Shown piece after piece: positions 1 to 64,000 of a stretch of 64,000 nt of DNA. Under the pieces are notes generated by a model. That model was not told the DNA's origin, made no database searches, and was given only the letters and a program-made list of their open reading frames with translations. The position numbers and the translations under genes were made by a program. How positions within the stretch are numbered: position 1 is the first letter of the stretch; the number at the start of each line of letters is the position of its first letter. This DNA comes from Alicycliphilus denitrificans K601 (GTDB lineage Bacteria; Pseudomonadota; Gammaproteobacteria; Burkholderiales; Burkholderiaceae_C), in NCBI RefSeq assembly GCF_000204645.1, contig NC_015422.1, positions 310,001 to 374,000 on the forward strand. The letters run 5' to 3'.

Positions 1-735
1 GCCGCCGCCGACGGCGTGCGCCCGGTGTCGCTGGAGATGGGCGGCAAGAACGCCGCCGTGGTGTTCGCCGACTGCGACTTCCAGGTGGCCGTGGACACGC
101 TCACGCGCTCGTGCTTCGAGAACGCCGGCCAGGTCTGCCTGGGCACCGAGCGCGTGTACGTGGAGCGCCCGATCTTCGCGAAGCTCGTCGCCGCCTTGAA
201 GGAACGCGCCGAGACCATGAAGCCCGGCCTGCCGTTCGACAAGGACACGAAGATCGGCCCGCTCATCAGCAAGAAGCACCAGGCCAAGGTGCTGGGCCTG
301 TACCAGAAGGCCAGGGACGAGGGCGCCACCATCGTCACCGGCGGCGGCATTCCCGACATGCCCGAGGCGCTGCGCGGCGGCTCGTGGGTGCAGCCCACCA
401 TCTGGACCGGCCTGCCCGAGACCGCCACCGTGGTGACGGAGGAAATCTTCGGCCCCTGCTGCCACATCAGCCCCTTCGATACCGAGGAAGAAGTGCTGGG
501 CAAGGTGAACGCCAACCGCTACGGCCTGGCCACGGCCGTGTTCACGCAGGACATCGCGCGCGCCAACCGCCTGGCGCACCAGATCGAGGTCGGCCTGTGC
601 TGGATCAACGCCTGGTTCCTGCGCGACCTGCGCACGCCCTTCGGCGGCTCCAAGCAGTCCGGCATCGGCCGCGAGGGCGGCGTGCACTCGCTGGAGTTCT
701 ATACCGAGCTGCGCAACGTGATGGTGAAGTTTTGA
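1..735 (+). CDS. dmpC: 2-hydroxymuconic semialdehyde dehydrogenase (5' truncated by window)
   Basis: Only the C-terminal 244 residues are visible; the reading frame is open to base 1, so the true start lies upstream (the family is about 485 residues). It oxidises 2-hydroxymuconic semialdehyde to 4-oxalocrotonate with NAD+ in the cytoplasm, the dehydrogenative branch of catechol meta-cleavage. The ALDH catalytic pair is present: Glu in LEMGGKN (fragment residue 12) and the nucleophilic Cys in NAGQVCLG (residue 46). The IFGP motif and the C-terminal PFGGSKQSGIGREGG segment are typical of this subfamily. The following hydrolase, hydratase, aldolase and decarboxylase genes fix its role. Another aldehyde dehydrogenase specificity is possible but unlikely in this context. 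Confidence 0.93.
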   Translation, partial: AAADGVRPVSLEMGGKNAAVVFADCDFQVAVDTLTRSCFENAGQVCLGTERVYVERPIFAKLVAALKERAETMKPGLPFDKDTKIGPLISKKHQAKVLGLYQKARDEGATIVTGGGIPDMPEALRGGSWVQPTIWTGLPETATVVTEEIFGPCCHISPFDTEEEVLGKVNANRYGLATAVFTQDIARANRLAHQIEVGLCWINAWFLRDLRTPFGGSKQSGIGREGGVHSLEFYTELRNVMVKF

Positions 736-738
736 ATC

Positions 739-792
739 AAATCGGCCTCCAGCGCTTGCCAAACAAGCGCAGGAAGCTACTTCAACGATAGC
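739..792 (+). repeat. Interspersed palindromic repeat, copy 1
   Basis: Fills the gap between the dehydrogenase and hydrolase genes. It reads AAATCGGCCTCCAGCGCTTG, a short loop, then CAAGCGCAGGAAGCTAC and ends in GATAGC. The paired arms AGCGCTTG and CAAGCGC form the core hairpin shared by about ten copies in this window. It may act as a transcript hairpin inside the operon. Confidence 0.8.
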
Positions 793-796
793 AAGC

Positions 797-1660
797 ATGA
801 CCGACACCGCACGTAACCCGGAGCTGGCGCACACCATCGCCGCCGCGGGCCTACGCACCAACTACCACGACGTGGGGCAGGGCGATCCGGTGCTGCTCAT
901 CCACGGCTCGGGCCCGGGCGTGTCGGCCTGGGCCAACTGGCGCCTGGTGATGCCCGCGCTCGCCGAGCGTGCGCGCGTCATCGCGCCCGACATGGCGGGC
1001 TTTGGCTACAGCGAGCGCCCGGCCGGCTTTGCCTATGGGCTGGACGCCTGGGTGCGCCAGGCCGTGGGCCTGCTGGACGCACTGGGCATCGCGCGCGCCG
1101 ACCTCGTGGGCAACTCCTTCGGCGGCGGCCTGGCGCTGGCGCTGGCCATCCGCCACCCCGAGCGCGTGCGCCGCCTGGTGCTCATGGGCAGCGTGGGCGT
1201 GCCGTTCGCCATCACGCCGGGGCTGGATGCGGTGTGGGGCTACGAGCCGTCCTTCGAGGCCATGCGCGCGCTGCTGGACATCTTCGCCTTCGACCGTGCG
1301 CTGGTGAACGACGAACTCGCGCGCCTGCGCTACGAGGCCAGCATCCGCCCGGGCTTTCACGAATCGTTTGCCGCCATGTTCCCCGCGCCGCGCCAGCGCT
1401 GGGTGGATGCGCTGGCGAGCCGCGAGAGCGACATCCGCCGCCTGCCGCACGAGACCCTGGTCATCCACGGCCGCGAGGACCGCGTGATACCGCTGGCCAA
1501 CGCCTATACGCTGGCCGACTGGCTGCCGCGCGCACAGCTGCACGTCTACGGCCGCTGCGGCCACTGGACGCAGATCGAGCACGCGGCGCGCTTCGCCCGC
1601 CTGGTGGGCGGCTTCCTGGCCGAAGCCGCCGCCGACGAACCCCTTCCCCTAGCCGCTTGA
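797..1660 (+). CDS. dmpD: 2-hydroxymuconic semialdehyde hydrolase
   Basis: An alpha/beta hydrolase of 287 residues that cleaves the C-C bond of 2-hydroxymuconic semialdehyde or its 6-alkyl analogues, giving 2-oxopent-4-enoate and formate or another acid. Visible features are the oxyanion-hole motif HGSGPG (36-41), the nucleophile elbow GNSFGG with Ser107, acid Asp228 in HGREDRV and catalytic His256 in RCGHW, all at family positions. The length matches XylF/DmpD (about 280). It lies directly after the dehydrogenase, so both the hydrolytic and oxalocrotonate branches are encoded, allowing catechol and alkylcatechol substrates. Confidence 0.93.
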   Translation: MTDTARNPELAHTIAAAGLRTNYHDVGQGDPVLLIHGSGPGVSAWANWRLVMPALAERARVIAPDMAGFGYSERPAGFAYGLDAWVRQAVGLLDALGIARADLVGNSFGGGLALALAIRHPERVRRLVLMGSVGVPFAITPGLDAVWGYEPSFEAMRALLDIFAFDRALVNDELARLRYEASIRPGFHESFAAMFPAPRQRWVDALASRESDIRRLPHETLVIHGREDRVIPLANAYTLADWLPRAQLHVYGRCGHWTQIEHAARFARLVGGFLAEAAADEPLPLAA

Positions 1661-1664
1661 ACCT

Positions 1665-2447
1665 ATGAACACACCACTGCACGAACAGCTCGGCGAGGAG
1701 CTGTACCAGGCCCTGAGGCAACGCCAGGTGCTGGAGCCCCTCTCCAACCGCCACCCCGGCCTGACCATCGAGGACGCCTACGCCATCCAGCAGCGCATGC
1801 TGGCGCGCCGCCTGGCCGCGGGCGAGAAGGTCGTCGGCAAGAAGATCGGCGTGACCAGCAAGGCCGTCATGGACATGCTCGGCGTGTACCAGCCCGACTT
1901 CGGCTGGCTCACCGACGCCATGGTCTACAACGAGGGCGAGGCGATTCCCGCGGATACGCTGATCCAGCCCAAGGCCGAGGGCGAGATCGCCTTCGTGCTG
2001 AAGAAGACGCTGCAAGGCCCGGGCGTGACGGCGGCCGACGTGCTCGCCGCCACCGAGGGCGTGATGGCCTGCTTCGAGATCGTCGATTCGCGCATCCGCG
2101 ACTGGAAGATCAAGATCCAGGACACCGTGGCCGACAACGCCAGCTGCGGCGTGTTCGTGCTCGGCGACCGCCTGGTGGACCCGCGCGACGTGGACCTGGG
2201 CACCTGCGGCATGGTGCTGGAGAAGAACGGCGAGATCGTCGCCACCGGCGCCGGCGCCGCCGCGCTGGGCCACCCGGCGAACGCCGTGGCCTGGCTGGCG
2301 AACACCCTGGGCCGCCTGGGCATCGCGCTGGAGGCGGGCGAGGTGGTGCTGTCGGGCTCGCTGGGCATCATGGTGCCGGTGCAGGCCGGCGACAACCTGC
2401 GCGTGACCATCGGCGGCATCGGCGGCTGCAGCGTTCGTTTCGTCTGA
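1665..2447 (+). CDS. dmpE: 2-oxopent-4-enoate hydratase
   Basis: Hydrates 2-oxopent-4-enoate to 4-hydroxy-2-oxovalerate; cytoplasmic and metal-dependent. The 260-residue protein has the fumarylacetoacetase/hydratase fold signatures [11 protein letters not shown] and CFEIVDSRI, whose acidic residues bind the metal, followed by [11 protein letters not shown] and the C-terminal [12 protein letters not shown]. It starts four bases after the hydrolase stop codon, so the two are probably translationally coupled. It is homologous to the decarboxylase at 4466-5254, as expected for this pathway, where the two enzymes form a complex. GAEIAF-like and NxxxxWK features favour hydratase here, and gene order supports it. 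Confidence 0.93.
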
Positions 2448-2465
2448 ATTTGCAAGGAGACTTCC

Positions 2466-3380
2466 ATGAACCAAAAAATCAAATGCGCCCTGATCGGGCC
2501 CGGCAACATCGGCACCGACCTGCTCGCCAAGCTGCAGCGCAGCCCGGTGCTGGAACCCGTGTGGATGGTGGGCATAGACCCCGAGTCCGACGGCCTCAAG
2601 CGCGCGCGCGAGATGGGCATCAAGACCACGCACGAGGGCGTGGACGGCCTGGTGCCGCACATGAAGCAGGACGGCGTGCAGATCGTCTTCGACGCCACCA
2701 GCGCCTACGTGCACGCCGAGAACTCGCGCAAGGTGAATGCGCAGGGCGCGCTCATGATCGACCTCACGCCCGCCGCCATCGGCCCGTACTGCGTGCCGCC
2801 CGTGAACCTGAAGGAGCACCTGGGCCGCGGCGAGACCAACGTCAACATGGTCACCTGCGGCGGCCAGGCCACCATCCCCATGGTGGTGGCGGTAAGCCGC
2901 GTGCAGCCCGTGGCCTACGGCGAGATCGTGGCCACCGTCTCCAGCCGCTCCGCCGGCCCGGGCACGCGCAAGAACATCGACGAGTTCACGCGCACCACCG
3001 CCGGCGCCATCGAGAAGGTGGGCGGCGCGAAGAAAGGCAAGGCCATCATCGTCATCAACCCGGCCGACCCGCCGCTCATCATGCGCGACACCGTGCACTG
3101 CCTGACCGAGGAGGAGCCGGACCGCGAGGCCATCACGCAAAGCATCCACGCCATGCTGGCCGAGGTGCAGAAATACGTGCCCGGCTACAAGCTGGTGAAC
3201 GGCCCGGTGTTCGACGGCAAGCGCGTCTCGGTGTTCCTGGAGGTCGAGGGCCTGGGCGACTACCTGCCCAAGTACGCCGGCAACCTGGACATCATGACCG
3301 CCGCCGCCGCGCGCACCGCCGAGATGTTCGCCGAGGAAATGCTCGCCGGCCGCCTCGCCTTCCAACCCGTGGCTGCATGA
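2466..3380 (+). CDS. dmpF: Acetaldehyde dehydrogenase (acylating)
   Basis: Converts acetaldehyde plus CoA to acetyl-CoA with NAD+, taking acetaldehyde channelled from the aldolase encoded next. The 304 residues include the N-terminal Rossmann motif GPGNIGTDL (11-19) and the thioester-forming Cys131 in [11 protein letters not shown], equivalent to Cys132 of DmpF. The start is supported by AAGGAGA seven bases upstream. The gene is followed within 15 bases by dmpG, consistent with the known stable DmpFG bifunctional complex. Confidence 0.95.
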
Positions 3381-3394
3381 AGGAGGGCCGCACC

Positions 3395-4432
3395 ATGACA
3401 TTCAACGGCAAGAAAATCACCCTGCACGACATGACGCTGCGCGACGGCATGCACCCCAAGCGCCACCTGATGACGCTGGAGCAGATGAAAAGCGTGGCCC
3501 AGGGCCTGGACGCGGCCGGCGTGCCGCTGATCGAGGTCACCCACGGCGACGGCCTGGGCGGCGCATCGGTCAACTACGGCTTTCCCGCGCACAGCGACGA
3601 GGAATACCTGGGCACCGTGATCCCGCTCATGAAGCAGGCCAAGGTCAGCGCCCTGCTGCTGCCCGGCATCGGCACCGTGGACCACCTGAAGATGGCGCAC
3701 GGCCTGGGCGTGCACACCATCCGCGTGGCCACGCACTGCACCGAGGCCGACGTGAGCGAGCAGCACATCACGGCCGCGCGCAAGCTGGACATGGACACCG
3801 TGGGCTTCCTGATGATGGCGCACATGAACTCTGCCTCCGGCCTGGTCAAGCAGGCCCGGCTGATGGAGGGCTACGGCGCCAACTGCATCTACGTCACCGA
3901 CTCCGCCGGCTACCTGCTGCCCGAGCAGGTGAAGGAGCGCATCGCCGCCGTGCGCGCCGCGCTCAAGCCCGAGACCGAGCTGGGCTTCCATGGCCACCAC
4001 AACCTGGCCATGGGCGTGGCCAACTCCATCGCCGCCATCGAAGCCGGCGCGAACCGCATCGACGCCGCTGCCGCCGGCCTGGGCGCGGGCGCGGGCAACA
4101 CGCCCATGGAGGTGCTGGTGGCCGTGCTCGACCGCATGGGCCTGCAGACCGGCGTGGACGTGTGGAAGATCCAGGACGTGGCCGAGGACCTGGTGGTGCC
4201 GCTGATGGACTTCCCCATCCGCATCGACCGCGACGCGCTCACGCTGGGCTACGCCGGCGTGTACGGCAGCTTCCTGCTGTTCGCCAAGCGCGCCGAGAAG
4301 AAGTACGGCATCCCCGCGCGCGACCTGCTCGTGGAGCTGGGCCGGCGCGGCATGGTCGGCGGCCAGGAAGACATGATCGAGGACACGGCCCTGACCATGG
4401 CGCGCGAGCGCGGCATCAAGGTCGCCGCCTGA
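3395..4432 (+). CDS. dmpG: 4-hydroxy-2-oxovalerate aldolase
   Basis: Splits 4-hydroxy-2-oxovalerate into pyruvate and acetaldehyde. It is an HMGL-like TIM barrel of 345 residues. Active-site residues are in place: Arg16 and metal ligand Asp17 in LRDGMH, His20, and the metal-binding His199 and His201 in GFHGHHN. The ATG at 3395 is preceded by AAGGAGG with good spacing, so it is preferred over longer in-frame readings that run back through dmpF in another frame. It is the partner of DmpF in the channelling complex. Confidence 0.95.
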
Positions 4433-4465
4433 GGCACGGGACGCACGGGACAAGGGACTATCGCC

Positions 4466-5254
4466 ATGGCATTGAACCAAGCCACCATCGCCCAGCTCGC
4501 CGAGCACCTGGAGAACTGCCAGCTGCAGGTGCGCGACACGCCCAAGATCACCGACGAGCACCCCGGCATGGACTGGGATGACGCCTACGCCATCCAGGAC
4601 GCCATCCTGCAGCGCAAGTTGGCGCGCGGCGCGCGCGTGGTCGGCCTCAAGGCGGGGCTGACCTCGCACGCCAAGATGAAGCAGATGGGCGTGGAATCGC
4701 CGGTCTTCGGCTTCCTGGTGGACGACTACTGCGTGCCCGAGGGGGGCACCGTGCAGACCCGCGAGCTCATCCACCCCAAGGTGGAGCCCGAGATCGTGTT
4801 CGTGCTCAAGCACGCGCTCAAGGGGCCGGGCTGCCACATCGGCGCGGTGCTGGCGGCCACCGACTTCGTGCTGCCCGGCATCGAGGTCATCGACAGCCGC
4901 TACCGCGACTTCAAGTTCGACCTGAAGAGCGTGGTGGCCGACAACACCTCGGCGGCGCGCTTCGTCGTCGGCGGCCAGGCGCAGCGCCCCGAGCGCGTGG
5001 ACCTGCGCACCTGCGGCATCGTGCTGGAGAAGAACGGCCAGCCCGTGGCCCTGGGCGCCGGGGCCGCGGTGCTGGGCCACCCGGCCGCGGCCATCGCCAT
5101 GCTCGCCAACCACCTGGGCCGCCGCGGCCAGGAGCTGCCGGCGGGCAGCATGATCCTTTCGGGCGGCGTCACCGAGGCCGTGTCCGTGCAGGCCGGCGAC
5201 AACGTCAGCCTGCGCGTGCAGGGCATGGGCAGCGTGTCGCTGCGCTTCGCCTGA
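4466..5254 (+). CDS. dmpH: 4-oxalocrotonate decarboxylase
   Basis: Decarboxylates 2-oxohex-3-enedioate (the tautomerised oxalocrotonate) to 2-oxopent-4-enoate, feeding the hydratase. It has 262 residues, with hydratase/decarboxylase-family metal motifs PKVEPEIVFVL and GIEVIDSRYRDFKF and the C-terminal GDNVSLRVQGMGSVSLRF. It is paralogous to the hydratase at 1665-2447 and similar throughout. Functional separation from the hydratase rests on gene order and the VEPEIVF variant. It belongs to the meta-cleavage operon. Confidence 0.92.
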   Translation: MALNQATIAQLAEHLENCQLQVRDTPKITDEHPGMDWDDAYAIQDAILQRKLARGARVVGLKAGLTSHAKMKQMGVESPVFGFLVDDYCVPEGGTVQTRELIHPKVEPEIVFVLKHALKGPGCHIGAVLAATDFVLPGIEVIDSRYRDFKFDLKSVVADNTSAARFVVGGQAQRPERVDLRTCGIVLEKNGQPVALGAGAAVLGHPAAAIAMLANHLGRRGQELPAGSMILSGGVTEAVSVQAGDNVSLRVQGMGSVSLRFA

Positions 5255-5294
5255 GCACTGGCGCAACCCGTACGACGACGCAAGGAGACAAGCA

Positions 5295-6263
5295 ATGCAG
5301 CGAAGAGACTTCATGGCCGCCGCCGCGCTGGCGGGCCTGGCCCCGGCCTGGGCGCAGGCCGGCTATCCCGCCAAGCCCGTGCGCATGATCGTGCCGTTCC
5401 CGCCCGGCGGGCCGACCGACGTCATGGGCCGCACGGCGGCCAAGGCCATGGGCGACAGGCTGGGCCAGCAGTTCGTGGTCGAGAACAAGGCCGGCGCGGG
5501 CGGCAACATCGGCACCGACGCCGTGGCCAAGGCCGCGCCCGACGGCTACACCATCGGCCTCACGGCCATCAGCAGCCTGGCCATCGCGCCGCACCTGTAC
5601 AGCAGCGTGCCGTTCAACGTCGAGAAGGACTTCGTGCCCATCTCGCTCGTGGGCACCACGCCGTGCGCGCTCGTCATCCACCCGGCGGCGCCGTTCTCGG
5701 ACCTCAAGGGCATGGTGGCCTATGCCAAGGCCAACCCCGGCAAGCTCAGCTATGCCACGTCCGGCATCGGCACCAGCAACCACCTGGCGGCCGAGCTGCT
5801 GCAGTCGGTGGCCGGCATCCAGCTCACCGGCGTGCCGTACAAGGGCTCGAGCCAGATCGTGCCCGACCTGCTCTCGGGCACCGTCATGATGAGCATGGAA
5901 AGCTCGCTCGCCACCACCTTGCAGCATGTCAGGGCGGGCAAGCTCAAGGCCATCGCGGTCACGTCGCCGCAGCGCGCCAAGGCGCTGCCCGACGTGCCCA
6001 CGGTGGCCGAGTCCGGCTACCCCGGCTTCGAGGTCGAGACCTGGTTCGGCCTGGTCGCGCCGGCGCGCACGCCGCAGGCCGTCGTGGACAAGCTGCACGA
6101 CGCCTGGGCCGCGGGCTCCGCCGCGCCCGAGGCGCGCGCCGCCTTCGACAACATCTCGGGCAACCTGCGCGTGACCACGCCGCAGCAGTTCGCCGAGTTC
6201 ATCCGCGCCGAGAACCGGCGCTGGGGCGACCTGATCCGCAAGCTCGGCATCAAGGCCGACTGA
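5295..6263 (+). CDS. Tripartite tricarboxylate transporter (Bug) substrate-binding protein
   Basis: A periplasmic TctC/Bug receptor of 322 residues, expected to bind a small carboxylate. The N-terminus carries a twin-arginine-like leader (QRRDFM, then an alanine-rich stretch ending AWAQA). Mature-protein signatures are YPAKPVRMIVPFPPGG, AGAGGNIGTDAVAKA and PDGYT. It lies between the decarboxylase and the tautomerase, preceded by an AAGGAGA site, so it is probably cotranscribed with the meta pathway. No TctA or TctB membrane subunits are in the window, so it is an orphan receptor here. The ligand is unknown; an aromatic acid or its degradation product is an inference from context. Confidence 0.92.
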   Translation: MQRRDFMAAAALAGLAPAWAQAGYPAKPVRMIVPFPPGGPTDVMGRTAAKAMGDRLGQQFVVENKAGAGGNIGTDAVAKAAPDGYTIGLTAISSLAIAPHLYSSVPFNVEKDFVPISLVGTTPCALVIHPAAPFSDLKGMVAYAKANPGKLSYATSGIGTSNHLAAELLQSVAGIQLTGVPYKGSSQIVPDLLSGTVMMSMESSLATTLQHVRAGKLKAIAVTSPQRAKALPDVPTVAESGYPGFEVETWFGLVAPARTPQAVVDKLHDAWAAGSAAPEARAAFDNISGNLRVTTPQQFAEFIRAENRRWGDLIRKLGIKAD

Positions 6264-6289
6264 CCCTTTTCTTCACGGAGCAACACACC

Positions 6290-6481
6290 ATGCCATTCGC
6301 ACAGATCTACATGATCGAAGGCCGCACCGAGGAGCAGAAGAAGGCCGTGATCGAGAAGGTCACCCAGGCCCTCGTCGATGCCGTGGGCGCGCCGCCGGCC
6401 AACGTGCGCGTCTGGATCCACGACGTGCCCAAGGAGAACTGGGGCATCGCGGGCGTCAGCGCCAAGGAACTGGGGCGCTGA
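6290..6481 (+). CDS. dmpI: 4-oxalocrotonate tautomerase
   Basis: Interconverts the enol and keto forms of 4-oxalocrotonate in the dehydrogenative branch. The protein has 63 residues including Met, so the mature enzyme has the usual 62. After Met removal Pro1 is the catalytic base; Arg11 (EGRTEE) and Arg39 (NVRVWI) are in family positions, and position 50 is Trp where Phe is common. It is probably hexameric. It is the last gene of the meta operon, separated from dmpH by the Bug receptor and followed directly by a palindromic repeat. Confidence 0.94.
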   Translation: MPFAQIYMIEGRTEEQKKAVIEKVTQALVDAVGAPPANVRVWIHDVPKENWGIAGVSAKELGR

Positions 6482-6494
6482 CCGGTTCATACGT

Positions 6495-6543
6495 AAAAAA
6501 TGCCTGTAGCGCTTGCCTGGCAAGCGCTGACAGCTATCAAAAC
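6495..6543 (+). repeat. Interspersed palindromic repeat, copy 2
   Basis: Reads AAAAAATGCCTGTAGCGCTTG, loop, CAAGCGCTGACAGC and TATCAAAA. It fills the 64-base gap between convergent dmpI and the MBL hydrolase gene, where its hairpin could serve as a transcription barrier for both. Confidence 0.8.
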
Positions 6544-6545
6544 AT

Positions 6546-7184
6546 TCAGGTGTTGCCCACGTAGGGATTGCTGCGGCGCTCGCGCCCGAAGGTGCTCTCC
6601 GGCCCGTGGCCGGGGATGAACACCGTCTGGTCGCCCATGGGCCACAGGCGCTGGGTGATGCTGTCAATCAGCTGCTGGTGGTTGCCGCCGGGGAAGTCCG
6701 TGCGGCCGATGCTGCCCGCGAACAGCACGTCGCCCACGAAGCAGCGGTCGACCTGCGGCGCGTGGAACACCACGTGGCCCGGCGTGTGGCCCGGGCAGTG
6801 GCGCACGTGCAGGGTCTCGCGGCCGATGGTGACGGTGTCGCCGTCGTGCAGCCAGCGCGTGGGCGTGAAATGCAGCGCCGGCGGAAAGCCGAACATCTGG
6901 CCCTGCTGGGGCAGGCCGTCGATCCAGTACTGGTCGCCCTCGTGCGGGCCGATGATGGGCAGCGCCAGGCGCTGGGCCAGCTCCCCCGTGCCGCCCGCGT
7001 GGTCGATGTGCGCGTGCGTGAGCCAGATGGCCTTCAGGTGCAGGCCCCGCCGCTTCGCCTCGGCCAGCAGCACGTCCAGATCGCCGCCAGGGTCGATCAC
7101 GGCCGCATCCATGGTCTGGTCGCACCAGACGAGGGAGCAGTTCTGCTGGAAGGCGGTGACGGGGATGGTGTGGTAATGCAGCAT
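6546..7184 (-). CDS. MBL-fold metallo-hydrolase (glyoxalase II-like)
   Basis: A cytoplasmic metallo-beta-lactamase-fold hydrolase of 212 residues. It shows the zinc motif THAHIDH (56-62), a later His in CPGHTPGH, Asp in GDVLF and the final His in PGHGPES. The short form without the C-terminal glyoxalase II substrate domain matches the YcbL-like group, which hydrolyses thioesters such as S-lactoylglutathione. The start at 7184 gives a normal family N-terminus; a longer frame upstream is not needed. It sits convergent to the meta operon and is probably independent of it. Confidence 0.85.
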   Translation of the reverse strand: MLHYHTIPVTAFQQNCSLVWCDQTMDAAVIDPGGDLDVLLAEAKRRGLHLKAIWLTHAHIDHAGGTGELAQRLALPIIGPHEGDQYWIDGLPQQGQMFGFPPALHFTPTRWLHDGDTVTIGRETLHVRHCPGHTPGHVVFHAPQVDRCFVGDVLFAGSIGRTDFPGGNHQQLIDSITQRLWPMGDQTVFIPGHGPESTFGRERRSNPYVGNT

Positions 7185-7249
7185 GGGATGGACGGGTGCG
7201 GTGGACACGCGATGGCCGGGCGAGTGTATAGGCCGCGGGCCGGGGGCGG

Positions 7250-8002
7250 TCACGGATGCCAGACGCCCGGCACCTGCGCCGCCGTGCTGGCCGCCTTGCC
7301 GGCCAGCGCGTAGGACAGCTGGTTCGCCGTCTTGATGATGGTCTGCGCCAGCGCCTCCAGCTTTTCCTGCGGCAGCCGCGACTGCGGGCCCGAGATGCAC
7401 ACGCAGCCCAGCAGCCGCCAGTTGCGCCCGAAGACGGGGGCCGACACGGTGGCCACGCCCTGCTCGCGCTCGCCGATCGACCAGTGGTAGCCCCGCCGGC
7501 GGATCTCCTCGTAGACCTCGCCCGGCTCGCCCGAGAACGCCAGGATCACGCGCCCCGGCGAGCCCTTGTCCAGCGGCAGCCCCTCGCCCATGCGCGCGTG
7601 GTGGCGCAGCGCCTGCGGGCCTTCCACGCGCACGAGGCAGGTGCGCACGTTGCCCTCGCGCACGTAGAAGGCCGCGCTCTCGCCGCTGGTCTGCGTGAGT
7701 TCGCGCAGCGCGGGCTCCAGCACGTTCTGCACGTCGAAGCCCGCCTGGTAGCGCGCGCCCAGCCAGCCCGCGGCCGGGCCCAGGCGCCAGTCGCCGTCCT
7801 CGCGCTGGACCATGTAGCCCGACTGCGCCAGCGTACGCGCCAGGCGCAGCACTGTGGTCTTGTGCAGGCCTGCGCGGCGGCTGAGCTCCGCCAGCGACAG
7901 GTGCGATTCGCCTACCGCGAAGGCTTCGAGCAGTTGCAGGGCGCGGGTGACGGCGATCACGCCGCCGTCGGCGGGCTTCGAGGGGGCTGGGGGGTTGCTC
8001 AT
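7250..8002 (-). CDS. IclR family transcriptional regulator
   Basis: A DNA-binding regulator of 250 residues. The N-terminal winged helix (about 15-80, with LSLAELSRRAGLHKTTVLRLARTL as recognition region) is followed by an IclR effector domain. The ATG at 8002 is chosen because it gives the normal family length; readings extended upstream add a low-complexity leader. It is divergent from the Bug receptor gene at 8127 and probably controls it and the amidohydrolase after it, responding to a pathway acid. The shared upstream region contains direct repeats. Confidence 0.88.
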   Translation of the reverse strand: MSNPPAPSKPADGGVIAVTRALQLLEAFAVGESHLSLAELSRRAGLHKTTVLRLARTLAQSGYMVQREDGDWRLGPAAGWLGARYQAGFDVQNVLEPALRELTQTSGESAAFYVREGNVRTCLVRVEGPQALRHHARMGEGLPLDKGSPGRVILAFSGEPGEVYEEIRRRGYHWSIGEREQGVATVSAPVFGRNWRLLGCVCISGPQSRLPQEKLEALAQTIIKTANQLSYALAGKAASTAAQVPGVWHP

Positions 8003-8126
8003 GGCGCAATACGTTGCATTGTATGGAACGCAATTGTATGGGTTGAAACGTTTGCCTAAAGTCGCACCCCAATGCCGGGAGTATGCCGGCAGGCGCCTTT
8101 TTCGCATCACCAACAGGAGACAACCC
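8003..8126. promoter_or_regulatory. Divergent control region with direct repeats
   Basis: The region between the IclR gene and the Bug receptor gene. ATTGTATGG occurs twice (8018-8026 and 8033-8041), a 15-base period, flanked by GCAAT elements. The position next to a divergent IclR gene makes this a plausible operator. An AACAGGAGACAACCC ribosome site precedes the ATG at 8127. No convincing paired -35/-10 was identified. Confidence 0.45.
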
Positions 8127-9107
8127 ATGCTTGCACGCACCCTCTCGCGCTCGCTGTGCGCCGCCGCGCTCGGCCTTGCTGCCGCCACCGGCGCACTGGC
8201 GCAGGCCGCCTACCCGGCCAAGCCGATCCGCCTCATCGTGCCGTTCCCGCCCGGCGGCGGCACCGACATGATCGCGCGCACCGTGGCGCAGAAGGTCGCC
8301 GACCAGAACAAGTGGAGCGTGATCGTGGACAACCGCCCCGGCGCCGGCGGCAACCTGGGTGTGGACGCGGCGGCCAAGGCCGCGCCCGACGGCTACACGC
8401 TCGTCATGGGCCAGACGAGCAACCTCGCGATCAACCCCACGCTGTACCCCAGGCTGCCCTACGACCCGCTCAAGGACCTGGTGCCGGTGGCGCTCGTTTC
8501 GTCCTCGCCCATCGTGATGGCCGCGCCGGCGAACACGCCGTTCAAGACCTTCGCCGACGTGGTGGCCGCCGCCAAGAAGCAGCCCGACGGCATCACGCTG
8601 GGCTACTCGGGCAACGGCACGGTGGCGCACCTGGCCGGCGAGCTCGCGGAGAACGCGGCCGGCATCAAGCTGCGCCACATCCCCTACAAGGGCGCGGCCC
8701 AGGCCATGACCGACCTGGTGAGCGGGCAGATCGACCTGTACATGTCCTCGGTGCCCACGCTGCTGGGCCAGGTGCGCAACGGCAAGCTGCGGCCCATCGT
8801 CGTCACCTCCCTCAAGCGTTCGGCCCAGCTGCCCGACACGCCGTCGCTGGCCGAGTCGGGCTATCGTGGCTTCGACGCCGTGACCTGGTTTGGCGTCCTC
8901 GCTCCCGCGGGCACGCCCGCCTCGATAGTGCAGCAGCTCAACAAGGCCATCAACGAGGCCCTGAAGCAGCCCGAAGTGGCCGAGAAGCTGCGCTCCGAAG
9001 GCGGCGACGTGCTGGGCGGCACGCCCGAGCAGTTCGACCAGCTTCTGCGCGCAGAGGTGCCGCGCTGGGGCAAGATCGTCAAGGACTCGGGCGCGAGCCT
9101 CGATTGA
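8127..9107 (+). CDS. Bug/TctC-type substrate-binding protein
   Basis: A periplasmic orphan receptor of 326 residues. It has a Sec-type signal (LARTLSRSLCAAALGLAAAT, cleavage after GALAQA) and the family motifs YPAKPIRLIVPFPPGGGTD, NRPGAGGNLGVDAAAKA and PDGYTL. The ATG at 8127 follows CAGGAGA. The gene is followed after seven bases by the amidohydrolase gene, so receptor and enzyme are likely one operon and may act on the same compound. A similar receptor/amidohydrolase pair recurs at 13993-15830. Confidence 0.92.
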   Translation: MLARTLSRSLCAAALGLAAATGALAQAAYPAKPIRLIVPFPPGGGTDMIARTVAQKVADQNKWSVIVDNRPGAGGNLGVDAAAKAAPDGYTLVMGQTSNLAINPTLYPRLPYDPLKDLVPVALVSSSPIVMAAPANTPFKTFADVVAAAKKQPDGITLGYSGNGTVAHLAGELAENAAGIKLRHIPYKGAAQAMTDLVSGQIDLYMSSVPTLLGQVRNGKLRPIVVTSLKRSAQLPDTPSLAESGYRGFDAVTWFGVLAPAGTPASIVQQLNKAINEALKQPEVAEKLRSEGGDVLGGTPEQFDQLLRAEVPRWGKIVKDSGASLD

Positions 9108-9114
9108 GCGGCCC

Positions 9115-9987
9115 ATGCGCGAGCCCGTCGCTTTCTCGGCCGGCACCGGCACGCCGGGCGTGGCGCTGCCCGCCGGCGCCTGCGACTGCCACGTGCACGT
9201 GTACGACCGCCGCTACCCCGCTGCCCCCGGCGCGAAGCTGCTGCCGCCCGACGCCTCGGCGCATGACTACCGGGCGCTGCAGCGGCGCCTCGGCACCACG
9301 CGCGCGGTGCTGGTCACGCCGTCCACCTACGGCACCGACAACCGCTGCATGCTCGACGGCCTGGCCGCGCTCGGCCCCCAGGCGCGTGGCGTGGCCGTGA
9401 TCGGGGGTGGCGAGATCGACGCCGAGCTGCAGCGCCTGCACGATGCCGGCGTGCGCGGCGTGCGGCTGAACCTGTCGCTGGGCGTGTCGGGTACGGCGGA
9501 CATGCTGGAGCCGCTGGCGCGCCGCATCGCGCCGCTGGGCTGGCACCTGCAGCTGCTGATGGCGCCCGAGCTGCTCGCGGCGCAGGCCGGCGTGCTGCGG
9601 CGCCTGCCCGTGCCGCTGGTGTTCGACCACTTCGGGCGCATCGCGCCGGGCGCGCAGGGGCAGGCGGCGCACGCGCTGCTGCTGGAGCTGCTGCAGGCCG
9701 GGCGGGCGTGGATCAAGCTCTCGGGTGGCTACATCGTGAGCGCGCTGCACACGGTGGAAGACCCCGCGCTCGACCCGCTGGCCGCGAGCTACCTGCGCTG
9801 CGCGCCCGAGCGCGTGCTCTGGGGCAGCGACTGGCCCCACGCCACCGCCTCGGCCGGGTTGCAGCCCATGCCCGACGACGCGCGGCAGATCGACCGCCTG
9901 CACGACTGGACGCGTCTGGCCTTTGTGCCGCTGCGGCGCGTGCTGGTGGACAACCCGCAGGCGCTCTACGGCTTTCCCCCTCTTTGA
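9115..9987 (+). CDS. Amidohydrolase-family (COG3618, LigI-like) lactonase/hydrolase
   Basis: A 290-residue TIM-barrel metal-dependent hydrolase. It has CDCHVHVYD near the N-terminus, LVFDHFGRI, WIKLSGGY and WGSDWPH, the pattern of 2-pyrone-4,6-dicarboxylate hydrolase (LigI) and D-galactarolactone isomerase. A lactone or cyclic dicarboxylate is therefore the likely substrate. It is paralogous to 14955-15830: both share TPSTYGT and surrounding residues. It follows a Bug receptor gene. Whether it is lactonase or isomerase cannot be told from sequence. Confidence 0.82.
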   Translation: MREPVAFSAGTGTPGVALPAGACDCHVHVYDRRYPAAPGAKLLPPDASAHDYRALQRRLGTTRAVLVTPSTYGTDNRCMLDGLAALGPQARGVAVIGGGEIDAELQRLHDAGVRGVRLNLSLGVSGTADMLEPLARRIAPLGWHLQLLMAPELLAAQAGVLRRLPVPLVFDHFGRIAPGAQGQAAHALLLELLQAGRAWIKLSGGYIVSALHTVEDPALDPLAASYLRCAPERVLWGSDWPHATASAGLQPMPDDARQIDRLHDWTRLAFVPLRRVLVDNPQALYGFPPL

Positions 9988-10009
9988 ACCCGACAGGAGA
10001 CTCATTCCC

Positions 10010-10999
10010 ATGAGTGCACACGACTTTTCCGCTACCCGCCGCCGCCTGCTCGCAGCCCTGGGCGTGGCGCTGGCCGCCGGCCCCGCGCTGGCGCAGGAAT
10101 GGCCCGGCGGCAAGACCATCACCTACGTGGTGCCGTACCCGCCCGGCGGCAGCACCGACGTGCTGGGCCGCAGCATCGCGCAGCGCCTGGGCCCGGCTCT
10201 GGGTACCACGGTGATCGTGGACAACAAGCCCGGCGCCACCGGCACCATAGGCGCGGCCTTCGTCGCGCGCGCCCAGCCCGATGGCTATACGTTGCTGGGC
10301 ACCACGATCGGCCCGCAGGCCATCGCGCCGCACCTCATGGGCAAGCTGCCCTACGACCCCATCGCGGGCTTCGAGCCCGTGATCACCCTCGGCACGATCC
10401 CGCACATCCTCGTGGTGGGCGCAGGCCAGCCGTTCCAGGGCGTGGCCGATCTCGTCGCGGCCGGCAAGGCGCAGCCGGGCAAGCTGGCGTATGCCTCGGG
10501 CGGTAACGGCACCATCCTGCAGATGCAGGCCGAGCTGCTGCAGCAGCAGACGGGCGCGCGCTTCATCCACGTGCCCTACAAGGGCGACACGCCGGCGCTG
10601 CAGGACACGCTGGGCGGCCAGGTGCAGTTCATGTTCGCGCCCGCGGCCGCCGCGCTGCCGCACGTGCAGGCGGGCAAGCTGCGCGCGCTGGCCGTCACCT
10701 CGGCCCAGCGGCTGCCGGCGCTGCCGCAGGTGCCCACGATGGGCGAGGCGGGCCTCAAGGACTTCGTGGTCGAGCAGTGGCACGCCGTGTTCGTGCCCGC
10801 CAGGACCCCGGCCGCCATCGTGCAGCGCCTGAACGCCGAGATCGCCAAGGCGCTCAAGGACCCGGCCGTCACCGCGCTGGCGGACAAGCTCGGCATCACC
10901 CTCGTGGGCGGCACGCCTGGGCAGCTCGCTGCGCTGCAGAAGGCCGACTCCACCAAATGGGCCAAGGTGATCCGCGACGGAAACATCAAGGCCGACTGA
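10010..10999 (+). CDS. Bug/TctC-type substrate-binding protein
   Basis: A periplasmic receptor of 329 residues with a twin-arginine-like leader (ATRRRLLAALG, cleavage near PALAQ). Motifs include ITYVVPYPPGGSTDVLGRS, NKPGATGTIGAAFV and PDGYTL. The ATG at 10010 follows AGGAGA. It lies 22 bases after the amidohydrolase and 32 before an aldolase-like gene, so all are probably one transcript. The ligand is unknown. Confidence 0.91.
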   Translation: MSAHDFSATRRRLLAALGVALAAGPALAQEWPGGKTITYVVPYPPGGSTDVLGRSIAQRLGPALGTTVIVDNKPGATGTIGAAFVARAQPDGYTLLGTTIGPQAIAPHLMGKLPYDPIAGFEPVITLGTIPHILVVGAGQPFQGVADLVAAGKAQPGKLAYASGGNGTILQMQAELLQQQTGARFIHVPYKGDTPALQDTLGGQVQFMFAPAAAALPHVQAGKLRALAVTSAQRLPALPQVPTMGEAGLKDFVVEQWHAVFVPARTPAAIVQRLNAEIAKALKDPAVTALADKLGITLVGGTPGQLAALQKADSTKWAKVIRDGNIKAD

Positions 11000-11031
11000 A
11001 TTTCTCCCTCTTTCTCCTCCAAGGAACCACC

Positions 11032-11718
11032 ATGAGCCAACTCCCCGAAGTCATCCGCAGCTTCGAGCGCGTGAGCGCCGAAGTCGTCCAGCAGGCCGGC
11101 ACCTTCCAGGCCGCCATCCTCGCCGACGTGGCGGGCCGCCGCGGCACCCTGCACGCCCGCGTGGCGCCGGTGCACGAGCGCATGAAGCTCGCCGGCCCGG
11201 CCTTCACCGTCGAGGTGCGCCCCGGCGACAACCTCATGATCCACGCGGCAATAGCGCTCGCGCAGCCGGGCGACATCCTCGTGATCGACGGCAAGGGCGA
11301 CCAGACCGCCGCCCTCATGGGCACGCTGATGCTCAGCGCCTGCAAGAAGCGCGGCCTGGGCGGCGTGATCGTGGACGGCGCCATCCGCGACAAGCTGGAA
11401 CTGCTGGAGCTCGGCTTTCCCGTTTTCAGCGCGGGCTTCAACCCCGCGGGCCCGACCAAGTTCGTGCCCGGGCGCATCAATCACCCCATCTCCTGCGCCG
11501 GCGCGTCGGTGTTCCCCGGCGACCTCGTGGTGGGCGATGCCGACGGCGTGGTCGTGATCGAGCGGGCCAAGGCGCCCGCGATGATGGCCCTGGCGGTGAA
11601 GAAGGTGGCCGACGAGGCCGCGCGCATCGAGGCCATCGCACGTGGCGACACGGCCTCCAAGTGGCTGCCCGCCGCGCTGCGCGCCGCCGGCGTACTGAAA
11701 GAAGGGGAGGAACTGTGA
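11032..11718 (+). CDS. 4-carboxy-4-hydroxy-2-oxoadipate aldolase / RraA-like protein
   Basis: A 228-residue member of the RraA-like superfamily, which includes class II pyruvate aldolases (LigK/GalC, also oxaloacetate decarboxylases). The glycine-rich core ends in VDGAIRDKLE, carrying the Arg-Asp-x2-Glu catalytic signature, and is followed by INHPIS and GDADGVVVI. It would release pyruvate (and oxaloacetate) from a 4-hydroxy-4-carboxy-2-oxoacid in the cytoplasm. A LigI-like protein nearby suggests a protocatechuate-4,5 or gallate-like sequence, but no LigJ hydratase or ring-cleavage dioxygenase is visible. The stop overlaps the next gene's GTG start. Confidence 0.82.
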   Translation: MSQLPEVIRSFERVSAEVVQQAGTFQAAILADVAGRRGTLHARVAPVHERMKLAGPAFTVEVRPGDNLMIHAAIALAQPGDILVIDGKGDQTAALMGTLMLSACKKRGLGGVIVDGAIRDKLELLELGFPVFSAGFNPAGPTKFVPGRINHPISCAGASVFPGDLVVGDADGVVVIERAKAPAMMALAVKKVADEAARIEAIARGDTASKWLPAALRAAGVLKEGEEL

Positions 11719-12632
11719 GCCGCCCCGCCATCCTCATCACGGCGGCCGACCTCGCGCCCCAGGCGCTCGCGCTGCTGGCTGACTACGAAATCGTCTACGC
11801 CGGCCGGTCGCCCACCGAGGACGACATCGTCGCCCTGTGCCGCCGGCACGACCCCGTGGCCATCATCGTGCGCTACAGCAAGGTGGGCGCGGCGGCCATG
11901 GACGCGGCGCCGTCGCTCAAGGTGATCTCCAAGCACGGCAGCGGCACCGACACCATCGACAAGGCGGCCGCGAAGGTACGCGGCATCGAGGTGGTGGCCG
12001 CCGTGGGCGCCAACGCCGCCGCCGTGGCCGAGCAGGCGCTGGCGCTGCTGCTGGCTTGCGCCAAGTCCGTGCCCCAGCTCAACGAGCGCATGCACGCGGG
12101 CCACTGGGACAAGGCCACGCACAAGAGCCTGGAGCTCTCTGGCCGCACCATCGGCCTCATCGGCCTGGGCGCCATCGGCCTGCGCTTCGCGAAGATGGTG
12201 GATGCGCTGGGCATGCACGTGCTTGGCTTCGACCCTTTCGCCAAGAACCTGCCCGACTACGTGCAGCCCGCCGACCTGGAAACGATCTGGCGCGAGAGCG
12301 ACGCGATTTCGCTGCACTGCCCGCTGACCGACGACAACCGCCACCTGCTGGGCGCCGGCACGCTGGCACGCTGCAAGCAGGGCGTGATCGTAGTGAACAC
12401 CGCGCGCGGCGGCTTGATCGACGAGGCCGCGCTGCTCGCCGCCGTGCAGAGCGGCCAGGTGCGCATGGCGGGGCTGGACAGCTTCGCCGTGGAGCCCATG
12501 ACTGCCGGCCATCCGTTCCAGCACCAGCCGGGTTTCATCCTCAGCCCGCACATCGGCGGCGTGACCAGCGACGCCTACGTGAACATGGGCCTGGGCGCCG
12601 CGCGCAACGCGCTGGCCGTGCTGGCGCGCTGA
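11715..12632 (+). CDS. D-2-hydroxyacid dehydrogenase (NAD-dependent)
   Basis: A 305-residue oxidoreductase. It has the Rossmann motif GLIGLGAIG in the middle and the catalytic trio of the family: Arg in NTARGG, Glu in DSFAVEP and His in LSPHIGG. It probably interconverts a 2-oxoacid and a D-2-hydroxyacid. The GTG start at 11715 overlaps the aldolase stop (GTGA) and is preceded by GAAGGGGAGGAACT, which supports it over an upstream in-frame start. Translational coupling with the aldolase suggests it acts on that enzyme's substrate or product. Confidence 0.87.
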   Translation: MSRPAILITAADLAPQALALLADYEIVYAGRSPTEDDIVALCRRHDPVAIIVRYSKVGAAAMDAAPSLKVISKHGSGTDTIDKAAAKVRGIEVVAAVGANAAAVAEQALALLLACAKSVPQLNERMHAGHWDKATHKSLELSGRTIGLIGLGAIGLRFAKMVDALGMHVLGFDPFAKNLPDYVQPADLETIWRESDAISLHCPLTDDNRHLLGAGTLARCKQGVIVVNTARGGLIDEAALLAAVQSGQVRMAGLDSFAVEPMTAGHPFQHQPGFILSPHIGGVTSDAYVNMGLGAARNALAVLAR

Positions 12633-12656
12633 CCGCTGACTCCCAAGGAGACAGAC

Positions 12657-13646
12657 ATGCAATTCAATAAGAATCGGCGCCTGGCGCTTATCCATCAGGC
12701 ACTGGCAGCTATTGCTTTGGTAGCGACAGGTCTGCCGGTGCAGGCACAGAACTGGCCCGAGCGGCCCATCAAGCTCGTCGTGCCGTACCCGGCCGGCGGC
12801 AATGCCGACAACACCGCGCGGCTGCTGGCCACGCAGCTGTCGGCCCGCCTGGGCCAGCAGGTGGTGGTGGACAACCGCCCGGGTGGCAGCGGCACCATCG
12901 GCGCGGCGGCCGTCGCCAAGGCCGCGCCCGACGGCTACACGCTGCTGCTGGACGCCACGGCCTTCACCGTCAACCCCAGCCTGTTCGCCAAGCTGCCGTT
13001 CGACGCGGCCAAGGACTTCGCGCCCATCTCGCTCGTCATGCAGGCGCCGCTGCTGCTGGTGGTGCCCGCCGTGTCGCCGCTCAAGACCGTGGCCGACCTG
13101 GTGCAGGCCGCCAAGGCCCGGCCGGGGCAGCTCACCTACGCATCGGCCGGCAACGGCGGCGCGCAGCACCTGGCGGGCGAGCTGTTCAAGCAGGGCGCCA
13201 AGGTGTCCATGACGCACATTCCCTACCGCGGCGGCGCGCCCGCGCTCACCGACCTGATCGGTGGCCAGGTGGACCTGATGTTCAGCGCCACCACGGCCAG
13301 CGGCCCGTTCGTCAAAAGCGGCAAGCTGCGCGCGCTGGCCATCAGCTCCGTCCAGCGCACGCCGGGCTGGGAGCAGGTGCCCACGGTGGCCGAAGCGGGC
13401 CTGCCGGGCTTCCAGGTCAACGAATGGAACGGCCTGTTCGCACCCGCGGGCACGCCGCAGCCGGTGCTGCAGCGCCTGGAAGCCGAGACCCGCGCCATCG
13501 TCGCCAGCCCCGAGATGAAGAAGCGCTTCGCCGAACTGGGCGTGCAGGGCGTGGGGTCGAGCGCGCAGGAGTTCAAGTCCTTCGTGCAGACCGAGACCGC
13601 CAAATGGGCCGGCGTGATCCGCACCAGCGGCATTCGCATGGATTGA
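12657..13646 (+). CDS. Bug/TctC-type substrate-binding protein with repeat-derived signal peptide
   Basis: A periplasmic receptor of 329 residues. Mature signatures are WPERPIKLVVPYPAGGNAD, NRPGGSGTIGAAAVAKA and PDGYTL. The signal peptide (about residues 1-28, ending VQAQ) is odd: residues 5-23 (NKNRRLALIHQALAAIALV) are encoded by a copy of the interspersed palindromic repeat. The ATG follows AAGGAGACAGAC, so this start is sound. It is probably cotranscribed with the upstream dehydrogenase (24-base gap). Export by the Sec route is expected, as the leader is basic and then hydrophobic. Confidence 0.9.
   Translation: MQFNKNRRLALIHQALAAIALVATGLPVQAQNWPERPIKLVVPYPAGGNADNTARLLATQLSARLGQQVVVDNRPGGSGTIGAAAVAKAAPDGYTLLLDATAFTVNPSLFAKLPFDAAKDFAPISLVMQAPLLLVVPAVSPLKTVADLVQAAKARPGQLTYASAGNGGAQHLAGELFKQGAKVSMTHIPYRGGAPALTDLIGGQVDLMFSATTASGPFVKSGKLRALAISSVQRTPGWEQVPTVAEAGLPGFQVNEWNGLFAPAGTPQPVLQRLEAETRAIVASPEMKKRFAELGVQGVGSSAQEFKSFVQTETAKWAGVIRTSGIRMD
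12669..12724 (+). repeat. Interspersed palindromic repeat, copy 3, within a coding region
   Basis: Reads GAATCGGCGCCTGGCGCTTA, loop, then GGCACTGGCAGCTATTGC and ends TTTGGTAGC. The right arm is diverged but the flanks (CGGCGCCTGGCGCTT, GGCAGCTAT) match copy 4. It lies in frame in the signal peptide of the Bug receptor at 12657. Confidence 0.7.
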
Positions 13647-13688
13647 AGTGAAACCGGGCACTGCATGCACTACCGCGCACGGGCATTC

Positions 13689-13778
13689 ACTCCCTCTCCC
13701 TCTGGGAGAGGGCGGGGGTGAGGGCCCGCGCCATGCCACTGCCTCCACCCCAACCCTCCCTCGCAAGCGGGAGCGCAG
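13689..13778. repeat. REP-like inverted doublet
   Basis: Contains a perfect hairpin CCCTCTCCC-TCT-GGGAGAGGG (13692-13712) followed by GGGGGTGAGGG. A second, inverted unit (CACCCCAACCC, then a CTCCC/GGGAG hairpin) follows about 30 bases on. The two units are near reverse complements of each other, the layout of a BIME. It lies downstream of the Bug receptor at 12657 and upstream of the Bug remnant. Confidence 0.7.
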
Positions 13779-13818
13779 AGTTGCATGCGCAGCGCCATGG
13801 ATAACTGAGGAGAGTCCT

Positions 13819-13938
13819 ATGAGTTTCAAGAAAAATAGGCCTCTGGCGCTTGCTGGACAAGCGCTGGCAGCTACGCACTTGATAGCGTCCGGCGCCTGCT
13901 TCGCGCAGGCGGGTGGCTATCCCGCCAAGCATGGATGA
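13819..13938 (+). pseudogene. Remnant of a Bug substrate-binding protein (signal peptide only)
   Basis: A 39-codon frame starting at an ATG preceded by GAGGAGAG. It encodes a signal peptide (SFKKNRPLALAGQALAATHL and then IASGACFAQ) and the first mature residues GGYPAK, where an intact Bug protein would continue with PIR or PVR; here it ends in His-Gly-stop. The N-terminal layout matches the intact receptor at 12657, including the embedded palindromic repeat in the same frame. The simplest reading is a duplicate receptor gene deleted after its 37th codon or so. A functional small peptide cannot be excluded. Confidence 0.75.
13831..13886 (+). repeat. Interspersed palindromic repeat, copy 4, within the Bug remnant
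   Basis: The best-preserved coding copy: AAAAATAGGCCTCTGGCGCTTG, loop, CAAGCGCTGGCAGCTAC, ending TTGATAGC. It encodes residues 5-22 of the remnant signal peptide. Confidence 0.82.
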
Positions 13939-13992
13939 CTGCAAGAAAAGAAGTCCGCCATTCCTGTTTTTGTTTTCAGCCGTGGAGACCCC

Positions 13993-14949
13993 ATGAAATC
14001 CCTCAAGAAATACCTGTTGGCCGCCTGTGCCTGCATCGCCCTCGCCGCGCACGCCGCGTTCCCCGAGCGGCCCATCACCATCGTCGTGCCCTACGCGCCG
14101 GGCGGCGCGGCCGATGCCGTGGCCCGCGTGATCGCCAGCCGCCTGGGCACCAGGCTCGGCGGCAGCGTGATCGTGGACAACAAGGCCGGCGCCAGCGGCA
14201 CCATTGGCGCGGGCTACGTGGCCAAGGCGCAGGCCGACGGCTACACCATGCTCTACGACGCCACGCCGTATTCCATCAACCCGCATCTGTTCCCCAAGAT
14301 GCCGTATGCGGCCAACGCGCTGCAGCCGCTGTCGCTGGTGCTGCTGGCACCCAACGTGCTGATCGTGCCGGCCAGCGCGCCGTTCAAGAGCGTGGGCGAT
14401 CTCATCGCCAAGGCCAAGGCGGAGCCGGGCAAGCTCAACTTTGCCTCGGGCGGCAGCGGCACGGTGCAGCGCCTGGCGGCGGAGCTTTTCCGCCAGAAGC
14501 TCGGCCTGGACATGGTGCACGTGCCCTACAAGAGCGGCGGCCCGGCCATCACCGACGTGATGGCGGGGCAGGTGGACTTCATGTTCGGCACCGTGGCCGC
14601 CACCGCGCCGCATATCGCGGCCGGCAAGCTGCGCGCGCTGGCCGTGTCCTCGCCCGAGCGTTCCAGGCGCCTGCCCGATGTGCCCACGGTGGCCGAGGCG
14701 GCCATCCCCGGCTACGAGGCCTATGAGTGGAACGGCATGTTCCTGCCCGCGGGCACGCCCGCGCCCATCGCCGCGCAGTTGCACAAGGCGCTGGCCGAAG
14801 TGCTGCAGGAGGACGAGGTGCGCCAGCGCCTGGCCGACATGGGCGCGCAGCCCATCGGCTCCACGCCGGCCGAGTTCGCCGCCTTCCTCAAGAAGGAAGA
14901 CGCGAAATGGGGCGAGGTGGTGCGCAAGGGCCACATTAAGCTGGATTAA
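13993..14949 (+). CDS. Bug/TctC-type substrate-binding protein
   Basis: A periplasmic receptor of 318 residues with an ordinary Sec signal (KSLKKYLLAACACIALAAHA). Motifs are FPERPITIVVPYAPGGAAD, NKAGASGTIGAGYVAKA and ADGYTM. The upstream sequence GTGGAGACCCC gives a usable ribosome site. It lies just after the remnant and REP doublet, five bases before the second LigI-like amidohydrolase, repeating the receptor/enzyme arrangement of 8127-9987. The ligand is unknown. Confidence 0.91.
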   Translation: MKSLKKYLLAACACIALAAHAAFPERPITIVVPYAPGGAADAVARVIASRLGTRLGGSVIVDNKAGASGTIGAGYVAKAQADGYTMLYDATPYSINPHLFPKMPYAANALQPLSLVLLAPNVLIVPASAPFKSVGDLIAKAKAEPGKLNFASGGSGTVQRLAAELFRQKLGLDMVHVPYKSGGPAITDVMAGQVDFMFGTVAATAPHIAAGKLRALAVSSPERSRRLPDVPTVAEAAIPGYEAYEWNGMFLPAGTPAPIAAQLHKALAEVLQEDEVRQRLADMGAQPIGSTPAEFAAFLKKEDAKWGEVVRKGHIKLD

Positions 14950-14954
14950 GGCCC

Positions 14955-15830
14955 GTGGCGCAGCCCCTGCTCTCCGCGCCCGTGCCGCACTCCGTGGGCC
15001 TGAACCGGCCCGCGCGCACGCTGCCGCCGCTGGCCTGCGACAGCCACATGCACATCTTCGACCCGCGCTTCGCCCCATCGCCGCACTGGCGGCGCCAGCC
15101 GCCCGACGCGCCCGTGGCCGCCTACCGGCAATTGCAGCAGCGCCTGGGCACGCGGCGCGCGGTGGTGGTCACGCCATCCACCTACGGCACCGGCAACGCC
15201 TGCACGCTGGATGCCCTCGATCAACTGGGCGACGATGCGCGCGGCGTGGCCGTGGTGGCGCAAGACGTTCAGGACGCCGAGCTCGACCGCCTGCACGCGC
15301 GCCGCGTGCGCGGGCTGCGCGTGAACTTCGTCTCGCCGCAATCCTGGGGCGAGACCACGCCGCAGATGCTGGCCACGCTGGCGCGCAAGGCGGCGCGCCT
15401 GCCGGGCTGGCACATCCAGGTCTTCATGCATCCGGAGCAGATCGTGGCATTGGAGAGCGTGCTCGCAGCGCTGCCCGTGCCGCTGGTGGTGGACCACCTG
15501 GGCCGCATCGATCCGGCCCAGGGGCAGCGTGCAGAAGCTCATGGCGCGTTGCGCCGGCTGCTGGACGGCGGCAATGCCTGGGTCAAGCTCTCGGGCGCCT
15601 ACATGCGCTCGACCGCGCCCGCGTATGCGGATACGCTGCCGCTCGCCCAGGCGCTGGTGCGCGCCGCGCCCGAGCGCCTGGTGTGGGGCAGCGACTGGCC
15701 GCACACCACCGAGGCGCCGGGCACCGTGAACGATGCCGGCCTGGTGGACCTGCTGCGTGCCTGGGCCGGATCGGACGCGGCGATGGACCGCATCCTCGTG
15801 GACAACCCGGCGCGCCTGTACGGCTTTTGA
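14955..15830 (+). CDS. Amidohydrolase-family (COG3618, LigI-like) hydrolase, paralogue
   Basis: A 291-residue TIM-barrel hydrolase with CDSHMHIFDPRF near the N-terminus, LVVDHLGRI, WVKLSGAY and WGSDWPHTTE. It is clearly paralogous to 9115-9987: LGTRRAVVVTPSTYGTGNAC corresponds to LGTTRAVLVTPSTYGTDNRC. The GTG start is close to the receptor stop codon, suggesting translational coupling. A lactone-type substrate is inferred from the LigI/galactarolactone-isomerase resemblance and from the SMP-30 lactonase gene that follows. Confidence 0.82.
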   Translation: MAQPLLSAPVPHSVGLNRPARTLPPLACDSHMHIFDPRFAPSPHWRRQPPDAPVAAYRQLQQRLGTRRAVVVTPSTYGTGNACTLDALDQLGDDARGVAVVAQDVQDAELDRLHARRVRGLRVNFVSPQSWGETTPQMLATLARKAARLPGWHIQVFMHPEQIVALESVLAALPVPLVVDHLGRIDPAQGQRAEAHGALRRLLDGGNAWVKLSGAYMRSTAPAYADTLPLAQALVRAAPERLVWGSDWPHTTEAPGTVNDAGLVDLLRAWAGSDAAMDRILVDNPARLYGF

Positions 15831-15842
15831 AAGGACTCCCCC

Positions 15843-16760
15843 ATGTTTCTGCTGCAAGCCCCCGAAGTTCGCGAACTGGAGCTGTTCACCTCCATGCCCG
15901 AGCCGCTGCGCCGCCGCCAGCGCAGCGCCTGGGCCGACGCCAACCGCGGCGGCGCGGTGACGGACTCGTTCCTCGAAGGCCCGGTGTTCGACGACGCCGG
16001 CAACCTCTACGTCACCGACATCCCCTGGGGCCGCATCCTGCGCATCGACGCGCAGGGCGCCTGGACCCTGGTGGCCGAGTACGACGGCGAGCCCAACGGC
16101 ATGAAGTTCCTGGATGCCGGCACGCTGCTCATCACCGACTACAAGAACGGCCTGATGCGCCTGGACGTGGCGAGCGGCAAGGTCACGCCCTACCTGGAGC
16201 GGCGCAACAGCGAGCGCTTCAAGGGCGTGAACGACCTGATCTTCGACAGCGCCGGCAACCTGTACTTCACCGACCAGGGACAGAGCGGCCTGCACGACCC
16301 CAGCGGGCGCCTGTACCGCCTGCGGCCCAGCGGCCAGCTGGACCTGCTGCTCGCCAACGTGCCCAGCCCCAACGGCGTGGCGCTGTCGCCCGACGAGCGC
16401 GTGCTGTACCTGGCCGTCACGCGCGGCAACTGCGTGTGGCGCGTGCCCCTGCTGCCCGACGGCAGCGTGGCCAAGGTGGGCCAGTTTTTCACCTCCCACG
16501 GCCCCAGCGGCCCGGACGGCCTGGCGGTGGACGCCGAGGGCCGCGTGCTCGTCGCCAACCCGGGCCTGGGCTACGTCTGGGTGCTCAACGGCCGCGCCGA
16601 GCCGGTGCTGGTGCTGCGCGGCGCGCCGGGCAGCTCCACCACCAACCTGGCCTTCGGTGGGGAGGGGCGGCGCCAGCTTTACGTGACCGACTCCACGCAC
16701 GGGCGCATCCTGCGCGCGGCGCTGGACGCGCCGGGGCTGGCGCTGCACCGGCCCCGCTGA
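15843..16760 (+). CDS. SMP-30/gluconolactonase/LRE family protein
   Basis: A six-bladed beta-propeller lactonase of 305 residues. Probable metal ligands are Glu in FLEGPVFD, Asn in GVNDLIFD, Asn in PSPNGVAL and Asp in GPDGLAVD, as in gluconolactonases. It opens a sugar-acid or related lactone to the hydroxyacid. No signal peptide is apparent, so it is probably cytoplasmic. It starts 12 bases after the amidohydrolase gene with an AAGGACTCCCCC leader, so the pair are likely consecutive steps or act on stereoisomeric lactones. Confidence 0.85.
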   Translation: MFLLQAPEVRELELFTSMPEPLRRRQRSAWADANRGGAVTDSFLEGPVFDDAGNLYVTDIPWGRILRIDAQGAWTLVAEYDGEPNGMKFLDAGTLLITDYKNGLMRLDVASGKVTPYLERRNSERFKGVNDLIFDSAGNLYFTDQGQSGLHDPSGRLYRLRPSGQLDLLLANVPSPNGVALSPDERVLYLAVTRGNCVWRVPLLPDGSVAKVGQFFTSHGPSGPDGLAVDAEGRVLVANPGLGYVWVLNGRAEPVLVLRGAPGSSTTNLAFGGEGRRQLYVTDSTHGRILRAALDAPGLALHRPR

Positions 16761-16771
16761 ACCATGGCGCG

Positions 16772-17755
16772 CTAATTGATCACCGCGCCGGACTGGCGGG
16801 CGATGCCTTGCCACTTGGCCGACTCGGCCTGCATGAAGGCCTCGAATGCCGCGGGCGTGTTGGAAACGACTTCGCTGCCAAGGTCGATCAGCCGCGCGCG
16901 CAGGTCGGGCTGGTCCACCACCGCGCGGATGTCCCGGCTGATGCGCTCGCGCAGGCCCTTGGGCAGCGATGCGGGCGCGAGCACGCCGAACCAGGTGGCG
17001 GCCTCGAAGTTCGGGAGCCCCGCCTCGGCGAACGTGGGAATGGCGGGCACCTTCTCGATGCGGCTGCCGTTGGCCAGCGCAATGGCCTTGAGCTTGCCCG
17101 AGGCGATGTGCGGCAGCACCACGGTGAGTGTGGCGAACATCGCGTCCACCGAACCGCCCAGCAGGTCGGTGATGGCCGGCGCGTCGCCCTTGTAGGGCAC
17201 GTGCACCATGCGCGTTTTCATCGCGGCGTTGAACATCTCGCCCGTGAGGTGCTGGGCCGTGCCGTTGCCGGGCGAGGCGTAGGCCGCCTTGTCCGGGTTG
17301 GCGCGCACGTAGCGGGTGAACTCGTCGAGCGTCGAGACGTCCAGGCTGGGCCGCACGACGAGCACCAGCGGCACCTTGGCGACCAGCGTGAGCGCGGCGA
17401 AGCTCGCCAGCGGGTCGTAGTCGAGCTTCTTGTACAGGGCAGCGCTGATGGTGTGCGCCGAGGTGGTCATGTAGAGCAGGTGGCCGTCGCCCGGGGCTCG
17501 TGCGACTTGCGCGGCGGCCAGGGTCGTACCGGCGCCGGGCTTGTTGTCGATGACGACCGGTTTGCCCCAGCGCGGGCCCAGCTTGTCGGCCACCGCGCGG
17601 GCCACGATGTCGGTGGCGCCGCCTGCCGCGTAGGGCACGACGAGGTGGACGTTGGTGGAAGGGAACGGCGCTTCCTGGGCGAAGGCCAGGCCGGGCGCGC
17701 ATGCGGCGGCCAGGGCGTAGCGCAGTGCGCCGCGGCGGGTGATGATGGGGTGCAT
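16772..17755 (-). CDS. Bug/TctC-type substrate-binding protein
   Basis: A periplasmic receptor of 327 residues with a twin-arginine-like leader (IITRRGALRYALAAACA, cleavage near LAFAQ). Motifs are NVHLVVPYAAGGATDIVARA, NKPGAGTTLAAAQVA and a distal VVDQPDLRARL helix. It is the last gene of a minus-strand unit with the HIBDH-like dehydrogenase, the aldehyde dehydrogenase and an IclR gene, and is convergent with the SMP-30 gene (11-base gap). Its ligand is probably a substrate of that operon. Confidence 0.9.
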   Translation of the reverse strand: MHPIITRRGALRYALAAACAPGLAFAQEAPFPSTNVHLVVPYAAGGATDIVARAVADKLGPRWGKPVVIDNKPGAGTTLAAAQVARAPGDGHLLYMTTSAHTISAALYKKLDYDPLASFAALTLVAKVPLVLVVRPSLDVSTLDEFTRYVRANPDKAAYASPGNGTAQHLTGEMFNAAMKTRMVHVPYKGDAPAITDLLGGSVDAMFATLTVVLPHIASGKLKAIALANGSRIEKVPAIPTFAEAGLPNFEAATWFGVLAPASLPKGLRERISRDIRAVVDQPDLRARLIDLGSEVVSNTPAAFEAFMQAESAKWQGIARQSGAVIN

Positions 17756-17773
17756 GTCTCTCTCCTGCGCGCT

Positions 17774-18667
17774 TCAGCGCTGGCCGGCGATCAGCCGGCT
17801 GATGACGGGGTGGTACTTCTCGCCCAGGCCGCTGTCGATGGCCTGCTGGAACCAGGCATCGACGACGGCCGCGCCGCGCGCGTCCACGCCCGCGTCGCGC
17901 GCCAGTTGCAGCGCGTACTTCAGATCCTTGCGCGCGTAGAGCACGGAGAACGCGCGCTCGGGGAACTCACCGGGCAGCACGGCCTTCATGCCGTGGTTGC
18001 GCAGCGCGAAGCTGTCGGCCGAGCCCTTCGAGAGCGTGTCGAACAGCACGTTGGGATCGACTCCGGCCTTCTCGCCGATGGCCTTGGCCTCGCTCACGGC
18101 CACCACGGTCTCGAATAGCACCATGTTGTTGAGAATCTTGAGCACCTGGCCGCAGCCCACGGGACCGCACAGCGCGATGTCGGAGGCGAAGGTGGCGATC
18201 AGCGGCTTGACGGCCTCGAACACCTCGGGCGCGGCGCCCACCATCACCGCGAGCGTGCCCGCCTCGGCGGCGGCGCGGGTGCGCGCCACGGGCGCGTCCA
18301 CGAACCGCGCGCCCAGGGCCGCGAATTCGCCGGCCAGCGCGCGCGTGGTGTCCACGGGCGAGGTGCTCAGGTCCACGATGGTCTGGCCCGCGCGGGCCGA
18401 GGCCAGCAGGCCGCCGTCCTGGCGGCACAGCTGCGCGACGACTTCGCCCGAGGGCAGGGAGAGGAAGACGACGTCGGCCGCCTGCATCACGGCCGCGGCG
18501 CTGGGCGCGGCCTGCACGCCGTGCGCGGCCAGGCGCTGCAGCGGGGCGGCGTCGAGGTCGTGCGCGATCACGCGGGCGCCGGTCTTCACCGCGAGGTTGC
18601 GGCAGATGGGTTCGCCCATCACGCCCAGTCCGATGAAGCCGATCACTTGGCTGGTGGTGTTGCTCAT
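17774..18667 (-). CDS. 3-hydroxyisobutyrate dehydrogenase-family oxidoreductase
   Basis: A 297-residue NAD(P)-dependent beta-hydroxyacid dehydrogenase. The N-terminal GFIGLGVMG (10-18) is the dinucleotide motif and catalytic Lys177 sits in GQVLKILNN. The substrate-binding segment is unusual: the common DAPVSGG reads DAPVARTR (125-132), so the substrate is probably not 3-hydroxyisobutyrate or tartronate semialdehyde. It lies 22 bases after the aldehyde dehydrogenase gene in the same unit, so an alcohol-to-aldehyde-to-acid or semialdehyde reduction sequence is plausible. Confidence 0.87.
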   Translation of the reverse strand: MSNTTSQVIGFIGLGVMGEPICRNLAVKTGARVIAHDLDAAPLQRLAAHGVQAAPSAAAVMQAADVVFLSLPSGEVVAQLCRQDGGLLASARAGQTIVDLSTSPVDTTRALAGEFAALGARFVDAPVARTRAAAEAGTLAVMVGAAPEVFEAVKPLIATFASDIALCGPVGCGQVLKILNNMVLFETVVAVSEAKAIGEKAGVDPNVLFDTLSKGSADSFALRNHGMKAVLPGEFPERAFSVLYARKDLKYALQLARDAGVDARGAAVVDAWFQQAIDSGLGEKYHPVISRLIAGQR

Positions 18668-18689
18668 GTGTGGTTTTCCTGTTGGCCGT

Positions 18690-20141
18690 TCATGCCATGC
18701 CGAAATAGATGCCCTTGGGCTGCTGGTACAGCCGCATGCCGGAGGCGCCCTTCTCGCGCCCGATGCCGCTTTCCTTGAAGCCGCCGAAGGGTGTGGAGAT
18801 GGACAGTTGCTTGTAGGTGTTGATCCAGACGGTGCCCGCCTCCAGCGCGCGCGCGACGCGCCAGGCGCGCTGGTAGTCGGCTGTCCAGACGCCCGAGGCG
18901 AGGCCGAAGGCGCTGTCGTTGGCTTGGGCGATGAGGTCTTCCTCGTCGTCGAACGGCAGCACGCAGAGCACTGGGCCGAAGATTTCCTGCTGGGCGATGG
19001 CGGCGCGGTTGTCGATGCCGCCGATCACCGTGGGCAGGTAGTAGGCGCCGCGCGCCAGCGCCGCCGCGCCGGGCCGCGCGCCTCCCGCGAGGATCTGCGC
19101 ACCAGCCGTGCGCGCGTCCGCCACCATGCGCTCGACCTTGTCGCGGTGCGCGAAGGTGGCGAGCGGGCCCATCTCGGCACCGGCCGCATCGGGCAGGTCC
19201 ACGCGCAGCGAGCGGGCGCGCTCCACGAGCTTGCGCACCACCGCATCGTGCACGGAGCGCTGCACGAACAGGCGCGAGCCGGCCACGCACGACTGGCCGC
19301 TGCCCTCGAAGATGCCGTCGGCCACGGCGGCCACGGCGGCGTCGATGTCGGCATCGGCGAAGACGATGTGCGGCGACTTGCCGCCCAGCTCCAGCGCCAC
19401 GGGCATGAGCTTGCGCGCGGCCACCTCGGCGATGCGCCGGCCGCTCTCCGTGCCGCCCGTGAACGACACCATGCGCACCAGCGGGTGCGCGACGAGCGCT
19501 GCGCCCACGTCGTGCCCGGTGCCGGGCAGCACGTTCAGCAGCCCCGGCGGCAGGCCGGCCTCCAGCGCGATGCGGCCCACGGCCAGGCCGGTCGAGGGCG
19601 TGACCTCCGAGGGCTTGAGCACGACCGCGTTGCCCGCTGCCAGCGCGGGGGCGATCTTCTGCGCCTCCATCGTCAGCGGCGAATTCCACGGCGTGATGGC
19701 CGCCACCACGCCATAGGGCTCGTAGGCGGTCATGGAAAGGTAGTTGCCGCGCGCCGGCGTCACCTCGGAGCCCGTGGTCTCGCAGACCGCGCCGTAGTAG
19801 CGGAAGGTGGCGGCGGCGCTCTTGACCTGCTTGACGCATTCGCTCCACACCTTGCCGTTCTCGAGCATCTGCAGGCGCGCGAGGTGGTCGCCGTCGCGCT
19901 CCATGCGGTCGGCGATGCCGAACAGGATGCGCGCGCGCTGCATCGGCAGCATCTGCGTCCAGGCGCCGGCCTTGCAGGCCTGCGCCGCGCTGCGGACGGC
20001 CTCGTCCACGGCGCGCGGCCCTGCGGCGGCCACTTCATGGTTGGTTGCGCCCGTCGCCGGATTGACGGAGACCAGCGGGGCAATGCCGTCCTCGCCCGGC
20101 GCATCCTTCCCCGCGATCAGCATGGGCTTGTGTTCAAGCAT
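18690..20141 (-). CDS. NAD(P)-dependent aldehyde dehydrogenase
   Basis: A 483-residue ALDH with catalytic Glu in LELGGKSPHIVF, nucleophilic Cys in GSGQSCVAG, the EEIFGPVL-like QQEIFGPVL and the C-terminal PFGGFKESGIGREKG. The start at 20141 is preferred to one 33 bases upstream because GAAAGG lies at normal spacing before it. It probably oxidises a semialdehyde in the cytoplasm. It is first of three structural genes after the IclR gene, with a 194-base regulatory gap before it. Specificity cannot be read from the sequence. Confidence 0.9.
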   Translation of the reverse strand: MLEHKPMLIAGKDAPGEDGIAPLVSVNPATGATNHEVAAAGPRAVDEAVRSAAQACKAGAWTQMLPMQRARILFGIADRMERDGDHLARLQMLENGKVWSECVKQVKSAAATFRYYGAVCETTGSEVTPARGNYLSMTAYEPYGVVAAITPWNSPLTMEAQKIAPALAAGNAVVLKPSEVTPSTGLAVGRIALEAGLPPGLLNVLPGTGHDVGAALVAHPLVRMVSFTGGTESGRRIAEVAARKLMPVALELGGKSPHIVFADADIDAAVAAVADGIFEGSGQSCVAGSRLFVQRSVHDAVVRKLVERARSLRVDLPDAAGAEMGPLATFAHRDKVERMVADARTAGAQILAGGARPGAAALARGAYYLPTVIGGIDNRAAIAQQEIFGPVLCVLPFDDEEDLIAQANDSAFGLASGVWTADYQRAWRVARALEAGTVWINTYKQLSISTPFGGFKESGIGREKGASGMRLYQQPKGIYFGMA

Positions 20142-20335
20142 CTGGGACCTTTCTAGTTTCCTCTGACAGAACAAAAATTCTATTTTTGAATTTTCGCGGA
20201 CAAACTCGACGTAAAGGCTTAGTGTTTCTACTGATGGAACTGAAGTTCTGAAAATTGCCGGGCGCTATGGATTGCGCGCGAGGGCGCATCCCGCCTGGCG
20301 CAGCGGTCAGGTGTGCTCCGGGAGGGTGGGGGGAG
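20142..20335 (-). promoter_or_regulatory. Upstream region of the aldehyde dehydrogenase operon with inverted repeats
   Basis: An AT-rich gap between the IclR gene and the aldehyde dehydrogenase gene. Arms AAAATTC (20174-20180) and GAATTTT (20188-20194) form a perfect inverted repeat around a 7-base spacer. A second palindrome GAACTGAAGTTC has perfect 5-base arms (20237-20248). Their position upstream of the first structural gene fits operator function, probably for the adjacent IclR protein. No coding potential is seen. Confidence 0.5.
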
Positions 20336-21121
20336 TCAGGAGGCGCTCGGCCACTTCCCGCCCAGGCTGTGCGTGGCGCGCTGGGCCGCGGCCAGGACGA
20401 GGGTCTTCATGCGCTGCACCGCGAGCTCGGAAAACCGCTCCAGCGGCCCCGACACCGAAATCGCGCCGAGCAGCGAGGCCGAAGGGCCGAAAACCGGCGC
20501 CGCGATGGCGCCGCAGAGGGGATCGCGCTCGCCGAACGATGTGAAGACGAGATCGCCAGCGGCCGCGGTCTGCGCCTGCGAGCCCTGCTCCAGGGTGGTG
20601 ATCACCTTGCCGGCGGCGCCCTTGTGCAGGGGCAGCAGGTCTCCGGTGCGCACGCGATCCAGCGTCGAGTGATTGGAGTCGATGCGCATGAGGCACAGGC
20701 GGTGGCTCTGGTCGTGGCGCACGTGGAACGACGGGCTCTCCGTGCCCTGTTCTACCAGCCACTGCAGGATGGGCTGGATGGCGCCTTGCAGGCCGTGCAC
20801 CTGTTCGAACGAGCGGCCGAACACGAAGGCCAGCGGCCCCAGCGCATACCGCTTGTCCGCGCGGTGGGTGACCAGCCCGGCACGCTCCAGCGAGGCCAGC
20901 AGGCGCAGCAGCGTGCTCTTGTACATCCCGGTGACGTTAGAGAGTTCCGTGAGCGTAAGCGCCTGGGGCGAGTTCGCCAGCGCTGTGGCGATGTGCAGCG
21001 CGCGATCGACCGCGGCGACACCGTCGCTCTTGTCCGAGGGCTCCGTGGAAGTCGGGGCTGGCATGCAGGCTTTGGGTGATGGATGGACGGGCAATTCTAT
21101 CTTGGGCAACAAGATATCCAT
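20336..21121 (-). CDS. IclR family transcriptional regulator
   Basis: A 261-residue regulator with winged-helix DNA-binding domain (about 35-100; LTLTELSNVTGMYKSTLLRLL) and an IclR effector domain containing LPLHKGAAGKVI. The start is uncertain: ATG at 21121 or at 21064 (242 residues); neither has a good ribosome site. It lies upstream of the co-oriented dehydrogenase operon and divergent from the SCP2-like/alpha-beta hydrolase/Liv cluster, so it may control either or both. Confidence 0.85.
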   Translation of the reverse strand: MDILLPKIELPVHPSPKACMPAPTSTEPSDKSDGVAAVDRALHIATALANSPQALTLTELSNVTGMYKSTLLRLLASLERAGLVTHRADKRYALGPLAFVFGRSFEQVHGLQGAIQPILQWLVEQGTESPSFHVRHDQSHRLCLMRIDSNHSTLDRVRTGDLLPLHKGAAGKVITTLEQGSQAQTAAAGDLVFTSFGERDPLCGAIAAPVFGPSASLLGAISVSGPLERFSELAVQRMKTLVLAAAQRATHSLGGKWPSAS

Positions 21122-21336
21122 TTCAGAGGCATGAAGGCGTGGTTGCTTTCCGGGTTAACCCCTATCGGCAATGGGTTGACTGGCAAATGACTTTCTTGAA
21201 AACTGAAAAAGAGAACTTTAATTCTTTTTGGTAGAACATAACAAAGTTAAGGCAGAAGACAACATGAACGTGAAATACACCATGACCGCGGCGCCCCTTC
21301 TGCCGGGGATCGGTTGAACCATCTGGACGCAACGGC
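21122..21336. promoter_or_regulatory. Divergent intergenic region
   Basis: This stretch is markedly richer in A and T than its surroundings, with runs such as AACTTTAATTC and AGAACATAACAAAG (about 21214-21246). AACTTT (21214-21219) and AAAGTT (21243-21248) are reverse complements 23 bases apart. It must hold the promoters of the IclR gene and the 21337 cluster. No convincing sigma-70 pair and no gene were found. Confidence 0.4.
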
Positions 21337-21741
21337 ATGAGCTCACACACCACGCACACATCCCTGGCCGAGCGGTTCGCCTCGCTCGCGCCGCACGTCA
21401 ACGCGAACGCCTGCCTCGTGCATCGGGGCAGGGCGTTGACGGCCGACCTCGTCATCGTCGTCGGAACGGCGCGGTTCCTGCTGCGTATCCACCAGGGCGA
21501 AGTCGTCGAAGTCACGCAGCGGTTCGCGCTGTTCCATCCGTGCGCGCTCTTTGTGCAGGGGACGGCCAAGGCCTGGGAGCGCCTCTGGGAAAAGGTGCCT
21601 CCTCCCGGCTGGCACGACCTGTTCGCCTTGCACAAGCGGGGCGAGATGGTGATCGAGGGGGACACCAGGCTGTTGTTCTCGCATCTGCAGTACCTCAAGG
21701 ACGTGCTGGAAATGCCGCGCCACGTGCCTGCGGACGCTTGA
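21337..21741 (+). CDS. Small SCP2-like protein of unknown function
   Basis: A 134-residue protein without signal peptide or membrane segment. The second half (GTAKAWERLWEKVPPPGWHD, then LFALHKRGEMVIEGD and the LQYLKDVLEMPR ending) resembles SCP2-like lipid-binding domains in pattern. That is recognition only, not an established homology. It precedes an alpha/beta hydrolase gene by 20 bases and begins the cluster that continues into the Liv importer, so it may bind the hydrophobic substrate or product. The ATG at 21337 lacks a strong ribosome site. Confidence 0.65.
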   Translation: MSSHTTHTSLAERFASLAPHVNANACLVHRGRALTADLVIVVGTARFLLRIHQGEVVEVTQRFALFHPCALFVQGTAKAWERLWEKVPPPGWHDLFALHKRGEMVIEGDTRLLFSHLQYLKDVLEMPRHVPADA

Positions 21742-21761
21742 AATCAGCGAGGAGAAACCAG

Positions 21762-22610
21762 ATGAAAGACCGCATTGAGCCCATCGTCGGCCGATACATC
21801 CACGTGGATGTCCTGGGGGAGACATGCCGCATCTATTTCGAGGAATGCGGCCAGGGCATTCCCCTGCTGTGCCTGCACACGGCCGGCTCCGATGGCCGCC
21901 AGTTCCGCCACCTGCTCAACGACGCCGGCGTCACGGACAGGTTTCGCGTTATCGCCTTCGACATGCCCTGGCACGGCAAGTCCTATCCCCCCGTCGGTTT
22001 CCACGAGCGGGACTACGAGCTCACCACCGAGCGCTACGTGGCCACGATCCGCGCGTTCAGCGCCGCGCTGGGGCTGGACAGGCCGGTGGTCATGGGCTGC
22101 TCCATCGGCGGGCGGATCGTGCTGCAGCTGGCGCATGCCCACGGCGCCGAATTCCGGGCGCTCATCGGCCTGGAGAGCGCCGACCATCAGCAGCCCTGGT
22201 ACGACACGAGCTGGCTGAACCGCCCAGACGTGCACGGCGGCGAGGTTTGCGCCGCGCTGGTGTCCGGCCTGATCGCGCCGCAAAGCCCGAGCGAATACCG
22301 CCATGAAACCCTGTGGCAATACAAGCAGAGCGGCCCTGGGATCTTCAAGGGCGACCTGTATTTCTACCGCGTGGATTCCGACCTGCGCGGCAAGCTGGGC
22401 GGCATCGATACGGCCACCACGCCGCTCTACCTGCTGACGGGCGAATACGACTTCTCCTGCAGTCCCGAGGACTCGATCCGTACCGCCGAAACCATTCCCG
22501 GCGCGAAGGTGACCGTCATGAAGGAGCTGGGGCATTTCCCCATGAGTGAGAACCCCGCGCAATTCAGGAAATACATCCTGCCTGTGCTGGACGAGATCGC
22601 GGCCCGCTGA
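21762..22610 (+). CDS. Alpha/beta hydrolase
   Basis: A 282-residue cytoplasmic hydrolase. It has LCLHTAGSDGRQF as oxyanion region, nucleophile elbow GCSIGGR, acid Asp in TGEYDFSCS and catalytic His in ELGHFPMSENP. The start at 21762 follows AGGAGAAACCAG. The family includes esterases, lactonases and C-C hydrolases; the substrate is unknown. It is placed between the SCP2-like gene and the Liv importer, so it probably acts on the imported compound. Confidence 0.86.
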   Translation: MKDRIEPIVGRYIHVDVLGETCRIYFEECGQGIPLLCLHTAGSDGRQFRHLLNDAGVTDRFRVIAFDMPWHGKSYPPVGFHERDYELTTERYVATIRAFSAALGLDRPVVMGCSIGGRIVLQLAHAHGAEFRALIGLESADHQQPWYDTSWLNRPDVHGGEVCAALVSGLIAPQSPSEYRHETLWQYKQSGPGIFKGDLYFYRVDSDLRGKLGGIDTATTPLYLLTGEYDFSCSPEDSIRTAETIPGAKVTVMKELGHFPMSENPAQFRKYILPVLDEIAAR

Positions 22611-22664
22611 GGCGCTCGTCAGCACGCCATTTCCAACTCCCAACCAACCTCCAGGAGACACTCC

Positions 22665-23819
22665 ATGAAAAAGATCCTTGCCGCCTCGCTGCTGTGCGTG
22701 GGCTGCGGCGCATTCGCCCAGGAAGAACTCAAGATCGGCGCCATCGTGACGCTGTCCGGCGCGGGCGCGGCTTGGGGCCAGGCCATGCTGTATGCGGCCG
22801 AACTGGCCGCCGATGACGTGAACGCCAAGGGCGGCCTCGACGTGGGCGGCAGGAAGTACAAGGTCAAGGTCGTCGCCTACGACGACAAGTACCAGGCCGG
22901 CGAGGCCGTCACTGCCGCCAACCGCCTGGTCTTCGAGGACAAGGTCAAGTACGTGATCGGCCCCGTGGGATCGGCTGCGGCGCTGGCCGTGGGGCCCATC
23001 ATGGAGAAGAACAAGGTCGTCATGCTGACCCTGGGCTTCACCGACAAGGCGCTGGCGGCCGACAAACCGTTCAGCTTCCGCCCCAACCTGACGACGATGG
23101 AAACCTCGCAGCCCCAGATCGACTGGATCGTCAAGGCCAAGAACATCAAGAAAGTGGGCGCGCTCTTCCCCAACGACGAGACCGGCCAGCAGATCGCCCA
23201 GGACCTGGAGAAGGCCTACGCCAAGGCCGGCGCGCAGATGAATGCCAAGGAATTCTTCGAGCGCGAGCGTGTGGACATGATGCCCCTGCTCACCCGCATC
23301 ATGGCCAAGGGTGTGGACGCCATCGAGCTCGACGGCAACGCGCCCGGCACAGCCGGCCTCATCGTCAAGCAGGCGCGCGAGCTGGGCTTCAAGGGCCACA
23401 TCATCCGCAGCGGCGGCCCGGCCACCGCCGAGATCGTCAACGTGGCGGGCACGGGCGCGACCAACGGCATGCTGGTCAACACGCCGATCAATCCGGCGAA
23501 TGCGGAGGTCAAGGCCTATGCCGAGCGCTACTTCGGCAAGTACAAGAAGCGCATGAACGGCTTCAGCCCGGCGTTCTACGACGGCACGCGCATGCTGTTC
23601 CAGGCCATGGGCCAGGCGGGCACCGCCACCGACACGGACAAGGTGCGCGTGGCGCTCGAAGGCATCAAGGACTTCAAGGGCATCCTGGGCACCCTGAACT
23701 GGACGGGCAAGGAGGTCTACGGCTCCAACCACCAGATCAGCGCGCCGTTCTACGTCGCGCGCGTGCAGGACGGGCAGGAGGTGGTCGAAAGCACCTGCTC
23801 CCTCTCCGCCTGCAAGTAA
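22665..23819 (+). CDS. ABC transporter substrate-binding protein (Leu/Ile/Val or aromatic-acid type)
   Basis: A periplasmic receptor of 384 residues with a short Sec signal (KKILAASLLCVGCGAFAQ). The mature protein has the two-lobed LivK-type fold, with IGAIVTLSGAGAAWGQ at the start, GPVGSAAALAVGP and NGFSPAFYDGTRMLFQAM near the end. A CCAGGAGACACTCC site precedes the ATG. It heads the complete importer encoded by the next four genes. Aromatic and other carboxylates are often the ligands of such receptors in betaproteobacteria, so amino acids should not be assumed. Confidence 0.92.
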   Translation: MKKILAASLLCVGCGAFAQEELKIGAIVTLSGAGAAWGQAMLYAAELAADDVNAKGGLDVGGRKYKVKVVAYDDKYQAGEAVTAANRLVFEDKVKYVIGPVGSAAALAVGPIMEKNKVVMLTLGFTDKALAADKPFSFRPNLTTMETSQPQIDWIVKAKNIKKVGALFPNDETGQQIAQDLEKAYAKAGAQMNAKEFFERERVDMMPLLTRIMAKGVDAIELDGNAPGTAGLIVKQARELGFKGHIIRSGGPATAEIVNVAGTGATNGMLVNTPINPANAEVKAYAERYFGKYKKRMNGFSPAFYDGTRMLFQAMGQAGTATDTDKVRVALEGIKDFKGILGTLNWTGKEVYGSNHQISAPFYVARVQDGQEVVESTCSLSACK

Positions 23820-23840
23820 GCGCAGGACCTGGGTACCGCC

Positions 23841-24710
23841 GTGGATTTCACATTCCTCATTGGTCAGGCACTGACCAATGGCCTCATCATCGGGTTGCTC
23901 TACCTGCTGATGGCCATTGGCTTCACGCTGGTCTTCGGTGTCATGCGGGTGGTCAACTTCGCGCATGGCGAGTTCTACATGCTGGGCGCCTTCCTCGCCT
24001 ACGTCTGTGTCACCCGGCTCCAGCTGCCTTTCCTAGCGGCGGTGCTCGCCACCTTCGCCGTGACCCTGGTCGCGGGCTGGATCATCGAAGTGCTGGTGCT
24101 CAAGGGCTTTCGCGGTAACGAGCTCAACGGGATGATCAGCACGATCGGGCTGGCGATGGTCCTGCAGAACGGCGCCCTGCTGGTCTTCGGGCCCGACCCC
24201 CAGTCCATGCCGCCCGTGGCGCAGGGCGTGGTGTCGCTCGGCCCCATCGTGCTGCCCATGTCGCGGCTGTACGTGGTGGCCTTCTCCATCGCCGTGCTGG
24301 TGCTGCTCTACCTGTTCCTCATGCGCAGCAAGGGCGGGCGGGCGCTGCGCGCCGTGGTGCAGGACACCGAGATCGCCAGCGCCCAGGGCATCCGCTCGCA
24401 CCTCATGTACCCGCTGGGCTTCGGCATCGGCGTGGCGCTGGCGGCCGTCGCGGGCGCGCTGATGGCGCCGGTGTTCTCGGTCTCGCCGAGCATCGGCTCC
24501 ACGCCCCTGCTCAAGGCCTTCATCGTGGTGATCCTCGGCGGGCTGGGGAGCATTCCCGGCGCCGCGCTCGCCAGCCTGCTGCTGGGCGTGGTGGAGAGCG
24601 CGGCCAACACCTTCATGTCCAGCAGCATGTCGGACATGCTGCTCTTCGGCTTCGTGATCCTGATGCTGATCTTCCGCCCCTCGGGCCTGCTCGGAAAGTC
24701 CGGACGCTGA
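23841..24710 (+). CDS. livH: Branched-chain-type ABC transporter permease LivH
   Basis: A 289-residue inner-membrane permease with about eight hydrophobic segments, the start GLLYLLMAIGFTLVFGVMRV and NFAHGEFYMLGAFLAY typical of LivH, and VVILGGLGSIPGA near the C-terminus. It starts with GTG, 21 bases after the receptor gene. It pairs with LivM to form the translocation channel. Confidence 0.93.
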   Translation: MDFTFLIGQALTNGLIIGLLYLLMAIGFTLVFGVMRVVNFAHGEFYMLGAFLAYVCVTRLQLPFLAAVLATFAVTLVAGWIIEVLVLKGFRGNELNGMISTIGLAMVLQNGALLVFGPDPQSMPPVAQGVVSLGPIVLPMSRLYVVAFSIAVLVLLYLFLMRSKGGRALRAVVQDTEIASAQGIRSHLMYPLGFGIGVALAAVAGALMAPVFSVSPSIGSTPLLKAFIVVILGGLGSIPGAALASLLLGVVESAANTFMSSSMSDMLLFGFVILMLIFRPSGLLGKSGR

Positions 24711-24714
24711 CGCC

Positions 24715-25713
24715 ATGCACGCCTCTTCCTCCATTTCGACCATGAAGCCTCGCGCACCCGATTCCGGCGCTGGAGCCCCCCAGGCGCGCTGGCGCCTCTG
24801 GCTGCCCGGCCTGCTGGTCCTGTTCGCACTGCCGCTGTTCACCAGCAGTCCGTTCCATATGCACCTGGCGGTGCTGATCTGCCTGAACATCATCTTCGTC
24901 AACGGGCTCTCCTTGCTCAGCCGCACCGGGCAGCTCTCGTTCTGCCATGCTGCGTTCATGGGCATGGGCGCCTATGCCTCGGTGATCGCCACCACCCAGT
25001 GGCATGCGCCCTTCCTGCTGTCGGTGGCGCTCGGCGTGGCCGTCGCCGCTGCCGTGGCCTTCTTGCTCGGCGCTGTGATCCTGCGCCTGCAGGGCGTGTA
25101 CTTCGTGCTGGTGACCTTCTGCTTCGGCGAGCTGTTCCGGCTGTTTCTGCTGGAAGGCGGCAGCTACACCGGCGGGGCCAACGGCATCGCCAACATTCCG
25201 CCCGCGTCCATCCTCGGCCTTGCGTTCGACACCAAGACGTCGTTCTACGTGCTGGCGGCCGCCTGCGCCTTCGCTTCCATCGCGCTGCTGATCGCGCTGT
25301 TTCGAACGCCCCAGGGCACGGCGCTGGACGCGGTGGGCGATAACCAGGAACTGGCCGAGGCCAGCGGCATCGGCATCCAGCGCACGCAGATGTTCGCGTT
25401 CGTGCTGGGGTCTGCCATGGCCGGCTTCGCGGGCGCGCTGCTCGCGCACTACCTGGGCTTCGTCTCGCCCGAGTCGTTCAACCAGCACATTTCCGTGGCG
25501 GCCATCGTCATGCTGGTGATCGGCGGCCGCGCGTCGGTGCTGGGGCCCATCCTGGGCGCGCTCATCATGACGCCGCTGCCCGAGCTGTTCCGCAGCGCGA
25601 TCGAGACGCAGAACATCCTCTACGGCATCACGCTGATCCTGGTGCTCAAGTTCCTGCCCGGCGGCCTCGTGGGGATCGCCGCGAAGCTCCGAGGGAAGGG
25701 GGGCAAGGCATGA
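24715..25713 (+). CDS. livM: Branched-chain-type ABC transporter permease LivM
   Basis: A 332-residue permease with a hydrophilic N-terminal leader of about 25 residues, then multiple membrane segments. LivM signatures include GLSLLSRTGQLSFCHAAFMG, LRLQGVYFVLVTFCFGELF and VIGGRASVLGPILGA. The start lies four bases after livH; the stop overlaps livG (ATGA), indicating translational coupling. Confidence 0.93.
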   Translation: MHASSSISTMKPRAPDSGAGAPQARWRLWLPGLLVLFALPLFTSSPFHMHLAVLICLNIIFVNGLSLLSRTGQLSFCHAAFMGMGAYASVIATTQWHAPFLLSVALGVAVAAAVAFLLGAVILRLQGVYFVLVTFCFGELFRLFLLEGGSYTGGANGIANIPPASILGLAFDTKTSFYVLAAACAFASIALLIALFRTPQGTALDAVGDNQELAEASGIGIQRTQMFAFVLGSAMAGFAGALLAHYLGFVSPESFNQHISVAAIVMLVIGGRASVLGPILGALIMTPLPELFRSAIETQNILYGITLILVLKFLPGGLVGIAAKLRGKGGKA

Positions 25714-26489
25714 CCGCACTGCTCAAGGTGGATGGCCTGTCCCGCTATTTCGGCGGCCTAGCCGCCGTGAAGGATCTGAGTTTCGAGCTCAACGCGGGCG
25801 AGATCGTCGGCCTGATCGGCCCCAACGGCGCGGGCAAGAGCACGGCCTTCAACGTGATCAGCGGCTCGCTGGCGCCGTCGGCCGGCCGCATCCAGTTCGC
25901 GGGCCAATCCATCGAGGGCATGCGGCCTAGCCAGGTGGTGCGCCACGGGCTGGCGCGCACCTTCCAGTCGGCCACGGTGTACCCCGCCGCCACCGTGCAG
26001 GAGAACCTCTACCGGGGCGCCCTGGCGCGTTTCGACGTGCCCATCTGGGCGCAGATCGCGCAGACGGCCAGCTATCGCAGCGCGCTTCGCAAGGTGCGCG
26101 AGGAAGTGGACGAGGTGCTGGAGATCACCGGCCTGGCGCCCTACCGCGACGACGTGGCCGGCGCGTTGGCCTACGGTCACCAGAAGCGCATTGGCGTGGC
26201 CATCGGTCTGGCCACGCGGCCCCGGCTGCTGCTGCTCGACGAGCCCGCCGCCGGCCTCAACCCCGAGGAGTGCGCCGAGTTCGGCTGCCTGCTCAAGACG
26301 CTGCGCGACCGGCACGAAATCTCGCTGCTCTTCGTGGAGCACCACATGGCGCTGGTGATGAACACCTGCGAAAAGATCATCGTGCTCGTGCAGGGACAGA
26401 AGATCGCGCAGGGCACGCCCGACGAGGTGCGCAACAACCCCGCGGTGATCGAAGCCTATCTGGGAGTGGACGAAGATGCCCACGGTTGA
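25710..26489 (+). CDS. livG: ABC transporter ATP-binding protein LivG
   Basis: A 259-residue ATPase energising the Liv importer at the inner-membrane face. It has Walker A GPNGAGKST, the degenerate signature YGHQKRIGVAIGLA usual in LivG, Walker B LLLLDEPAAGL and the LivG-type FVEHHMALVM switch region. It overlaps livM by four bases and livF by fourteen. Confidence 0.93.
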   Translation: MTALLKVDGLSRYFGGLAAVKDLSFELNAGEIVGLIGPNGAGKSTAFNVISGSLAPSAGRIQFAGQSIEGMRPSQVVRHGLARTFQSATVYPAATVQENLYRGALARFDVPIWAQIAQTASYRSALRKVREEVDEVLEITGLAPYRDDVAGALAYGHQKRIGVAIGLATRPRLLLLDEPAAGLNPEECAEFGCLLKTLRDRHEISLLFVEHHMALVMNTCEKIIVLVQGQKIAQGTPDEVRNNPAVIEAYLGVDEDAHG

Positions 26490-27189
26490 AGTCAAGGATG
26501 TGGTGGTCCACTACGGGCTGGTGGAGGCGCTGCACGGCGTCAGCTTCACGGTGCCGGCCGGCCAGATCGTGGCGCTCGTCGGCTCCAACGGCGCGGGCAA
26601 GAGCACCACGCTGAAGGCGTTGATGGGCCTTAAGAAGGTCTCGGCCGGCAGCATCCACATGGACGGCCGGCGCATCGACGCCACCGGCCCGGCCCAGCGG
26701 GTCTCGATGGGGCTGGCGCTCTCTCCCGAGGGGCGCCGGCTGTTCCCGCGCATGACCGTCTGGGAGAACCTCATGGTCGGCGCGCACACCGTCGGCTCGG
26801 CGGCGGCGCGCAACCGCTCGCTGGAGCAGGTCTGCGCGCTGTTCCCGCGCGTGCAGGAGCGCCGCAGCCAGCTTGCGGGCTCGCTTTCCGGCGGGGAGCA
26901 GCAGATGGTGGCCATCGGCCGCGCGCTGATGTCGCATCCGCAGATCCTGATGCTCGACGAGCCCTCGCTGGGCATCGCGCCCAAGATCGTGTCCGAGATC
27001 GCGCAGGCCATCGTGCGCCTGAACCGGGAGACGGGCATCTCCGTGATCCTGGTGGAGCAGAACGCGCGGCTCGCGCTCAAGATGGCGCACCACGCCTACG
27101 TGTTCGAGCAGGGCACGGTGATCCGCTCGGGCTCCGGCCAGGAACTGCTGCGGGACGCGTTCGTACAGAAAGCCTTTCTCGGAGTCTGA
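26476..27189 (+). CDS. livF: ABC transporter ATP-binding protein LivF
   Basis: A 237-residue second ATPase of the importer. It has Walker A GSNGAGKST, signature LSGGEQQMVAIGRAL, Walker B ILMLDEPSLG and ILVEQNARLAL as switch region. Length and motifs are canonical. It starts inside the end of livG and is followed two bases later by the amidohydrolase gene, so transport and catabolism are coupled on one transcript. Confidence 0.93.
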   Translation: MPTVEVKDVVVHYGLVEALHGVSFTVPAGQIVALVGSNGAGKSTTLKALMGLKKVSAGSIHMDGRRIDATGPAQRVSMGLALSPEGRRLFPRMTVWENLMVGAHTVGSAAARNRSLEQVCALFPRVQERRSQLAGSLSGGEQQMVAIGRALMSHPQILMLDEPSLGIAPKIVSEIAQAIVRLNRETGISVILVEQNARLALKMAHHAYVFEQGTVIRSGSGQELLRDAFVQKAFLGV

Positions 27190-27191
27190 GC

Positions 27192-28214
27192 ATGGAGAAC
27201 CTGCCCATCGTCCCGCGCGCCGAAGTGCGCCCGCAGTGGCTGGCCCGGCACCACGAGGCGCCGCTGGAGCCGGAACTGCCCATCATCGACCCCCACCACC
27301 ACCTGTCCGACAGCCTGTGGGGCGGCTACCTGCAGGACGACCTGCTGGCGGATCTGGGCGCTGGGCACAACATCCAGTCCACGGTCTTCATCCAGGTGGG
27401 CTTCGGCTACCGCGAGGATGGCCCCGGGCACCTGCGCCCCGTGGGCGAGACGGAGCGCGTCGCGGCCATCGCCGGGCGCATCCCCGCCGAAGCGGGCACG
27501 CGGGTCTGCGAGGGCATCGTGGGCTTCGCGGACCTCGCGCTGGGCGCGCGCGTTGAGGAGACCCTGGCCGCGCACCTGCAGGCCGCCGCAGGGCGCTTCC
27601 GCGGCATCCGCTGCCACGCGGCCGCGCATGCGCAGTTCCAGTACGGCGTGATGCACGCTCCGCCGCTGCACCTCTACATGGACCCGAAATTCCGCGAGGG
27701 CTACGCCACGCTCGCGCGCTTCGGGCTCACGTTCGATTCCTGGGCCTACCACACCCAGCTCGACGAGCTCTGCGACCTGGCGCGCGCCTTCCCCGACATC
27801 CCGGTGGTGATCGACCACATCGGCGTGCCCCTGGGCGTGGGCCCCTACGTGGGGCAGCGCGATGCCGTCTTCGCCGAATGGAAGCGGCTGCTGCAAAAGA
27901 TCGCCGCGCTGCCCAACGTCTGCATCAAGCTCGGCGGCCTGGGCATGAGCGTGTTCGGCTTCGGGTTCCACCTGGCCGGGCGGCCGCCGACCTCCGAGGA
28001 ACTGGCGCAGGCCTGGAGCCCCTACATCCTCACCTGCATCGAAATCTTCGGCCCGTCGCGCTGCATGTTCGAGAGCAACTTCCCCGTGGACAAGGGCACG
28101 TGCAGCTACCCGGTGCTGTGGAACACCTTCAAGCGGATCACTGCGGGCATGTCAGAGGACGAGAAGCGGCAGCTCTACCGCGACACCGCTGCGCGGTTCT
28201 ATCGCCTTGCCTGA
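27192..28214 (+). CDS. Amidohydrolase-family protein (COG3618-like)
   Basis: A 340-residue TIM-barrel hydrolase. The N-terminal IIDPHHHLSD holds the metal-binding histidines, with VVIDHIGVPLG and CIKLGGLGMSVFG further on and MFESNFPVDK near the C-terminus. It is related to, but clearly distinct from, the two LigI-like proteins at 9115 and 14955. It belongs to the SCP2-like/hydrolase/Liv operon and probably acts on the imported compound. Its final 16 bases overlap the end of the convergent GntR gene. Confidence 0.83.
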   Translation: MENLPIVPRAEVRPQWLARHHEAPLEPELPIIDPHHHLSDSLWGGYLQDDLLADLGAGHNIQSTVFIQVGFGYREDGPGHLRPVGETERVAAIAGRIPAEAGTRVCEGIVGFADLALGARVEETLAAHLQAAAGRFRGIRCHAAAHAQFQYGVMHAPPLHLYMDPKFREGYATLARFGLTFDSWAYHTQLDELCDLARAFPDIPVVIDHIGVPLGVGPYVGQRDAVFAEWKRLLQKIAALPNVCIKLGGLGMSVFGFGFHLAGRPPTSEELAQAWSPYILTCIEIFGPSRCMFESNFPVDKGTCSYPVLWNTFKRITAGMSEDEKRQLYRDTAARFYRLA

Positions 28215-28888
28215 CCGAGGTCCGAGGCGATGGCCGCCTCGATCGCCTCGCGCACGTTGCGCACGTGCTGCATCCCCGCCGCATCCGCGGCGTCCTCGTC
28301 GCCCTGGAGGACGGCCTCGCACATCGCACGGTAGTCGCGCATGCGTATGCGCTGCAGCGCCGCGGGCCGATGCTGCGCGTAGACGATGGGCATGTGGATG
28401 GTCGGCAGCAGGCGGCGCAACTCGCGGCTGCCGCTGGTGGACAGCAGTGCGCGGTACAGGGCGCGGCGGGCGCTGGCGAAGGCGTCCTGGCCCTGGCCGC
28501 GGTCGGCCTCATGGAGGCGGGCCAGGGCGTCCTCGATCGGCGCGCGGGGCGCGCCGGCGGCAACGGCGCGCGCGGCGCTGCGCGCGAGCAGGCCGGTCAT
28601 GCGCTCGGCCACGTCGAGCACCTCCAGGGTTTCCCGCGCCGACAGGGTGCGTATGGCCGCCCCCTTGTTGCGGAAAAGATCCACCAGCCCCTCGGCCGCC
28701 AGGCGCTGCAGCGCCTCGCGCACGGAGGCGCGGCTGACGCCGAACTGCGCGGCCAGATCGACCTCCACCAGCCGCTGGCCCGGCACGAAGCGCTGCTGCG
28801 CCAGGCCCTGCACGATGCCGTGGAACACCGTGTCGGCGGCGCTCTCCGGGACGTCGGCAGCGGGTTCGGGCAGCGTGTTGGAGGGCAT
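28199..28888 (-). CDS. GntR family (FCD) transcriptional regulator
   Basis: A 229-residue repressor-type regulator. It has a winged helix with VDLAAQFGVSRASVREALQR as recognition region, then an all-helical FCD effector domain that usually binds a carboxylate through a metal. The start at 28888 is chosen; an ATG at 28930 would add 14 residues but neither has a strong ribosome site. It is divergent from the acyl-CoA dehydrogenase operon with a perfect palindrome between them, so autoregulation and control of that operon are likely. It converges with the amidohydrolase gene. Confidence 0.86.
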   Translation of the reverse strand: MPSNTLPEPAADVPESAADTVFHGIVQGLAQQRFVPGQRLVEVDLAAQFGVSRASVREALQRLAAEGLVDLFRNKGAAIRTLSARETLEVLDVAERMTGLLARSAARAVAAGAPRAPIEDALARLHEADRGQGQDAFASARRALYRALLSTSGSRELRRLLPTIHMPIVYAQHRPAALQRIRMRDYRAMCEAVLQGDEDAADAAGMQHVRNVREAIEAAIASDLGQARR

Positions 28889-28945
28889 GGGGCAGGCCAG
28901 GAAGAAGGTGCCGACGTTAGCACAGCGCATGGGGGCTTGTTTTCA

Positions 28946-28962
28946 ATATTGTCTGACAATAT
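28946..28962. promoter_or_regulatory. Perfect 17-bp palindrome, probable GntR operator
   Basis: ATATTGTC-T-GACAATAT, a perfect inverted repeat with one central base. It lies between the divergent GntR gene and the acyl-CoA dehydrogenase gene. The TTGTC/GACAA form agrees with the kind of sites bound by FCD-type GntR regulators. Confidence 0.75.
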
Positions 28963-29013
28963 CATCGGCAATACACCGGCCATCCTGGCTGGCCCTTTTT
29001 CATGAGGCCCCGC

Positions 29014-30216
29014 ATGGACTTCTCCCTTTCCCCCGAACTGCGCGCCCTGCGCGACAAGACCCGGCGCTTCATCGCCGAGCAGGTGATCCCGCTGGAGAGC
29101 GACCCGCGCCAGTCCCACCACGGCCCCGACGAGTCGCTGCGCCGCGAGCTGGTGGCGCGCGCCCGGGCGGCCGGCCTGCTCACGCCGCACGCATCGCGCG
29201 AGATGGGCGGGCTGGGCCTGTCGCACGTCGAGAAGGCCGTGGTGTTCGAAGAGGCGGGCTACTCGCGCCTGGGGCCCACGGCGCTCAACATCCACGCGCC
29301 CGACGAGGGCAACATCCACCTGATGGAGGAAGTGGCCACGCCCGCGCAGAAGGAGCGCTGGCTGCGCCCGCAGGTGGCGGGCGAACTGCGCTCGTGCTTC
29401 GCGATGACCGAGCCCTCGCCCGGCGCGGGGGCCGATCCGTCCATGCTGCAGGCCACGGCCGTGCGCGACGGCGGCGACTACGTGATCAACGGCCGCAAGT
29501 GGTTCATCACCGGCGCCGACGGCGCCGACTACGCCATCGTCATGGCGCGCATGGAGGACGGCTCGGCCACCATGTTCCTGACCGACATGGACCGCCCGGG
29601 CATCGTGCTGGAGCGCAACATGGACGCCATGGACGCCTGCTTCACCGGCGGCCACGGCGTGCTGCGCTTCGAGAATCTGCGCGTGCCCGCGGCCGACGTG
29701 CTGGGCGAGATCGGCAAGGGCTTTCGCTACGCCCAGGTACGCCTGGCGCCCGCGCGCCTCACGCACTGCATGCGCTGGCTGGGCCAGGCGCGCCGCGCGC
29801 ACGACACGGCACTGGACTACGTGCGCAAGCGCCACGCCTTCGGCAAGCCGCTGGTGGAGCACGAGGGCGTGGGCTTCATGGTGGCCGACAACGACATGGA
29901 CCTGCACACCGCGCGCCTGCACATCTGGCACACGGCCTGGCTGCTGGACCAGGGCGAGAAGTGCAACTTCGAGTCGAGCCGCGCCAAGGTCGTGTGCTCC
30001 GAGGCCGAGTGGCGCGTGGTGGACCGCAGCGTGCAGATGCTCGGCGGCCAGGGCGTGACGGGCGAGACGCCGGTGATGCGCATCTTCACCGACATGCGGG
30101 CCTTCCGCATCTACGACGGCCCGAGCGAGGTGCACCGCTGGAGCATGGCGCGCAAACTCGCCCACCTGTCCGAGAAGGCCGAGGCCGAGCTGCTGCGCGA
30201 AGGGGGCGCGGCATGA
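29014..30216 (+). CDS. Acyl-CoA dehydrogenase (ACAD10/11-like, LvaC-like)
   Basis: A 400-residue FAD enzyme oxidising or isomerising an acyl-CoA. It has the FAD-binding CFAMTEPSPGAGADPSML and WFITGADGADYAIVMARM, and the C-terminal YDGPSEVHRWSMARKLAHL in the DGPxEVH form seen in the ACAD10/11 group rather than the usual YEGTSQIQ. The start at 29014 has GAGG six bases upstream; another ATG lies 12 bases earlier. It is first in an operon with an SDR and an APH-type kinase, the trio known from levulinate (lva) catabolism, where phosphorylated 4-hydroxyacyl-CoA is the substrate. Confidence 0.88.
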   Translation: MDFSLSPELRALRDKTRRFIAEQVIPLESDPRQSHHGPDESLRRELVARARAAGLLTPHASREMGGLGLSHVEKAVVFEEAGYSRLGPTALNIHAPDEGNIHLMEEVATPAQKERWLRPQVAGELRSCFAMTEPSPGAGADPSMLQATAVRDGGDYVINGRKWFITGADGADYAIVMARMEDGSATMFLTDMDRPGIVLERNMDAMDACFTGGHGVLRFENLRVPAADVLGEIGKGFRYAQVRLAPARLTHCMRWLGQARRAHDTALDYVRKRHAFGKPLVEHEGVGFMVADNDMDLHTARLHIWHTAWLLDQGEKCNFESSRAKVVCSEAEWRVVDRSVQMLGGQGVTGETPVMRIFTDMRAFRIYDGPSEVHRWSMARKLAHLSEKAEAELLREGGAA

Positions 30217-30986
30217 CCGCGGCGATGGACCGGTTCAGCCTGCGCGGCAGGCTGGCGCTGGTGACCGGCGCCTCCAGCGGCCTGGGAACGCACTTCGCCC
30301 AGGTGCTGGCCGCCGCCGGCGCCCGCGTGGCCGTGGCCGCGCGCCGCGTCGACAAGCTGCAGTGCGTGGTGGACGCCATCGCGGCCGAGGGCGGCGAGGC
30401 GCGCGCCTTCGCGCTCGACGTGGCCGACAGCGCCAGCGTGCGCGCCTGCTTCGACGCGCTGTGCGCCTGGGGTGTGCCCGACGTGGTGGTCAACAACGCG
30501 GGCGTGACCGTGACGCGCCCCGCGCTGGAGCAGACGGAAGAAGACTTCGACCATGTGCTCGGCACCAACCTCAAGGGCAACTGGCTCGTGGCCACCGAGG
30601 CCGCGCGCCGCATGGTGGCGGCGGGCAAGGGCGGCGCGATCGTCAACGTGGCATCGATCCTGGGCGAGCGCGTGGCGGGCGGCGTGGCGCCATATGCCAT
30701 CTCCAAGGCCGGCGTGGTCCAGGCCACCAAGGCCCTGGCGCTGGAGCTGGCGCGCCACGGCATCCGCGTGAACGCGCTGCTGCCCGGCTACGTGGTGACC
30801 GACCTGAACCGCGGCTTCCTCACCAGCCCGGCGGGCGAGAAGCTGCGCGCGCGTATCCCCAGCCGCCGCTTCGGCGAGGTGACCGACCTGGACGGCCCGC
30901 TGTTGCTGCTGGCCTCCGACGCGGGCGCCGCCATGTCCGGCGCCACGCTGGCCGTCGATGGCGCACACTTGGTGAGTTCGCTATGA
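30213..30986 (+). CDS. Short-chain dehydrogenase/reductase
   Basis: A 257-residue NAD(P)-dependent oxidoreductase with TGASSGLG (cofactor), NNAG, catalytic Ser in NVASILG and the YAISK active-site motif, and the C-terminal VDGAHLVSSL. It overlaps the acyl-CoA dehydrogenase stop codon (ATGA) and is itself overlapped by the kinase gene. By analogy with LvaD it could reduce a 4-oxoacyl-CoA to the 4-hydroxy form; that is an inference from gene neighbours. Confidence 0.88.
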   Translation: MTAAMDRFSLRGRLALVTGASSGLGTHFAQVLAAAGARVAVAARRVDKLQCVVDAIAAEGGEARAFALDVADSASVRACFDALCAWGVPDVVVNNAGVTVTRPALEQTEEDFDHVLGTNLKGNWLVATEAARRMVAAGKGGAIVNVASILGERVAGGVAPYAISKAGVVQATKALALELARHGIRVNALLPGYVVTDLNRGFLTSPAGEKLRARIPSRRFGEVTDLDGPLLLLASDAGAAMSGATLAVDGAHLVSSL

Positions 30987-32023
30987 GCGGCCCCGCGAAT
31001 CCCTTGCCGGTGGAGGCGCTCGCCGACTACCTGCGCGCCCAGGGCCTGGCGGGCAGCGCGCCGCTGCAGGTGCGCGTGCTCGCGGGCGGCCAGTCCAACC
31101 CCACCTACCGCGTCACCGCCGGCGAAGGCCGCGACTACGTGCTGCGCAAGAAGCCGCCGGGCACGCTCATCGCCTCCGCCCACGCCATCGACCGCGAATA
31201 CCGGGTGATGAAGGCGCTGGCGGACACCGGCGTGCCCGTGCCGCGCATGCTGCACTACTGCGAGAGCGGCGAATTGCTCGGCACGCCGTTCTACGTGATG
31301 GAGTACCTAGCGGGCCGTGTGCTCATGGACCAGTCGCTGCCCGGCATGGAGCCCGCCGAGCGCCACGCCATCTACCGCGAGATGAACCGCGTGATCGCCG
31401 CGCTGCACGCCGTGGACTACCGAGCCGTGGGGTTGGGCGACTACGGCAAGGAGGGCAACTACGTGGGCCGGCAGATCGCCCGCTGGTCGCGCCAGTGCCG
31501 CGAGTCCACCGTGCCCATGAATGAGGCCATGCACTGCCTCATGGACTGGTTGCCCGAGCACCTGCCCTCCGGCGACGAGACCACGCTGGTGCACGGCGAC
31601 TACCGGCTGGACAACCTCGTCTTCCACCCCACCGAGCCCCGCGTCATCGGCGTGCTGGACTGGGAGCTCTCGACCCTGGGCCACCCGCTGGCCGATCTGG
31701 CCTACCAGTGCATGGCCTGGCGCATTCCGCCCAGCCTGTGGCGCGGCATAGCCGGGCTGGACCTGCCCGCCCTGGGCATCCCGCAGGAGGCCGAATACAT
31801 CGCCTGGTACGGCGCCGCCACCGGCCGCGACGCGGTGGGCCACTGGGACTACTACCTGGCCTACAACCTGTTTCGCATGGCGGCCATCCTGCACGGCATC
31901 GCCCAGCGCGCGGCGGACGGCAACGCCGCCGCCGAGGATGCGGTGGAGACCGGCGCCAAGGCCGGCCCGCTGGCCGAACTGGGCTGGGAGAGCGCGCAGC
32001 GCTACACAGCTACGCGCAAGTGA
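30983..32023 (+). CDS. APH-family phosphotransferase (LvaA-like kinase)
   Basis: A 346-residue small-molecule kinase of the aminoglycoside-phosphotransferase fold. It shows LRKKPPGTL (ATP-binding Lys region), VHGDYRLDNLVF as the catalytic loop with Asp, and VLDWELSTLGHPLADL as the metal-binding segment, exactly the pattern of APH proteins linked to acyl-CoA dehydrogenases. In LvaA and human ACAD10/11 this domain phosphorylates a 4-hydroxyacyl-CoA. It is not an antibiotic-resistance enzyme. It ends the operon and is followed by a large inverted repeat. Confidence 0.87.
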   Translation: MSGPANPLPVEALADYLRAQGLAGSAPLQVRVLAGGQSNPTYRVTAGEGRDYVLRKKPPGTLIASAHAIDREYRVMKALADTGVPVPRMLHYCESGELLGTPFYVMEYLAGRVLMDQSLPGMEPAERHAIYREMNRVIAALHAVDYRAVGLGDYGKEGNYVGRQIARWSRQCRESTVPMNEAMHCLMDWLPEHLPSGDETTLVHGDYRLDNLVFHPTEPRVIGVLDWELSTLGHPLADLAYQCMAWRIPPSLWRGIAGLDLPALGIPQEAEYIAWYGAATGRDAVGHWDYYLAYNLFRMAAILHGIAQRAADGNAAAEDAVETGAKAGPLAELGWESAQRYTATRK

Positions 32024-32033
32024 GCTACAAAAA

Positions 32034-32115
32034 AAGGAGCTTCTGGCGCTTTATTTGCCTGTGTTTTCATATCGAATGATATAGAAACCATTGTGCAAGA
32101 AGCGCAAGAAGCTCC
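32034..32115. terminator. Large inverted repeat between convergent genes
   Basis: AGGAGCTTCTGGCGCTT (32034-32050) is matched with one mismatch by AAGCGCAAGAAGCTCCT (32099-32115) across a 48-base AT-rich loop. It lies between the kinase gene and xth, so it probably acts as a bidirectional transcription barrier. The arms resemble the outer parts of the interspersed repeat family, perhaps two facing copies. Confidence 0.6.
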
Positions 32116-32120
32116 TGAAT

Positions 32121-32933
32121 TCAGAGCGCCATCTCGTAGCCCACGGTGATGGGCGCGTGGTCGCTGAACTTCTCCCCCTTGTAGATGGCCTCGGTGCGCG
32201 CCAGCTGCGCGAGCGCCGGCGTGGCCAGGTGGTAGTCCAGCCGCCACCCCACGTTGTTCGCATACGCCTGGCCCCGATTGCTCCACCATGTGTAGCAGGC
32301 GTCCGTCGCATCCGGCTGCAGCCGGCGGTACACGTCCACCAGGCCGCCGTCCGTGTCGTCGCCCAGCAGCTTCGTCATCCACGCGCGCTCCTCGGGCAGG
32401 AAGCCGCTGTTCTTCTGGTTGCTGCGCCAGTTCTTCAGGTCGGCTTGCCGGTGGGCGATGTTGATGTCGCCGCACAGGATGAACTCGCGCTCGGCCTTCA
32501 GGCGCATCAGGTGGGGGTGGAATTCATCGAGGAAGCGGTACTTGGCCAGCTGGCGCTCCTCGCCCGAGGAGCCGCTGGGAAAGTAGGCGCTGATGATGGA
32601 CAGCCTGCGCGAAGGCGTGTCGAAGCGCAGCTCCATGTAGCGGCCCTCGGCGTCGAACTCCTGAGAGCCGTAGCCGGCCAGCACGTCGCTGGGTTCGTGG
32701 CGCGTGTAGATGCCCACGCCCGAGTAGCCTTTCTTGGCCGCGAAGTGGAAGTGGCCCCTCAGGCCCGCCAGCTCCTCGAAGCGGCCCTGCATGTCCGCGG
32801 ACTGGGCCTTTATCTCCTGTACGCAAATACAATCCGGGCGGTTCTGGTCTATCCACGCCTCCACGCCCTTGGACGTGGCCGAGCGGATGCCGTTGAGGTT
32901 GAGACTGGTTAATTTGAACAAGGAAGCATCCAT
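32121..32933 (-). CDS. xth: Exodeoxyribonuclease III
   Basis: AP endonuclease and 3'-5' exonuclease of base-excision repair. The 270-residue protein carries LNLNGIRSA, VQEIKAQ (metal Glu), CGDINIAHR (Asp and Asn), the WWSNRG region, WRLDYHLAT and the final SDHAPI with the catalytic His. The ATG at 32933 overlaps the divergent pyrE start codon by two bases; it has no ribosome site, so a TTG four codons in (32921) is an alternative. Its promoter must lie inside pyrE in either case. Confidence 0.92.
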   Translation of the reverse strand: MDASLFKLTSLNLNGIRSATSKGVEAWIDQNRPDCICVQEIKAQSADMQGRFEELAGLRGHFHFAAKKGYSGVGIYTRHEPSDVLAGYGSQEFDAEGRYMELRFDTPSRRLSIISAYFPSGSSGEERQLAKYRFLDEFHPHLMRLKAEREFILCGDINIAHRQADLKNWRSNQKNSGFLPEERAWMTKLLGDDTDGGLVDVYRRLQPDATDACYTWWSNRGQAYANNVGWRLDYHLATPALAQLARTEAIYKGEKFSDHAPITVGYEMAL

Positions 32934-33630
32934 GGTGACAGAAAGCGCGCAAGGCCCCGTGCGGGACCGTCTGGCGCAGGATTTCGTGCGTTTCGCGGTC
33001 GAGTCCGGCGTGCTGCGCTTTGGCGAGTTCAAGACCAAGGCGGGCCGCATGAGCCCGTATTTCTTCAACGCCGGATTGTTCGACGACGGCGCCAAGATGG
33101 GCCGGCTCGCGCAATTCTATGCACAGGCGCTGGTGGCCAGCGGCATCGAGTTCGACATGCTGTTCGGCCCCGCCTACAAGGGCATCCCGCTGGGCGCCAC
33201 CGTGGCCGTGGAGCTGGCGCGCCTGGGGCGCAACGTGCCCTTCGCCTACAACCGCAAGGAGGCCAAGGACCATGGCGAGGGCGGCACGCTGGTGGGCGCG
33301 CCGCTCAAGGGCCGCGTGCTCATCATTGACGACGTGATGAGCGCCGGCACGGCAGCGCGCGAATCCATCGCGCTGATCCGCGCCGCGGGCGCCACGCCGC
33401 ACGCCATCGCCATCGCGCTCGACCGCCAGGAGAAGGCTACCGAGAACGGCCGCGACGTGGATCACAGCGCCGTGCAGTACGTGCGCCGCGAGCTCGGCAT
33501 GCAGGTCTGCGCCATCGCCAGGCTTGCCGACCTGCTGCGCTACCTGGAGGCCGATGGCGGCGACCCGCAGATCCACGCCCACCACGAGCGCGTGCTGGCC
33601 TACCGCCAGCGCTACGGCGTGGACGATTAA
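32932..33630 (+). CDS. pyrE: Orotate phosphoribosyltransferase
   Basis: Makes orotidine 5'-phosphate from orotate and PRPP in pyrimidine synthesis. The 232 residues include FKTKAGRMSPYFFNAG at the N-terminus, the GPAYKGIPLG loop, FAYNRKEAKDHGEGG (flexible catalytic loop) and the PRPP motif VLIIDDVMSAGTA. The ATG at 32932 follows AAGGAAG with good spacing and is well supported. The start codon shares CATG with the antisense xth start, an extreme divergent overlap. A DUF4124 gene follows. Confidence 0.95.
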   Translation: MVTESAQGPVRDRLAQDFVRFAVESGVLRFGEFKTKAGRMSPYFFNAGLFDDGAKMGRLAQFYAQALVASGIEFDMLFGPAYKGIPLGATVAVELARLGRNVPFAYNRKEAKDHGEGGTLVGAPLKGRVLIIDDVMSAGTAARESIALIRAAGATPHAIAIALDRQEKATENGRDVDHSAVQYVRRELGMQVCAIARLADLLRYLEADGGDPQIHAHHERVLAYRQRYGVDD

Positions 33631-33650
33631 GGCAGGGGCAGAGGGGCGCG

Positions 33651-34355
33651 ATGGCGGGCGTACGGCGGATGGGCGGACTGCTGGCATGCGCTGCCGGCCT
33701 GGCGCTGGGCGCGCTGGCGCCGGCCTGGGCGCAGCAGGGCAAGACCGCGCAGGAGGTCTACACCTGCATCGACAGGCAGGGCCGCCGCATCACATCCGAC
33801 CGGCCCATCGCCGAATGCGTGGACCGCGAGCAGCGCGTCCTGGACCACACGGGCACCGAGCGCCGCCGCATCGGCCCCACGCTGACGGAGCACGAACGCG
33901 CGGCCCAGGAGGCGCAGCGCCGCAAAGAGGCAGAGGAGCGCGCGCGCTTCCTGGAGGAGCGCCGGCGCGAGCGCGTGCTGCTGGCGCGCTACCCCGACGA
34001 GGCTGCGCACCAGGCTGAGCGCGAGGCCGCTATCGACCAGGTGGAGGAGGTCATCGTCGTGGCCCACAAGCGCATCCAGGCGCTGAAGGCCGAACGCAGG
34101 CGCATCGACGTGGAGCTGGAGTTCTACCGCGGCGACCCTGCCAAGGCGCCCGCGAAGCTGCAGCGCCAGATCGCCGAGAACGACCAGGCCCTGGCCGAGC
34201 AGCAGCGCTTTCTGGTCGCGCAGGACCTGGAGAAGCGCCGCATCCACCAGCGCTTCGATGCCGAGCTGGCCCAGCTGCGCCAGCTGTGGGCGGCCCAGCG
34301 GGCTGCGGCCACGCAATGGGCGCAGCCGCCCGCCACCGCGCCGGTGCAAAAATAA
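33651..34355 (+). CDS. DUF4124-domain periplasmic/envelope protein
   Basis: A 234-residue exported protein with signal peptide (GLLACAAGLALGALAPAWAQ), then a short DUF4124 module (YTCIDRQGRRITSDRPIAEC) with two cysteines. A long charged, probably coiled-coil region of Glu, Arg and Gln follows (about 80-215). Function is unknown; such proteins are common beside housekeeping genes in this group. It lies 20 bases after pyrE, and its stop codon sits inside the terminator hairpin. Confidence 0.85.
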   Translation: MAGVRRMGGLLACAAGLALGALAPAWAQQGKTAQEVYTCIDRQGRRITSDRPIAECVDREQRVLDHTGTERRRIGPTLTEHERAAQEAQRRKEAEERARFLEERRRERVLLARYPDEAAHQAEREAAIDQVEEVIVVAHKRIQALKAERRRIDVELEFYRGDPAKAPAKLQRQIAENDQALAEQQRFLVAQDLEKRRIHQRFDAELAQLRQLWAAQRAAATQWAQPPATAPVQK

Positions 34356-34380
34356 AGGCCCCGCGGGGCCTTTATTTTTT
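34348..34380. terminator. Bidirectional intrinsic terminator
   Basis: A perfect palindrome whose core GGCCCCGCGGGGCC is extended by AAATAAA and TTTATTT on either side, followed by a T run. It serves the DUF4124 gene on the plus strand and, with its A run read in reverse, gatB on the minus strand. Confidence 0.88.
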
Positions 34381-34420
34381 TGATAGCAGTCAGCGCTTGG
34401 CTGGTGGACGTTTTTGGCAG
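34380..34420 (-). repeat. Interspersed palindromic repeat, partial copy 5
   Basis: TTGATAGCAGTCAGCGCTTGG followed by GGACGTTTTTGGC. The outer ends match the family in reverse orientation but the second palindrome arm is missing. It lies directly after the terminator, before the gatB stop codon. Confidence 0.6.
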
Positions 34421-34423
34421 TTT

Positions 34424-35869
<1,446 letters not shown>

Positions 35870-35871
35870 GG

Positions 35872-37362
35872 TCAGATGCCCTCCGGCGCCCGGAGGTGGA
35901 AGTCTGTCGCCTGCTGCAGGCGGTGCGCGGCATTGAGCAGCCGCGCTTCCTGGAAGTAGTTGCCGATCAGCTGCAGGCCCACGGGCAGGCCGCCTTCGCC
36001 GAAGCCCGCGGGCACGCTCATGCCGGGCAGGCCGGCCAGCGAGGCGGGCAGGGTGTAGATGTCGGCCAGGTAGTTGGCCACCGGGTCGTTCTGGCTGCCC
36101 AGCCGCCAGGCCGTGGTGGGGGCCACGGGGCCGGCGATCAGGTCGCATTCCTTGAAGGCCGCCTGGAAGTCGTCGGCGATCATGCGGCGCAGCTTCTGCG
36201 CCTGCAGGTAGTAGGCGTCGTAGTAGCCCTCGGACAGCACGTAGGTGCCGATCATGATGCGGCGCTTGACCTCGTCGCCGAAGCCCTGGGCGCGGGTCTT
36301 CTTGTACATGTCCAGCAGGTCGGCGTAGTCCTTGGCGCGGTAGCCGTAGCGCACGCCGTCGAAGCGCGAGAGGTTGGACGAGGCCTCGGCGGGGGCCAGG
36401 ATGTAGTACACGGGCACCGACAGATCGGTGCGCGGCAGCGTGATGGGCACCAGCCGGGCGCCGAGCTTCTCGTACTCCTTGAGCGCCGCGTCCACGGCGG
36501 CGTGCACGTCCGCCGCCAGGCCTTCGCCGAAGAACTCGGCCGGCACGCCGATGCGCAGGCCCTCCAGGCTGTCGCCCAGCGCGCGGCCGAAGTCCTCGGC
36601 GGGCCGGTCCAGGCTGGTCGAGTCGCGGTCGGGGTCGGGCCCGCACATGGCGGAGAGCAGCAGCGCGCAGTCCTCGGCCGAACGGGCCATCGGCCCCGCC
36701 TGGTCCAGGCTGGAGGCGAAGGCGATCATGCCGTAGCGGCTGGCGCGCCCGTAGGTGGGCTTGATTCCGGTGACGCCGCAGAAGCTTGCGGGCTGGCGGA
36801 TCGAGCCGCCCGTGTCCGTGCCCGTCACGGCCGGCGCTAGGCGCGCGGCCACGGCGGCGGCCGAGCCGCCCGACGAGCCGCCGGGCACGCGCGCGCCGTC
36901 CCAGGGGTTGCGCACGGGCCGGGGCGCGTCGAACCCCACGGGGGCGACGGCCGAGTTCTCGTTGGTGCCGCCCATGGCGAACTCGTCGCAGTTGAGCTTG
37001 CCCAGCGTCACGCAGCCGGCTTCGGCCAGCCTGGCCACAACGGTGGCGTCGAACGGCGAGCGGTAGCCCGCCAGCATGCGGCTGGCGGCGGTGGTGGGGA
37101 AGTCGCGCGTGACGAAGATGTCCTTGTGCGCGATGGGCACGCCCGCCAGTGGCGCGGCGGTGCCTGCGGCTATCGATGCGTCCTGCGCGCGGGCCTGGGC
37201 CAGCGTGGCGTCCTCGTTCAGTGCCACGTAGGCGCCCAGGTGTTGGTGGCTCTTGGCGCGGGCCAGGAAATGCTGGGCGGCCTCCACGGCCGATACCTGG
37301 CCGCCGCGCAGCGCGGCGGCCAGCTGGGCCACGCCCATGTCGTGCAGTACGGTGGAGCTCAT
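35872..37362 (-). CDS. gatA: Asp-tRNA(Asn)/Glu-tRNA(Gln) amidotransferase subunit A
   Basis: The 496-residue amidase subunit that releases ammonia from glutamine. The amidase-signature catalytic residues are visible: Lys in PIAHKDIFV, the cis-Ser in [13 protein letters not shown] and the nucleophilic Ser in [16 protein letters not shown]. It overlaps gatC by four bases. Length and motifs are canonical. Confidence 0.96.
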
Positions 37363-37658
37363 TCGATCACCTTGGGCACGAGGAAGAGGCCGCGTTCCAC
37401 GGCGGGGGCGCTCTGCTGGTTCGCTTCGCGCTGGTCGGGTTCGCTGGCCACGTCGTCCCGCAGGCGCAGGTGCACGTCCTGGATCGCCGCGACGGGGTGG
37501 GGCAGCGGGGCGATGCCGCCGGTGTCCACGGCGCGCATCTTCTCCACGATGCCGAAGAAACCGTTGAGCTGAGTGAGCATGCGCTCGCTTTCGGCAGGGC
37601 TGAGCTCGAGCCGCGCCAGATGGGCGATGCGGCCGATGTCCTGGGGTGTCAGTGCCAT
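37359..37658 (-). CDS. gatC: Asp-tRNA(Asn)/Glu-tRNA(Gln) amidotransferase subunit C
   Basis: A 99-residue stabilising subunit with the family pattern [16 protein letters not shown] at the N-terminus, [12 protein letters not shown] in the middle and the terminal LVPKVIE. First gene of the gatCAB operon, divergent from mreB. Confidence 0.95.
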
Positions 37659-37863
37659 AAGGGGATGGGGCGCGGGGAAACCGGATGTAAAGCTGTCATC
37701 CGTGCCGCGCCAGGGGAGTTATTCACAGGGGATGCGTTATTATCCCGGCTTTGCCGCAAGACCTCCACATTGCCGGTCATTGTGTGAAAAAAGCCAGCAA
37801 ACACCCTGTAAAAACCCGGCGATGGCAGGCCGAAGCGCATGCCGTGCCTGAGAGGACCCCTGA
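37659..37863. promoter_or_regulatory. Divergent promoter region of gatCAB and mreBCD
   Basis: A 205-base gap between two core operons reading away from each other. The stretch TTATTAT at 37737-37743 is the best -10-like sequence on the plus strand, but no -35 at proper spacing was found. AT-rich sequence about 37780-37815 may hold further promoter elements. No gene is seen. Confidence 0.4.
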
Positions 37864-38907
<1,044 letters not shown>

Positions 38908-38936
38908 GCGCGCGCCGCGCTTGGCAGGCAGCCCGC

Positions 38937-39854
38937 ATGCCCCTGGGAACCCTGGACCGCACGGCCCCTACGCTGTTCAAGCACGGGCCGTCGCCGCTGT
39001 CCCGACTCACCCTCTACAGCGCCTTGGCGCTGTTTTTGATGGTGGCGGACGCGCGCTTCCACGTCGCCGATCCGCTGCGCAAGGCCGTGGCCACCGTGCT
39101 GTATCCGCTGCAGTGGCTCATGCTGCAGCCCGTGGAGCTGGCCGGCAAAGGCGCGCAGTATTTCCAGTCGCTGCAGGCGGCGCAGCAGGCCGCGGACGAG
39201 GCCAGCAAGAAGATGGCGCAGATGTCCGTGCGCGCGGGCGAGGCCGACCAGCTGCTGCGCGAGAACGCCGAGCTGCGCCAGCTGCTCGCGCTGCGCGAGC
39301 GCCTGGACACGCCGGCCCAGGCCGCGCAGGTGCTCTATGACACGGCCGACCCGTACACGCGCCGCATCATGGTGGACCGCGGCCAGCTGGCCGGGGTGGA
39401 GCCGGGCTCGCCCGTGGTGGACGCGGCCGGCGTGCTCGGCCAGGTCACGCGCGTGTTCCCCATGCTCAGCGAGGTCACCCTGCTCATCGACCGTGACCAG
39501 GCCATACCCGTGCTCAACCTGCGCACGGGCGCGCGCAGCGTGGCTTACGGCGACCCCGTGGCCGGCCCCGGCGGGGGCATGGAGCTGCGCTTCACGCCCG
39601 CCAATGCCGACGTGCAGGAGGGCGACCTGCTCACCACCAGCGGCGTGGACGGACTGTACCCCGCGGGCCTGCCCGTGGCGCGCGTGCTGCGCGTGGAGCG
39701 CCGGGCGGACTCGGCCTTCGCGCGCATCTACTGCGCGCCCCTGGCCCAGGTCCATGGCGCGCGCCACGTGATGGTGCTCAAGCCCCTCGTGGCCGACATG
39801 CCCGCACGCCCCGAGCCCGAGCCGGCGCCGCAGAAGCGCGGAGGCCGCAAATGA
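38937..39854 (+). CDS. mreC: Rod shape-determining protein MreC
   Basis: A 305-residue bitopic periplasmic scaffold of the elongasome. It has one membrane segment near residues 23-45, a coiled coil (about 75-120, rich in Ala, Glu and Gln) and the two-barrel MreC domain with DRGQLAGVEPGSPVV and EGDLLTTSGVDGLYPAGLPV. The C-terminus is a charged tail. It overlaps mreD by four bases. Confidence 0.96.
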   Translation: MPLGTLDRTAPTLFKHGPSPLSRLTLYSALALFLMVADARFHVADPLRKAVATVLYPLQWLMLQPVELAGKGAQYFQSLQAAQQAADEASKKMAQMSVRAGEADQLLRENAELRQLLALRERLDTPAQAAQVLYDTADPYTRRIMVDRGQLAGVEPGSPVVDAAGVLGQVTRVFPMLSEVTLLIDRDQAIPVLNLRTGARSVAYGDPVAGPGGGMELRFTPANADVQEGDLLTTSGVDGLYPAGLPVARVLRVERRADSAFARIYCAPLAQVHGARHVMVLKPLVADMPARPEPEPAPQKRGGRK

Positions 39855-40372
39855 TCATGCCCAAGGGCCAGCAGCTGCTGCTGCCGGTGAGCCCCGCCTT
39901 CATCTGGGCCAGCCTGCTGGCGGCCCTGGCGCTGAACATGCTGCCGCTGGGCCGCGTGGTCTGGACGCCGGATTGGGTCATGGTGCTGCTCGTGTTCTGG
40001 GGCATGCACCAGCCGCAGCGCGTGGGACTGGGCGTGGCCTTCGCCATGGGGCTGTGCATCGACGTGAACCAGTCTGCGTTGCTGGGCCAGCACGCGCTGG
40101 TGTATTGCGGCCTGATGTTCGGCGCCCAGTACACCCATCGCCGCTTGCTGTGGTTCGGGCAGCTGCTGCAGGCGCTGCAGCTGCTGCCGCTGTTCTTCGC
40201 CGCCCATGCGGTGGAGCTGGCGCTGCGCGTGGTCGCCGGCGGCGGTACCCTGCCCGGGTTCGAGGGCCTGGTGGCGCCGCTGCTGGAGGCGGCCATCTGG
40301 CCCCTGGCCAGCTGGATCCTGCTGGCGCCGCAGCGCCGGCCGCCGGACCAGGACGATAATCGTCCCTTGTGA
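39851..40372 (+). CDS. mreD: Rod shape-determining protein MreD
   Basis: A 173-residue integral membrane elongasome protein with about five hydrophobic segments and FAMGLCIDVNQSALLGQHAL typical of MreD in this group. The ATGA overlap with mreC indicates translational coupling. Confidence 0.94.
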   Translation: MIMPKGQQLLLPVSPAFIWASLLAALALNMLPLGRVVWTPDWVMVLLVFWGMHQPQRVGLGVAFAMGLCIDVNQSALLGQHALVYCGLMFGAQYTHRRLLWFGQLLQALQLLPLFFAAHAVELALRVVAGGGTLPGFEGLVAPLLEAAIWPLASWILLAPQRRPPDQDDNRPL

Positions 40373-40388
40373 ACGGGGGCCGAAGGCG

Positions 40389-42332
40389 ATGACCGAGCTG
40401 CGCAATGTCGAGGCCGACACCTGGCGCTTTCGCCTGCGCGTGTTCGTGCTGGGCGTGGTGGTGTTATTGGCCTTCGTGCTCATCGCCGCGCGCCTGGTGG
40501 TGCTGCAGGTGGTGCGCCACGAGGACCTGGCCGACCAGGCGGAAAGCAACCGCACGGCCATCGTGCCCATCGTGCCCAACCGCGGCCTGATCATCGACCG
40601 CAACGGCGTGGTGCTGGCCACCAATTATTCGGCCTACACGCTGGAGATCACGCCCTCGCGCGCCATGGACCTGGAGGCGACGATCGACGAGCTGGCCCAG
40701 ATCGTGGACATACAGCCGCGCGACCGGCGCCGCTTCAAGCGCCTGCGCGAGGAGTCGCGCAGCTTCGACTCCCTGCCCATACGCACGCGCCTGACCGACC
40801 AGGAGGTGGCGCGCTTCGCGGCGCAGCGCTACCGCTTCCCCGGCGTGGAGATCAAGGCGCGGCTGTTCCGCAACTACCCGCTGGGTGAGGTGGCGAGCCA
40901 CGCTATCGGCTACATCGGCCGTATCAACCAGCGCGAGAAGGAGCGCATCGAGGATTCGGACGACGCGGCCAACTACCGCGGCACGGACTACATCGGCAAG
41001 CTCGGCGTGGAGCAGAGCTTCGAGTCCACGCTGCACGGCCATACGGGCTTCGAGCGCATGGAGACCTCGGCCGGCGGCCACGCCGTGCGGCGCCTGAACA
41101 GCCACCCGGCCACGCCGGGCAACACGGTGATGCTGTCGCTGGACATCAAGCTGCAGAAGCTCGTCGAGGATATGTTCGGCGAACGCCGCGGCGCGCTCGT
41201 GGCGCTCGACCCGCGCAATGGCGAGGTGCTGGCGCTGGTGTCCAAGCCCACGTTCGACCCCAACCTGTTCGTCGAGGGCATAGACCAGGAGAACTGGCAG
41301 GCGCTCAACGAGTCCATCAACAAGCCCCTGCTCAACCGCGCGCTGCGCGGTACCTACCCGCCGGGCTCCACCTACAAGCCCTTCATGGCGCTGGCGGCGC
41401 TGGAGCTCAAGAAGCGCTCGCCCACGCAGGTCTACAGCGACCCGGGTTTCTTCAACTACGGCGGGCGCACCTTCCGCAGCCACGAAGGGGGCCTGGGCGG
41501 CGTGGACATGCACCGCGCCATCCAGTATTCGAGCAACACCTATTTCTACTCGCTGGCCGTGGACATGGGGGTGGACGTCATCCACGACTTCATGAAGCCG
41601 CTGGGCTTCGGCCAGATCACCGGCATCGACCTGGGGGGCGAGGTGCGCGGCGTGCTGCCCAGCACCGAGTGGAAGAGGAACACCTACAAGCGCCCGGAGA
41701 TGAAGCGCTGGTATTCGGGCGAGACGGTGTCGCTGGGCATCGGCCAGGGCTACAACAACTTCACCATGCTGCAGCTGGCCGTGGCCGAGGCCACGCTCGC
41801 CAACGGCGGCACGCGCTACCGCCCGCACCTGGTCAAGGCCGTGAAGGACCAGGTCAGCGGCCAGGTGAGCGAGGTGCAGCAGCCCCCGGGCGAGCCGCTG
41901 GGCTTCAACCCCAAGAACGTGGCCATCGTGCACAACGCGCTCATGGCCGTGAACCAGGCGGGCACGGGCCGGCGCGTGTTCATGGGCGCGCCCTACACGT
42001 CGGCCGGCAAGACCGGCACGGCCCAGGCCGTGAGCCTGGGGCAGAACGTGAAGTACAACGCCAGGCTGTTGGAGGAGCACCAGCGCGATCATTCGCTGTT
42101 CGCCGCCTTCGCGCCGGTGGAGGAGCCCAGGATCGCCGTCGCCGTGATCGTGGAGAACGCAGGCTTCGGCGCCGCGGCCGCCGCGCCCATCGTGCGCCGC
42201 GTGTTCGATTACTGGCTGCTGGGCCAGTACCCCGGCGAGCAGGACTTGGCGGCCGTCGCCAAGGGCCAGGCCGGGGCTCCCGTAGGCGTGCCGCGGCGCG
42301 CCGACGAAGTCTCCGTCGTGCCGGAGCCTTGA
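40389..42332 (+). CDS. mrdA: Penicillin-binding protein 2 (peptidoglycan transpeptidase)
   Basis: The 647-residue elongation-specific transpeptidase. It has one N-terminal membrane helix (about 18-40), a dimerisation domain with PNRGLIIDRNGVVLA, and the transpeptidase domain carrying the SxxK motif in PPGSTYKPF, SxN in YSSNTYFY and the KTG motif in AGKTGTAQ. The start at 40389 is 17 bases after mreD. Works with MreBCD and RodA; no rodA is in this window directly after it, where arginase lies convergent instead. Confidence 0.97.
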   Translation: MTELRNVEADTWRFRLRVFVLGVVVLLAFVLIAARLVVLQVVRHEDLADQAESNRTAIVPIVPNRGLIIDRNGVVLATNYSAYTLEITPSRAMDLEATIDELAQIVDIQPRDRRRFKRLREESRSFDSLPIRTRLTDQEVARFAAQRYRFPGVEIKARLFRNYPLGEVASHAIGYIGRINQREKERIEDSDDAANYRGTDYIGKLGVEQSFESTLHGHTGFERMETSAGGHAVRRLNSHPATPGNTVMLSLDIKLQKLVEDMFGERRGALVALDPRNGEVLALVSKPTFDPNLFVEGIDQENWQALNESINKPLLNRALRGTYPPGSTYKPFMALAALELKKRSPTQVYSDPGFFNYGGRTFRSHEGGLGGVDMHRAIQYSSNTYFYSLAVDMGVDVIHDFMKPLGFGQITGIDLGGEVRGVLPSTEWKRNTYKRPEMKRWYSGETVSLGIGQGYNNFTMLQLAVAEATLANGGTRYRPHLVKAVKDQVSGQVSEVQQPPGEPLGFNPKNVAIVHNALMAVNQAGTGRRVFMGAPYTSAGKTGTAQAVSLGQNVKYNARLLEEHQRDHSLFAAFAPVEEPRIAVAVIVENAGFGAAAAAPIVRRVFDYWLLGQYPGEQDLAAVAKGQAGAPVGVPRRADEVSVVPEP

Positions 42333-42347
42333 GCGCCTGAACAGGCT

Positions 42348-43259
42348 CTACGCGCGCATCAGCGTGGACTTGCCGAACAGGCTCTCCAGCAGGTCCACCG
42401 CCAGCTCGGCCGTCTGGTTGCGCACGTCCAGCGCCGGGTTCAGCTCCATGACGTCCACCGAGCCCAGGGCGCCGCTGTCGGCCAGCATCTCCATGCACAG
42501 CTGGGTCTCGCGGTAGGTCGGGCCGCCGCGCACCGGCGTGCCCACGCCGGGCGCGATCGTGGGGTCCAGGCCATCCATGTCGAAGCTCAGGTGCAGGTGC
42601 GTGTTCTCGTCCACGTCGGCCAGGGCCGCCTGCATCACGGAGCGCATGCCCAGCTCGTCGATGCTGCGCATGTCGTACACCTCGATGCCCTGCGCGTTGA
42701 CGAAGCGCTTCTCGGTCGCGTCCACGCTGCGCACGCCGAGCAGCGTGATCTGCCGCGCCTGCAGCGCCGGGGCCGCGCCCGCCAGTTGCGTGAGCTGCCG
42801 CGGCCCATGGCCCAGCAGGCAGGCCACGGGCATGCCGTGCAGGTTGCCGCTGGGCGACGAGGCCGGCGTGTTCGCGTCGGCATGGGCGTCGAGCCACAGC
42901 ACCTTCAGGCGCCGGCCGCGCAGGCGGCAGTGCCGCGCCGCGGCGCTGATCGAGCCGATCGCCAGGCAATGGTCGCCCCCCATGAGCAGCGGCAGCCGGC
43001 CGGCGTCGAGCGCGGCCAGCGCGGCGGAGAACACCGCCTGGCTCCAGGCCGTCACCTCGGCCAGGTGCCGGAAGCCCCCGCTGGGCGCGGCCTGTGGGTT
43101 GCCCGGGCCGCTCAGGTTGCCCATGTCCTGCACGTCGGGCTCCAGCGCGCGCAGGGCGCGGGCGATGCCCGCGATGCGCAGCGCGTCCGGCCCCATGCTG
43201 GCGCCGAGCACGCTGGCGCCCACGTCGGTGGGGGCGCCGATCAGGGTCACGGGAGGCAT
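42348..43259 (-). CDS. rocF: Arginase
   Basis: A 303-residue manganese enzyme of the ureohydrolase family converting arginine to ornithine and urea. Metal motifs are GGDHCLAIGS, DAHADANT (with HGMP after it) and SFDMDGLDP; the C-terminus has VDVMELNPALD. Arginase rather than agmatinase is favoured by the N-terminal IGAPTDVGASVLGASMGPDALR. It converges with mrdA and is followed (upstream on this strand) by a TSUP permease gene 13 bases away. Confidence 0.92.
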   Translation of the reverse strand: MPPVTLIGAPTDVGASVLGASMGPDALRIAGIARALRALEPDVQDMGNLSGPGNPQAAPSGGFRHLAEVTAWSQAVFSAALAALDAGRLPLLMGGDHCLAIGSISAAARHCRLRGRRLKVLWLDAHADANTPASSPSGNLHGMPVACLLGHGPRQLTQLAGAAPALQARQITLLGVRSVDATEKRFVNAQGIEVYDMRSIDELGMRSVMQAALADVDENTHLHLSFDMDGLDPTIAPGVGTPVRGGPTYRETQLCMEMLADSGALGSVDVMELNPALDVRNQTAELAVDLLESLFGKSTLMRA

Positions 43260-43272
43260 GGCGTTCTCTCCT

Positions 43273-44031
43273 TCAACGCAGGAAGGCGTCGTAGCCGGTC
43301 TTGAGAATGAGCAGGCTCACCACCAGGATGAAGATGGCGCGCACGAAGCCCGTGCCATGGCGCAGCGCCATGTGCGTGCCCAGCAGGCTGCCCGCCACGT
43401 TGGCCACGGCCAGCGGCAGCGCGAAATGCCACCAGACATGCCCCTTGCTCGCGAACAGGATGATGGCCGCGATGTTGGTGGCCAGGTTCAGCAGCTTGGC
43501 CGACACCGAGGCGTTCAGGAAGTCGTAGCCCAGCAGGCGCACGAACGCGAACACGAAGAAGCTGCCGGCGCCGGGGCCGAAGAAGCCGTCGTAGAAGCCG
43601 ATGGCCAGGCCGATCAGGCAGGCCAGCGCCGTCTCCATGCGGCCCGCGAAGCGCGGCTCGTGGTGGCGCCCCAGTTCCTTCTTGGCCAGCGTGTACAGCA
43701 GCACCGCCAGCAGGATGAGCGGGAGCAGCTTGCGCAGGAAGTCGGCCGAGACCACGGTGACGGTCCAGGCGCCGAAGAACGAGCCGGTGAAGCCCGCGCC
43801 GGCCGCGGGCAGCATGGCGCGCCAGGGCATCTGCACGCGGCGGCTGTACTGCCAGGTGGCCATGGCCGTACCGCAGATGGAGGCGCTTTTGTTGGTGCCC
43901 AGCAGGGTGGCGGGTGGGGCGTTGGTGAAGGTGGCGAACAGCGCGGGCACCAGGATCAGTCCGCCTCCGCCCACGATCGCATCCACGAAACCGGCGAGCA
44001 GCGAGGCCAGCGAGACGATGATCCATTCCAT
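43273..44031 (-). CDS. TSUP (TauE/SafE) family membrane permease
   Basis: A 252-residue inner-membrane protein with about eight hydrophobic segments, the internal repeat signature GFVDAIVGGGGLILVPAL near the start and GFYDGFFGPGAGSFFVFAF in the second half. The family exports or imports sulfite, sulfonates or other organic anions. It lies just upstream of arginase on the same strand, so the two may be cotranscribed, though no functional link is evident. Confidence 0.88.
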   Translation of the reverse strand: MEWIIVSLASLLAGFVDAIVGGGGLILVPALFATFTNAPPATLLGTNKSASICGTAMATWQYSRRVQMPWRAMLPAAGAGFTGSFFGAWTVTVVSADFLRKLLPLILLAVLLYTLAKKELGRHHEPRFAGRMETALACLIGLAIGFYDGFFGPGAGSFFVFAFVRLLGYDFLNASVSAKLLNLATNIAAIILFASKGHVWWHFALPLAVANVAGSLLGTHMALRHGTGFVRAIFILVVSLLILKTGYDAFLR

Positions 44032-44084
44032 GCGCGGGATTGTCGCACCGCCACCACCGAGCCATCGGCCGCCGCGGCCGAGAA

Positions 44085-44114
44085 ATAAAAAGGCACCTGG
44101 GTTGCAGGTGCCTT
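44085..44114 (-). terminator. Intrinsic terminator on the minus strand
   Basis: Arms AAGGCACCTG and CAGGTGCCTT form a perfect 10-bp stem around a 5-base loop; on the minus strand the stem is followed by TTTTTATTT. It lies between the GMC oxidoreductase and the TSUP gene, so it ends a transcript coming from the GMC side or a short RNA started in the 44115-44277 gap. A second hairpin (GGCATC/GATGCC) precedes it. No gene is evident in the rest of that gap. Confidence 0.8.
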
Positions 44115-44277
44115 GTGAGTTGGCATCTCGTTGCGGATGCCTGATTCGGTTTGGGTGTTCTTGGATTTAGGGTTGTCTCCTCGGTCCCCTCGGTTGGCGA
44201 GCCGGGGCGCGCATCGAGTGCATGGAATGTAACGGGCCATTCCCTCGCCGTGTATCGGTGATTTCCCGCAGTGCGCC

Positions 44278-45960
44278 TCATGCGGCGGAGCGTATCCACT
44301 GCGCCGCCATCTCCGCCATCATCAGCGTGGGCGAGTTGGTGTTGCCGCTGGTGATGGTGGGCATGGCGCCCGCGTCCACCACGCGCAGCCCGGCCACGAC
44401 GCCGCCCCGGCCGTCGCGCACGCGCATCTGCGGGTCGAGCACGGCCTGCGGATCGTCCACGTGCCCCATGCGCGTAGTGCCCACGGGGTGGAAGATGGTG
44501 GTGGCGATGTCGCCGGCCAGCCGCGCCAGTTCCTCGTCGCTCTGGTACTGCGGGCCGGGCTTGTATTCCTCGGGCCGGTAGGGGGCCAGCGCCGGCTGGG
44601 CCACGATGCGGCGCGTGAGGCGCAGGCTGTCGGCGGCCACCTGGCGGTCCTCGGGGGTCGAGAGGTAGTTGGGCGCGATGGCCGGCGCGGCGCGGAAGTC
44701 CGGGCTCTTGATGTTGACGCTGCCGCGGCTCGTGGGGTTCAGGTTGCAGACGCTGGCCGTGAAGGCCGGGAAGCCGTGCAGCGGCTCGCCGAAGGCTTCG
44801 AGTGACAGGGGCTGCACGTGGTACTCGAGGTTGGGGTAGGGCAGGTCGGGCCGGCTGCGCGTGAAGGCGCCGAGCTGCGAGGGCGCCATGCTCATGGGCC
44901 CGCTGCGCTTGAGCAGGTATTCCAGGCCGATCTTCGCCTTGCCCGCCAGGCTGGCGGCCATCTGGTTCAGGGTCGGCGTGTTCTGGACCTTGTACACGGC
45001 GCGGATCTGCAGGTGGTCCTGCAGGTTGGCTCCCACGCCGGGCAGGTCGAGCACCACGTCGATGCCGTGCTGCTTGAGCAGTGCCCCGGGGCCTATGCCC
45101 GACAGCTGCAGCAGCTGCGGCGAGTTGACGGCGCCGGCGCAGAGGATGAGCTCCCGCTGCGCATGGGCCGTGACCATTTCGTCGCCCGTCCACGCCTGCA
45201 CGCCGGTGCAGCGCAGGCGGCCGTCCGGCTGGCGTTCCAGAGCCAACCGCGTGGCCTGGGCAGAGGTCCACAACTCGAAGTTCGGCCGCCCGTAGCAAGT
45301 GGGGCGCAGGAAGGCCTTGGCCGTGTTCCAGCGCCAGCCGTTCTTCTGGTTGACCTCGAAGTAGCCCACGCCCTCGTTGGTGCCGCGGTTGAAATCGTCG
45401 GTGGCGGGGATGCCGGCCTGCTGCGCGGCCTGGGCGAAGGCGTCCAGGATGTCCCAGCGCAGGCGCTGCCTGTCCACGCGCCATTCGCCCGTGCTGCCCG
45501 TGCGTTTGTTGCCGTGCAGGCGCTCGAAGGCTTCGTCCGCGTTGCCGGGTCGGTCCAGGCGCCAGTGGTCCTCGTGGCGGCGGAAGGCGGGCAGCACGTT
45601 GTCCCAGCGCCAGGCGTCGTCGCCGGTGATCTGTGCCCACTGGTCGTAGTCGCGCGCCTGGCCGCGCATGTAGATCATGCCGTTGATGCTGCTGCAGCCG
45701 CCCAGCGTCTTGCCGCGCGGGTAGCGCAGGCTGCGGCCGTTCAGGCCCGCGTCGGGCTCGGTCTGGTAGAGCCAGTCGGTGCGCGGGTTGCCTATGCAGT
45801 ACAGGTAGCCTACGGGGATGTGGATCCAGTGGTAGTCGTCCTTGCGGCCGGCCTCCACGAGCAGCACGCGGCTGCGGGGATCCGCGCTCAGGCGGTTGGC
45901 CAGCAGGGCGCCGGCGGTGCCGCCGCCAATGATGATGTAGTCGAATGTGGTGTCGCTCAT
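44278..45960 (-). CDS. GMC-family FAD oxidoreductase (choline/alcohol dehydrogenase-like)
   Basis: A 560-residue flavoprotein that oxidises an alcohol. The N-terminal FAD motif is YIIIGGGTAGALLANRLSAD, followed by RGKTLGGCSSINGMIYMRGQ (GMC signature 1), CAGAVNSPQLLQLSGIGP (signature 2) and the C-terminal GNTNSPTLMMAEMAAQWI with the active-site region HPVGTTRMG. No signal peptide. The substrate could be choline or an aliphatic or polyethylene-glycol-type alcohol; the gene stands alone with no betaine genes around it. Confidence 0.88.
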   Translation of the reverse strand: MSDTTFDYIIIGGGTAGALLANRLSADPRSRVLLVEAGRKDDYHWIHIPVGYLYCIGNPRTDWLYQTEPDAGLNGRSLRYPRGKTLGGCSSINGMIYMRGQARDYDQWAQITGDDAWRWDNVLPAFRRHEDHWRLDRPGNADEAFERLHGNKRTGSTGEWRVDRQRLRWDILDAFAQAAQQAGIPATDDFNRGTNEGVGYFEVNQKNGWRWNTAKAFLRPTCYGRPNFELWTSAQATRLALERQPDGRLRCTGVQAWTGDEMVTAHAQRELILCAGAVNSPQLLQLSGIGPGALLKQHGIDVVLDLPGVGANLQDHLQIRAVYKVQNTPTLNQMAASLAGKAKIGLEYLLKRSGPMSMAPSQLGAFTRSRPDLPYPNLEYHVQPLSLEAFGEPLHGFPAFTASVCNLNPTSRGSVNIKSPDFRAAPAIAPNYLSTPEDRQVAADSLRLTRRIVAQPALAPYRPEEYKPGPQYQSDEELARLAGDIATTIFHPVGTTRMGHVDDPQAVLDPQMRVRDGRGGVVAGLRVVDAGAMPTITSGNTNSPTLMMAEMAAQWIRSAA

Positions 45961-46062
45961 GGATGCCCAGGGAAAGGCGCCGCCGTTCCAGCCCGCGCGT
46001 TGATGCAGTGCAGCAGGCGATTGTGCAAAGCGGTATCCGGGTGTCGAGAGGGAAACCCCGGG

Positions 46063-46122
46063 ATGCTATTATTTTCGTTGCTGCTTGCGCTTATCCCATG
46101 AGCGCAAGCGCCCCATTTTGAT
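46063..46122 (-). repeat. Interspersed palindromic repeat, copy 6
   Basis: Reads GCTATTATTTTCGTTGCTGC, then GCGCTTATCCCATGAGCGC, then AAGCGCCCCATTTTGAT. It is the family in reverse orientation with a GCGCTT/AGCGC core. It lies in the 266-base gap between the divergent GMC oxidoreductase gene and the MCE operon; nothing else was recognised in that gap. Confidence 0.72.
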
Positions 46123-46226
46123 GTTTTTTCACGGCCGCCGCGGCCATGCTTTTGCCTCGCGGCGATCTGTGAAATGATGTGCCGCACATCCGCTGCAGCC
46201 CCGAGGAAGCCTTCGTTCTGACCATC

Positions 46227-47345
46227 ATGTCCGCCCTCACTCCGCCATCGGTCGTGCAAGACGGCACCGCCACGCCCCGCGCGCTGCCGCAGGGGGACTG
46301 GGTGGCAGCGGCCTTTGCCGACCGGCGGGCCTGGCGGCGCCTGGCGGCGCAGCTCAAGGCCTGCGGCCCGGGCCATGCCTGGAGCCTGCAGGGGCTGGCG
46401 CGGCTGGACCACGTGGGCGCGCAGGTGCTGTGGAACCACTGGGGCCGGGCCTGGCCGGCGCAGGTCGACCTGAGCGCGGCACAGCGCGAGATGCTCGAAC
46501 GCGTGGCGCGCTTTTCCACGCCCTGCGCGCCCGCGCCGCCCTGGCGCCTGGCCGACCAGATCGACCGCCTGGGCGTGCTGGTGCTGCGTGCGCTCGGCCA
46601 TCTGGCCGACATGGTGGAGCTGGTGGGCCAGCTGCTGCTGGACCTGCTGCGGCTCGTGCGCAACCCGGCGCGCGCGCCCTGGCGCGACATCTCGGGCCAC
46701 GTGTACCAGATGGGCGCCAAGGCGCTGCACATCACGGCCCTGGTGGGCTTCCTGATCGGCGTGGTGCTGGCCTACCTGATGAGCCTGCAGCTGCGCCAGT
46801 TCGGCGCCGAGGCCTTCATCGTCAACATCCTCGGCATCTCGCTGATCCGCGAGCTCGGGCCCATGCTCGGGGCGATTTTGGTGGCGGGGCGCTCGGGTTC
46901 GGCCATCACGGCGCAGATCGGCGTGATGCGCGTGACCGAGGAGCTCGACGCCATGCGCGTCATGGGCATCGCGCACGGCTTTCGCCTGGTGATGCCGCGC
47001 GCGCTGGCGCTGGGCCTGGCCATGCCGCTGATCGCGCTGTGGACCACGCTGGCGGCACTGGCCGGCGGCATGCTGGCGGCGGACCTGACCATGGGCATCT
47101 CGTCGGCCTATTTCCTGCAGGCGCTGCCGGCGGCGGTGAAGGTCTCCAACCTGTGGCTGGCCATGGCCAAGTCGGTGGTGTTCGGCGTGTTCATCGCGCT
47201 CATCGGCTGCCACTGGGGGCTGCGCGTCAAGCCCAACACCCAGAGCCTGGGCGAGGGCACCACGGCCTCGGTGGTCAGCGCCATCACCATGGTCATCGTG
47301 GTGGACGCGCTGTTCGCCGTGGCCTTCAAGAACTTGGGGTTCTGA
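46227..47345 (+). CDS. mlaE: MlaE-type ABC permease with N-terminal STAS-like domain
   Basis: The 372-residue permease of an MCE-type lipid transporter. Residues 1-115 are soluble and resemble a STAS/MlaB-like domain (AWSLQGLARLDHVGAQVLW). The MlaE core follows, with GVVLAYLMSLQLRQFGAEAF, LIRELGPMLGAILVAGRSGSA and MRVTEELDAMRVMGI. The start at 46227 is chosen over a GTG 48 bases upstream; ribosome-site support is weak for both. First gene of a four-gene operon. Confidence 0.91.
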   Translation: MSALTPPSVVQDGTATPRALPQGDWVAAAFADRRAWRRLAAQLKACGPGHAWSLQGLARLDHVGAQVLWNHWGRAWPAQVDLSAAQREMLERVARFSTPCAPAPPWRLADQIDRLGVLVLRALGHLADMVELVGQLLLDLLRLVRNPARAPWRDISGHVYQMGAKALHITALVGFLIGVVLAYLMSLQLRQFGAEAFIVNILGISLIRELGPMLGAILVAGRSGSAITAQIGVMRVTEELDAMRVMGIAHGFRLVMPRALALGLAMPLIALWTTLAALAGGMLAADLTMGISSAYFLQALPAAVKVSNLWLAMAKSVVFGVFIALIGCHWGLRVKPNTQSLGEGTTASVVSAITMVIVVDALFAVAFKNLGF

Positions 47346-47347
47346 GC

Positions 47348-48151
47348 ATGCCCGGCACCTCCCCCGTCGTCGACATCCGCGGCCTGGCCACCGTCTTCGG
47401 CAAGGGCGACGCCGCCTTCACCGTGCACGACGACCTGCAGCTGGCCGTGGACCGCGGCGAGATCCTCTCGCTCGTGGGCGGCTCGGGCACGGGCAAGACG
47501 GTGCTGCTGCGCCACATCCTGGGCCTGACGCGGCCCACGCGCGGCAGCGTCACGGTGCTCGGCCGGCCGGCGGCCGAGCTCGGCGGCGAGGGCGCGAGCA
47601 GCCGCGTGGGCATGCTGTTCCAGCAGGGGGCGCTGTTCTCGGCCTTCAGCGTGCTCGACAACATCGCCTTCGCGCTCCGGGAGCTGGGCACGCTGCCGCA
47701 CGCGCTCGTGGATGCCGCCGCCATGGTCAAGCTGCGCCTGGTGGGCCTCAAACCCGAGCACGCCACGCGCATGCCCGCCGACCTGTCCGGCGGCATGGTC
47801 AAGCGCGTGGCCCTGGCGCGCGCGCTCATCATGGACCCGCCGCTGCTGCTGCTCGACGAGCCCACGGCGGGGCTGGACCCGAACAGCTCGGACGAGTTCT
47901 GCGGCCTGCTGCGCGAGCTGCATGCGGCCCTGGGCCTCACCGTGATCATGGTCACGCACGATCTGGACACGCTGTTCGCCCTGTCCACGCGCGTGGCCGT
48001 GCTCGCCGACCGGCACGTCATCACCAGCGGCACGCCGCAGCAGGTGGCGCGGTTCGACCACCCCTTCGTCGACCACTTTTTCCGCGGGGAACGCGGCCGC
48101 CGCGCCATGGCGCAGCCGCCCGCCGCCGCCCCCGCGTCCAAGGAAGCCTGA
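47348..48151 (+). CDS. mlaF: MlaF-type ABC ATPase
   Basis: A 267-residue ATPase with Walker A GGSGTGKT, the Q-loop LFQQGALFSAFSV, signature LSGGMVKRVALARAL and Walker B LLLLDEPTAGLDP. The LSGGMxKR form is characteristic of MCE-system ATPases. The ATG lies two bases after the permease stop. It energises lipid movement with the permease and MCE protein. Confidence 0.92.
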   Translation: MPGTSPVVDIRGLATVFGKGDAAFTVHDDLQLAVDRGEILSLVGGSGTGKTVLLRHILGLTRPTRGSVTVLGRPAAELGGEGASSRVGMLFQQGALFSAFSVLDNIAFALRELGTLPHALVDAAAMVKLRLVGLKPEHATRMPADLSGGMVKRVALARALIMDPPLLLLDEPTAGLDPNSSDEFCGLLRELHAALGLTVIMVTHDLDTLFALSTRVAVLADRHVITSGTPQQVARFDHPFVDHFFRGERGRRAMAQPPAAAPASKEA

Positions 48152-49128
48152 TGGAAAACAAGTCCCACGCCCTGGCTGCGGGCATCTTCGTGATCGTCGT
48201 GGCGGCGCTGCTGGCCGGCCTCGGCATGTGGCTCACGCGCGACCAGACCGCCTACCAAATCTACGAGCTGTCGAGCAAGGACAGCGTGAGCGGCCTGCAG
48301 CCCCAGGCGCCCGTGCGCTACAAGGGCGTGGCCGTGGGCAAGGTCACGCGGATCGGCTTCGACCCCGAAGCACCGGGCAACGTGCTGATCCGCATCGCCG
48401 TCAACACCACGGCCCCCATCAGCACCACCACGTTCGCCACGCTGGGCTACCAGGGCGTCACGGGCCTGGCCCACGTGCAGCTCGACGACGCCGACGCGCC
48501 CCTGCCCCAGCCCGCGCCCGGCGCCAGCGGCCTGCCGCGCCTGCCGCTGCAGACCTCCACGTTCAGCCAGGTGGCCGAGCAGGGGCCGGCCATCATGGCC
48601 CAGGTGCAGCAGGCCACGGAGCGCATCAACACGCTGCTGGGCGACGAGAACCAGCAGCGCTTCGCCACGGCGCTGCAGCAGCTGGGCGCGGCCGCGGGCA
48701 GCATCGACCAATTGGTCCGGCACCTGGACAACACGGTGAGCACGCGGCTCGACCCGGCGCTCGCCGGCGTGCCCGCGCTGACGCAGGACGCGCAGCAGAC
48801 CCTGCATGCGCTGCGCCAGGCCGGCAGCAGCGCCGCCGGCGCGGCCGACGAGGTGCGCCAGGCGGTGCGCGCGCTCAATGCCGAGGGTGGTGCCCTGGCC
48901 GAGATCGCCAGCGGCGCCAAGTCGCTCACGACGGCGGCCGACCGCTTCGGGCGCGTCACGCTGCCGAGCCTGAACCGCGCCGCCGACGAGACCGCGCGCG
49001 CCGCGCGCCGCCTGGGCCGCACCGCCACGGGCATCAACGACAACCCGCAGTCGCTCATCTACGGCCCGGGCCGCGCCGCGGCCGCGCCGGGCGAGCCCGG
49101 ATTCGTCGCGCCGCCCAACCAGCCTTGA
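48151..49128 (+). CDS. mlaD: MCE (MlaD) family periplasmic lipid-binding protein
   Basis: A 325-residue protein with one N-terminal membrane helix (about 8-30) and a single MCE domain (about 38-115: VRYKGVAVGKVTRIGFD, GYQGVTGLAHVQLDD). A long helical tail rich in Ala, Gln and Arg follows, probably forming the hydrophobic channel of a hexamer as in needle-type MCE proteins. Its start overlaps the ATPase stop by one base. The long tail fits a PqiB/Mce-like tunnel rather than short MlaD. Confidence 0.9.
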   Translation: MENKSHALAAGIFVIVVAALLAGLGMWLTRDQTAYQIYELSSKDSVSGLQPQAPVRYKGVAVGKVTRIGFDPEAPGNVLIRIAVNTTAPISTTTFATLGYQGVTGLAHVQLDDADAPLPQPAPGASGLPRLPLQTSTFSQVAEQGPAIMAQVQQATERINTLLGDENQQRFATALQQLGAAAGSIDQLVRHLDNTVSTRLDPALAGVPALTQDAQQTLHALRQAGSSAAGAADEVRQAVRALNAEGGALAEIASGAKSLTTAADRFGRVTLPSLNRAADETARAARRLGRTATGINDNPQSLIYGPGRAAAAPGEPGFVAPPNQP

Positions 49129-49138
49129 GAGAGCCTTC

Positions 49139-49819
49139 ATGAAGACTATCGAAACAATAGCTGTCTGCGCTTGCTGGAAGGGCGCCAGGGCCGTTTTTTG
49201 CATGATGCTCGCGGCCCTGGCCGCGGGCTGCTCCGTGCTGCCCGCGCCGCCCGTGCGCGCCGACGTGTACGACTTCGGCCCCGGCCCCATGCAGCCCGCG
49301 GGCGACGCGCAGGCCGCCGTGCCGCTCGCCCCCATCGTGCTGGCAGCCGTGGACACCGTGGGCATGCCCGAGGGCAGTTCCGCCCTGCTGTACCGCCTGG
49401 CCTATGCCAACGTCCAGCAGCTGCGCCCCTACACCCAGGCGCGTTGGAGCCAGCCCCCCGCCGACCTGCTGGCCCAGGCGCTGCGCGAGCGCCTGGGCCA
49501 GCGCCGCATGGTGCTCTCGGGCGATGGCGGCGCGGCCCTGCAGCTCGACCAGATCCGCCAGGCCAGCGTGCTGCGCGTGCAGCTCGAAGAGTTCAGCCAG
49601 ATCTTCAGCACCCCCGATGCCAGCACCGGCCTGGTGCGCGTGCGCGCCATGCTGGCGGACGCCGGCCCTGCCGGCGAGGCGCTGCAGGCCCAGCGCGTGT
49701 TCATCGCCAGGCGCCCGGCCGCCACGTCCGACGCGGCAGGCGGCGCCCGAGCCCTGGCCGAGGCCGCGGCGCAGGTGGCCGACGAACTCGCTCACTGGGT
49801 GCAGCAGCAGGGCCGCTGA
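49139..49819 (+). CDS. ABC-type transport auxiliary lipoprotein (PqiC-like) with repeat-derived N-terminus
   Basis: A 226-residue outer-membrane lipoprotein. The lipobox LAALAAGC ends the signal peptide and the mature part begins SVLPAPPVRADVYDFGP, the pattern of ABC_trans_aux/PqiC proteins that complete MCE transporters. Residues 2-21 (KTIETIAVCACWKGARAVFC) are encoded by a reverse-oriented copy of the interspersed repeat. An alternative ATG at about 49202 would leave only eight or nine residues before the lipobox Cys, too short for a signal peptide. Last gene of the operon. Confidence 0.87.
   Translation: MKTIETIAVCACWKGARAVFCMMLAALAAGCSVLPAPPVRADVYDFGPGPMQPAGDAQAAVPLAPIVLAAVDTVGMPEGSSALLYRLAYANVQQLRPYTQARWSQPPADLLAQALRERLGQRRMVLSGDGGAALQLDQIRQASVLRVQLEEFSQIFSTPDASTGLVRVRAMLADAGPAGEALQAQRVFIARRPAATSDAAGGARALAEAAAQVADELAHWVQQQGR
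49142..49199 (-). repeat. Interspersed palindromic repeat, copy 7, within a coding region
   Basis: Reads CTATCGAAACAATAGCTGTC, GCGCTTGCTGGAAGGGCGC, CAGGGCCGTTTTTTGC: the family in reverse orientation with all outer blocks preserved. It covers codons 2-21 of the auxiliary lipoprotein. Confidence 0.75.
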
Positions 49820-49863
49820 GCCGCCGGGCGCTCACGCGCCGCCCGCCTTGCGGCCTATGCGGC

Positions 49864-50072
49864 CGCAGCCGCCAGTGCGGCGAGTGCCCCGGCATCGCCG
49901 CGAAGAGCGCGATGGCCGCGCCGACGATGTAGGCGGCGATCAGGTTCGATGCCAGCGTGCCCATCGGGATGTGCGGCACCAACGGGTTCATCGCCAGGCT
50001 CGGCCCGTAGCGCGACGGCGCGCCGGTGATCGCGCCCAGGCTGATCGCCAGGACGGCATGGGCGCCCGTCAT
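49864..50072 (-). pseudogene. crcB: crcB (fluoride channel) remnant
   Basis: The minus-strand frame from the ATG at 50072 reads LAISLGAITGAPSRYGPSLA, then MNPLVPHIPMGTLASNLIAA and YIVGAAIALFAAMPGHSPHW. This matches the first half of CrcB (Fluc) proteins, including the GxxxRY and P-x-GTLxxNLxG regions. After about 65 residues the similarity stops and the frame runs into low-complexity sequence inside the lipoprotein gene. The second half, with the family's TTFSTFS pore motif, is absent. The rest of the 49820-50314 gap holds nothing recognisable; no fluoride riboswitch was seen. Confidence 0.75.
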
Positions 50073-50314
50073 TGCGGGGCATCCTGTCCGAAACGTTGGA
50101 ATGTGTGCATGGGTCATGGCCTCCAGGAAGGTCGCAGGCTGACCGGCGGCGGAAGCTGTATGCGGGAACGCCTACAGATCCGGCCGCGGCCAGGCTCCGC
50201 AGGCGTCATCAACCGCGCGACGCGGTGGTTTCAGGAGGAACGCCATCTCCTGGCGGCCGCTATACCCCGTGGATGGGAGAATCGGGGCCGCTCCCCCATT
50301 CCCCATCCCCTTCC

Positions 50315-51202
50315 GTGGCACGCCGCATCGACCCCTACAGCCTGCGCCTGTTCGTGGCCACCGCACAGGCCGGCTCCATCGTGCGCGCGGCTCAGCAGGA
50401 GCACATCGCCGCCTCGGCGCTGGGCCGGCGCCTGTCCGACCTGGAGCACGCCTTCGGCACGCCGCTGCTGGTGCGGTCGCCGCGCGGCATCGCGCTGACC
50501 GATGCCGGGCGGCTGGTGCTGGCGCGCGGGCGCAAGATCGACGACGACCTGCAGGCGCTGGTGCGCGAGGTGCAGACCGAGGGTGACGAGGTGCGCGGCA
50601 CCGTGCGGCTGTACGCCAACATGTCCTCCGTCGTCGGCTTCCTGCCGGAGCGGCTCAAGCGCTTCATGGCCGCCTACCCGCAGGTGGCGGTCTCCCTGCA
50701 CGAGGAGGACACACAGCAGGTGGTCCGCGCCTGCCTGGACGACCGGGCGGATGTGGGCGTGGGGGCGCAGATGGCGGTACCCGCGGGCCTGGATGCCTGG
50801 CATTTCGCGCAGGATCCCCTGCACGTGGTCATGCCCGCTGGCCATCCCCTGGCGGCGCAGGCTGCTGTGGGCTTCGGCCAGGTCCTGGGGCATGCGCTGA
50901 TCGGCGTGCGCCAGGGCGGGGCGCTGGACCGGACCATGCATGAGCGCGCCCAGGCGCTGGGCCAGCGCTTCGCGCCGGCGGTCTCGGTCGGCAGCTTCGA
51001 CGCGGTATGCCGCATGGTGGAGGCGGGCCTGGGCATCGCGCTGATACCGCGCAGCGCGGCGGCGGCCTATGCGGGCAGCGCCACCTTCGCGCTGCGCCCG
51101 CTGGACGAGCCCTGGGCCGCGCGCAGCCTGCATCTGTACGCGCTGCACCGCTCGCCCCAGCCGCGCGCGGTCCAGGCGCTGCTGGACTGCCTGCGCGGGT
51201 AA
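50315..51202 (+). CDS. LysR-type transcriptional regulator
   Basis: A 295-residue regulator with an N-terminal winged helix (LRLFVATAQAGSIVRAAQQE, then RRLSDLEHAFGTPLLVRSPR) and a periplasmic-binding-like effector domain. The GTG start at 50315 puts the helix at the usual place; an ATG at 50273 would add 14 residues. It is co-oriented with the aconitase-family operon 80 bases downstream, with palindromes between, and likely activates it in response to a pathway acid. Confidence 0.87.
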   Translation: MARRIDPYSLRLFVATAQAGSIVRAAQQEHIAASALGRRLSDLEHAFGTPLLVRSPRGIALTDAGRLVLARGRKIDDDLQALVREVQTEGDEVRGTVRLYANMSSVVGFLPERLKRFMAAYPQVAVSLHEEDTQQVVRACLDDRADVGVGAQMAVPAGLDAWHFAQDPLHVVMPAGHPLAAQAAVGFGQVLGHALIGVRQGGALDRTMHERAQALGQRFAPAVSVGSFDAVCRMVEAGLGIALIPRSAAAAYAGSATFALRPLDEPWAARSLHLYALHRSPQPRAVQALLDCLRG

Positions 51203-51209
51203 TTGCCAA

Positions 51210-51247
51210 TCGCGCGTTTCGCGCGAGCCCCTGTGCCGATTCGGCAC
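51210..51247 (+). promoter_or_regulatory. Two palindromes upstream of the aconitase-family gene
   Basis: TCGCGCG-TTT-CGCGCGA (51210-51226) is followed by GTGCCGA-T-TCGGCAC (51233-51247), both perfect. The second lies 36 bases before the ATG at 51283. It may be a LysR operator or a leader hairpin; neither is followed by a T run, so termination is unlikely. Confidence 0.5.
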
Positions 51248-51282
51248 TTGGATCCGCGCCAGGGGCGGGCGAGCATCCGGGC

Positions 51283-53292
51283 ATGGCTACCGACGTGTCC
51301 CCCTCTTGCGGCGCCGCCCCGGCCGCGCTGCGCTTCAACCCGCGCATGCTGTTCCTGAGCCGGTCGCCCGCGCCCATACACGCCGCGCTGCGCGGCGAGC
51401 CTGTGGCGCTGGCCGCAGCCCTGCCGCTGCGCGACGACGTGTCCACGGACGAGATCACGCCGATCGCCATCCTCACGCACTACGACGAGAAGCTGGGCCG
51501 CTACCCCTACACGGGCCTGCAGGTCCAGGGGCAGCGGCCGGTCGCGCCAGGGGCGCTCGCGCGCTCGGGCATCGAGGTGGTGGTGGCGGGCAAGCGCTAC
51601 GGCAAGGGCTCGTCGCGCGAGCACAGCCCGGCGGCGGAACGGCTGGCCGGCGTGCGCCTGGTCATCGCCGAGAGCTTCGAGCGCATCTACCGACAGAACG
51701 CCGACAACATCGGCCTGCTGACCTCCACCGATATGGGCCTGGTGCAGCGCATCGCGGCCGGCGAGGCCATTGCGCTGGAGGAGCTGCTGGTCGGGCGCGA
51801 CGCGCTGGCCGCGGCCATCGTGCGCAGCGGCGGGCTGCTGCGCTTCGGTCAGGCGTGCCTGCGCGGCATGCGGCCGGCCCCTGTGCCGACTGCTCCGGCC
51901 GCGCCGGGGCCGCGGACGCTGTTCGAGAAGATCGTCGCGCGCCATGCGCTGGCCACGGCGTTCACTCCGGCCCACCCGGCGGCGGGCGAGGGCGCCTTCG
52001 TGCGCGCGGACTGGCGCTTCATCCACGAGTACTACACCGGCATGGCGGCGCACATGCTGCATGCGAGCCTCGGCCGGCCGCTGGCGCTGCGCGACCCGGC
52101 CTCCATCGTAGTCTTCGAGGACCACACCTCGTACGTGGAGGAGAGCCCGGCGCACGTGCGCGGCGGGCTGGTGCCCGACGTGCGCCGCATGGTCGATGCG
52201 CAGCGCCGCTTCGTGGCCGACCATGGCCTGCGCTGCCACCGCACGCTGACCGAGGCCGAGGCGGCGCGTGACGACGGCAGCAACGTGGCCGGCATCTCCC
52301 ACGCCATGGTGACCGAGCGCTACGCCCTGCCGGGCCAGCTGGTGGTGGGCACCGACTCGCACACGCCGCACAGCGGCGCCCTGGGCTGCGCGGCCTTCGG
52401 CGTGGGCACCACCGACATGGCCAACGCCTTCGTCACGGGCGCCGTGCGCATGACGCTGCCCGCGTCGCTGCGCGTCGAGCTCGATGGCCGCCTGGCCCCG
52501 GGCGTCACGGCCAAGGACGTGGCCCTGCACCTGCTGGCGCTGCCCTTCATCCGCGAGGGCGGCGGCGTCGGCAAGGTGTTCGAGTTCGCGGGCGCGGCCA
52601 TCGCCGCCATGTCCACCGACGAGCGCGCCACCCTGACCAACATGACGGCGGAGCTGGGCGGCTTCACGGGCATCGTGGCGCCGGACGCGGAGACGGTGCG
52701 CTTCCTGCGCGAGCGCCGCGGCGTGGACTTCGCGCCAGAGTCCTGGATGCGCAGCGACCCCGGCGCCCATTACGCGCACGTGATCCGCGTGGACTGCGCG
52801 CAGGTCGGGCCCATGGTCGCGGCGCCCGGCGACCCGGGTAACGGCCAGCCCCTGGCCCGGCTGGCGCGGCCCGTGCGCATCGACATCGCCTACGGCGGCT
52901 CCTGCACCGCGGGCAAGCGCGAGGACTTCGACCACTACCACGCGGTGCTGCGCTGGGCCGCCGACCGCGGGCTGCGCGTGGCGCCAGGCGTGGCGCTGTA
53001 CCTGCAGTTCGGCACCACGGCGGTGCGCGACCACTGCGCGGCCGCCGGCTATCTGGACGCCTTCGAGCGCGTGGGCGCACGCATCCTGCAGCCCTCCTGC
53101 GGCGCCTGCGGCAACTGCGGACCAGGCGGCTCCAGCGATCCGGGGCAGGTCACGGTGAGCGCCATCAACCGCAACTTCCCCGGCCGGGGCGGCCCTGGCA
53201 GCGTCTGGCTGGCCAGCCCGCCGACGGTGGCGGCCAGCGCCATCGCGGGCGAGATCCTGTCCTTCGAGGAGCTGCAGGCGCGCCACGCCTGA
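51283..53292 (+). CDS. Aconitase-family hydro-lyase, fused swivel-first form
   Basis: A 669-residue fusion. Residues about 40-190 are a LeuD/aconitase swivel domain (DDVSTDEITPIAIL, GKRYGKGSSREHSPAAERLAG). Residues about 205-665 are the [4Fe-4S] catalytic region (VVGTDSHTPHSGALGC, YGGSCTAGKREDFDHY, PSCGACGNCGPGGSS). Cluster cysteines are in GCAA, SCTAGK and CGAC/CGNC contexts. Canonical fused aconitases have catalytic first and swivel last; here the order is reversed, as in AcnB but without the HEAT domain. It likely isomerises or hydrates a di- or tricarboxylic acid. It heads an operon with a Bug receptor and an RraA-type aldolase. Exact substrate unknown. Confidence 0.83.
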   Translation: MATDVSPSCGAAPAALRFNPRMLFLSRSPAPIHAALRGEPVALAAALPLRDDVSTDEITPIAILTHYDEKLGRYPYTGLQVQGQRPVAPGALARSGIEVVVAGKRYGKGSSREHSPAAERLAGVRLVIAESFERIYRQNADNIGLLTSTDMGLVQRIAAGEAIALEELLVGRDALAAAIVRSGGLLRFGQACLRGMRPAPVPTAPAAPGPRTLFEKIVARHALATAFTPAHPAAGEGAFVRADWRFIHEYYTGMAAHMLHASLGRPLALRDPASIVVFEDHTSYVEESPAHVRGGLVPDVRRMVDAQRRFVADHGLRCHRTLTEAEAARDDGSNVAGISHAMVTERYALPGQLVVGTDSHTPHSGALGCAAFGVGTTDMANAFVTGAVRMTLPASLRVELDGRLAPGVTAKDVALHLLALPFIREGGGVGKVFEFAGAAIAAMSTDERATLTNMTAELGGFTGIVAPDAETVRFLRERRGVDFAPESWMRSDPGAHYAHVIRVDCAQVGPMVAAPGDPGNGQPLARLARPVRIDIAYGGSCTAGKREDFDHYHAVLRWAADRGLRVAPGVALYLQFGTTAVRDHCAAAGYLDAFERVGARILQPSCGACGNCGPGGSSDPGQVTVSAINRNFPGRGGPGSVWLASPPTVAASAIAGEILSFEELQARHA

Positions 53293-53329
53293 GCCCCGTG
53301 CATCCATGAAAACCCAAGGAGACGACGCA

Positions 53330-54319
53330 ATGCAAACCTTTCCCCTCACACGGCGGGCCGCCCTGGCCTGCATGGCCGCCAGCGCCTTCGTGCTGGCCCC
53401 GCCGGGCGCCGCGGCGCAGTTCGCTGCATCGGACAAGCCCGTGCGCATGGTCGTTCCGCTTGCGCCCGGATCGACCGTGGACGCGGTGGCCCGCGCCCTG
53501 GGCCCGGGCCTGGGCCGTGCGCTGGGCCGCCCCATGGTGGTCGAGAACGTCGCCGGCGCCGGCGGCATTCCCGGCACCGGCCAGGTGGTGAAGGCGCCCA
53601 AGGACGGCTCGGTGCTGGGCATGGTCTCGTCCAACCACGTGATCAACCCCGGCATCTACAAGTCCATCCCCTACGACAGCCTCAAGGACATCACGCCAAT
53701 CGCCGTGCTGGCCACGGTGCCGCTGGTGCTCGTGGTCCACCCCTCTGTGCCCGTGAAGACCGTGGGCGAGCTGCTGGCCTATGCCAGGGCGCGGCCGGGT
53801 ACGCTGAACCTGGGGTCCGCGGGCAACGGCAGCACGCTGCACCTGGCCGGCGAGCTGCTGGTGAGCGAGACCGGCATCGACATCCGGCACGTGCCCTACC
53901 GCGGCACGGGCCCGCTGGTCACCGACCTCATGGGCGGGCAGGTGCAGATGGGCTTCGTGTCGGTATCGCAGGTGGCGGCGCAGGTCAAGGCAGGCACCCT
54001 GCGGGCGCTGGCCGTGAGCACGCGCCAGCGCTCGGCCAGCCTGCCCGACGTGCCGACCATGGCGGAGGCGGGCGTGCCCAACTACGGCTTCGACGCCTGG
54101 ATCGCGCTCATCGGCCCCGCCGGCATGCCCAGGCCCGTGGTGGACGGCTACGCCGCCGCCGTGCGCAGCGCCATGGCATCGCCCGAGGCGCATGCCGCCA
54201 TCGTGGGCCAGGGGCTCTCGGTGCTGGACATCGGGCCGGATGCCGCGCCCGCCTTCTTTCAGTCCGAGCTGCACAAGCACCAGAAACTGGTGAAGCAGTC
54301 CGGCGCCACGCTGGATTGA
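53330..54319 (+). CDS. Bug/TctC-type substrate-binding protein
   Basis: A periplasmic receptor of 329 residues with a twin-arginine-like leader (PLTRRAALACMAASAFVLA, cleavage near GAAAQ). Motifs are KPVRMVVPLAPGSTVDAVAR, NVAGAGGIPGTGQVVKA and a distal SPEAHAAIVGQG helix. The ATG at 53330 follows AAGGAGACGACGCA; an upstream ATG at 53306 has no such site. It lies between the aconitase-family and RraA-type genes and probably captures the acid they degrade. Confidence 0.91.
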   Translation: MQTFPLTRRAALACMAASAFVLAPPGAAAQFAASDKPVRMVVPLAPGSTVDAVARALGPGLGRALGRPMVVENVAGAGGIPGTGQVVKAPKDGSVLGMVSSNHVINPGIYKSIPYDSLKDITPIAVLATVPLVLVVHPSVPVKTVGELLAYARARPGTLNLGSAGNGSTLHLAGELLVSETGIDIRHVPYRGTGPLVTDLMGGQVQMGFVSVSQVAAQVKAGTLRALAVSTRQRSASLPDVPTMAEAGVPNYGFDAWIALIGPAGMPRPVVDGYAAAVRSAMASPEAHAAIVGQGLSVLDIGPDAAPAFFQSELHKHQKLVKQSGATLD

Positions 54320-54327
54320 GGCGGCCC

Positions 54328-54861
54328 ATGGCATCCGAGCAGGCGCCCATCCGGCCGGGCGAATCGACGGCCGACCTGTGCGACCGCCTGGGGCCGCTGG
54401 CGCGCGTGTGCGGCGCGCCGCTGCGCGCCTACGGCGGGCTGCGGCAGGCATGCGCCCCGGTGGCCACCCTGTGCGCGCAGGGCTCGGCGGACGGGGTGCG
54501 CGCGTGGCTGGAGCAGCCGGGCGAGGGCCGCATCCTGGTTATCGACGGCGGCGTGCCGGAGCATGCCCTGCTGGGCGACCGGCTGGCCGCGCTGGGGCTG
54601 GCGAACGGCTGGCGTGGCGCGATCGTGCACGGCGCGGTGCGCGACGTGGCGGCGCTGGCCGGCCTGGATTTTGCCGTGCTGGCGCTCGGGGCCACGCCGC
54701 GGCGCGCCGCCGGCGGCGGGGCGGGGGCGCCCGGCTGCACGCTGGAACTGGCCGGCGTGCGGGTGGCGCCCGGCGACTGGGCGTGCCTGGACCGCGACGG
54801 CGTGGTGTTCGTCAGCGCGCGGCCAGGATGGGAAACAGCTTGCTCAACCCGTCGGCCATGA
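54328..54861 (+). CDS. RraA-family 4-hydroxy-4-methyl-2-oxoglutarate aldolase-like protein
   Basis: A 177-residue short RraA-type protein close in length to E. coli RraA (161). Unlike E. coli RraA, which has VRQ, it keeps the aldolase motif Asp-x20-Arg-Asp (D in LLGDRL, then HGAVRD), so it is probably a pyruvate-releasing aldolase rather than an RNase E regulator. The ATG at 54328 is eight bases after the receptor gene. Its last 50 bases overlap the convergent marC gene, giving an atypical C-terminal tail. Confidence 0.8.
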   Translation: MASEQAPIRPGESTADLCDRLGPLARVCGAPLRAYGGLRQACAPVATLCAQGSADGVRAWLEQPGEGRILVIDGGVPEHALLGDRLAALGLANGWRGAIVHGAVRDVAALAGLDFAVLALGATPRRAAGGGAGAPGCTLELAGVRVAPGDWACLDRDGVVFVSARPGWETACSTRRP

Positions 54862-55447
54862 CCTCCACGGACAGCGCCGCCAGGATCAGGCCCATGAGCC
54901 GCGTCATGACGTTGATGCCGGTCTTGCCGAGCGCGCGCTCTATGGGCTCGGCCAGCGCGAAGCACAGCGCCGTGGCCGCGCCCACCACCACGCCGTAGCC
55001 CACAAGGGCCAGGTGCTGCCAAAGGGTCTGGGCGCGGTCGGCATAGATCACCACCGTGGACATGGCCGCCGGCCCCGTGAGCAGCGGAATGGTCAGCGGC
55101 ACGACGGCGATGCTGGAGCCCTGGGCCGCCTTTTGCGCGCCGGCCTCCAGTTCGTTCGTGTGGGGCTTGGCCTCGGCCGGCTGGGCGTTCAGCATGTTCA
55201 TGGCGCTGATGAGCAGCAGCAGGCCGCCGCCCACCTGGAAGCTCTGCAGCGAGATGTTGAAGAAGTCCAGGATCTGCAGCCCCACGAGCGCGCAGGCCGC
55301 GATCACGCAGAACGCGCTGAAGGCTGCCACCTGGATGGTGCGCCGGCGCTGCGCGGCGCTGAAGCCGTTGGTGTAGTGGATGAAGAACGGCACGATGGCC
55401 AGCGGGTTCACGATGGCCAGCAGCGTGATGAGCGGCTTCAGGTCCAT
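54812..55447 (-). CDS. MarC family membrane protein
   Basis: A 211-residue inner-membrane protein with about six hydrophobic segments, opening LKPLITLLAIVNPLAIVPFF and containing VPLTIPLLTGPAAMSTVV and RLMGLILAALSVEVMADGL. The start at 55447 gives the family length; an in-frame start 75 bases upstream would add an Arg-rich leader. Function is unknown despite the historical name. Its end overlaps the RraA-type gene by 50 bases. Confidence 0.88.
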   Translation of the reverse strand: MDLKPLITLLAIVNPLAIVPFFIHYTNGFSAAQRRRTIQVAAFSAFCVIAACALVGLQILDFFNISLQSFQVGGGLLLLISAMNMLNAQPAEAKPHTNELEAGAQKAAQGSSIAVVPLTIPLLTGPAAMSTVVIYADRAQTLWQHLALVGYGVVVGAATALCFALAEPIERALGKTGINVMTRLMGLILAALSVEVMADGLSKLFPILAAR

Positions 55448-55560
55448 GCGAGCTCCCGCGCGGCCGGGGCGCCGCCGATGACCACAACAATCTTGCCCAT
55501 GAACGCGTGACTCCTGAAACAATCGCGCATTGGAACAGGTTTTAGTCAGGAGATCACGAC

Positions 55561-56250
55561 ATGGGACAGTGGGTAGACCTCACATCGGGCGACGGCTTCG
55601 TTTTTCCCGCCTGGGTGGCGCGCACCGATGGCGCGCCGCGCGGCGCGGTGGTGGTGCTGCAGGAGATCTTCGGCGTCAACACGCACATCCGCTCCGTGGC
55701 CGACCGGTTCGCCGCGCGCGGCTACCTGGCGGTGGCACCATCCACCTTCGCGCGCGTGCAAAAGGATGTGGACCTGGGCTACGGTCCCGAGGACATGCAG
55801 GCCGGCATGGCGCTCAAGGCCGCGGTGGAGGGCTTGCCCGCGCCGGGCGTGCTGCCCGACATCCAGGCCGCCATCAACTACGCGGCGCGCCAGAGCGGCC
55901 GCAAGGTCGGCGTGGTGGGTTACTGCTGGGGCGGGCTGCTGGCCTGGCGCGCGGCCTGCCTGGCAGAGGGCCTGTCCGCCGCCGTGCCCTACTACGGCGG
56001 CGGCATCACCTCGGCCGAGGAAGTCGCGCGCCGGCCGCGCGTGCCGGTGCTGGCGCATTTCGGCGAGCGCGACCGCTGGATCACGCAGGACGGCGTGCAG
56101 GCCTTCGCGCAGGCCCATCCCGAGGCGCAGGTGCATGTGTACCCTGCCGACCACGGCTTCAACTGCGACCAGCGTGCCAGCTACGACGAGGCCGCCGCCC
56201 TGAACGCGCGCGAGCGCACGATGGCCTTCCTGGCCAGGTACGTGGGCTGA
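55561..56250 (+). CDS. Dienelactone hydrolase family protein
   Basis: A 229-residue cytoplasmic hydrolase with the carboxymethylenebutenolidase catalytic set: Cys122 in GYCWGG, Glu35 in LQEIFGV, Asp171 in GERDRW and His198 in PADHGFN, at nearly the same positions as in the classic enzyme. It opens dienelactones to maleylacetate or acts on related lactones and esters. The ATG follows CAGGAGATCACGAC. No chlorocatechol genes lie nearby, so it is probably a general paralogue. Confidence 0.88.
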   Translation: MGQWVDLTSGDGFVFPAWVARTDGAPRGAVVVLQEIFGVNTHIRSVADRFAARGYLAVAPSTFARVQKDVDLGYGPEDMQAGMALKAAVEGLPAPGVLPDIQAAINYAARQSGRKVGVVGYCWGGLLAWRAACLAEGLSAAVPYYGGGITSAEEVARRPRVPVLAHFGERDRWITQDGVQAFAQAHPEAQVHVYPADHGFNCDQRASYDEAAALNARERTMAFLARYVG

Positions 56251-56257
56251 ATTTGGG

Positions 56258-56311
56258 CCAAATATGGCCCGGGTGCTTGCCTGCAGAGCGCCAGGCGCTG
56301 TGGTTTTGATA
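56258..56311 (+). repeat. Interspersed palindromic repeat, copy 8
   Basis: AAATATGGCCCGGGTGCTTGC, loop, GAGCGCCAGGCGCT, ending TTTTGATAG. It fills the 63-base gap between the convergent dienelactone hydrolase and efflux transporter genes. Confidence 0.7.
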
Positions 56312-56313
56312 GA

Positions 56314-57882
56314 TCAGTGCGCCCCCGCCGCCGCGTCGGCGCTGCCCTTGGATGCGTGCGGCGCGTGGGCCAGCCAAACCAGCGGGATCAGGAACAGGAA
56401 CAGCACGGCCGAGGCGTAGAAGATGTCGTTGGCCGCGAGCATGAAGGCCTGCTGGTTCACCAGCCGCTCCACCTGCGCGAGCGCCTGCTCGGGCGTGAAG
56501 CCGCCGACCTGCAGGCCCTGCAGCGCCTGGGCCAGCGCCGTGTTGCCGTGATGCAGGCCCTCGGTGAGCTGGGCGTGGTGCAGCGTGGCACGGCGCTCCC
56601 ACAGCGTGGTGGCGATCGACGTGCCCACGGCGCCGGCGGTGATGCGCATGAAGTTCGACAGGCCCGAGGCCGCGGGGATGCGGTCGGGCGTGATCTCCGA
56701 GAGCGTGACGGTCACCAGCGGGATGAAGAAGAACGCCATGGCGATGCCCTGCACGATGGTGGGCACCATGATGGTCGCCAGGTCGGCCTGGGTGTTGAAG
56801 TTGGAGCGCATCCACAGCACCAGCGCGAACACCAGGAACGCGAAGGTTGCGAAGCGCCGCGGGTCGGTCCTGCCGATGTTCTTGCCCACCCAGGGCGAGA
56901 GCACCATGGCCAGAAGGCCCACGGGCGCCATTACCTCGCCGGCCTGCGTGGCGGTGTAGCCCATGTACTGCTGCAGCCACAGCGGCAGCAGCACCACGTT
57001 GCCGAAGAACAGGCCGTAGCCCACGGCGGTGGCGAGCGCGCCGGCCCAGAAGTTGCGGTTGCGAAACAGCGTCAGGTCCACCACGGGGTGGTCGTCGCCG
57101 CGCTCCCAGATCAGGAAGGCCACGAGGCCGACAGCCGCCACCAGCGCGCAGGCCACGACCCAGGGCGACTCGAACCAGTCGTGCTCCTTGCCGATGTCCA
57201 GCATGATCTGCATGGCGCCCACCCAGATCACGAGCAGCGCCAGGCCTATGGAGTCGATGGGCAGCTTGCGCCGCACCGTCTCGCGCTTGTGGAAGATGCC
57301 CCAGGTGACCAGCACGGCCACGATGCCCACCGGCACGTTGATGTAGAAGATCCACGGCCAGGCCATGTTGTCGGTGATCCAGCCGCCCAGGAGCGGCCCG
57401 GTGACGGGCGCGATCAGCGTGGTCATGGACCACATGGCCATGGCCAGCCCGGCGAGCGCGCGCGGGTAGCTCGACAGCAGCAGCGACTGCGACAGCGGGA
57501 TCATCGGCCCCGCCACGAAGCCCTGCAGCGCGCGCGCCGCGATGAGCATCGCCATGTTGGGCGCCAGGCCGCACAGCAGCGAGGCGATGACGAACAGCGT
57601 GACGCTGGCCACGAACAGCCGCACCTGCCCGAAGCGCTGCGACAGCCAGCCCGTGAGCGGCACCGCGATGGCGTTGGCCACCGCGAAGCTGGTGATGACC
57701 CAGGTGCCCTGCGTGGGGCTCACGCCCAGGTCGCCCGCGATGGCGGGCAGCGACACGTTGGCGATGGACGTGTCGAGCACGTTCATGAACGTGGCGGCCG
57801 ACAGGGCCAGCGTGCCCCAGGTGCGCGCGCTGCCGGTGAGCGGCGGTGGCGGCAGGGGCGCCGGGTGGGCGGGGGAGGCCAT
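56314..57882 (-). CDS. emrB: DHA2-family MFS drug efflux transporter (EmrB-like)
   Basis: A 522-residue inner-membrane antiporter with about 14 hydrophobic segments. DHA2 signatures are NVLDTSIANVSLPAIAGDLG in the first helix, GWLSQRFGQVRLF after helix 2 and RALQGFVAGPMIPLSQSL in helix 4. It starts two bases after the adaptor gene and forms a tripartite pump with the adaptor and outer-membrane genes. Confidence 0.93.
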   Translation of the reverse strand: MASPAHPAPLPPPPLTGSARTWGTLALSAATFMNVLDTSIANVSLPAIAGDLGVSPTQGTWVITSFAVANAIAVPLTGWLSQRFGQVRLFVASVTLFVIASLLCGLAPNMAMLIAARALQGFVAGPMIPLSQSLLLSSYPRALAGLAMAMWSMTTLIAPVTGPLLGGWITDNMAWPWIFYINVPVGIVAVLVTWGIFHKRETVRRKLPIDSIGLALLVIWVGAMQIMLDIGKEHDWFESPWVVACALVAAVGLVAFLIWERGDDHPVVDLTLFRNRNFWAGALATAVGYGLFFGNVVLLPLWLQQYMGYTATQAGEVMAPVGLLAMVLSPWVGKNIGRTDPRRFATFAFLVFALVLWMRSNFNTQADLATIMVPTIVQGIAMAFFFIPLVTVTLSEITPDRIPAASGLSNFMRITAGAVGTSIATTLWERRATLHHAQLTEGLHHGNTALAQALQGLQVGGFTPEQALAQVERLVNQQAFMLAANDIFYASAVLFLFLIPLVWLAHAPHASKGSADAAAGAH

Positions 57883-57884
57883 GC

Positions 57885-59084
57885 TCAGCGCGCGCCCAGG
57901 TTAGCGTTGATGATGCGCGCCACGTCGGCGTCGGCGCCCTCATCGAGCGATGCGTAGACGGCCGTCTGCGCCACGGCCTCCTGGCGCGGCGCCTCGGCCA
58001 GCGCGGGGCCGCCGCGCTCCTTCGTGTCCACCGTCACCTCCATCGACAGGCCCACGCGCAGCGGGTGCTCGGCCAGCTGAGCGGCGTCGAGCGCGATGCG
58101 CACGGGCACGCGCTGCACCACCTTGATCCAGTTGCCGGTGGCGTTCTGCGCGGGCAGCAGCGCGAAGGCTGCGCCCGTGCCCACGCCCAGGCCCGCCACG
58201 GTGCCGGTGTATTCGACCTTCTTGCCGTACAGGTCGGCCGTGAGCTTCGCGGGCTGGCCCAGGCGCAGGTGGCGCAGCTGGTTTTCCTTGAAATTCGCGT
58301 CCACCCACACCTGCGACAGCGGCACGATGGCCATGAGCGGCGTGCCCGCGGCCACGCGCTGGCCGAGCTGCACGCTGCGCTTGGCCACGTAGCCGTCCAC
58401 GGGCGCGGGCAAGGCTGTGCGGCGGTCGGCCAGGTAGGCCTCGCGCACTTTGGCGGCGGCGGCGCGCACGCTGGGGTGCTCCTGCACGGCCACGCCCTGG
58501 GTGAGCGCCTGGTTGCTGGCGAGCTGCTCGCGCGCCGCCGCCACGCCGGCCTGCGCGGCCGCGAGCTGGGTCCGCGCGGTGTCGAGCTGGCTCTGCGCAT
58601 GCTGCAGCTCTTCCTTGGAGACGGCGCCGTCGCCCGTCAGCATCTGGCGGCGGCGCAGGTCGTCCTGCGCGCGGGCGATGTCGGCCTGGGCGCGCGCCAC
58701 GTCGGCCTCGCGCAGGCGCACCTGGGCGGCCAGCGTGGCGTTGTTGGCGTAGAGCTGGCGCGCCTGGCGCACGGCCTGGGCCAGCGCGGCCTCGGCCTGC
58801 TGCAGCGCGACGCGCGCGTCGGCCGGGTCCAGGCGCACCAGCGCGCTGCCTGCGCGCACGAGGTCGGTCTCGTCGGCCAGGATGGCCGTCACCGTGCCGC
58901 CGGTCTGCGGCGTGATCTGGATGACGTTGCCCTGTACGTAGGCGTTGTCGGTGTTCTCGTAGTGGCTGGCTACCAGCCAGTCGTACAGGCCCCAGGCGGC
59001 GCCTGCGAGCACGACCACGCCTGCGAGCGTGAGCAGGGCCTGGCGGCGGGCGGGCTTGGCGGCGGGAGATTGCGGTGCGTTCAT
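57885..59084 (-). CDS. emrA: Membrane-fusion adaptor (EmrA/HlyD family)
   Basis: A 399-residue periplasmic adaptor with one N-terminal membrane helix (about 15-37), a lipoyl half (YVQGNVIQITPQTGGTVTAI), a long alpha-helical hairpin rich in Ala, Gln and Arg, and a second lipoyl half (PVDGYVAKRSVQLGQRV). It bridges EmrB-like and outer-membrane components. Confidence 0.92.
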   Translation of the reverse strand: MNAPQSPAAKPARRQALLTLAGVVVLAGAAWGLYDWLVASHYENTDNAYVQGNVIQITPQTGGTVTAILADETDLVRAGSALVRLDPADARVALQQAEAALAQAVRQARQLYANNATLAAQVRLREADVARAQADIARAQDDLRRRQMLTGDGAVSKEELQHAQSQLDTARTQLAAAQAGVAAAREQLASNQALTQGVAVQEHPSVRAAAAKVREAYLADRRTALPAPVDGYVAKRSVQLGQRVAAGTPLMAIVPLSQVWVDANFKENQLRHLRLGQPAKLTADLYGKKVEYTGTVAGLGVGTGAAFALLPAQNATGNWIKVVQRVPVRIALDAAQLAEHPLRVGLSMEVTVDTKERGGPALAEAPRQEAVAQTAVYASLDEGADADVARIINANLGAR

Positions 59085-59118
59085 GGTGGATGCGGGACTT
59101 GTGTTGGGGGGAGTGGAT

Positions 59119-60540
59119 TCAGCTCGCGGCGTAGCCGCCGCCGAGGGCGCGCATCACGCCGGCCTGGGCGTCCAGGCGGCGCGCGGCCAGGTCGACGGCC
59201 AGGCGGCGCTGGGCCAGCACCTGCGTCTCGGCCGAGAGCACCTGCAGGTAGTTGCCCAGGCCAGCCTCGTAGCGCTTGCGCGCGATGGCGTAGGCGGCCT
59301 CGGCCGCCTCGCCGGCCTGCCGCTGCTCGGCGATCTGGCGCTCGACCGACGCGCTCGATGCGAGCTGGTCGGCCGCGTCGCGCACGGCGTCCAGCAGCGC
59401 GGCGTTGTAGCTCTCCACCGCCGCGTCCAGGTCGGCCGACTTGCCTGCCAGGTTGGCGCGCAGGCGGCCCGCGTCGAAGACAGGCAGGCGCAGCGCCGGG
59501 CCCACGCCCCATTCGCGGCTGCCCGCCTCCACGAAGTTGCCCAGGCCCATGCTGGCCAGGCCCACGAAGGCCGTCAGGCTCACGTTGGGGTAGAACTGCG
59601 CGCGCGCCACGGCCACGTCCTGCGCGCTGGCCTCCACGCGCCAGCGCGCGGCGGCCACGTCGGGGCGGCGGCCCAGCAGGTCGGCGGGCAGCACGGCGGG
59701 GATTGCTGCGGATTGCATAGCTGCCAGCGCAGGTGGGGTAAGCGCTAGAGCCGCTTTTGGCTCTCCAGCCAGCGCACCCAGCGCGTTGCGCGTGAGGGCG
59801 GCCTGTTCGCGCAGGGCCTCGATCTGCTGGCGCGCCTCGGGCAGCGCGCCCTCGCTCTGGCGCAGCTCCAGCCGCGTGTCCAGGCCGGCGCTCACGCGCT
59901 GCTGCACCAGGCGCAGCACCTCGCCGCGCTGGGCCAGGGTGCGCTCGGCCACCTGCAGCTGCTCCTGCAGCCGCGCGAGCTGCAGGTAGGCGTGCACCAC
60001 GTTGGCCGCGAGCAGCAGGCGCGCGGCATCGGCGTCGGCGCGCGCGGCGCGGGCCGTGCCCAGGGCCGATTCGAGCGCGGCGCGGTTCTTGCCGAAGAAG
60101 TCGATCTCCCAGCTGCCCGACAGGCGCGCCGTGTCGATGTCGAGGATGCTGCCGGCCTGGCCCGGCGGGTAGGGGCCGTTCTCGCTGTAGCGCTGGCGCG
60201 TGAGGTCGGCGCTCGCGTTCACCTGCGGGCCGAGCGCGGCGCGCGCGGACCGCGTGAACGCCTCGGCGCGCGCGATGCGCGCGGCCGCCTGGCGCAGGCC
60301 GGGGTTGCCGTCCAGCGCCTGCTGCACCAGCGCGTCGAGCTGCGCGTCGCCGAAGGCGCGCCACCAGTCGGGCGCCACGGCGGCGGCTGGCGCGCCGGGA
60401 TCGACGAGCGTGGCAGCGTCGCGCAGCCGCGCCTGCGGGGCGATGCCCGACATGTCGGCGCAGCCCGTGAGCGCCAGCAGCGCCGCGGCCAGCGCGGCGG
60501 CATGGAGCAGGGCGGGAGGGGTGGAGAGCTGGTTCTTCAT
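59119..60540 (-). CDS. Outer-membrane efflux lipoprotein (NodT/OprM family)
   Basis: A 473-residue TolC-type channel with lipobox LLALTGC (Cys27), two repeated helical/beta units and the conserved LLGRRPDVAAARWRVEASAQDVAVARAQ pattern. A palindromic-repeat copy encodes residues about 260-277 (LTPPALAAMQSAA), in the linker just before that motif. Frame and length remain normal, so the insertion is tolerated. It lies 34 bases upstream of the adaptor gene in the operon. Confidence 0.91.
   Translation of the reverse strand: MKNQLSTPPALLHAAALAAALLALTGCADMSGIAPQARLRDAATLVDPGAPAAAVAPDWWRAFGDAQLDALVQQALDGNPGLRQAAARIARAEAFTRSARAALGPQVNASADLTRQRYSENGPYPPGQAGSILDIDTARLSGSWEIDFFGKNRAALESALGTARAARADADAARLLLAANVVHAYLQLARLQEQLQVAERTLAQRGEVLRLVQQRVSAGLDTRLELRQSEGALPEARQQIEALREQAALTRNALGALAGEPKAALALTPPALAAMQSAAIPAVLPADLLGRRPDVAAARWRVEASAQDVAVARAQFYPNVSLTAFVGLASMGLGNFVEAGSREWGVGPALRLPVFDAGRLRANLAGKSADLDAAVESYNAALLDAVRDAADQLASSASVERQIAEQRQAGEAAEAAYAIARKRYEAGLGNYLQVLSAETQVLAQRRLAVDLAARRLDAQAGVMRALGGGYAAS
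59712..59762 (-). repeat. Interspersed palindromic repeat, copy 9, within a coding region
   Basis: Plus-strand reading TTGCATAGCTGCCAGCGC, an 8-base loop, TAAGCGCTAGAGCCGCTTTT matches the family in reverse orientation. It is read in the forward family orientation by the efflux outer-membrane gene. Confidence 0.75.
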
Positions 60541-60569
60541 GTTGTGGTTCTCTCGGGGGACGGGATGGG

Positions 60570-61082
60570 TCAGGAGCCCGGCATGGCGCGGGTGTTGGCG
60601 TAGATGCGGGCCAGGAAGTCGCGCAGCTGCGCCTCCTCGGCCTCGCTGAAGCCGGCCAGCAGCTCGTCCTGCACGCCGGTCAGGATGGCCGGCAGCCGCT
60701 CGGCCACGGCGCGGCCCTCGGGCGTGAGGGCGATGTTCACCACGCGCCGGTCTTCCAGCGAGCGCTCGCGCTGGCACAGGCCCTTGGCCTCCAGGCGGTC
60801 GAGCAAACGCGTGAGGCCGCCCGCGTCCAGGTGGCACATGCGCGCCAGCGCCGCGGCCGTGCCAGGCGGGTCGAGCAGCAGGCGCAGCAGGGGCTTCCAC
60901 TGCGCGTCGGTCAGGCCCAGGGGCTCCATGCGGCGCTCCACCTCGGCGCCCAGCAGCGTGGTGATGCGGCGCAGCTGGAAGCCGATGCTGCGCTCCACCT
61001 CGAACGGCACGGGCAGCGACGGGTCCGACAGCGGGCACGTGCCGTCGCCGGCCGGGTCGTCTTCTTCACGCGGTGATTTCAT
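60570..61082 (-). CDS. MarR family transcriptional regulator
   Basis: A 170-residue winged-helix regulator with LTDAQWKPLLRLLLDPPGTA, LARMCHLDAGGLTRLLDRLE and the wing REERSLEDRRVV-like sequence RERSLEDRRVVNIALT. First gene of the efflux operon and preceded by a 22-bp palindrome, so it probably represses itself and the pump genes until a drug or aromatic ligand binds. Confidence 0.9.
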   Translation of the reverse strand: MKSPREEDDPAGDGTCPLSDPSLPVPFEVERSIGFQLRRITTLLGAEVERRMEPLGLTDAQWKPLLRLLLDPPGTAAALARMCHLDAGGLTRLLDRLEAKGLCQRERSLEDRRVVNIALTPEGRAVAERLPAILTGVQDELLAGFSEAEEAQLRDFLARIYANTRAMPGS

Positions 61083-61091
61083 GGCTGCAAC

Positions 61092-61113
61092 AATAATTGC
61101 TTAGACAATTATT
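61092..61113. promoter_or_regulatory. Palindrome upstream of marR, probable operator
   Basis: Perfect 8-base arms AATAATTG and CAATTATT around a 6-base spacer, starting nine bases before the MarR start codon in an AT-rich segment. Position and form fit a MarR-family operator overlapping the promoter. Confidence 0.72.
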
Positions 61114-61153
61114 TGCATGGACAAATACTCAACACCCTGATGGGGAAATGGTT

Positions 61154-62329
61154 TCAGCTGCGCCCGGTGCGAGTCAGGTAGCGCTTGCGCCAGAAGAACA
61201 CGGTGAGCGCCGCGGCGATCGCGGCCATGGAGCCCATGGCCCACCAGAAGCCTTCCCGCGTGTGCACGAAGGGGATGAACTCGAAGTTCATGCCGAAGAT
61301 GCCGGCGATCAGGTTCAGCGGCAGGAACACGGCGGTGAGCACAGTGAGCGTGCGCATGATGTCGTTGGTGCGGTTGCTCTGCACCGAGAAGTGCATCTGC
61401 AGCACGGCCTCGGTGCTCTGCTCCAGGCGGCGCACGTGGTGCACCACGCGCTCGATGTGCTCCAGCACGTCGCGCGTGCGCACCTTGAGCAGGTCGAGCT
61501 CGCGCAGCGCGGCGGGCGTGTCGGGCTGCGGCGTCCAGGTGGAGAGGGCCTCGCTCCAGGCCTGCACGGCGGCGCGCTGGTCTTCGCAGATCTCGTCGAG
61601 CTGGTGCAGGGCCAGGCGCGCGCCGAGCAGCGCGCTCCAGTCGGTGAAGCGCGTGCTGGGCCGCAGCAGCTCGGTCTGCCAGTGGTCGAGCTGGCGCGAG
61701 AGCTCGCGGCGCAGGTCCAGGTAGTTGTCCACGATGTGGCCCACCACGCGCACCATCAGGTCGGCGGGGCTGGTGGGCAGCCGGGCGCCAGCCACGGGGC
61801 CGGCGCGCAGCTCGCGCACCACGGCCTCGGCAGGCGTGGCCGCGGGCGCGGCGGGCGCTGCCTGCGAGAGCAGCCGCGCGGCATAGGCGTCGCGCACGCC
61901 GCAGTCGCCCGGGTGCACCGACAGCAGCACCTGGTCGAACACGGCGAAGCCCACGGGGCTTGTGTCTATGCGCCGCAGCACGGGCAGGCCCCCGCGCGCG
62001 GCGGGCCGGGCCAGCGGCGCGCCGGCATCGGCCTGCGCGGTGCCCAGGCGCCGCACCACGAGCAGGTCGTACTGCGAGGTGTAGTCGTAGTGCGAGGGCA
62101 GCTGCGCGTTGAGCAGGTCGGAGACGTGCAGGTCCACGAGCTGCAGCCCCGCCACGGCCTGCAGCATGGCCTGCAGGCGCGGCAGCTCGGCGCTGAAGGC
62201 CGCGCGCGTGCAGGCGATCCAATAGAAGCCCTGCGCAGGCGGCGTCCCGGGCAGCTGCGCGAGCTCGCTGGCGCCCACGCCCGGCTGGAGGTGGAAGACC
62301 CGGAACGGCTGCGGGGATTTTTCAGGCAA
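61154..62329 (-). CDS. CorA-family divalent cation transporter
   Basis: A 391-residue transporter with a large cytoplasmic N-terminal domain and two C-terminal membrane helices; the pore motif GMN occurs in IAGIFGMNFEF. The C-terminus is short and basic. Closest in style to CorA/ZntB-like proteins (Mg2+, Co2+ or Zn2+). The start is probably TTG at 62329, with GGAGG five bases upstream; both lie in a repeat copy. No ATG gives a full-length protein. Confidence 0.87.
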   Translation of the reverse strand: MPEKSPQPFRVFHLQPGVGASELAQLPGTPPAQGFYWIACTRAAFSAELPRLQAMLQAVAGLQLVDLHVSDLLNAQLPSHYDYTSQYDLLVVRRLGTAQADAGAPLARPAARGGLPVLRRIDTSPVGFAVFDQVLLSVHPGDCGVRDAYAARLLSQAAPAAPAATPAEAVVRELRAGPVAGARLPTSPADLMVRVVGHIVDNYLDLRRELSRQLDHWQTELLRPSTRFTDWSALLGARLALHQLDEICEDQRAAVQAWSEALSTWTPQPDTPAALRELDLLKVRTRDVLEHIERVVHHVRRLEQSTEAVLQMHFSVQSNRTNDIMRTLTVLTAVFLPLNLIAGIFGMNFEFIPFVHTREGFWWAMGSMAAIAAALTVFFWRKRYLTRTGRS

Positions 62330-62368
62330 ATCGGCCTCCAGCGCTTGTACGGCAAGCGTGAGTAGCTC

Positions 62369-62371
<3 letters not shown>
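62327..62371 (+). repeat. Interspersed palindromic repeat, copy 10
   Basis: CAAATCGGCCTCCAGCGCTTG, loop, CAAGCGTGAGTAGCTCTTA. It occupies the whole hemB-corA gap: the hemB stop codon lies at one edge and the TTG start of the CorA-type gene at the other, with the ribosome site GGAGG read on the minus strand. Confidence 0.75.

Positions 62372-64000
<1,629 letters not shown>

Follow-up and report, generated by a model that had tools for sequence, protein, structure and literature searches.

The gene at 12657 of the window (the whole 64-kb stretch of DNA that was analyzed) encodes a Bug/TctC-type tricarboxylate receptor, Bug1, whose product matched PF03401 TctC over residues 54-325 (271.5 bits, E 1.1e-80). 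The DNA of its leader matches an interspersed repeat, as does that of a short open frame at 13819. The relevant features of the window are:

12657..13646 (+), Bug1, Bug/TctC-type tricarboxylate receptor gene of 329 codons with an apparently repeat-derived leader (PF03401 TctC)
12657..12749 (+), Bug1 leader MQFNKNRRLALIHQALAAIALVATGLPVQAQ, a signal peptide by composition with a presumed cleavage site (hydropathy 2.33 after a net charge of +3)
12659..12728 (+), repeat copy of the Bug1 leader, encoding its n and h regions (33.6 bits; score reached by 0/500 synonymous redraws)
13819..13938 (+), 39-codon remnant, read by comparison with Acidovorax sp. MR-S7 as the BugA leader, a short tail and a stop
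13820..13891 (+), repeat copy of the remnant (R1 match G000:C1:323820-323891, 58 bits; 53.0 bits with the 72-copy profile)
13993..14949 (+), BugC, neighboring Bug receptor with, by contrast, an ordinary leader (repeat score at its start not above 8 bits)
727..796 (+), intergenic repeat copy (profile match)
6484..6546 (+), intergenic repeat copy (profile match)
46063..46120 (-), weak repeat copy (14.5 bits)
49141..49210 (-), repeat copy directly upstream of a lipoprotein-like start on the + strand (profile match)
56251..56315 (-), repeat copy (profile match)
59701..59770 (-), in-frame copy inside the called gene 59119-60540 (-) (40 bits, same strand, frame 2)
62316..62385 (+), copy containing the end of the opposite-strand gene 62369-63376 (gene calls)

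An initial annotation had placed one repeat in the starts of the genes at 12657 and 13819 and had named two further copies, at 739-792 (+) and 56258-56311 (minus strand). A profile was built from six other copies in the window, one of which (59701-59770) lies inside a called gene, with the two gene copies excluded. It found both named copies and scored 39.7 bits at 13822-13887 and 29.5 bits at 12672-12725, against a maximum of 9.8 bits in ten Markov-1 random windows. With a second profile, built from 72 copies after four gene-start copies had been left out, the remnant copy scored 53.0 bits and the Bug1 copy 33.6 bits. The start of the repeat coincides with the start codon in Bug1, where position 1 of the profile is the G of the ATG (12659).

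The leaders were then compared with synonymous redraws of their own codons. In each of eight leaders, and with each of two codon tables, all 500 redraws stayed below the score of the real DNA, the highest redraw scores being 28.3 bits for the 13819 remnant (real 53.0) and 22.7 bits for 12657 (real 33.6). Among 1192 called genes, 36 scored at least 10 bits; synonymous redrawing left 0-2 of these matches and shuffling of codon order 0-3 (three draws each). Since redraws and shuffles lose the matches, the resemblance lies in the DNA and not in the protein alone. Codon-level chance, a doubt raised in the initial annotation, is ruled out by the redraws, and the DNA of leader and repeat is the same.

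The copy at 49141-49210 is in the opposite frame, and an upstream ATG would extend the lipoprotein-like product through it. The window also holds a fluoride riboswitch at 50193-50259 (-) (48.8 bits; gathering score 34), the sole Rfam match at the gathering threshold.

The repeat family and comparable elements

The 66-bp consensus of the repeat, GGATTTTAAGCCAAATCGGCCTCCAGCGCTTGCCCGGCAAGCGCTGGCAGCTATCAATTCAATAGCA, was built from 76 copies of the A. denitrificans K601 genome (G000). It contains one 10-bp palindrome and a smaller inverted pair, and two of the six frames are open throughout. One of these, the leader frame, translates as DFKPNRPPALARQALAAINSIA, a basic stretch followed by Ala/Leu-rich residues. 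Model R1 gave at least 149 matches (150 of 3410 first-look candidates were scored). A 1.26-Mb sample, composed of 60 stretches spread across the genome plus the window, held 162 copies of at least 10 bits by a profile trained in part on some of those same copies, against none in the same DNA reversed. These were distributed between genes (108), inside genes (33), at gene ends (14), at gene starts (6) and at the edge of a stretch (1), where gene starts are those of our own simple gene caller and at least three copies outside its genes (M48, GSDH and the remnant) are leaders. In eight of the 162, an opposite-strand gene ends within the repeat, each time at almost the same repeat position (for example, window 62316-62385, L199 3722-3791 and L191 15466-15535).

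Most internal copies (25/33) use one of the two open frames, with 11 of the 14 same-strand copies and 14 of the 19 opposite-strand copies doing so. A Pfam scan of nine repeat-bearing genes identified a CCA-adding-type polymerase, a molybdopterin oxidoreductase, a radical SAM protein with DUF3362, a SpoU methylase (TrmJ), TruB, a TilS-type ligase, a Mur ligase and two enoyl-CoA hydratase relatives. The copy in the TrmJ-like protein, read in one of the less common frames, coincides with gaps of 10 and 5 residues in the solved TrmJ chain 4xbo; the copy in the MurD-like protein occupies a colinear stretch that is followed by an 8-residue gap. A search of solved structures with the YgiQ-like protein returned none at 1e-5. 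A further in-frame copy (L044, G000:C1:2488634-2488702) lies inside a gene that resembles, by eye, one for an rRNA methyltransferase.

Stem pairing in 94 intergenic copies showed no excess over shuffled columns (70% vs 69%; 83% vs 83%). With the stems kept no better than that, a maintained RNA hairpin was rejected as the main constraint, and the palindrome seems to be a property of the ancestral element rather than of a maintained RNA.

The hosts of the repeat include Acidovorax, Diaphorobacter and further Comamonadaceae genera. In a survey with the leader peptide, 18 of 200 genomes of the family gave a match; an order-wide survey with R1 matched 2 of 200, under stricter filters and with 24 scored candidates per genome, and says little on range. 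A phage collection gave no match. Within the consensus no terminal inverted repeat, a feature of MITEs, was evident by eye, and no pair of filled and empty sites was found. The partner of REP palindromes is a RAYT (Y1) transposase, and one Y1_Tnp match (44.4 bits) is present in G000. The tetranucleotides that mark one end of REP palindromes, GTAG or CGTC (PMC3733652), are absent from both strands of the consensus as read by eye.

When translated in another frame, with one stop written as Q, the consensus matched positions 1-22 of PF06231 DUF1010 below the cut-off (19.7 bits against 25). A repeat copy of G000 (C1:2198552-2198620) was likewise touched by the DUF1010 model, at 23.1 bits. The N-terminal part of this family may be translated repeat. 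Within an integron region of L081 (NZ_KY913898.1, 1501-1705), a copy of the repeat precedes an OXA-10 gene and overlaps a frame annotated as DUF1010. One full DUF1010 match (128.7 bits) and two partial ones are clustered at G000:C1:3844847-3850651, and may be cassettes of a chromosomal integron.

Several described repeats resemble this one in part. The Rickettsia palindromic elements are small interspersed palindromes of about 150 bp found in frame inside unrelated protein genes (PMC10969869), as the present repeat is; they are set apart by description, the latter being 66 bp long, found in Comamonadaceae and used for leaders. Enterobacterial intergenic repeats with open frames (RU-1/ERIC, RU-2/YPAL and RU-3; Delihas 2007) are also reported fused to genes (PMC2759123, PMC2229807), and the signal peptide predicted for YPO1552 consists in part of RU-2 (PMC2759123). 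These are 103-168 bp long, and the signal-peptide predictions given for them concern a few putative exported proteins (YPO1552, YPO2495 and YE2643). The Comamonadaceae repeat, in contrast, serves several conserved exported proteins with orthologues in many genera and includes a probable donor-recipient swap.

The motif GCTTAT(N)5AAGCG is listed for Acidovorax ebreus as a potential novel motif with 114 copies, 107 intergenic and 5 in genes (PMC5217627). Its letters and spacing make it a variant of the repeat core, and it is probably the same repeat; the listing names no leader or coding role for it. A Polaromonas naphthalenivorans motif from the same listing was rejected on its spacing. BRE, an interspersed repeat of Bordetella and Comamonadaceae, is likewise found partly within coding sequence; it is about 90 bp long, and Acidovorax sp. 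JS42 has 1 copy and A. avenae subsp. citrulli 4 (PMC3110155). Its copy counts do not fit, a distinction drawn from description rather than from comparison of sequences. The repeats treated in passages on Rhodoferax ferrireducens (PMC2755013) are CRISPRs. Searches of the open-licence literature gave no account of the Comamonadaceae repeat as a leader. The initial annotation's statement that it knew of no earlier description stands, within these searches, for the leader role, and needs amending in two respects already in print: the core motif in A. ebreus, and repeat-gene fusions, with RU-2 as a signal-peptide precedent.

Leaders of the Bug receptors

A scan of named genomes for relatives of Bug1 yielded 551 candidates, of which 80 loci were listed and 79 could be scored. 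The four closest of the 79 scored, among those listed, carry a repeat leader: Diaphorobacter nitroreducens (41.2 bits), Acidovorax sp. MR-S7 (52.1), A. kalamii (48.9) and a Burkholderiaceae MAG (34.5). Bug1 is 79-93% identical to these four (mature parts 83-95%). The comparison with orthologues lacking the repeat that the initial annotation had proposed could be made with the other 75, all below 10 bits; they begin with Comamonadaceae ALPHA2B (77%) and Ramlibacter cellulosilyticus (76%), and most are far more distant receptors. The repeat is thus present in some relatives and absent from others. The 12 non-repeat relatives among the 16 closest listed have different leaders, so within this comparison the refuting outcome named in the initial annotation, the same leader residues without the repeat in the DNA, did not occur.

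Another 59 relatives included two close matches with a repeat leader, G010 (93%, 41.2 bits) and G003 (88%, 30.4 bits). G010 and the D. nitroreducens record probably belong to one species, as do G136 and MR-S7, and these pairs do not count as independent evidence. Among 39 Bug-like genes in the 1.26-Mb sample the repeat forms the leader of one and lies just upstream of the start of one more, which rules out the repeat leader as a trait of all Bug receptors. The receptor set of G000 is very large, with 151 matches to a Bug receptor at E 0.001 or better.

The remnant at 13819, which begins MSFKKNRPLALAGQALAATHLIASGACFAQA, was aligned with the MR-S7 locus. Window 13808-13930 matched MR-S7 3491-3605, the start of a receptor gene termed BugA, at 79.7%, and window 13984-14100 matched MR-S7 5507-5623, the start of BugC, at 90.6%. 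These two starts are about 1.9 kb apart in MR-S7; relative to it, the rest of BugA and the whole of BugB are missing from the window. On this alignment the remnant is identified as the leader of BugA. The alternative of placing the remnant with the second receptor of D. nitroreducens was given up in favor of BugA on comparison with MR-S7 and A. kalamii.

The gene order in MR-S7 is Bug1, BugA (repeat leader, 64.0 bits), BugB (ordinary leader) and BugC; in A. kalamii it is Bug1, BugA (51.6 bits), BugB (ordinary leader) and a gene like the one at 14955 of the window; and in the MAG it is Bug1, BugA (27.8 bits) and a BugC-like gene. The initial annotation had thought it probable that the genes at 12657 and 13819 descend from one event. 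This is not shown: both leaders are of the repeat type in each of the four closest relatives, and identity between the product of 12657 and the relatives' second receptors is about 38%.

In D. nitroreducens and G003, BugA is missing from this place and Bug1 is followed by a gene in which a BugB body, 92% identical to MR-S7 BugB, carries a repeat leader (51.6 and 49.6 bits, respectively); the BugB starts of MR-S7 and A. kalamii gave no repeat match. The leader DNA of D. nitroreducens BugB is 83% identical both to the MR-S7 BugA leader and to the window remnant, and leader-DNA pairs involving A. kalamii or the MAG are 68-73% identical. This arrangement implies an exchange between BugA and BugB, and it is probable that the repeat leader of BugA passed to BugB in Diaphorobacter. 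The simplest account is a deletion that would have joined the BugA leader to the BugB body; the alternative is a fresh insertion in BugB, with BugA lost separately.

Leaders of unrelated exported proteins

The repeat recurs at the starts of unrelated genes. A search with the leader of the remnant, from which 18 matches were translated, found it as the leader of an M48 protease (G000:C1:4828617-4830176; PF01435; NCBIfam BepA model 244.6 bits, cut-off 570) and of a TupA-like protein (G000:C1:3730346-3731167; PBP_like_2; NCBIfam TupA 240.6 bits, cut-off 400). A frame-blind scan of the sample added a GSDH-type protein (G000:C1:2990876-2992051; PF07995), and a leader-peptide search of 200 genomes of the family added a DUF2147 protein and Bug receptors. 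M48, TupA, BugA and DUF2147 were found by peptide query in the leader frame, so the search itself accounts in part for the frame that they share. A protein-database search with the leader residues alone gave 64 candidates, all with E above 10. A deacetylase-like gene (named by eye; L161 13688-13786) has a candidate leader, VQSLRGVLRAIFLIAASTSPLGASAQ, in the opposite open frame, which scored 21.7 bits against a best of 3.5 among 500 redraws.

Orthologues were found in 87 (M48), 85 (TupA) and 64 (GSDH) genomes, and the 5' DNA of the best 30 loci of each was scored. At least 10 bits were reached at the start in 11/30 M48, 14/30 TupA and 9/30 GSDH loci, the remainder giving lower or no scores. In trees of the mature proteins the repeat-positive loci are intermixed with negatives and many forks are weak. 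This intermixing makes the number of gains uncertain; several gains are likely. The initial view of the repeat as a route to gain or swap signals is supported by its recurrence in unrelated exported proteins and by the one visible receptor swap.

The quality of the leaders as signals was also assessed. Nine intact repeat leaders have the basic n region and following hydrophobic h region of a Sec signal, with a 12-residue hydropathy of 1.95-2.58; the net charge before the hydrophobic stretch is +1 in one of them and +2 to +4 in the other eight. The remnant leader reaches 1.39, and the consensus in the leader frame 0.96. Of the 94 copies classed as intergenic, 3 passed a crude signal rule in the leader frame and 4 more passed a weaker rule; the other open frame was about equal (2 and 5), and 0.7% and 1.8% of frames in non-repeat intergenic DNA passed the crude and weaker rules, respectively. 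Some of the three crude-rule passers may be leaders whose start was missed by the gene caller. The hydropathy of 0.96 and the 3/94 passing copies rule out the raw repeat as a ready-made signal. The initial claim that the translated repeat suits Sec is accurate as to order, basic and then Ala/Leu-rich, and overstated as to strength; judged by composition, the repeat would be raw material that needs tuning rather than a finished signal. The initial observation is confirmed as real and is larger than first reported. The account given of it is partly supported: the core is correct, while in one respect it falls short and in another it claims too much.

Proposed origin and tuning of the leaders

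These observations suggest that an interspersed repeat of Comamonadaceae was, very probably, taken over as the leaders of exported proteins, then tuned, and on one occasion swapped between receptors. The two open frames of the consensus would let copies of the repeat sit in frame in genes. A copy arriving where the gene of an exported protein begins would have replaced the n and h regions of the old leader, with the start codon usually at the left edge of the repeat and the c region retained. Subsequent substitutions would have raised the hydrophobicity, and the resulting leaders presumably work with Sec. Such a leader could then pass to a neighboring receptor by deletion, as proposed for BugA and BugB in Diaphorobacter. 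No site was found with the old leader intact beside a fresh insertion, and absence of the repeat in outgroups could be loss. The element is best read as a protein-coding palindromic repeat of Comamonadaceae, with the signal peptide as one of its uses.

That each gene received one old insertion which then decayed vertically, with no continuing supply, is a real possibility, if short of probable. The repeat has the same offset in most positive M48 loci (109-115 nt, one 133 nt) and in most positive TupA loci (79 nt), and many more distant orthologues have low scores, all of which favors such decay. The offset in the TupA of G070 and G113, however, is 103 nt, 24 nt further upstream; the GSDH of G070 has a near-consensus copy (50.2 bits) with its start codon within the repeat, at the left edge of which the start codon lies in G000; and the leader of BugB was apparently gained by exchange.

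It is improbable that the repeats at gene starts are kept for a role in DNA or mRNA (translation start, mRNA end or regulation) to which the signal-peptide reading is secondary. The AGCTAT-to-TAGC block does remain recognizable even in distant orthologues, the M48 of G071 (56% identical) still scoring 33.9 bits, but all M48, TupA and GSDH start copies of at least 10 bits share one strand and one frame, and pairing at the level of shuffled columns gives no sign of a maintained RNA stem. The reverse direction, in which the repeat family arose from a spreading stretch that coded for a signal peptide, is very improbable: its leader frame is indeed one of just two open frames of the consensus, but the copies are many and mostly intergenic (108/162), their consensus is a palindrome and makes a weak signal, and copies inside enzymes use the other open frame (14/19 opposite-strand internal copies). 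A chance or convergent resemblance of Ala/Leu-rich signal peptides in GC-rich codons to the repeat is hardly credible, for although a basic and Ala/Leu-rich composition is common to leaders with and without the repeat, the redraws (0/500 for each of eight leaders; 0-2 against 36 among the 1192 genes) contradict it, and 37 of the 39 Bug-like genes have no match above 5 bits near their start, one of the other two having its copy upstream of the start.

If leaders were taken over from the repeat as proposed, the repeat might also be a standing, renewable supply in this clade, with copies still arriving at or converting the starts of exported-protein genes, from which conserved periplasmic proteins repeatedly renew their signal peptides by insertion, by conversion between dispersed copies and by exchange between neighboring receptors, a suggestion that is tentative and rather unlikely. 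The idea of the protein-coding palindrome, so far described mainly from Rickettsia, is extended here to a large free-living family, with copies within core enzymes, and the repeat may account for part of a Pfam family of unknown function (DUF1010). The origin of new signal peptides is seldom seen directly. With a DNA source, unrelated recipients, repeat-free relatives and one probable exchange set together, the gain, tuning and swapping of leaders become open to test in environmental species.
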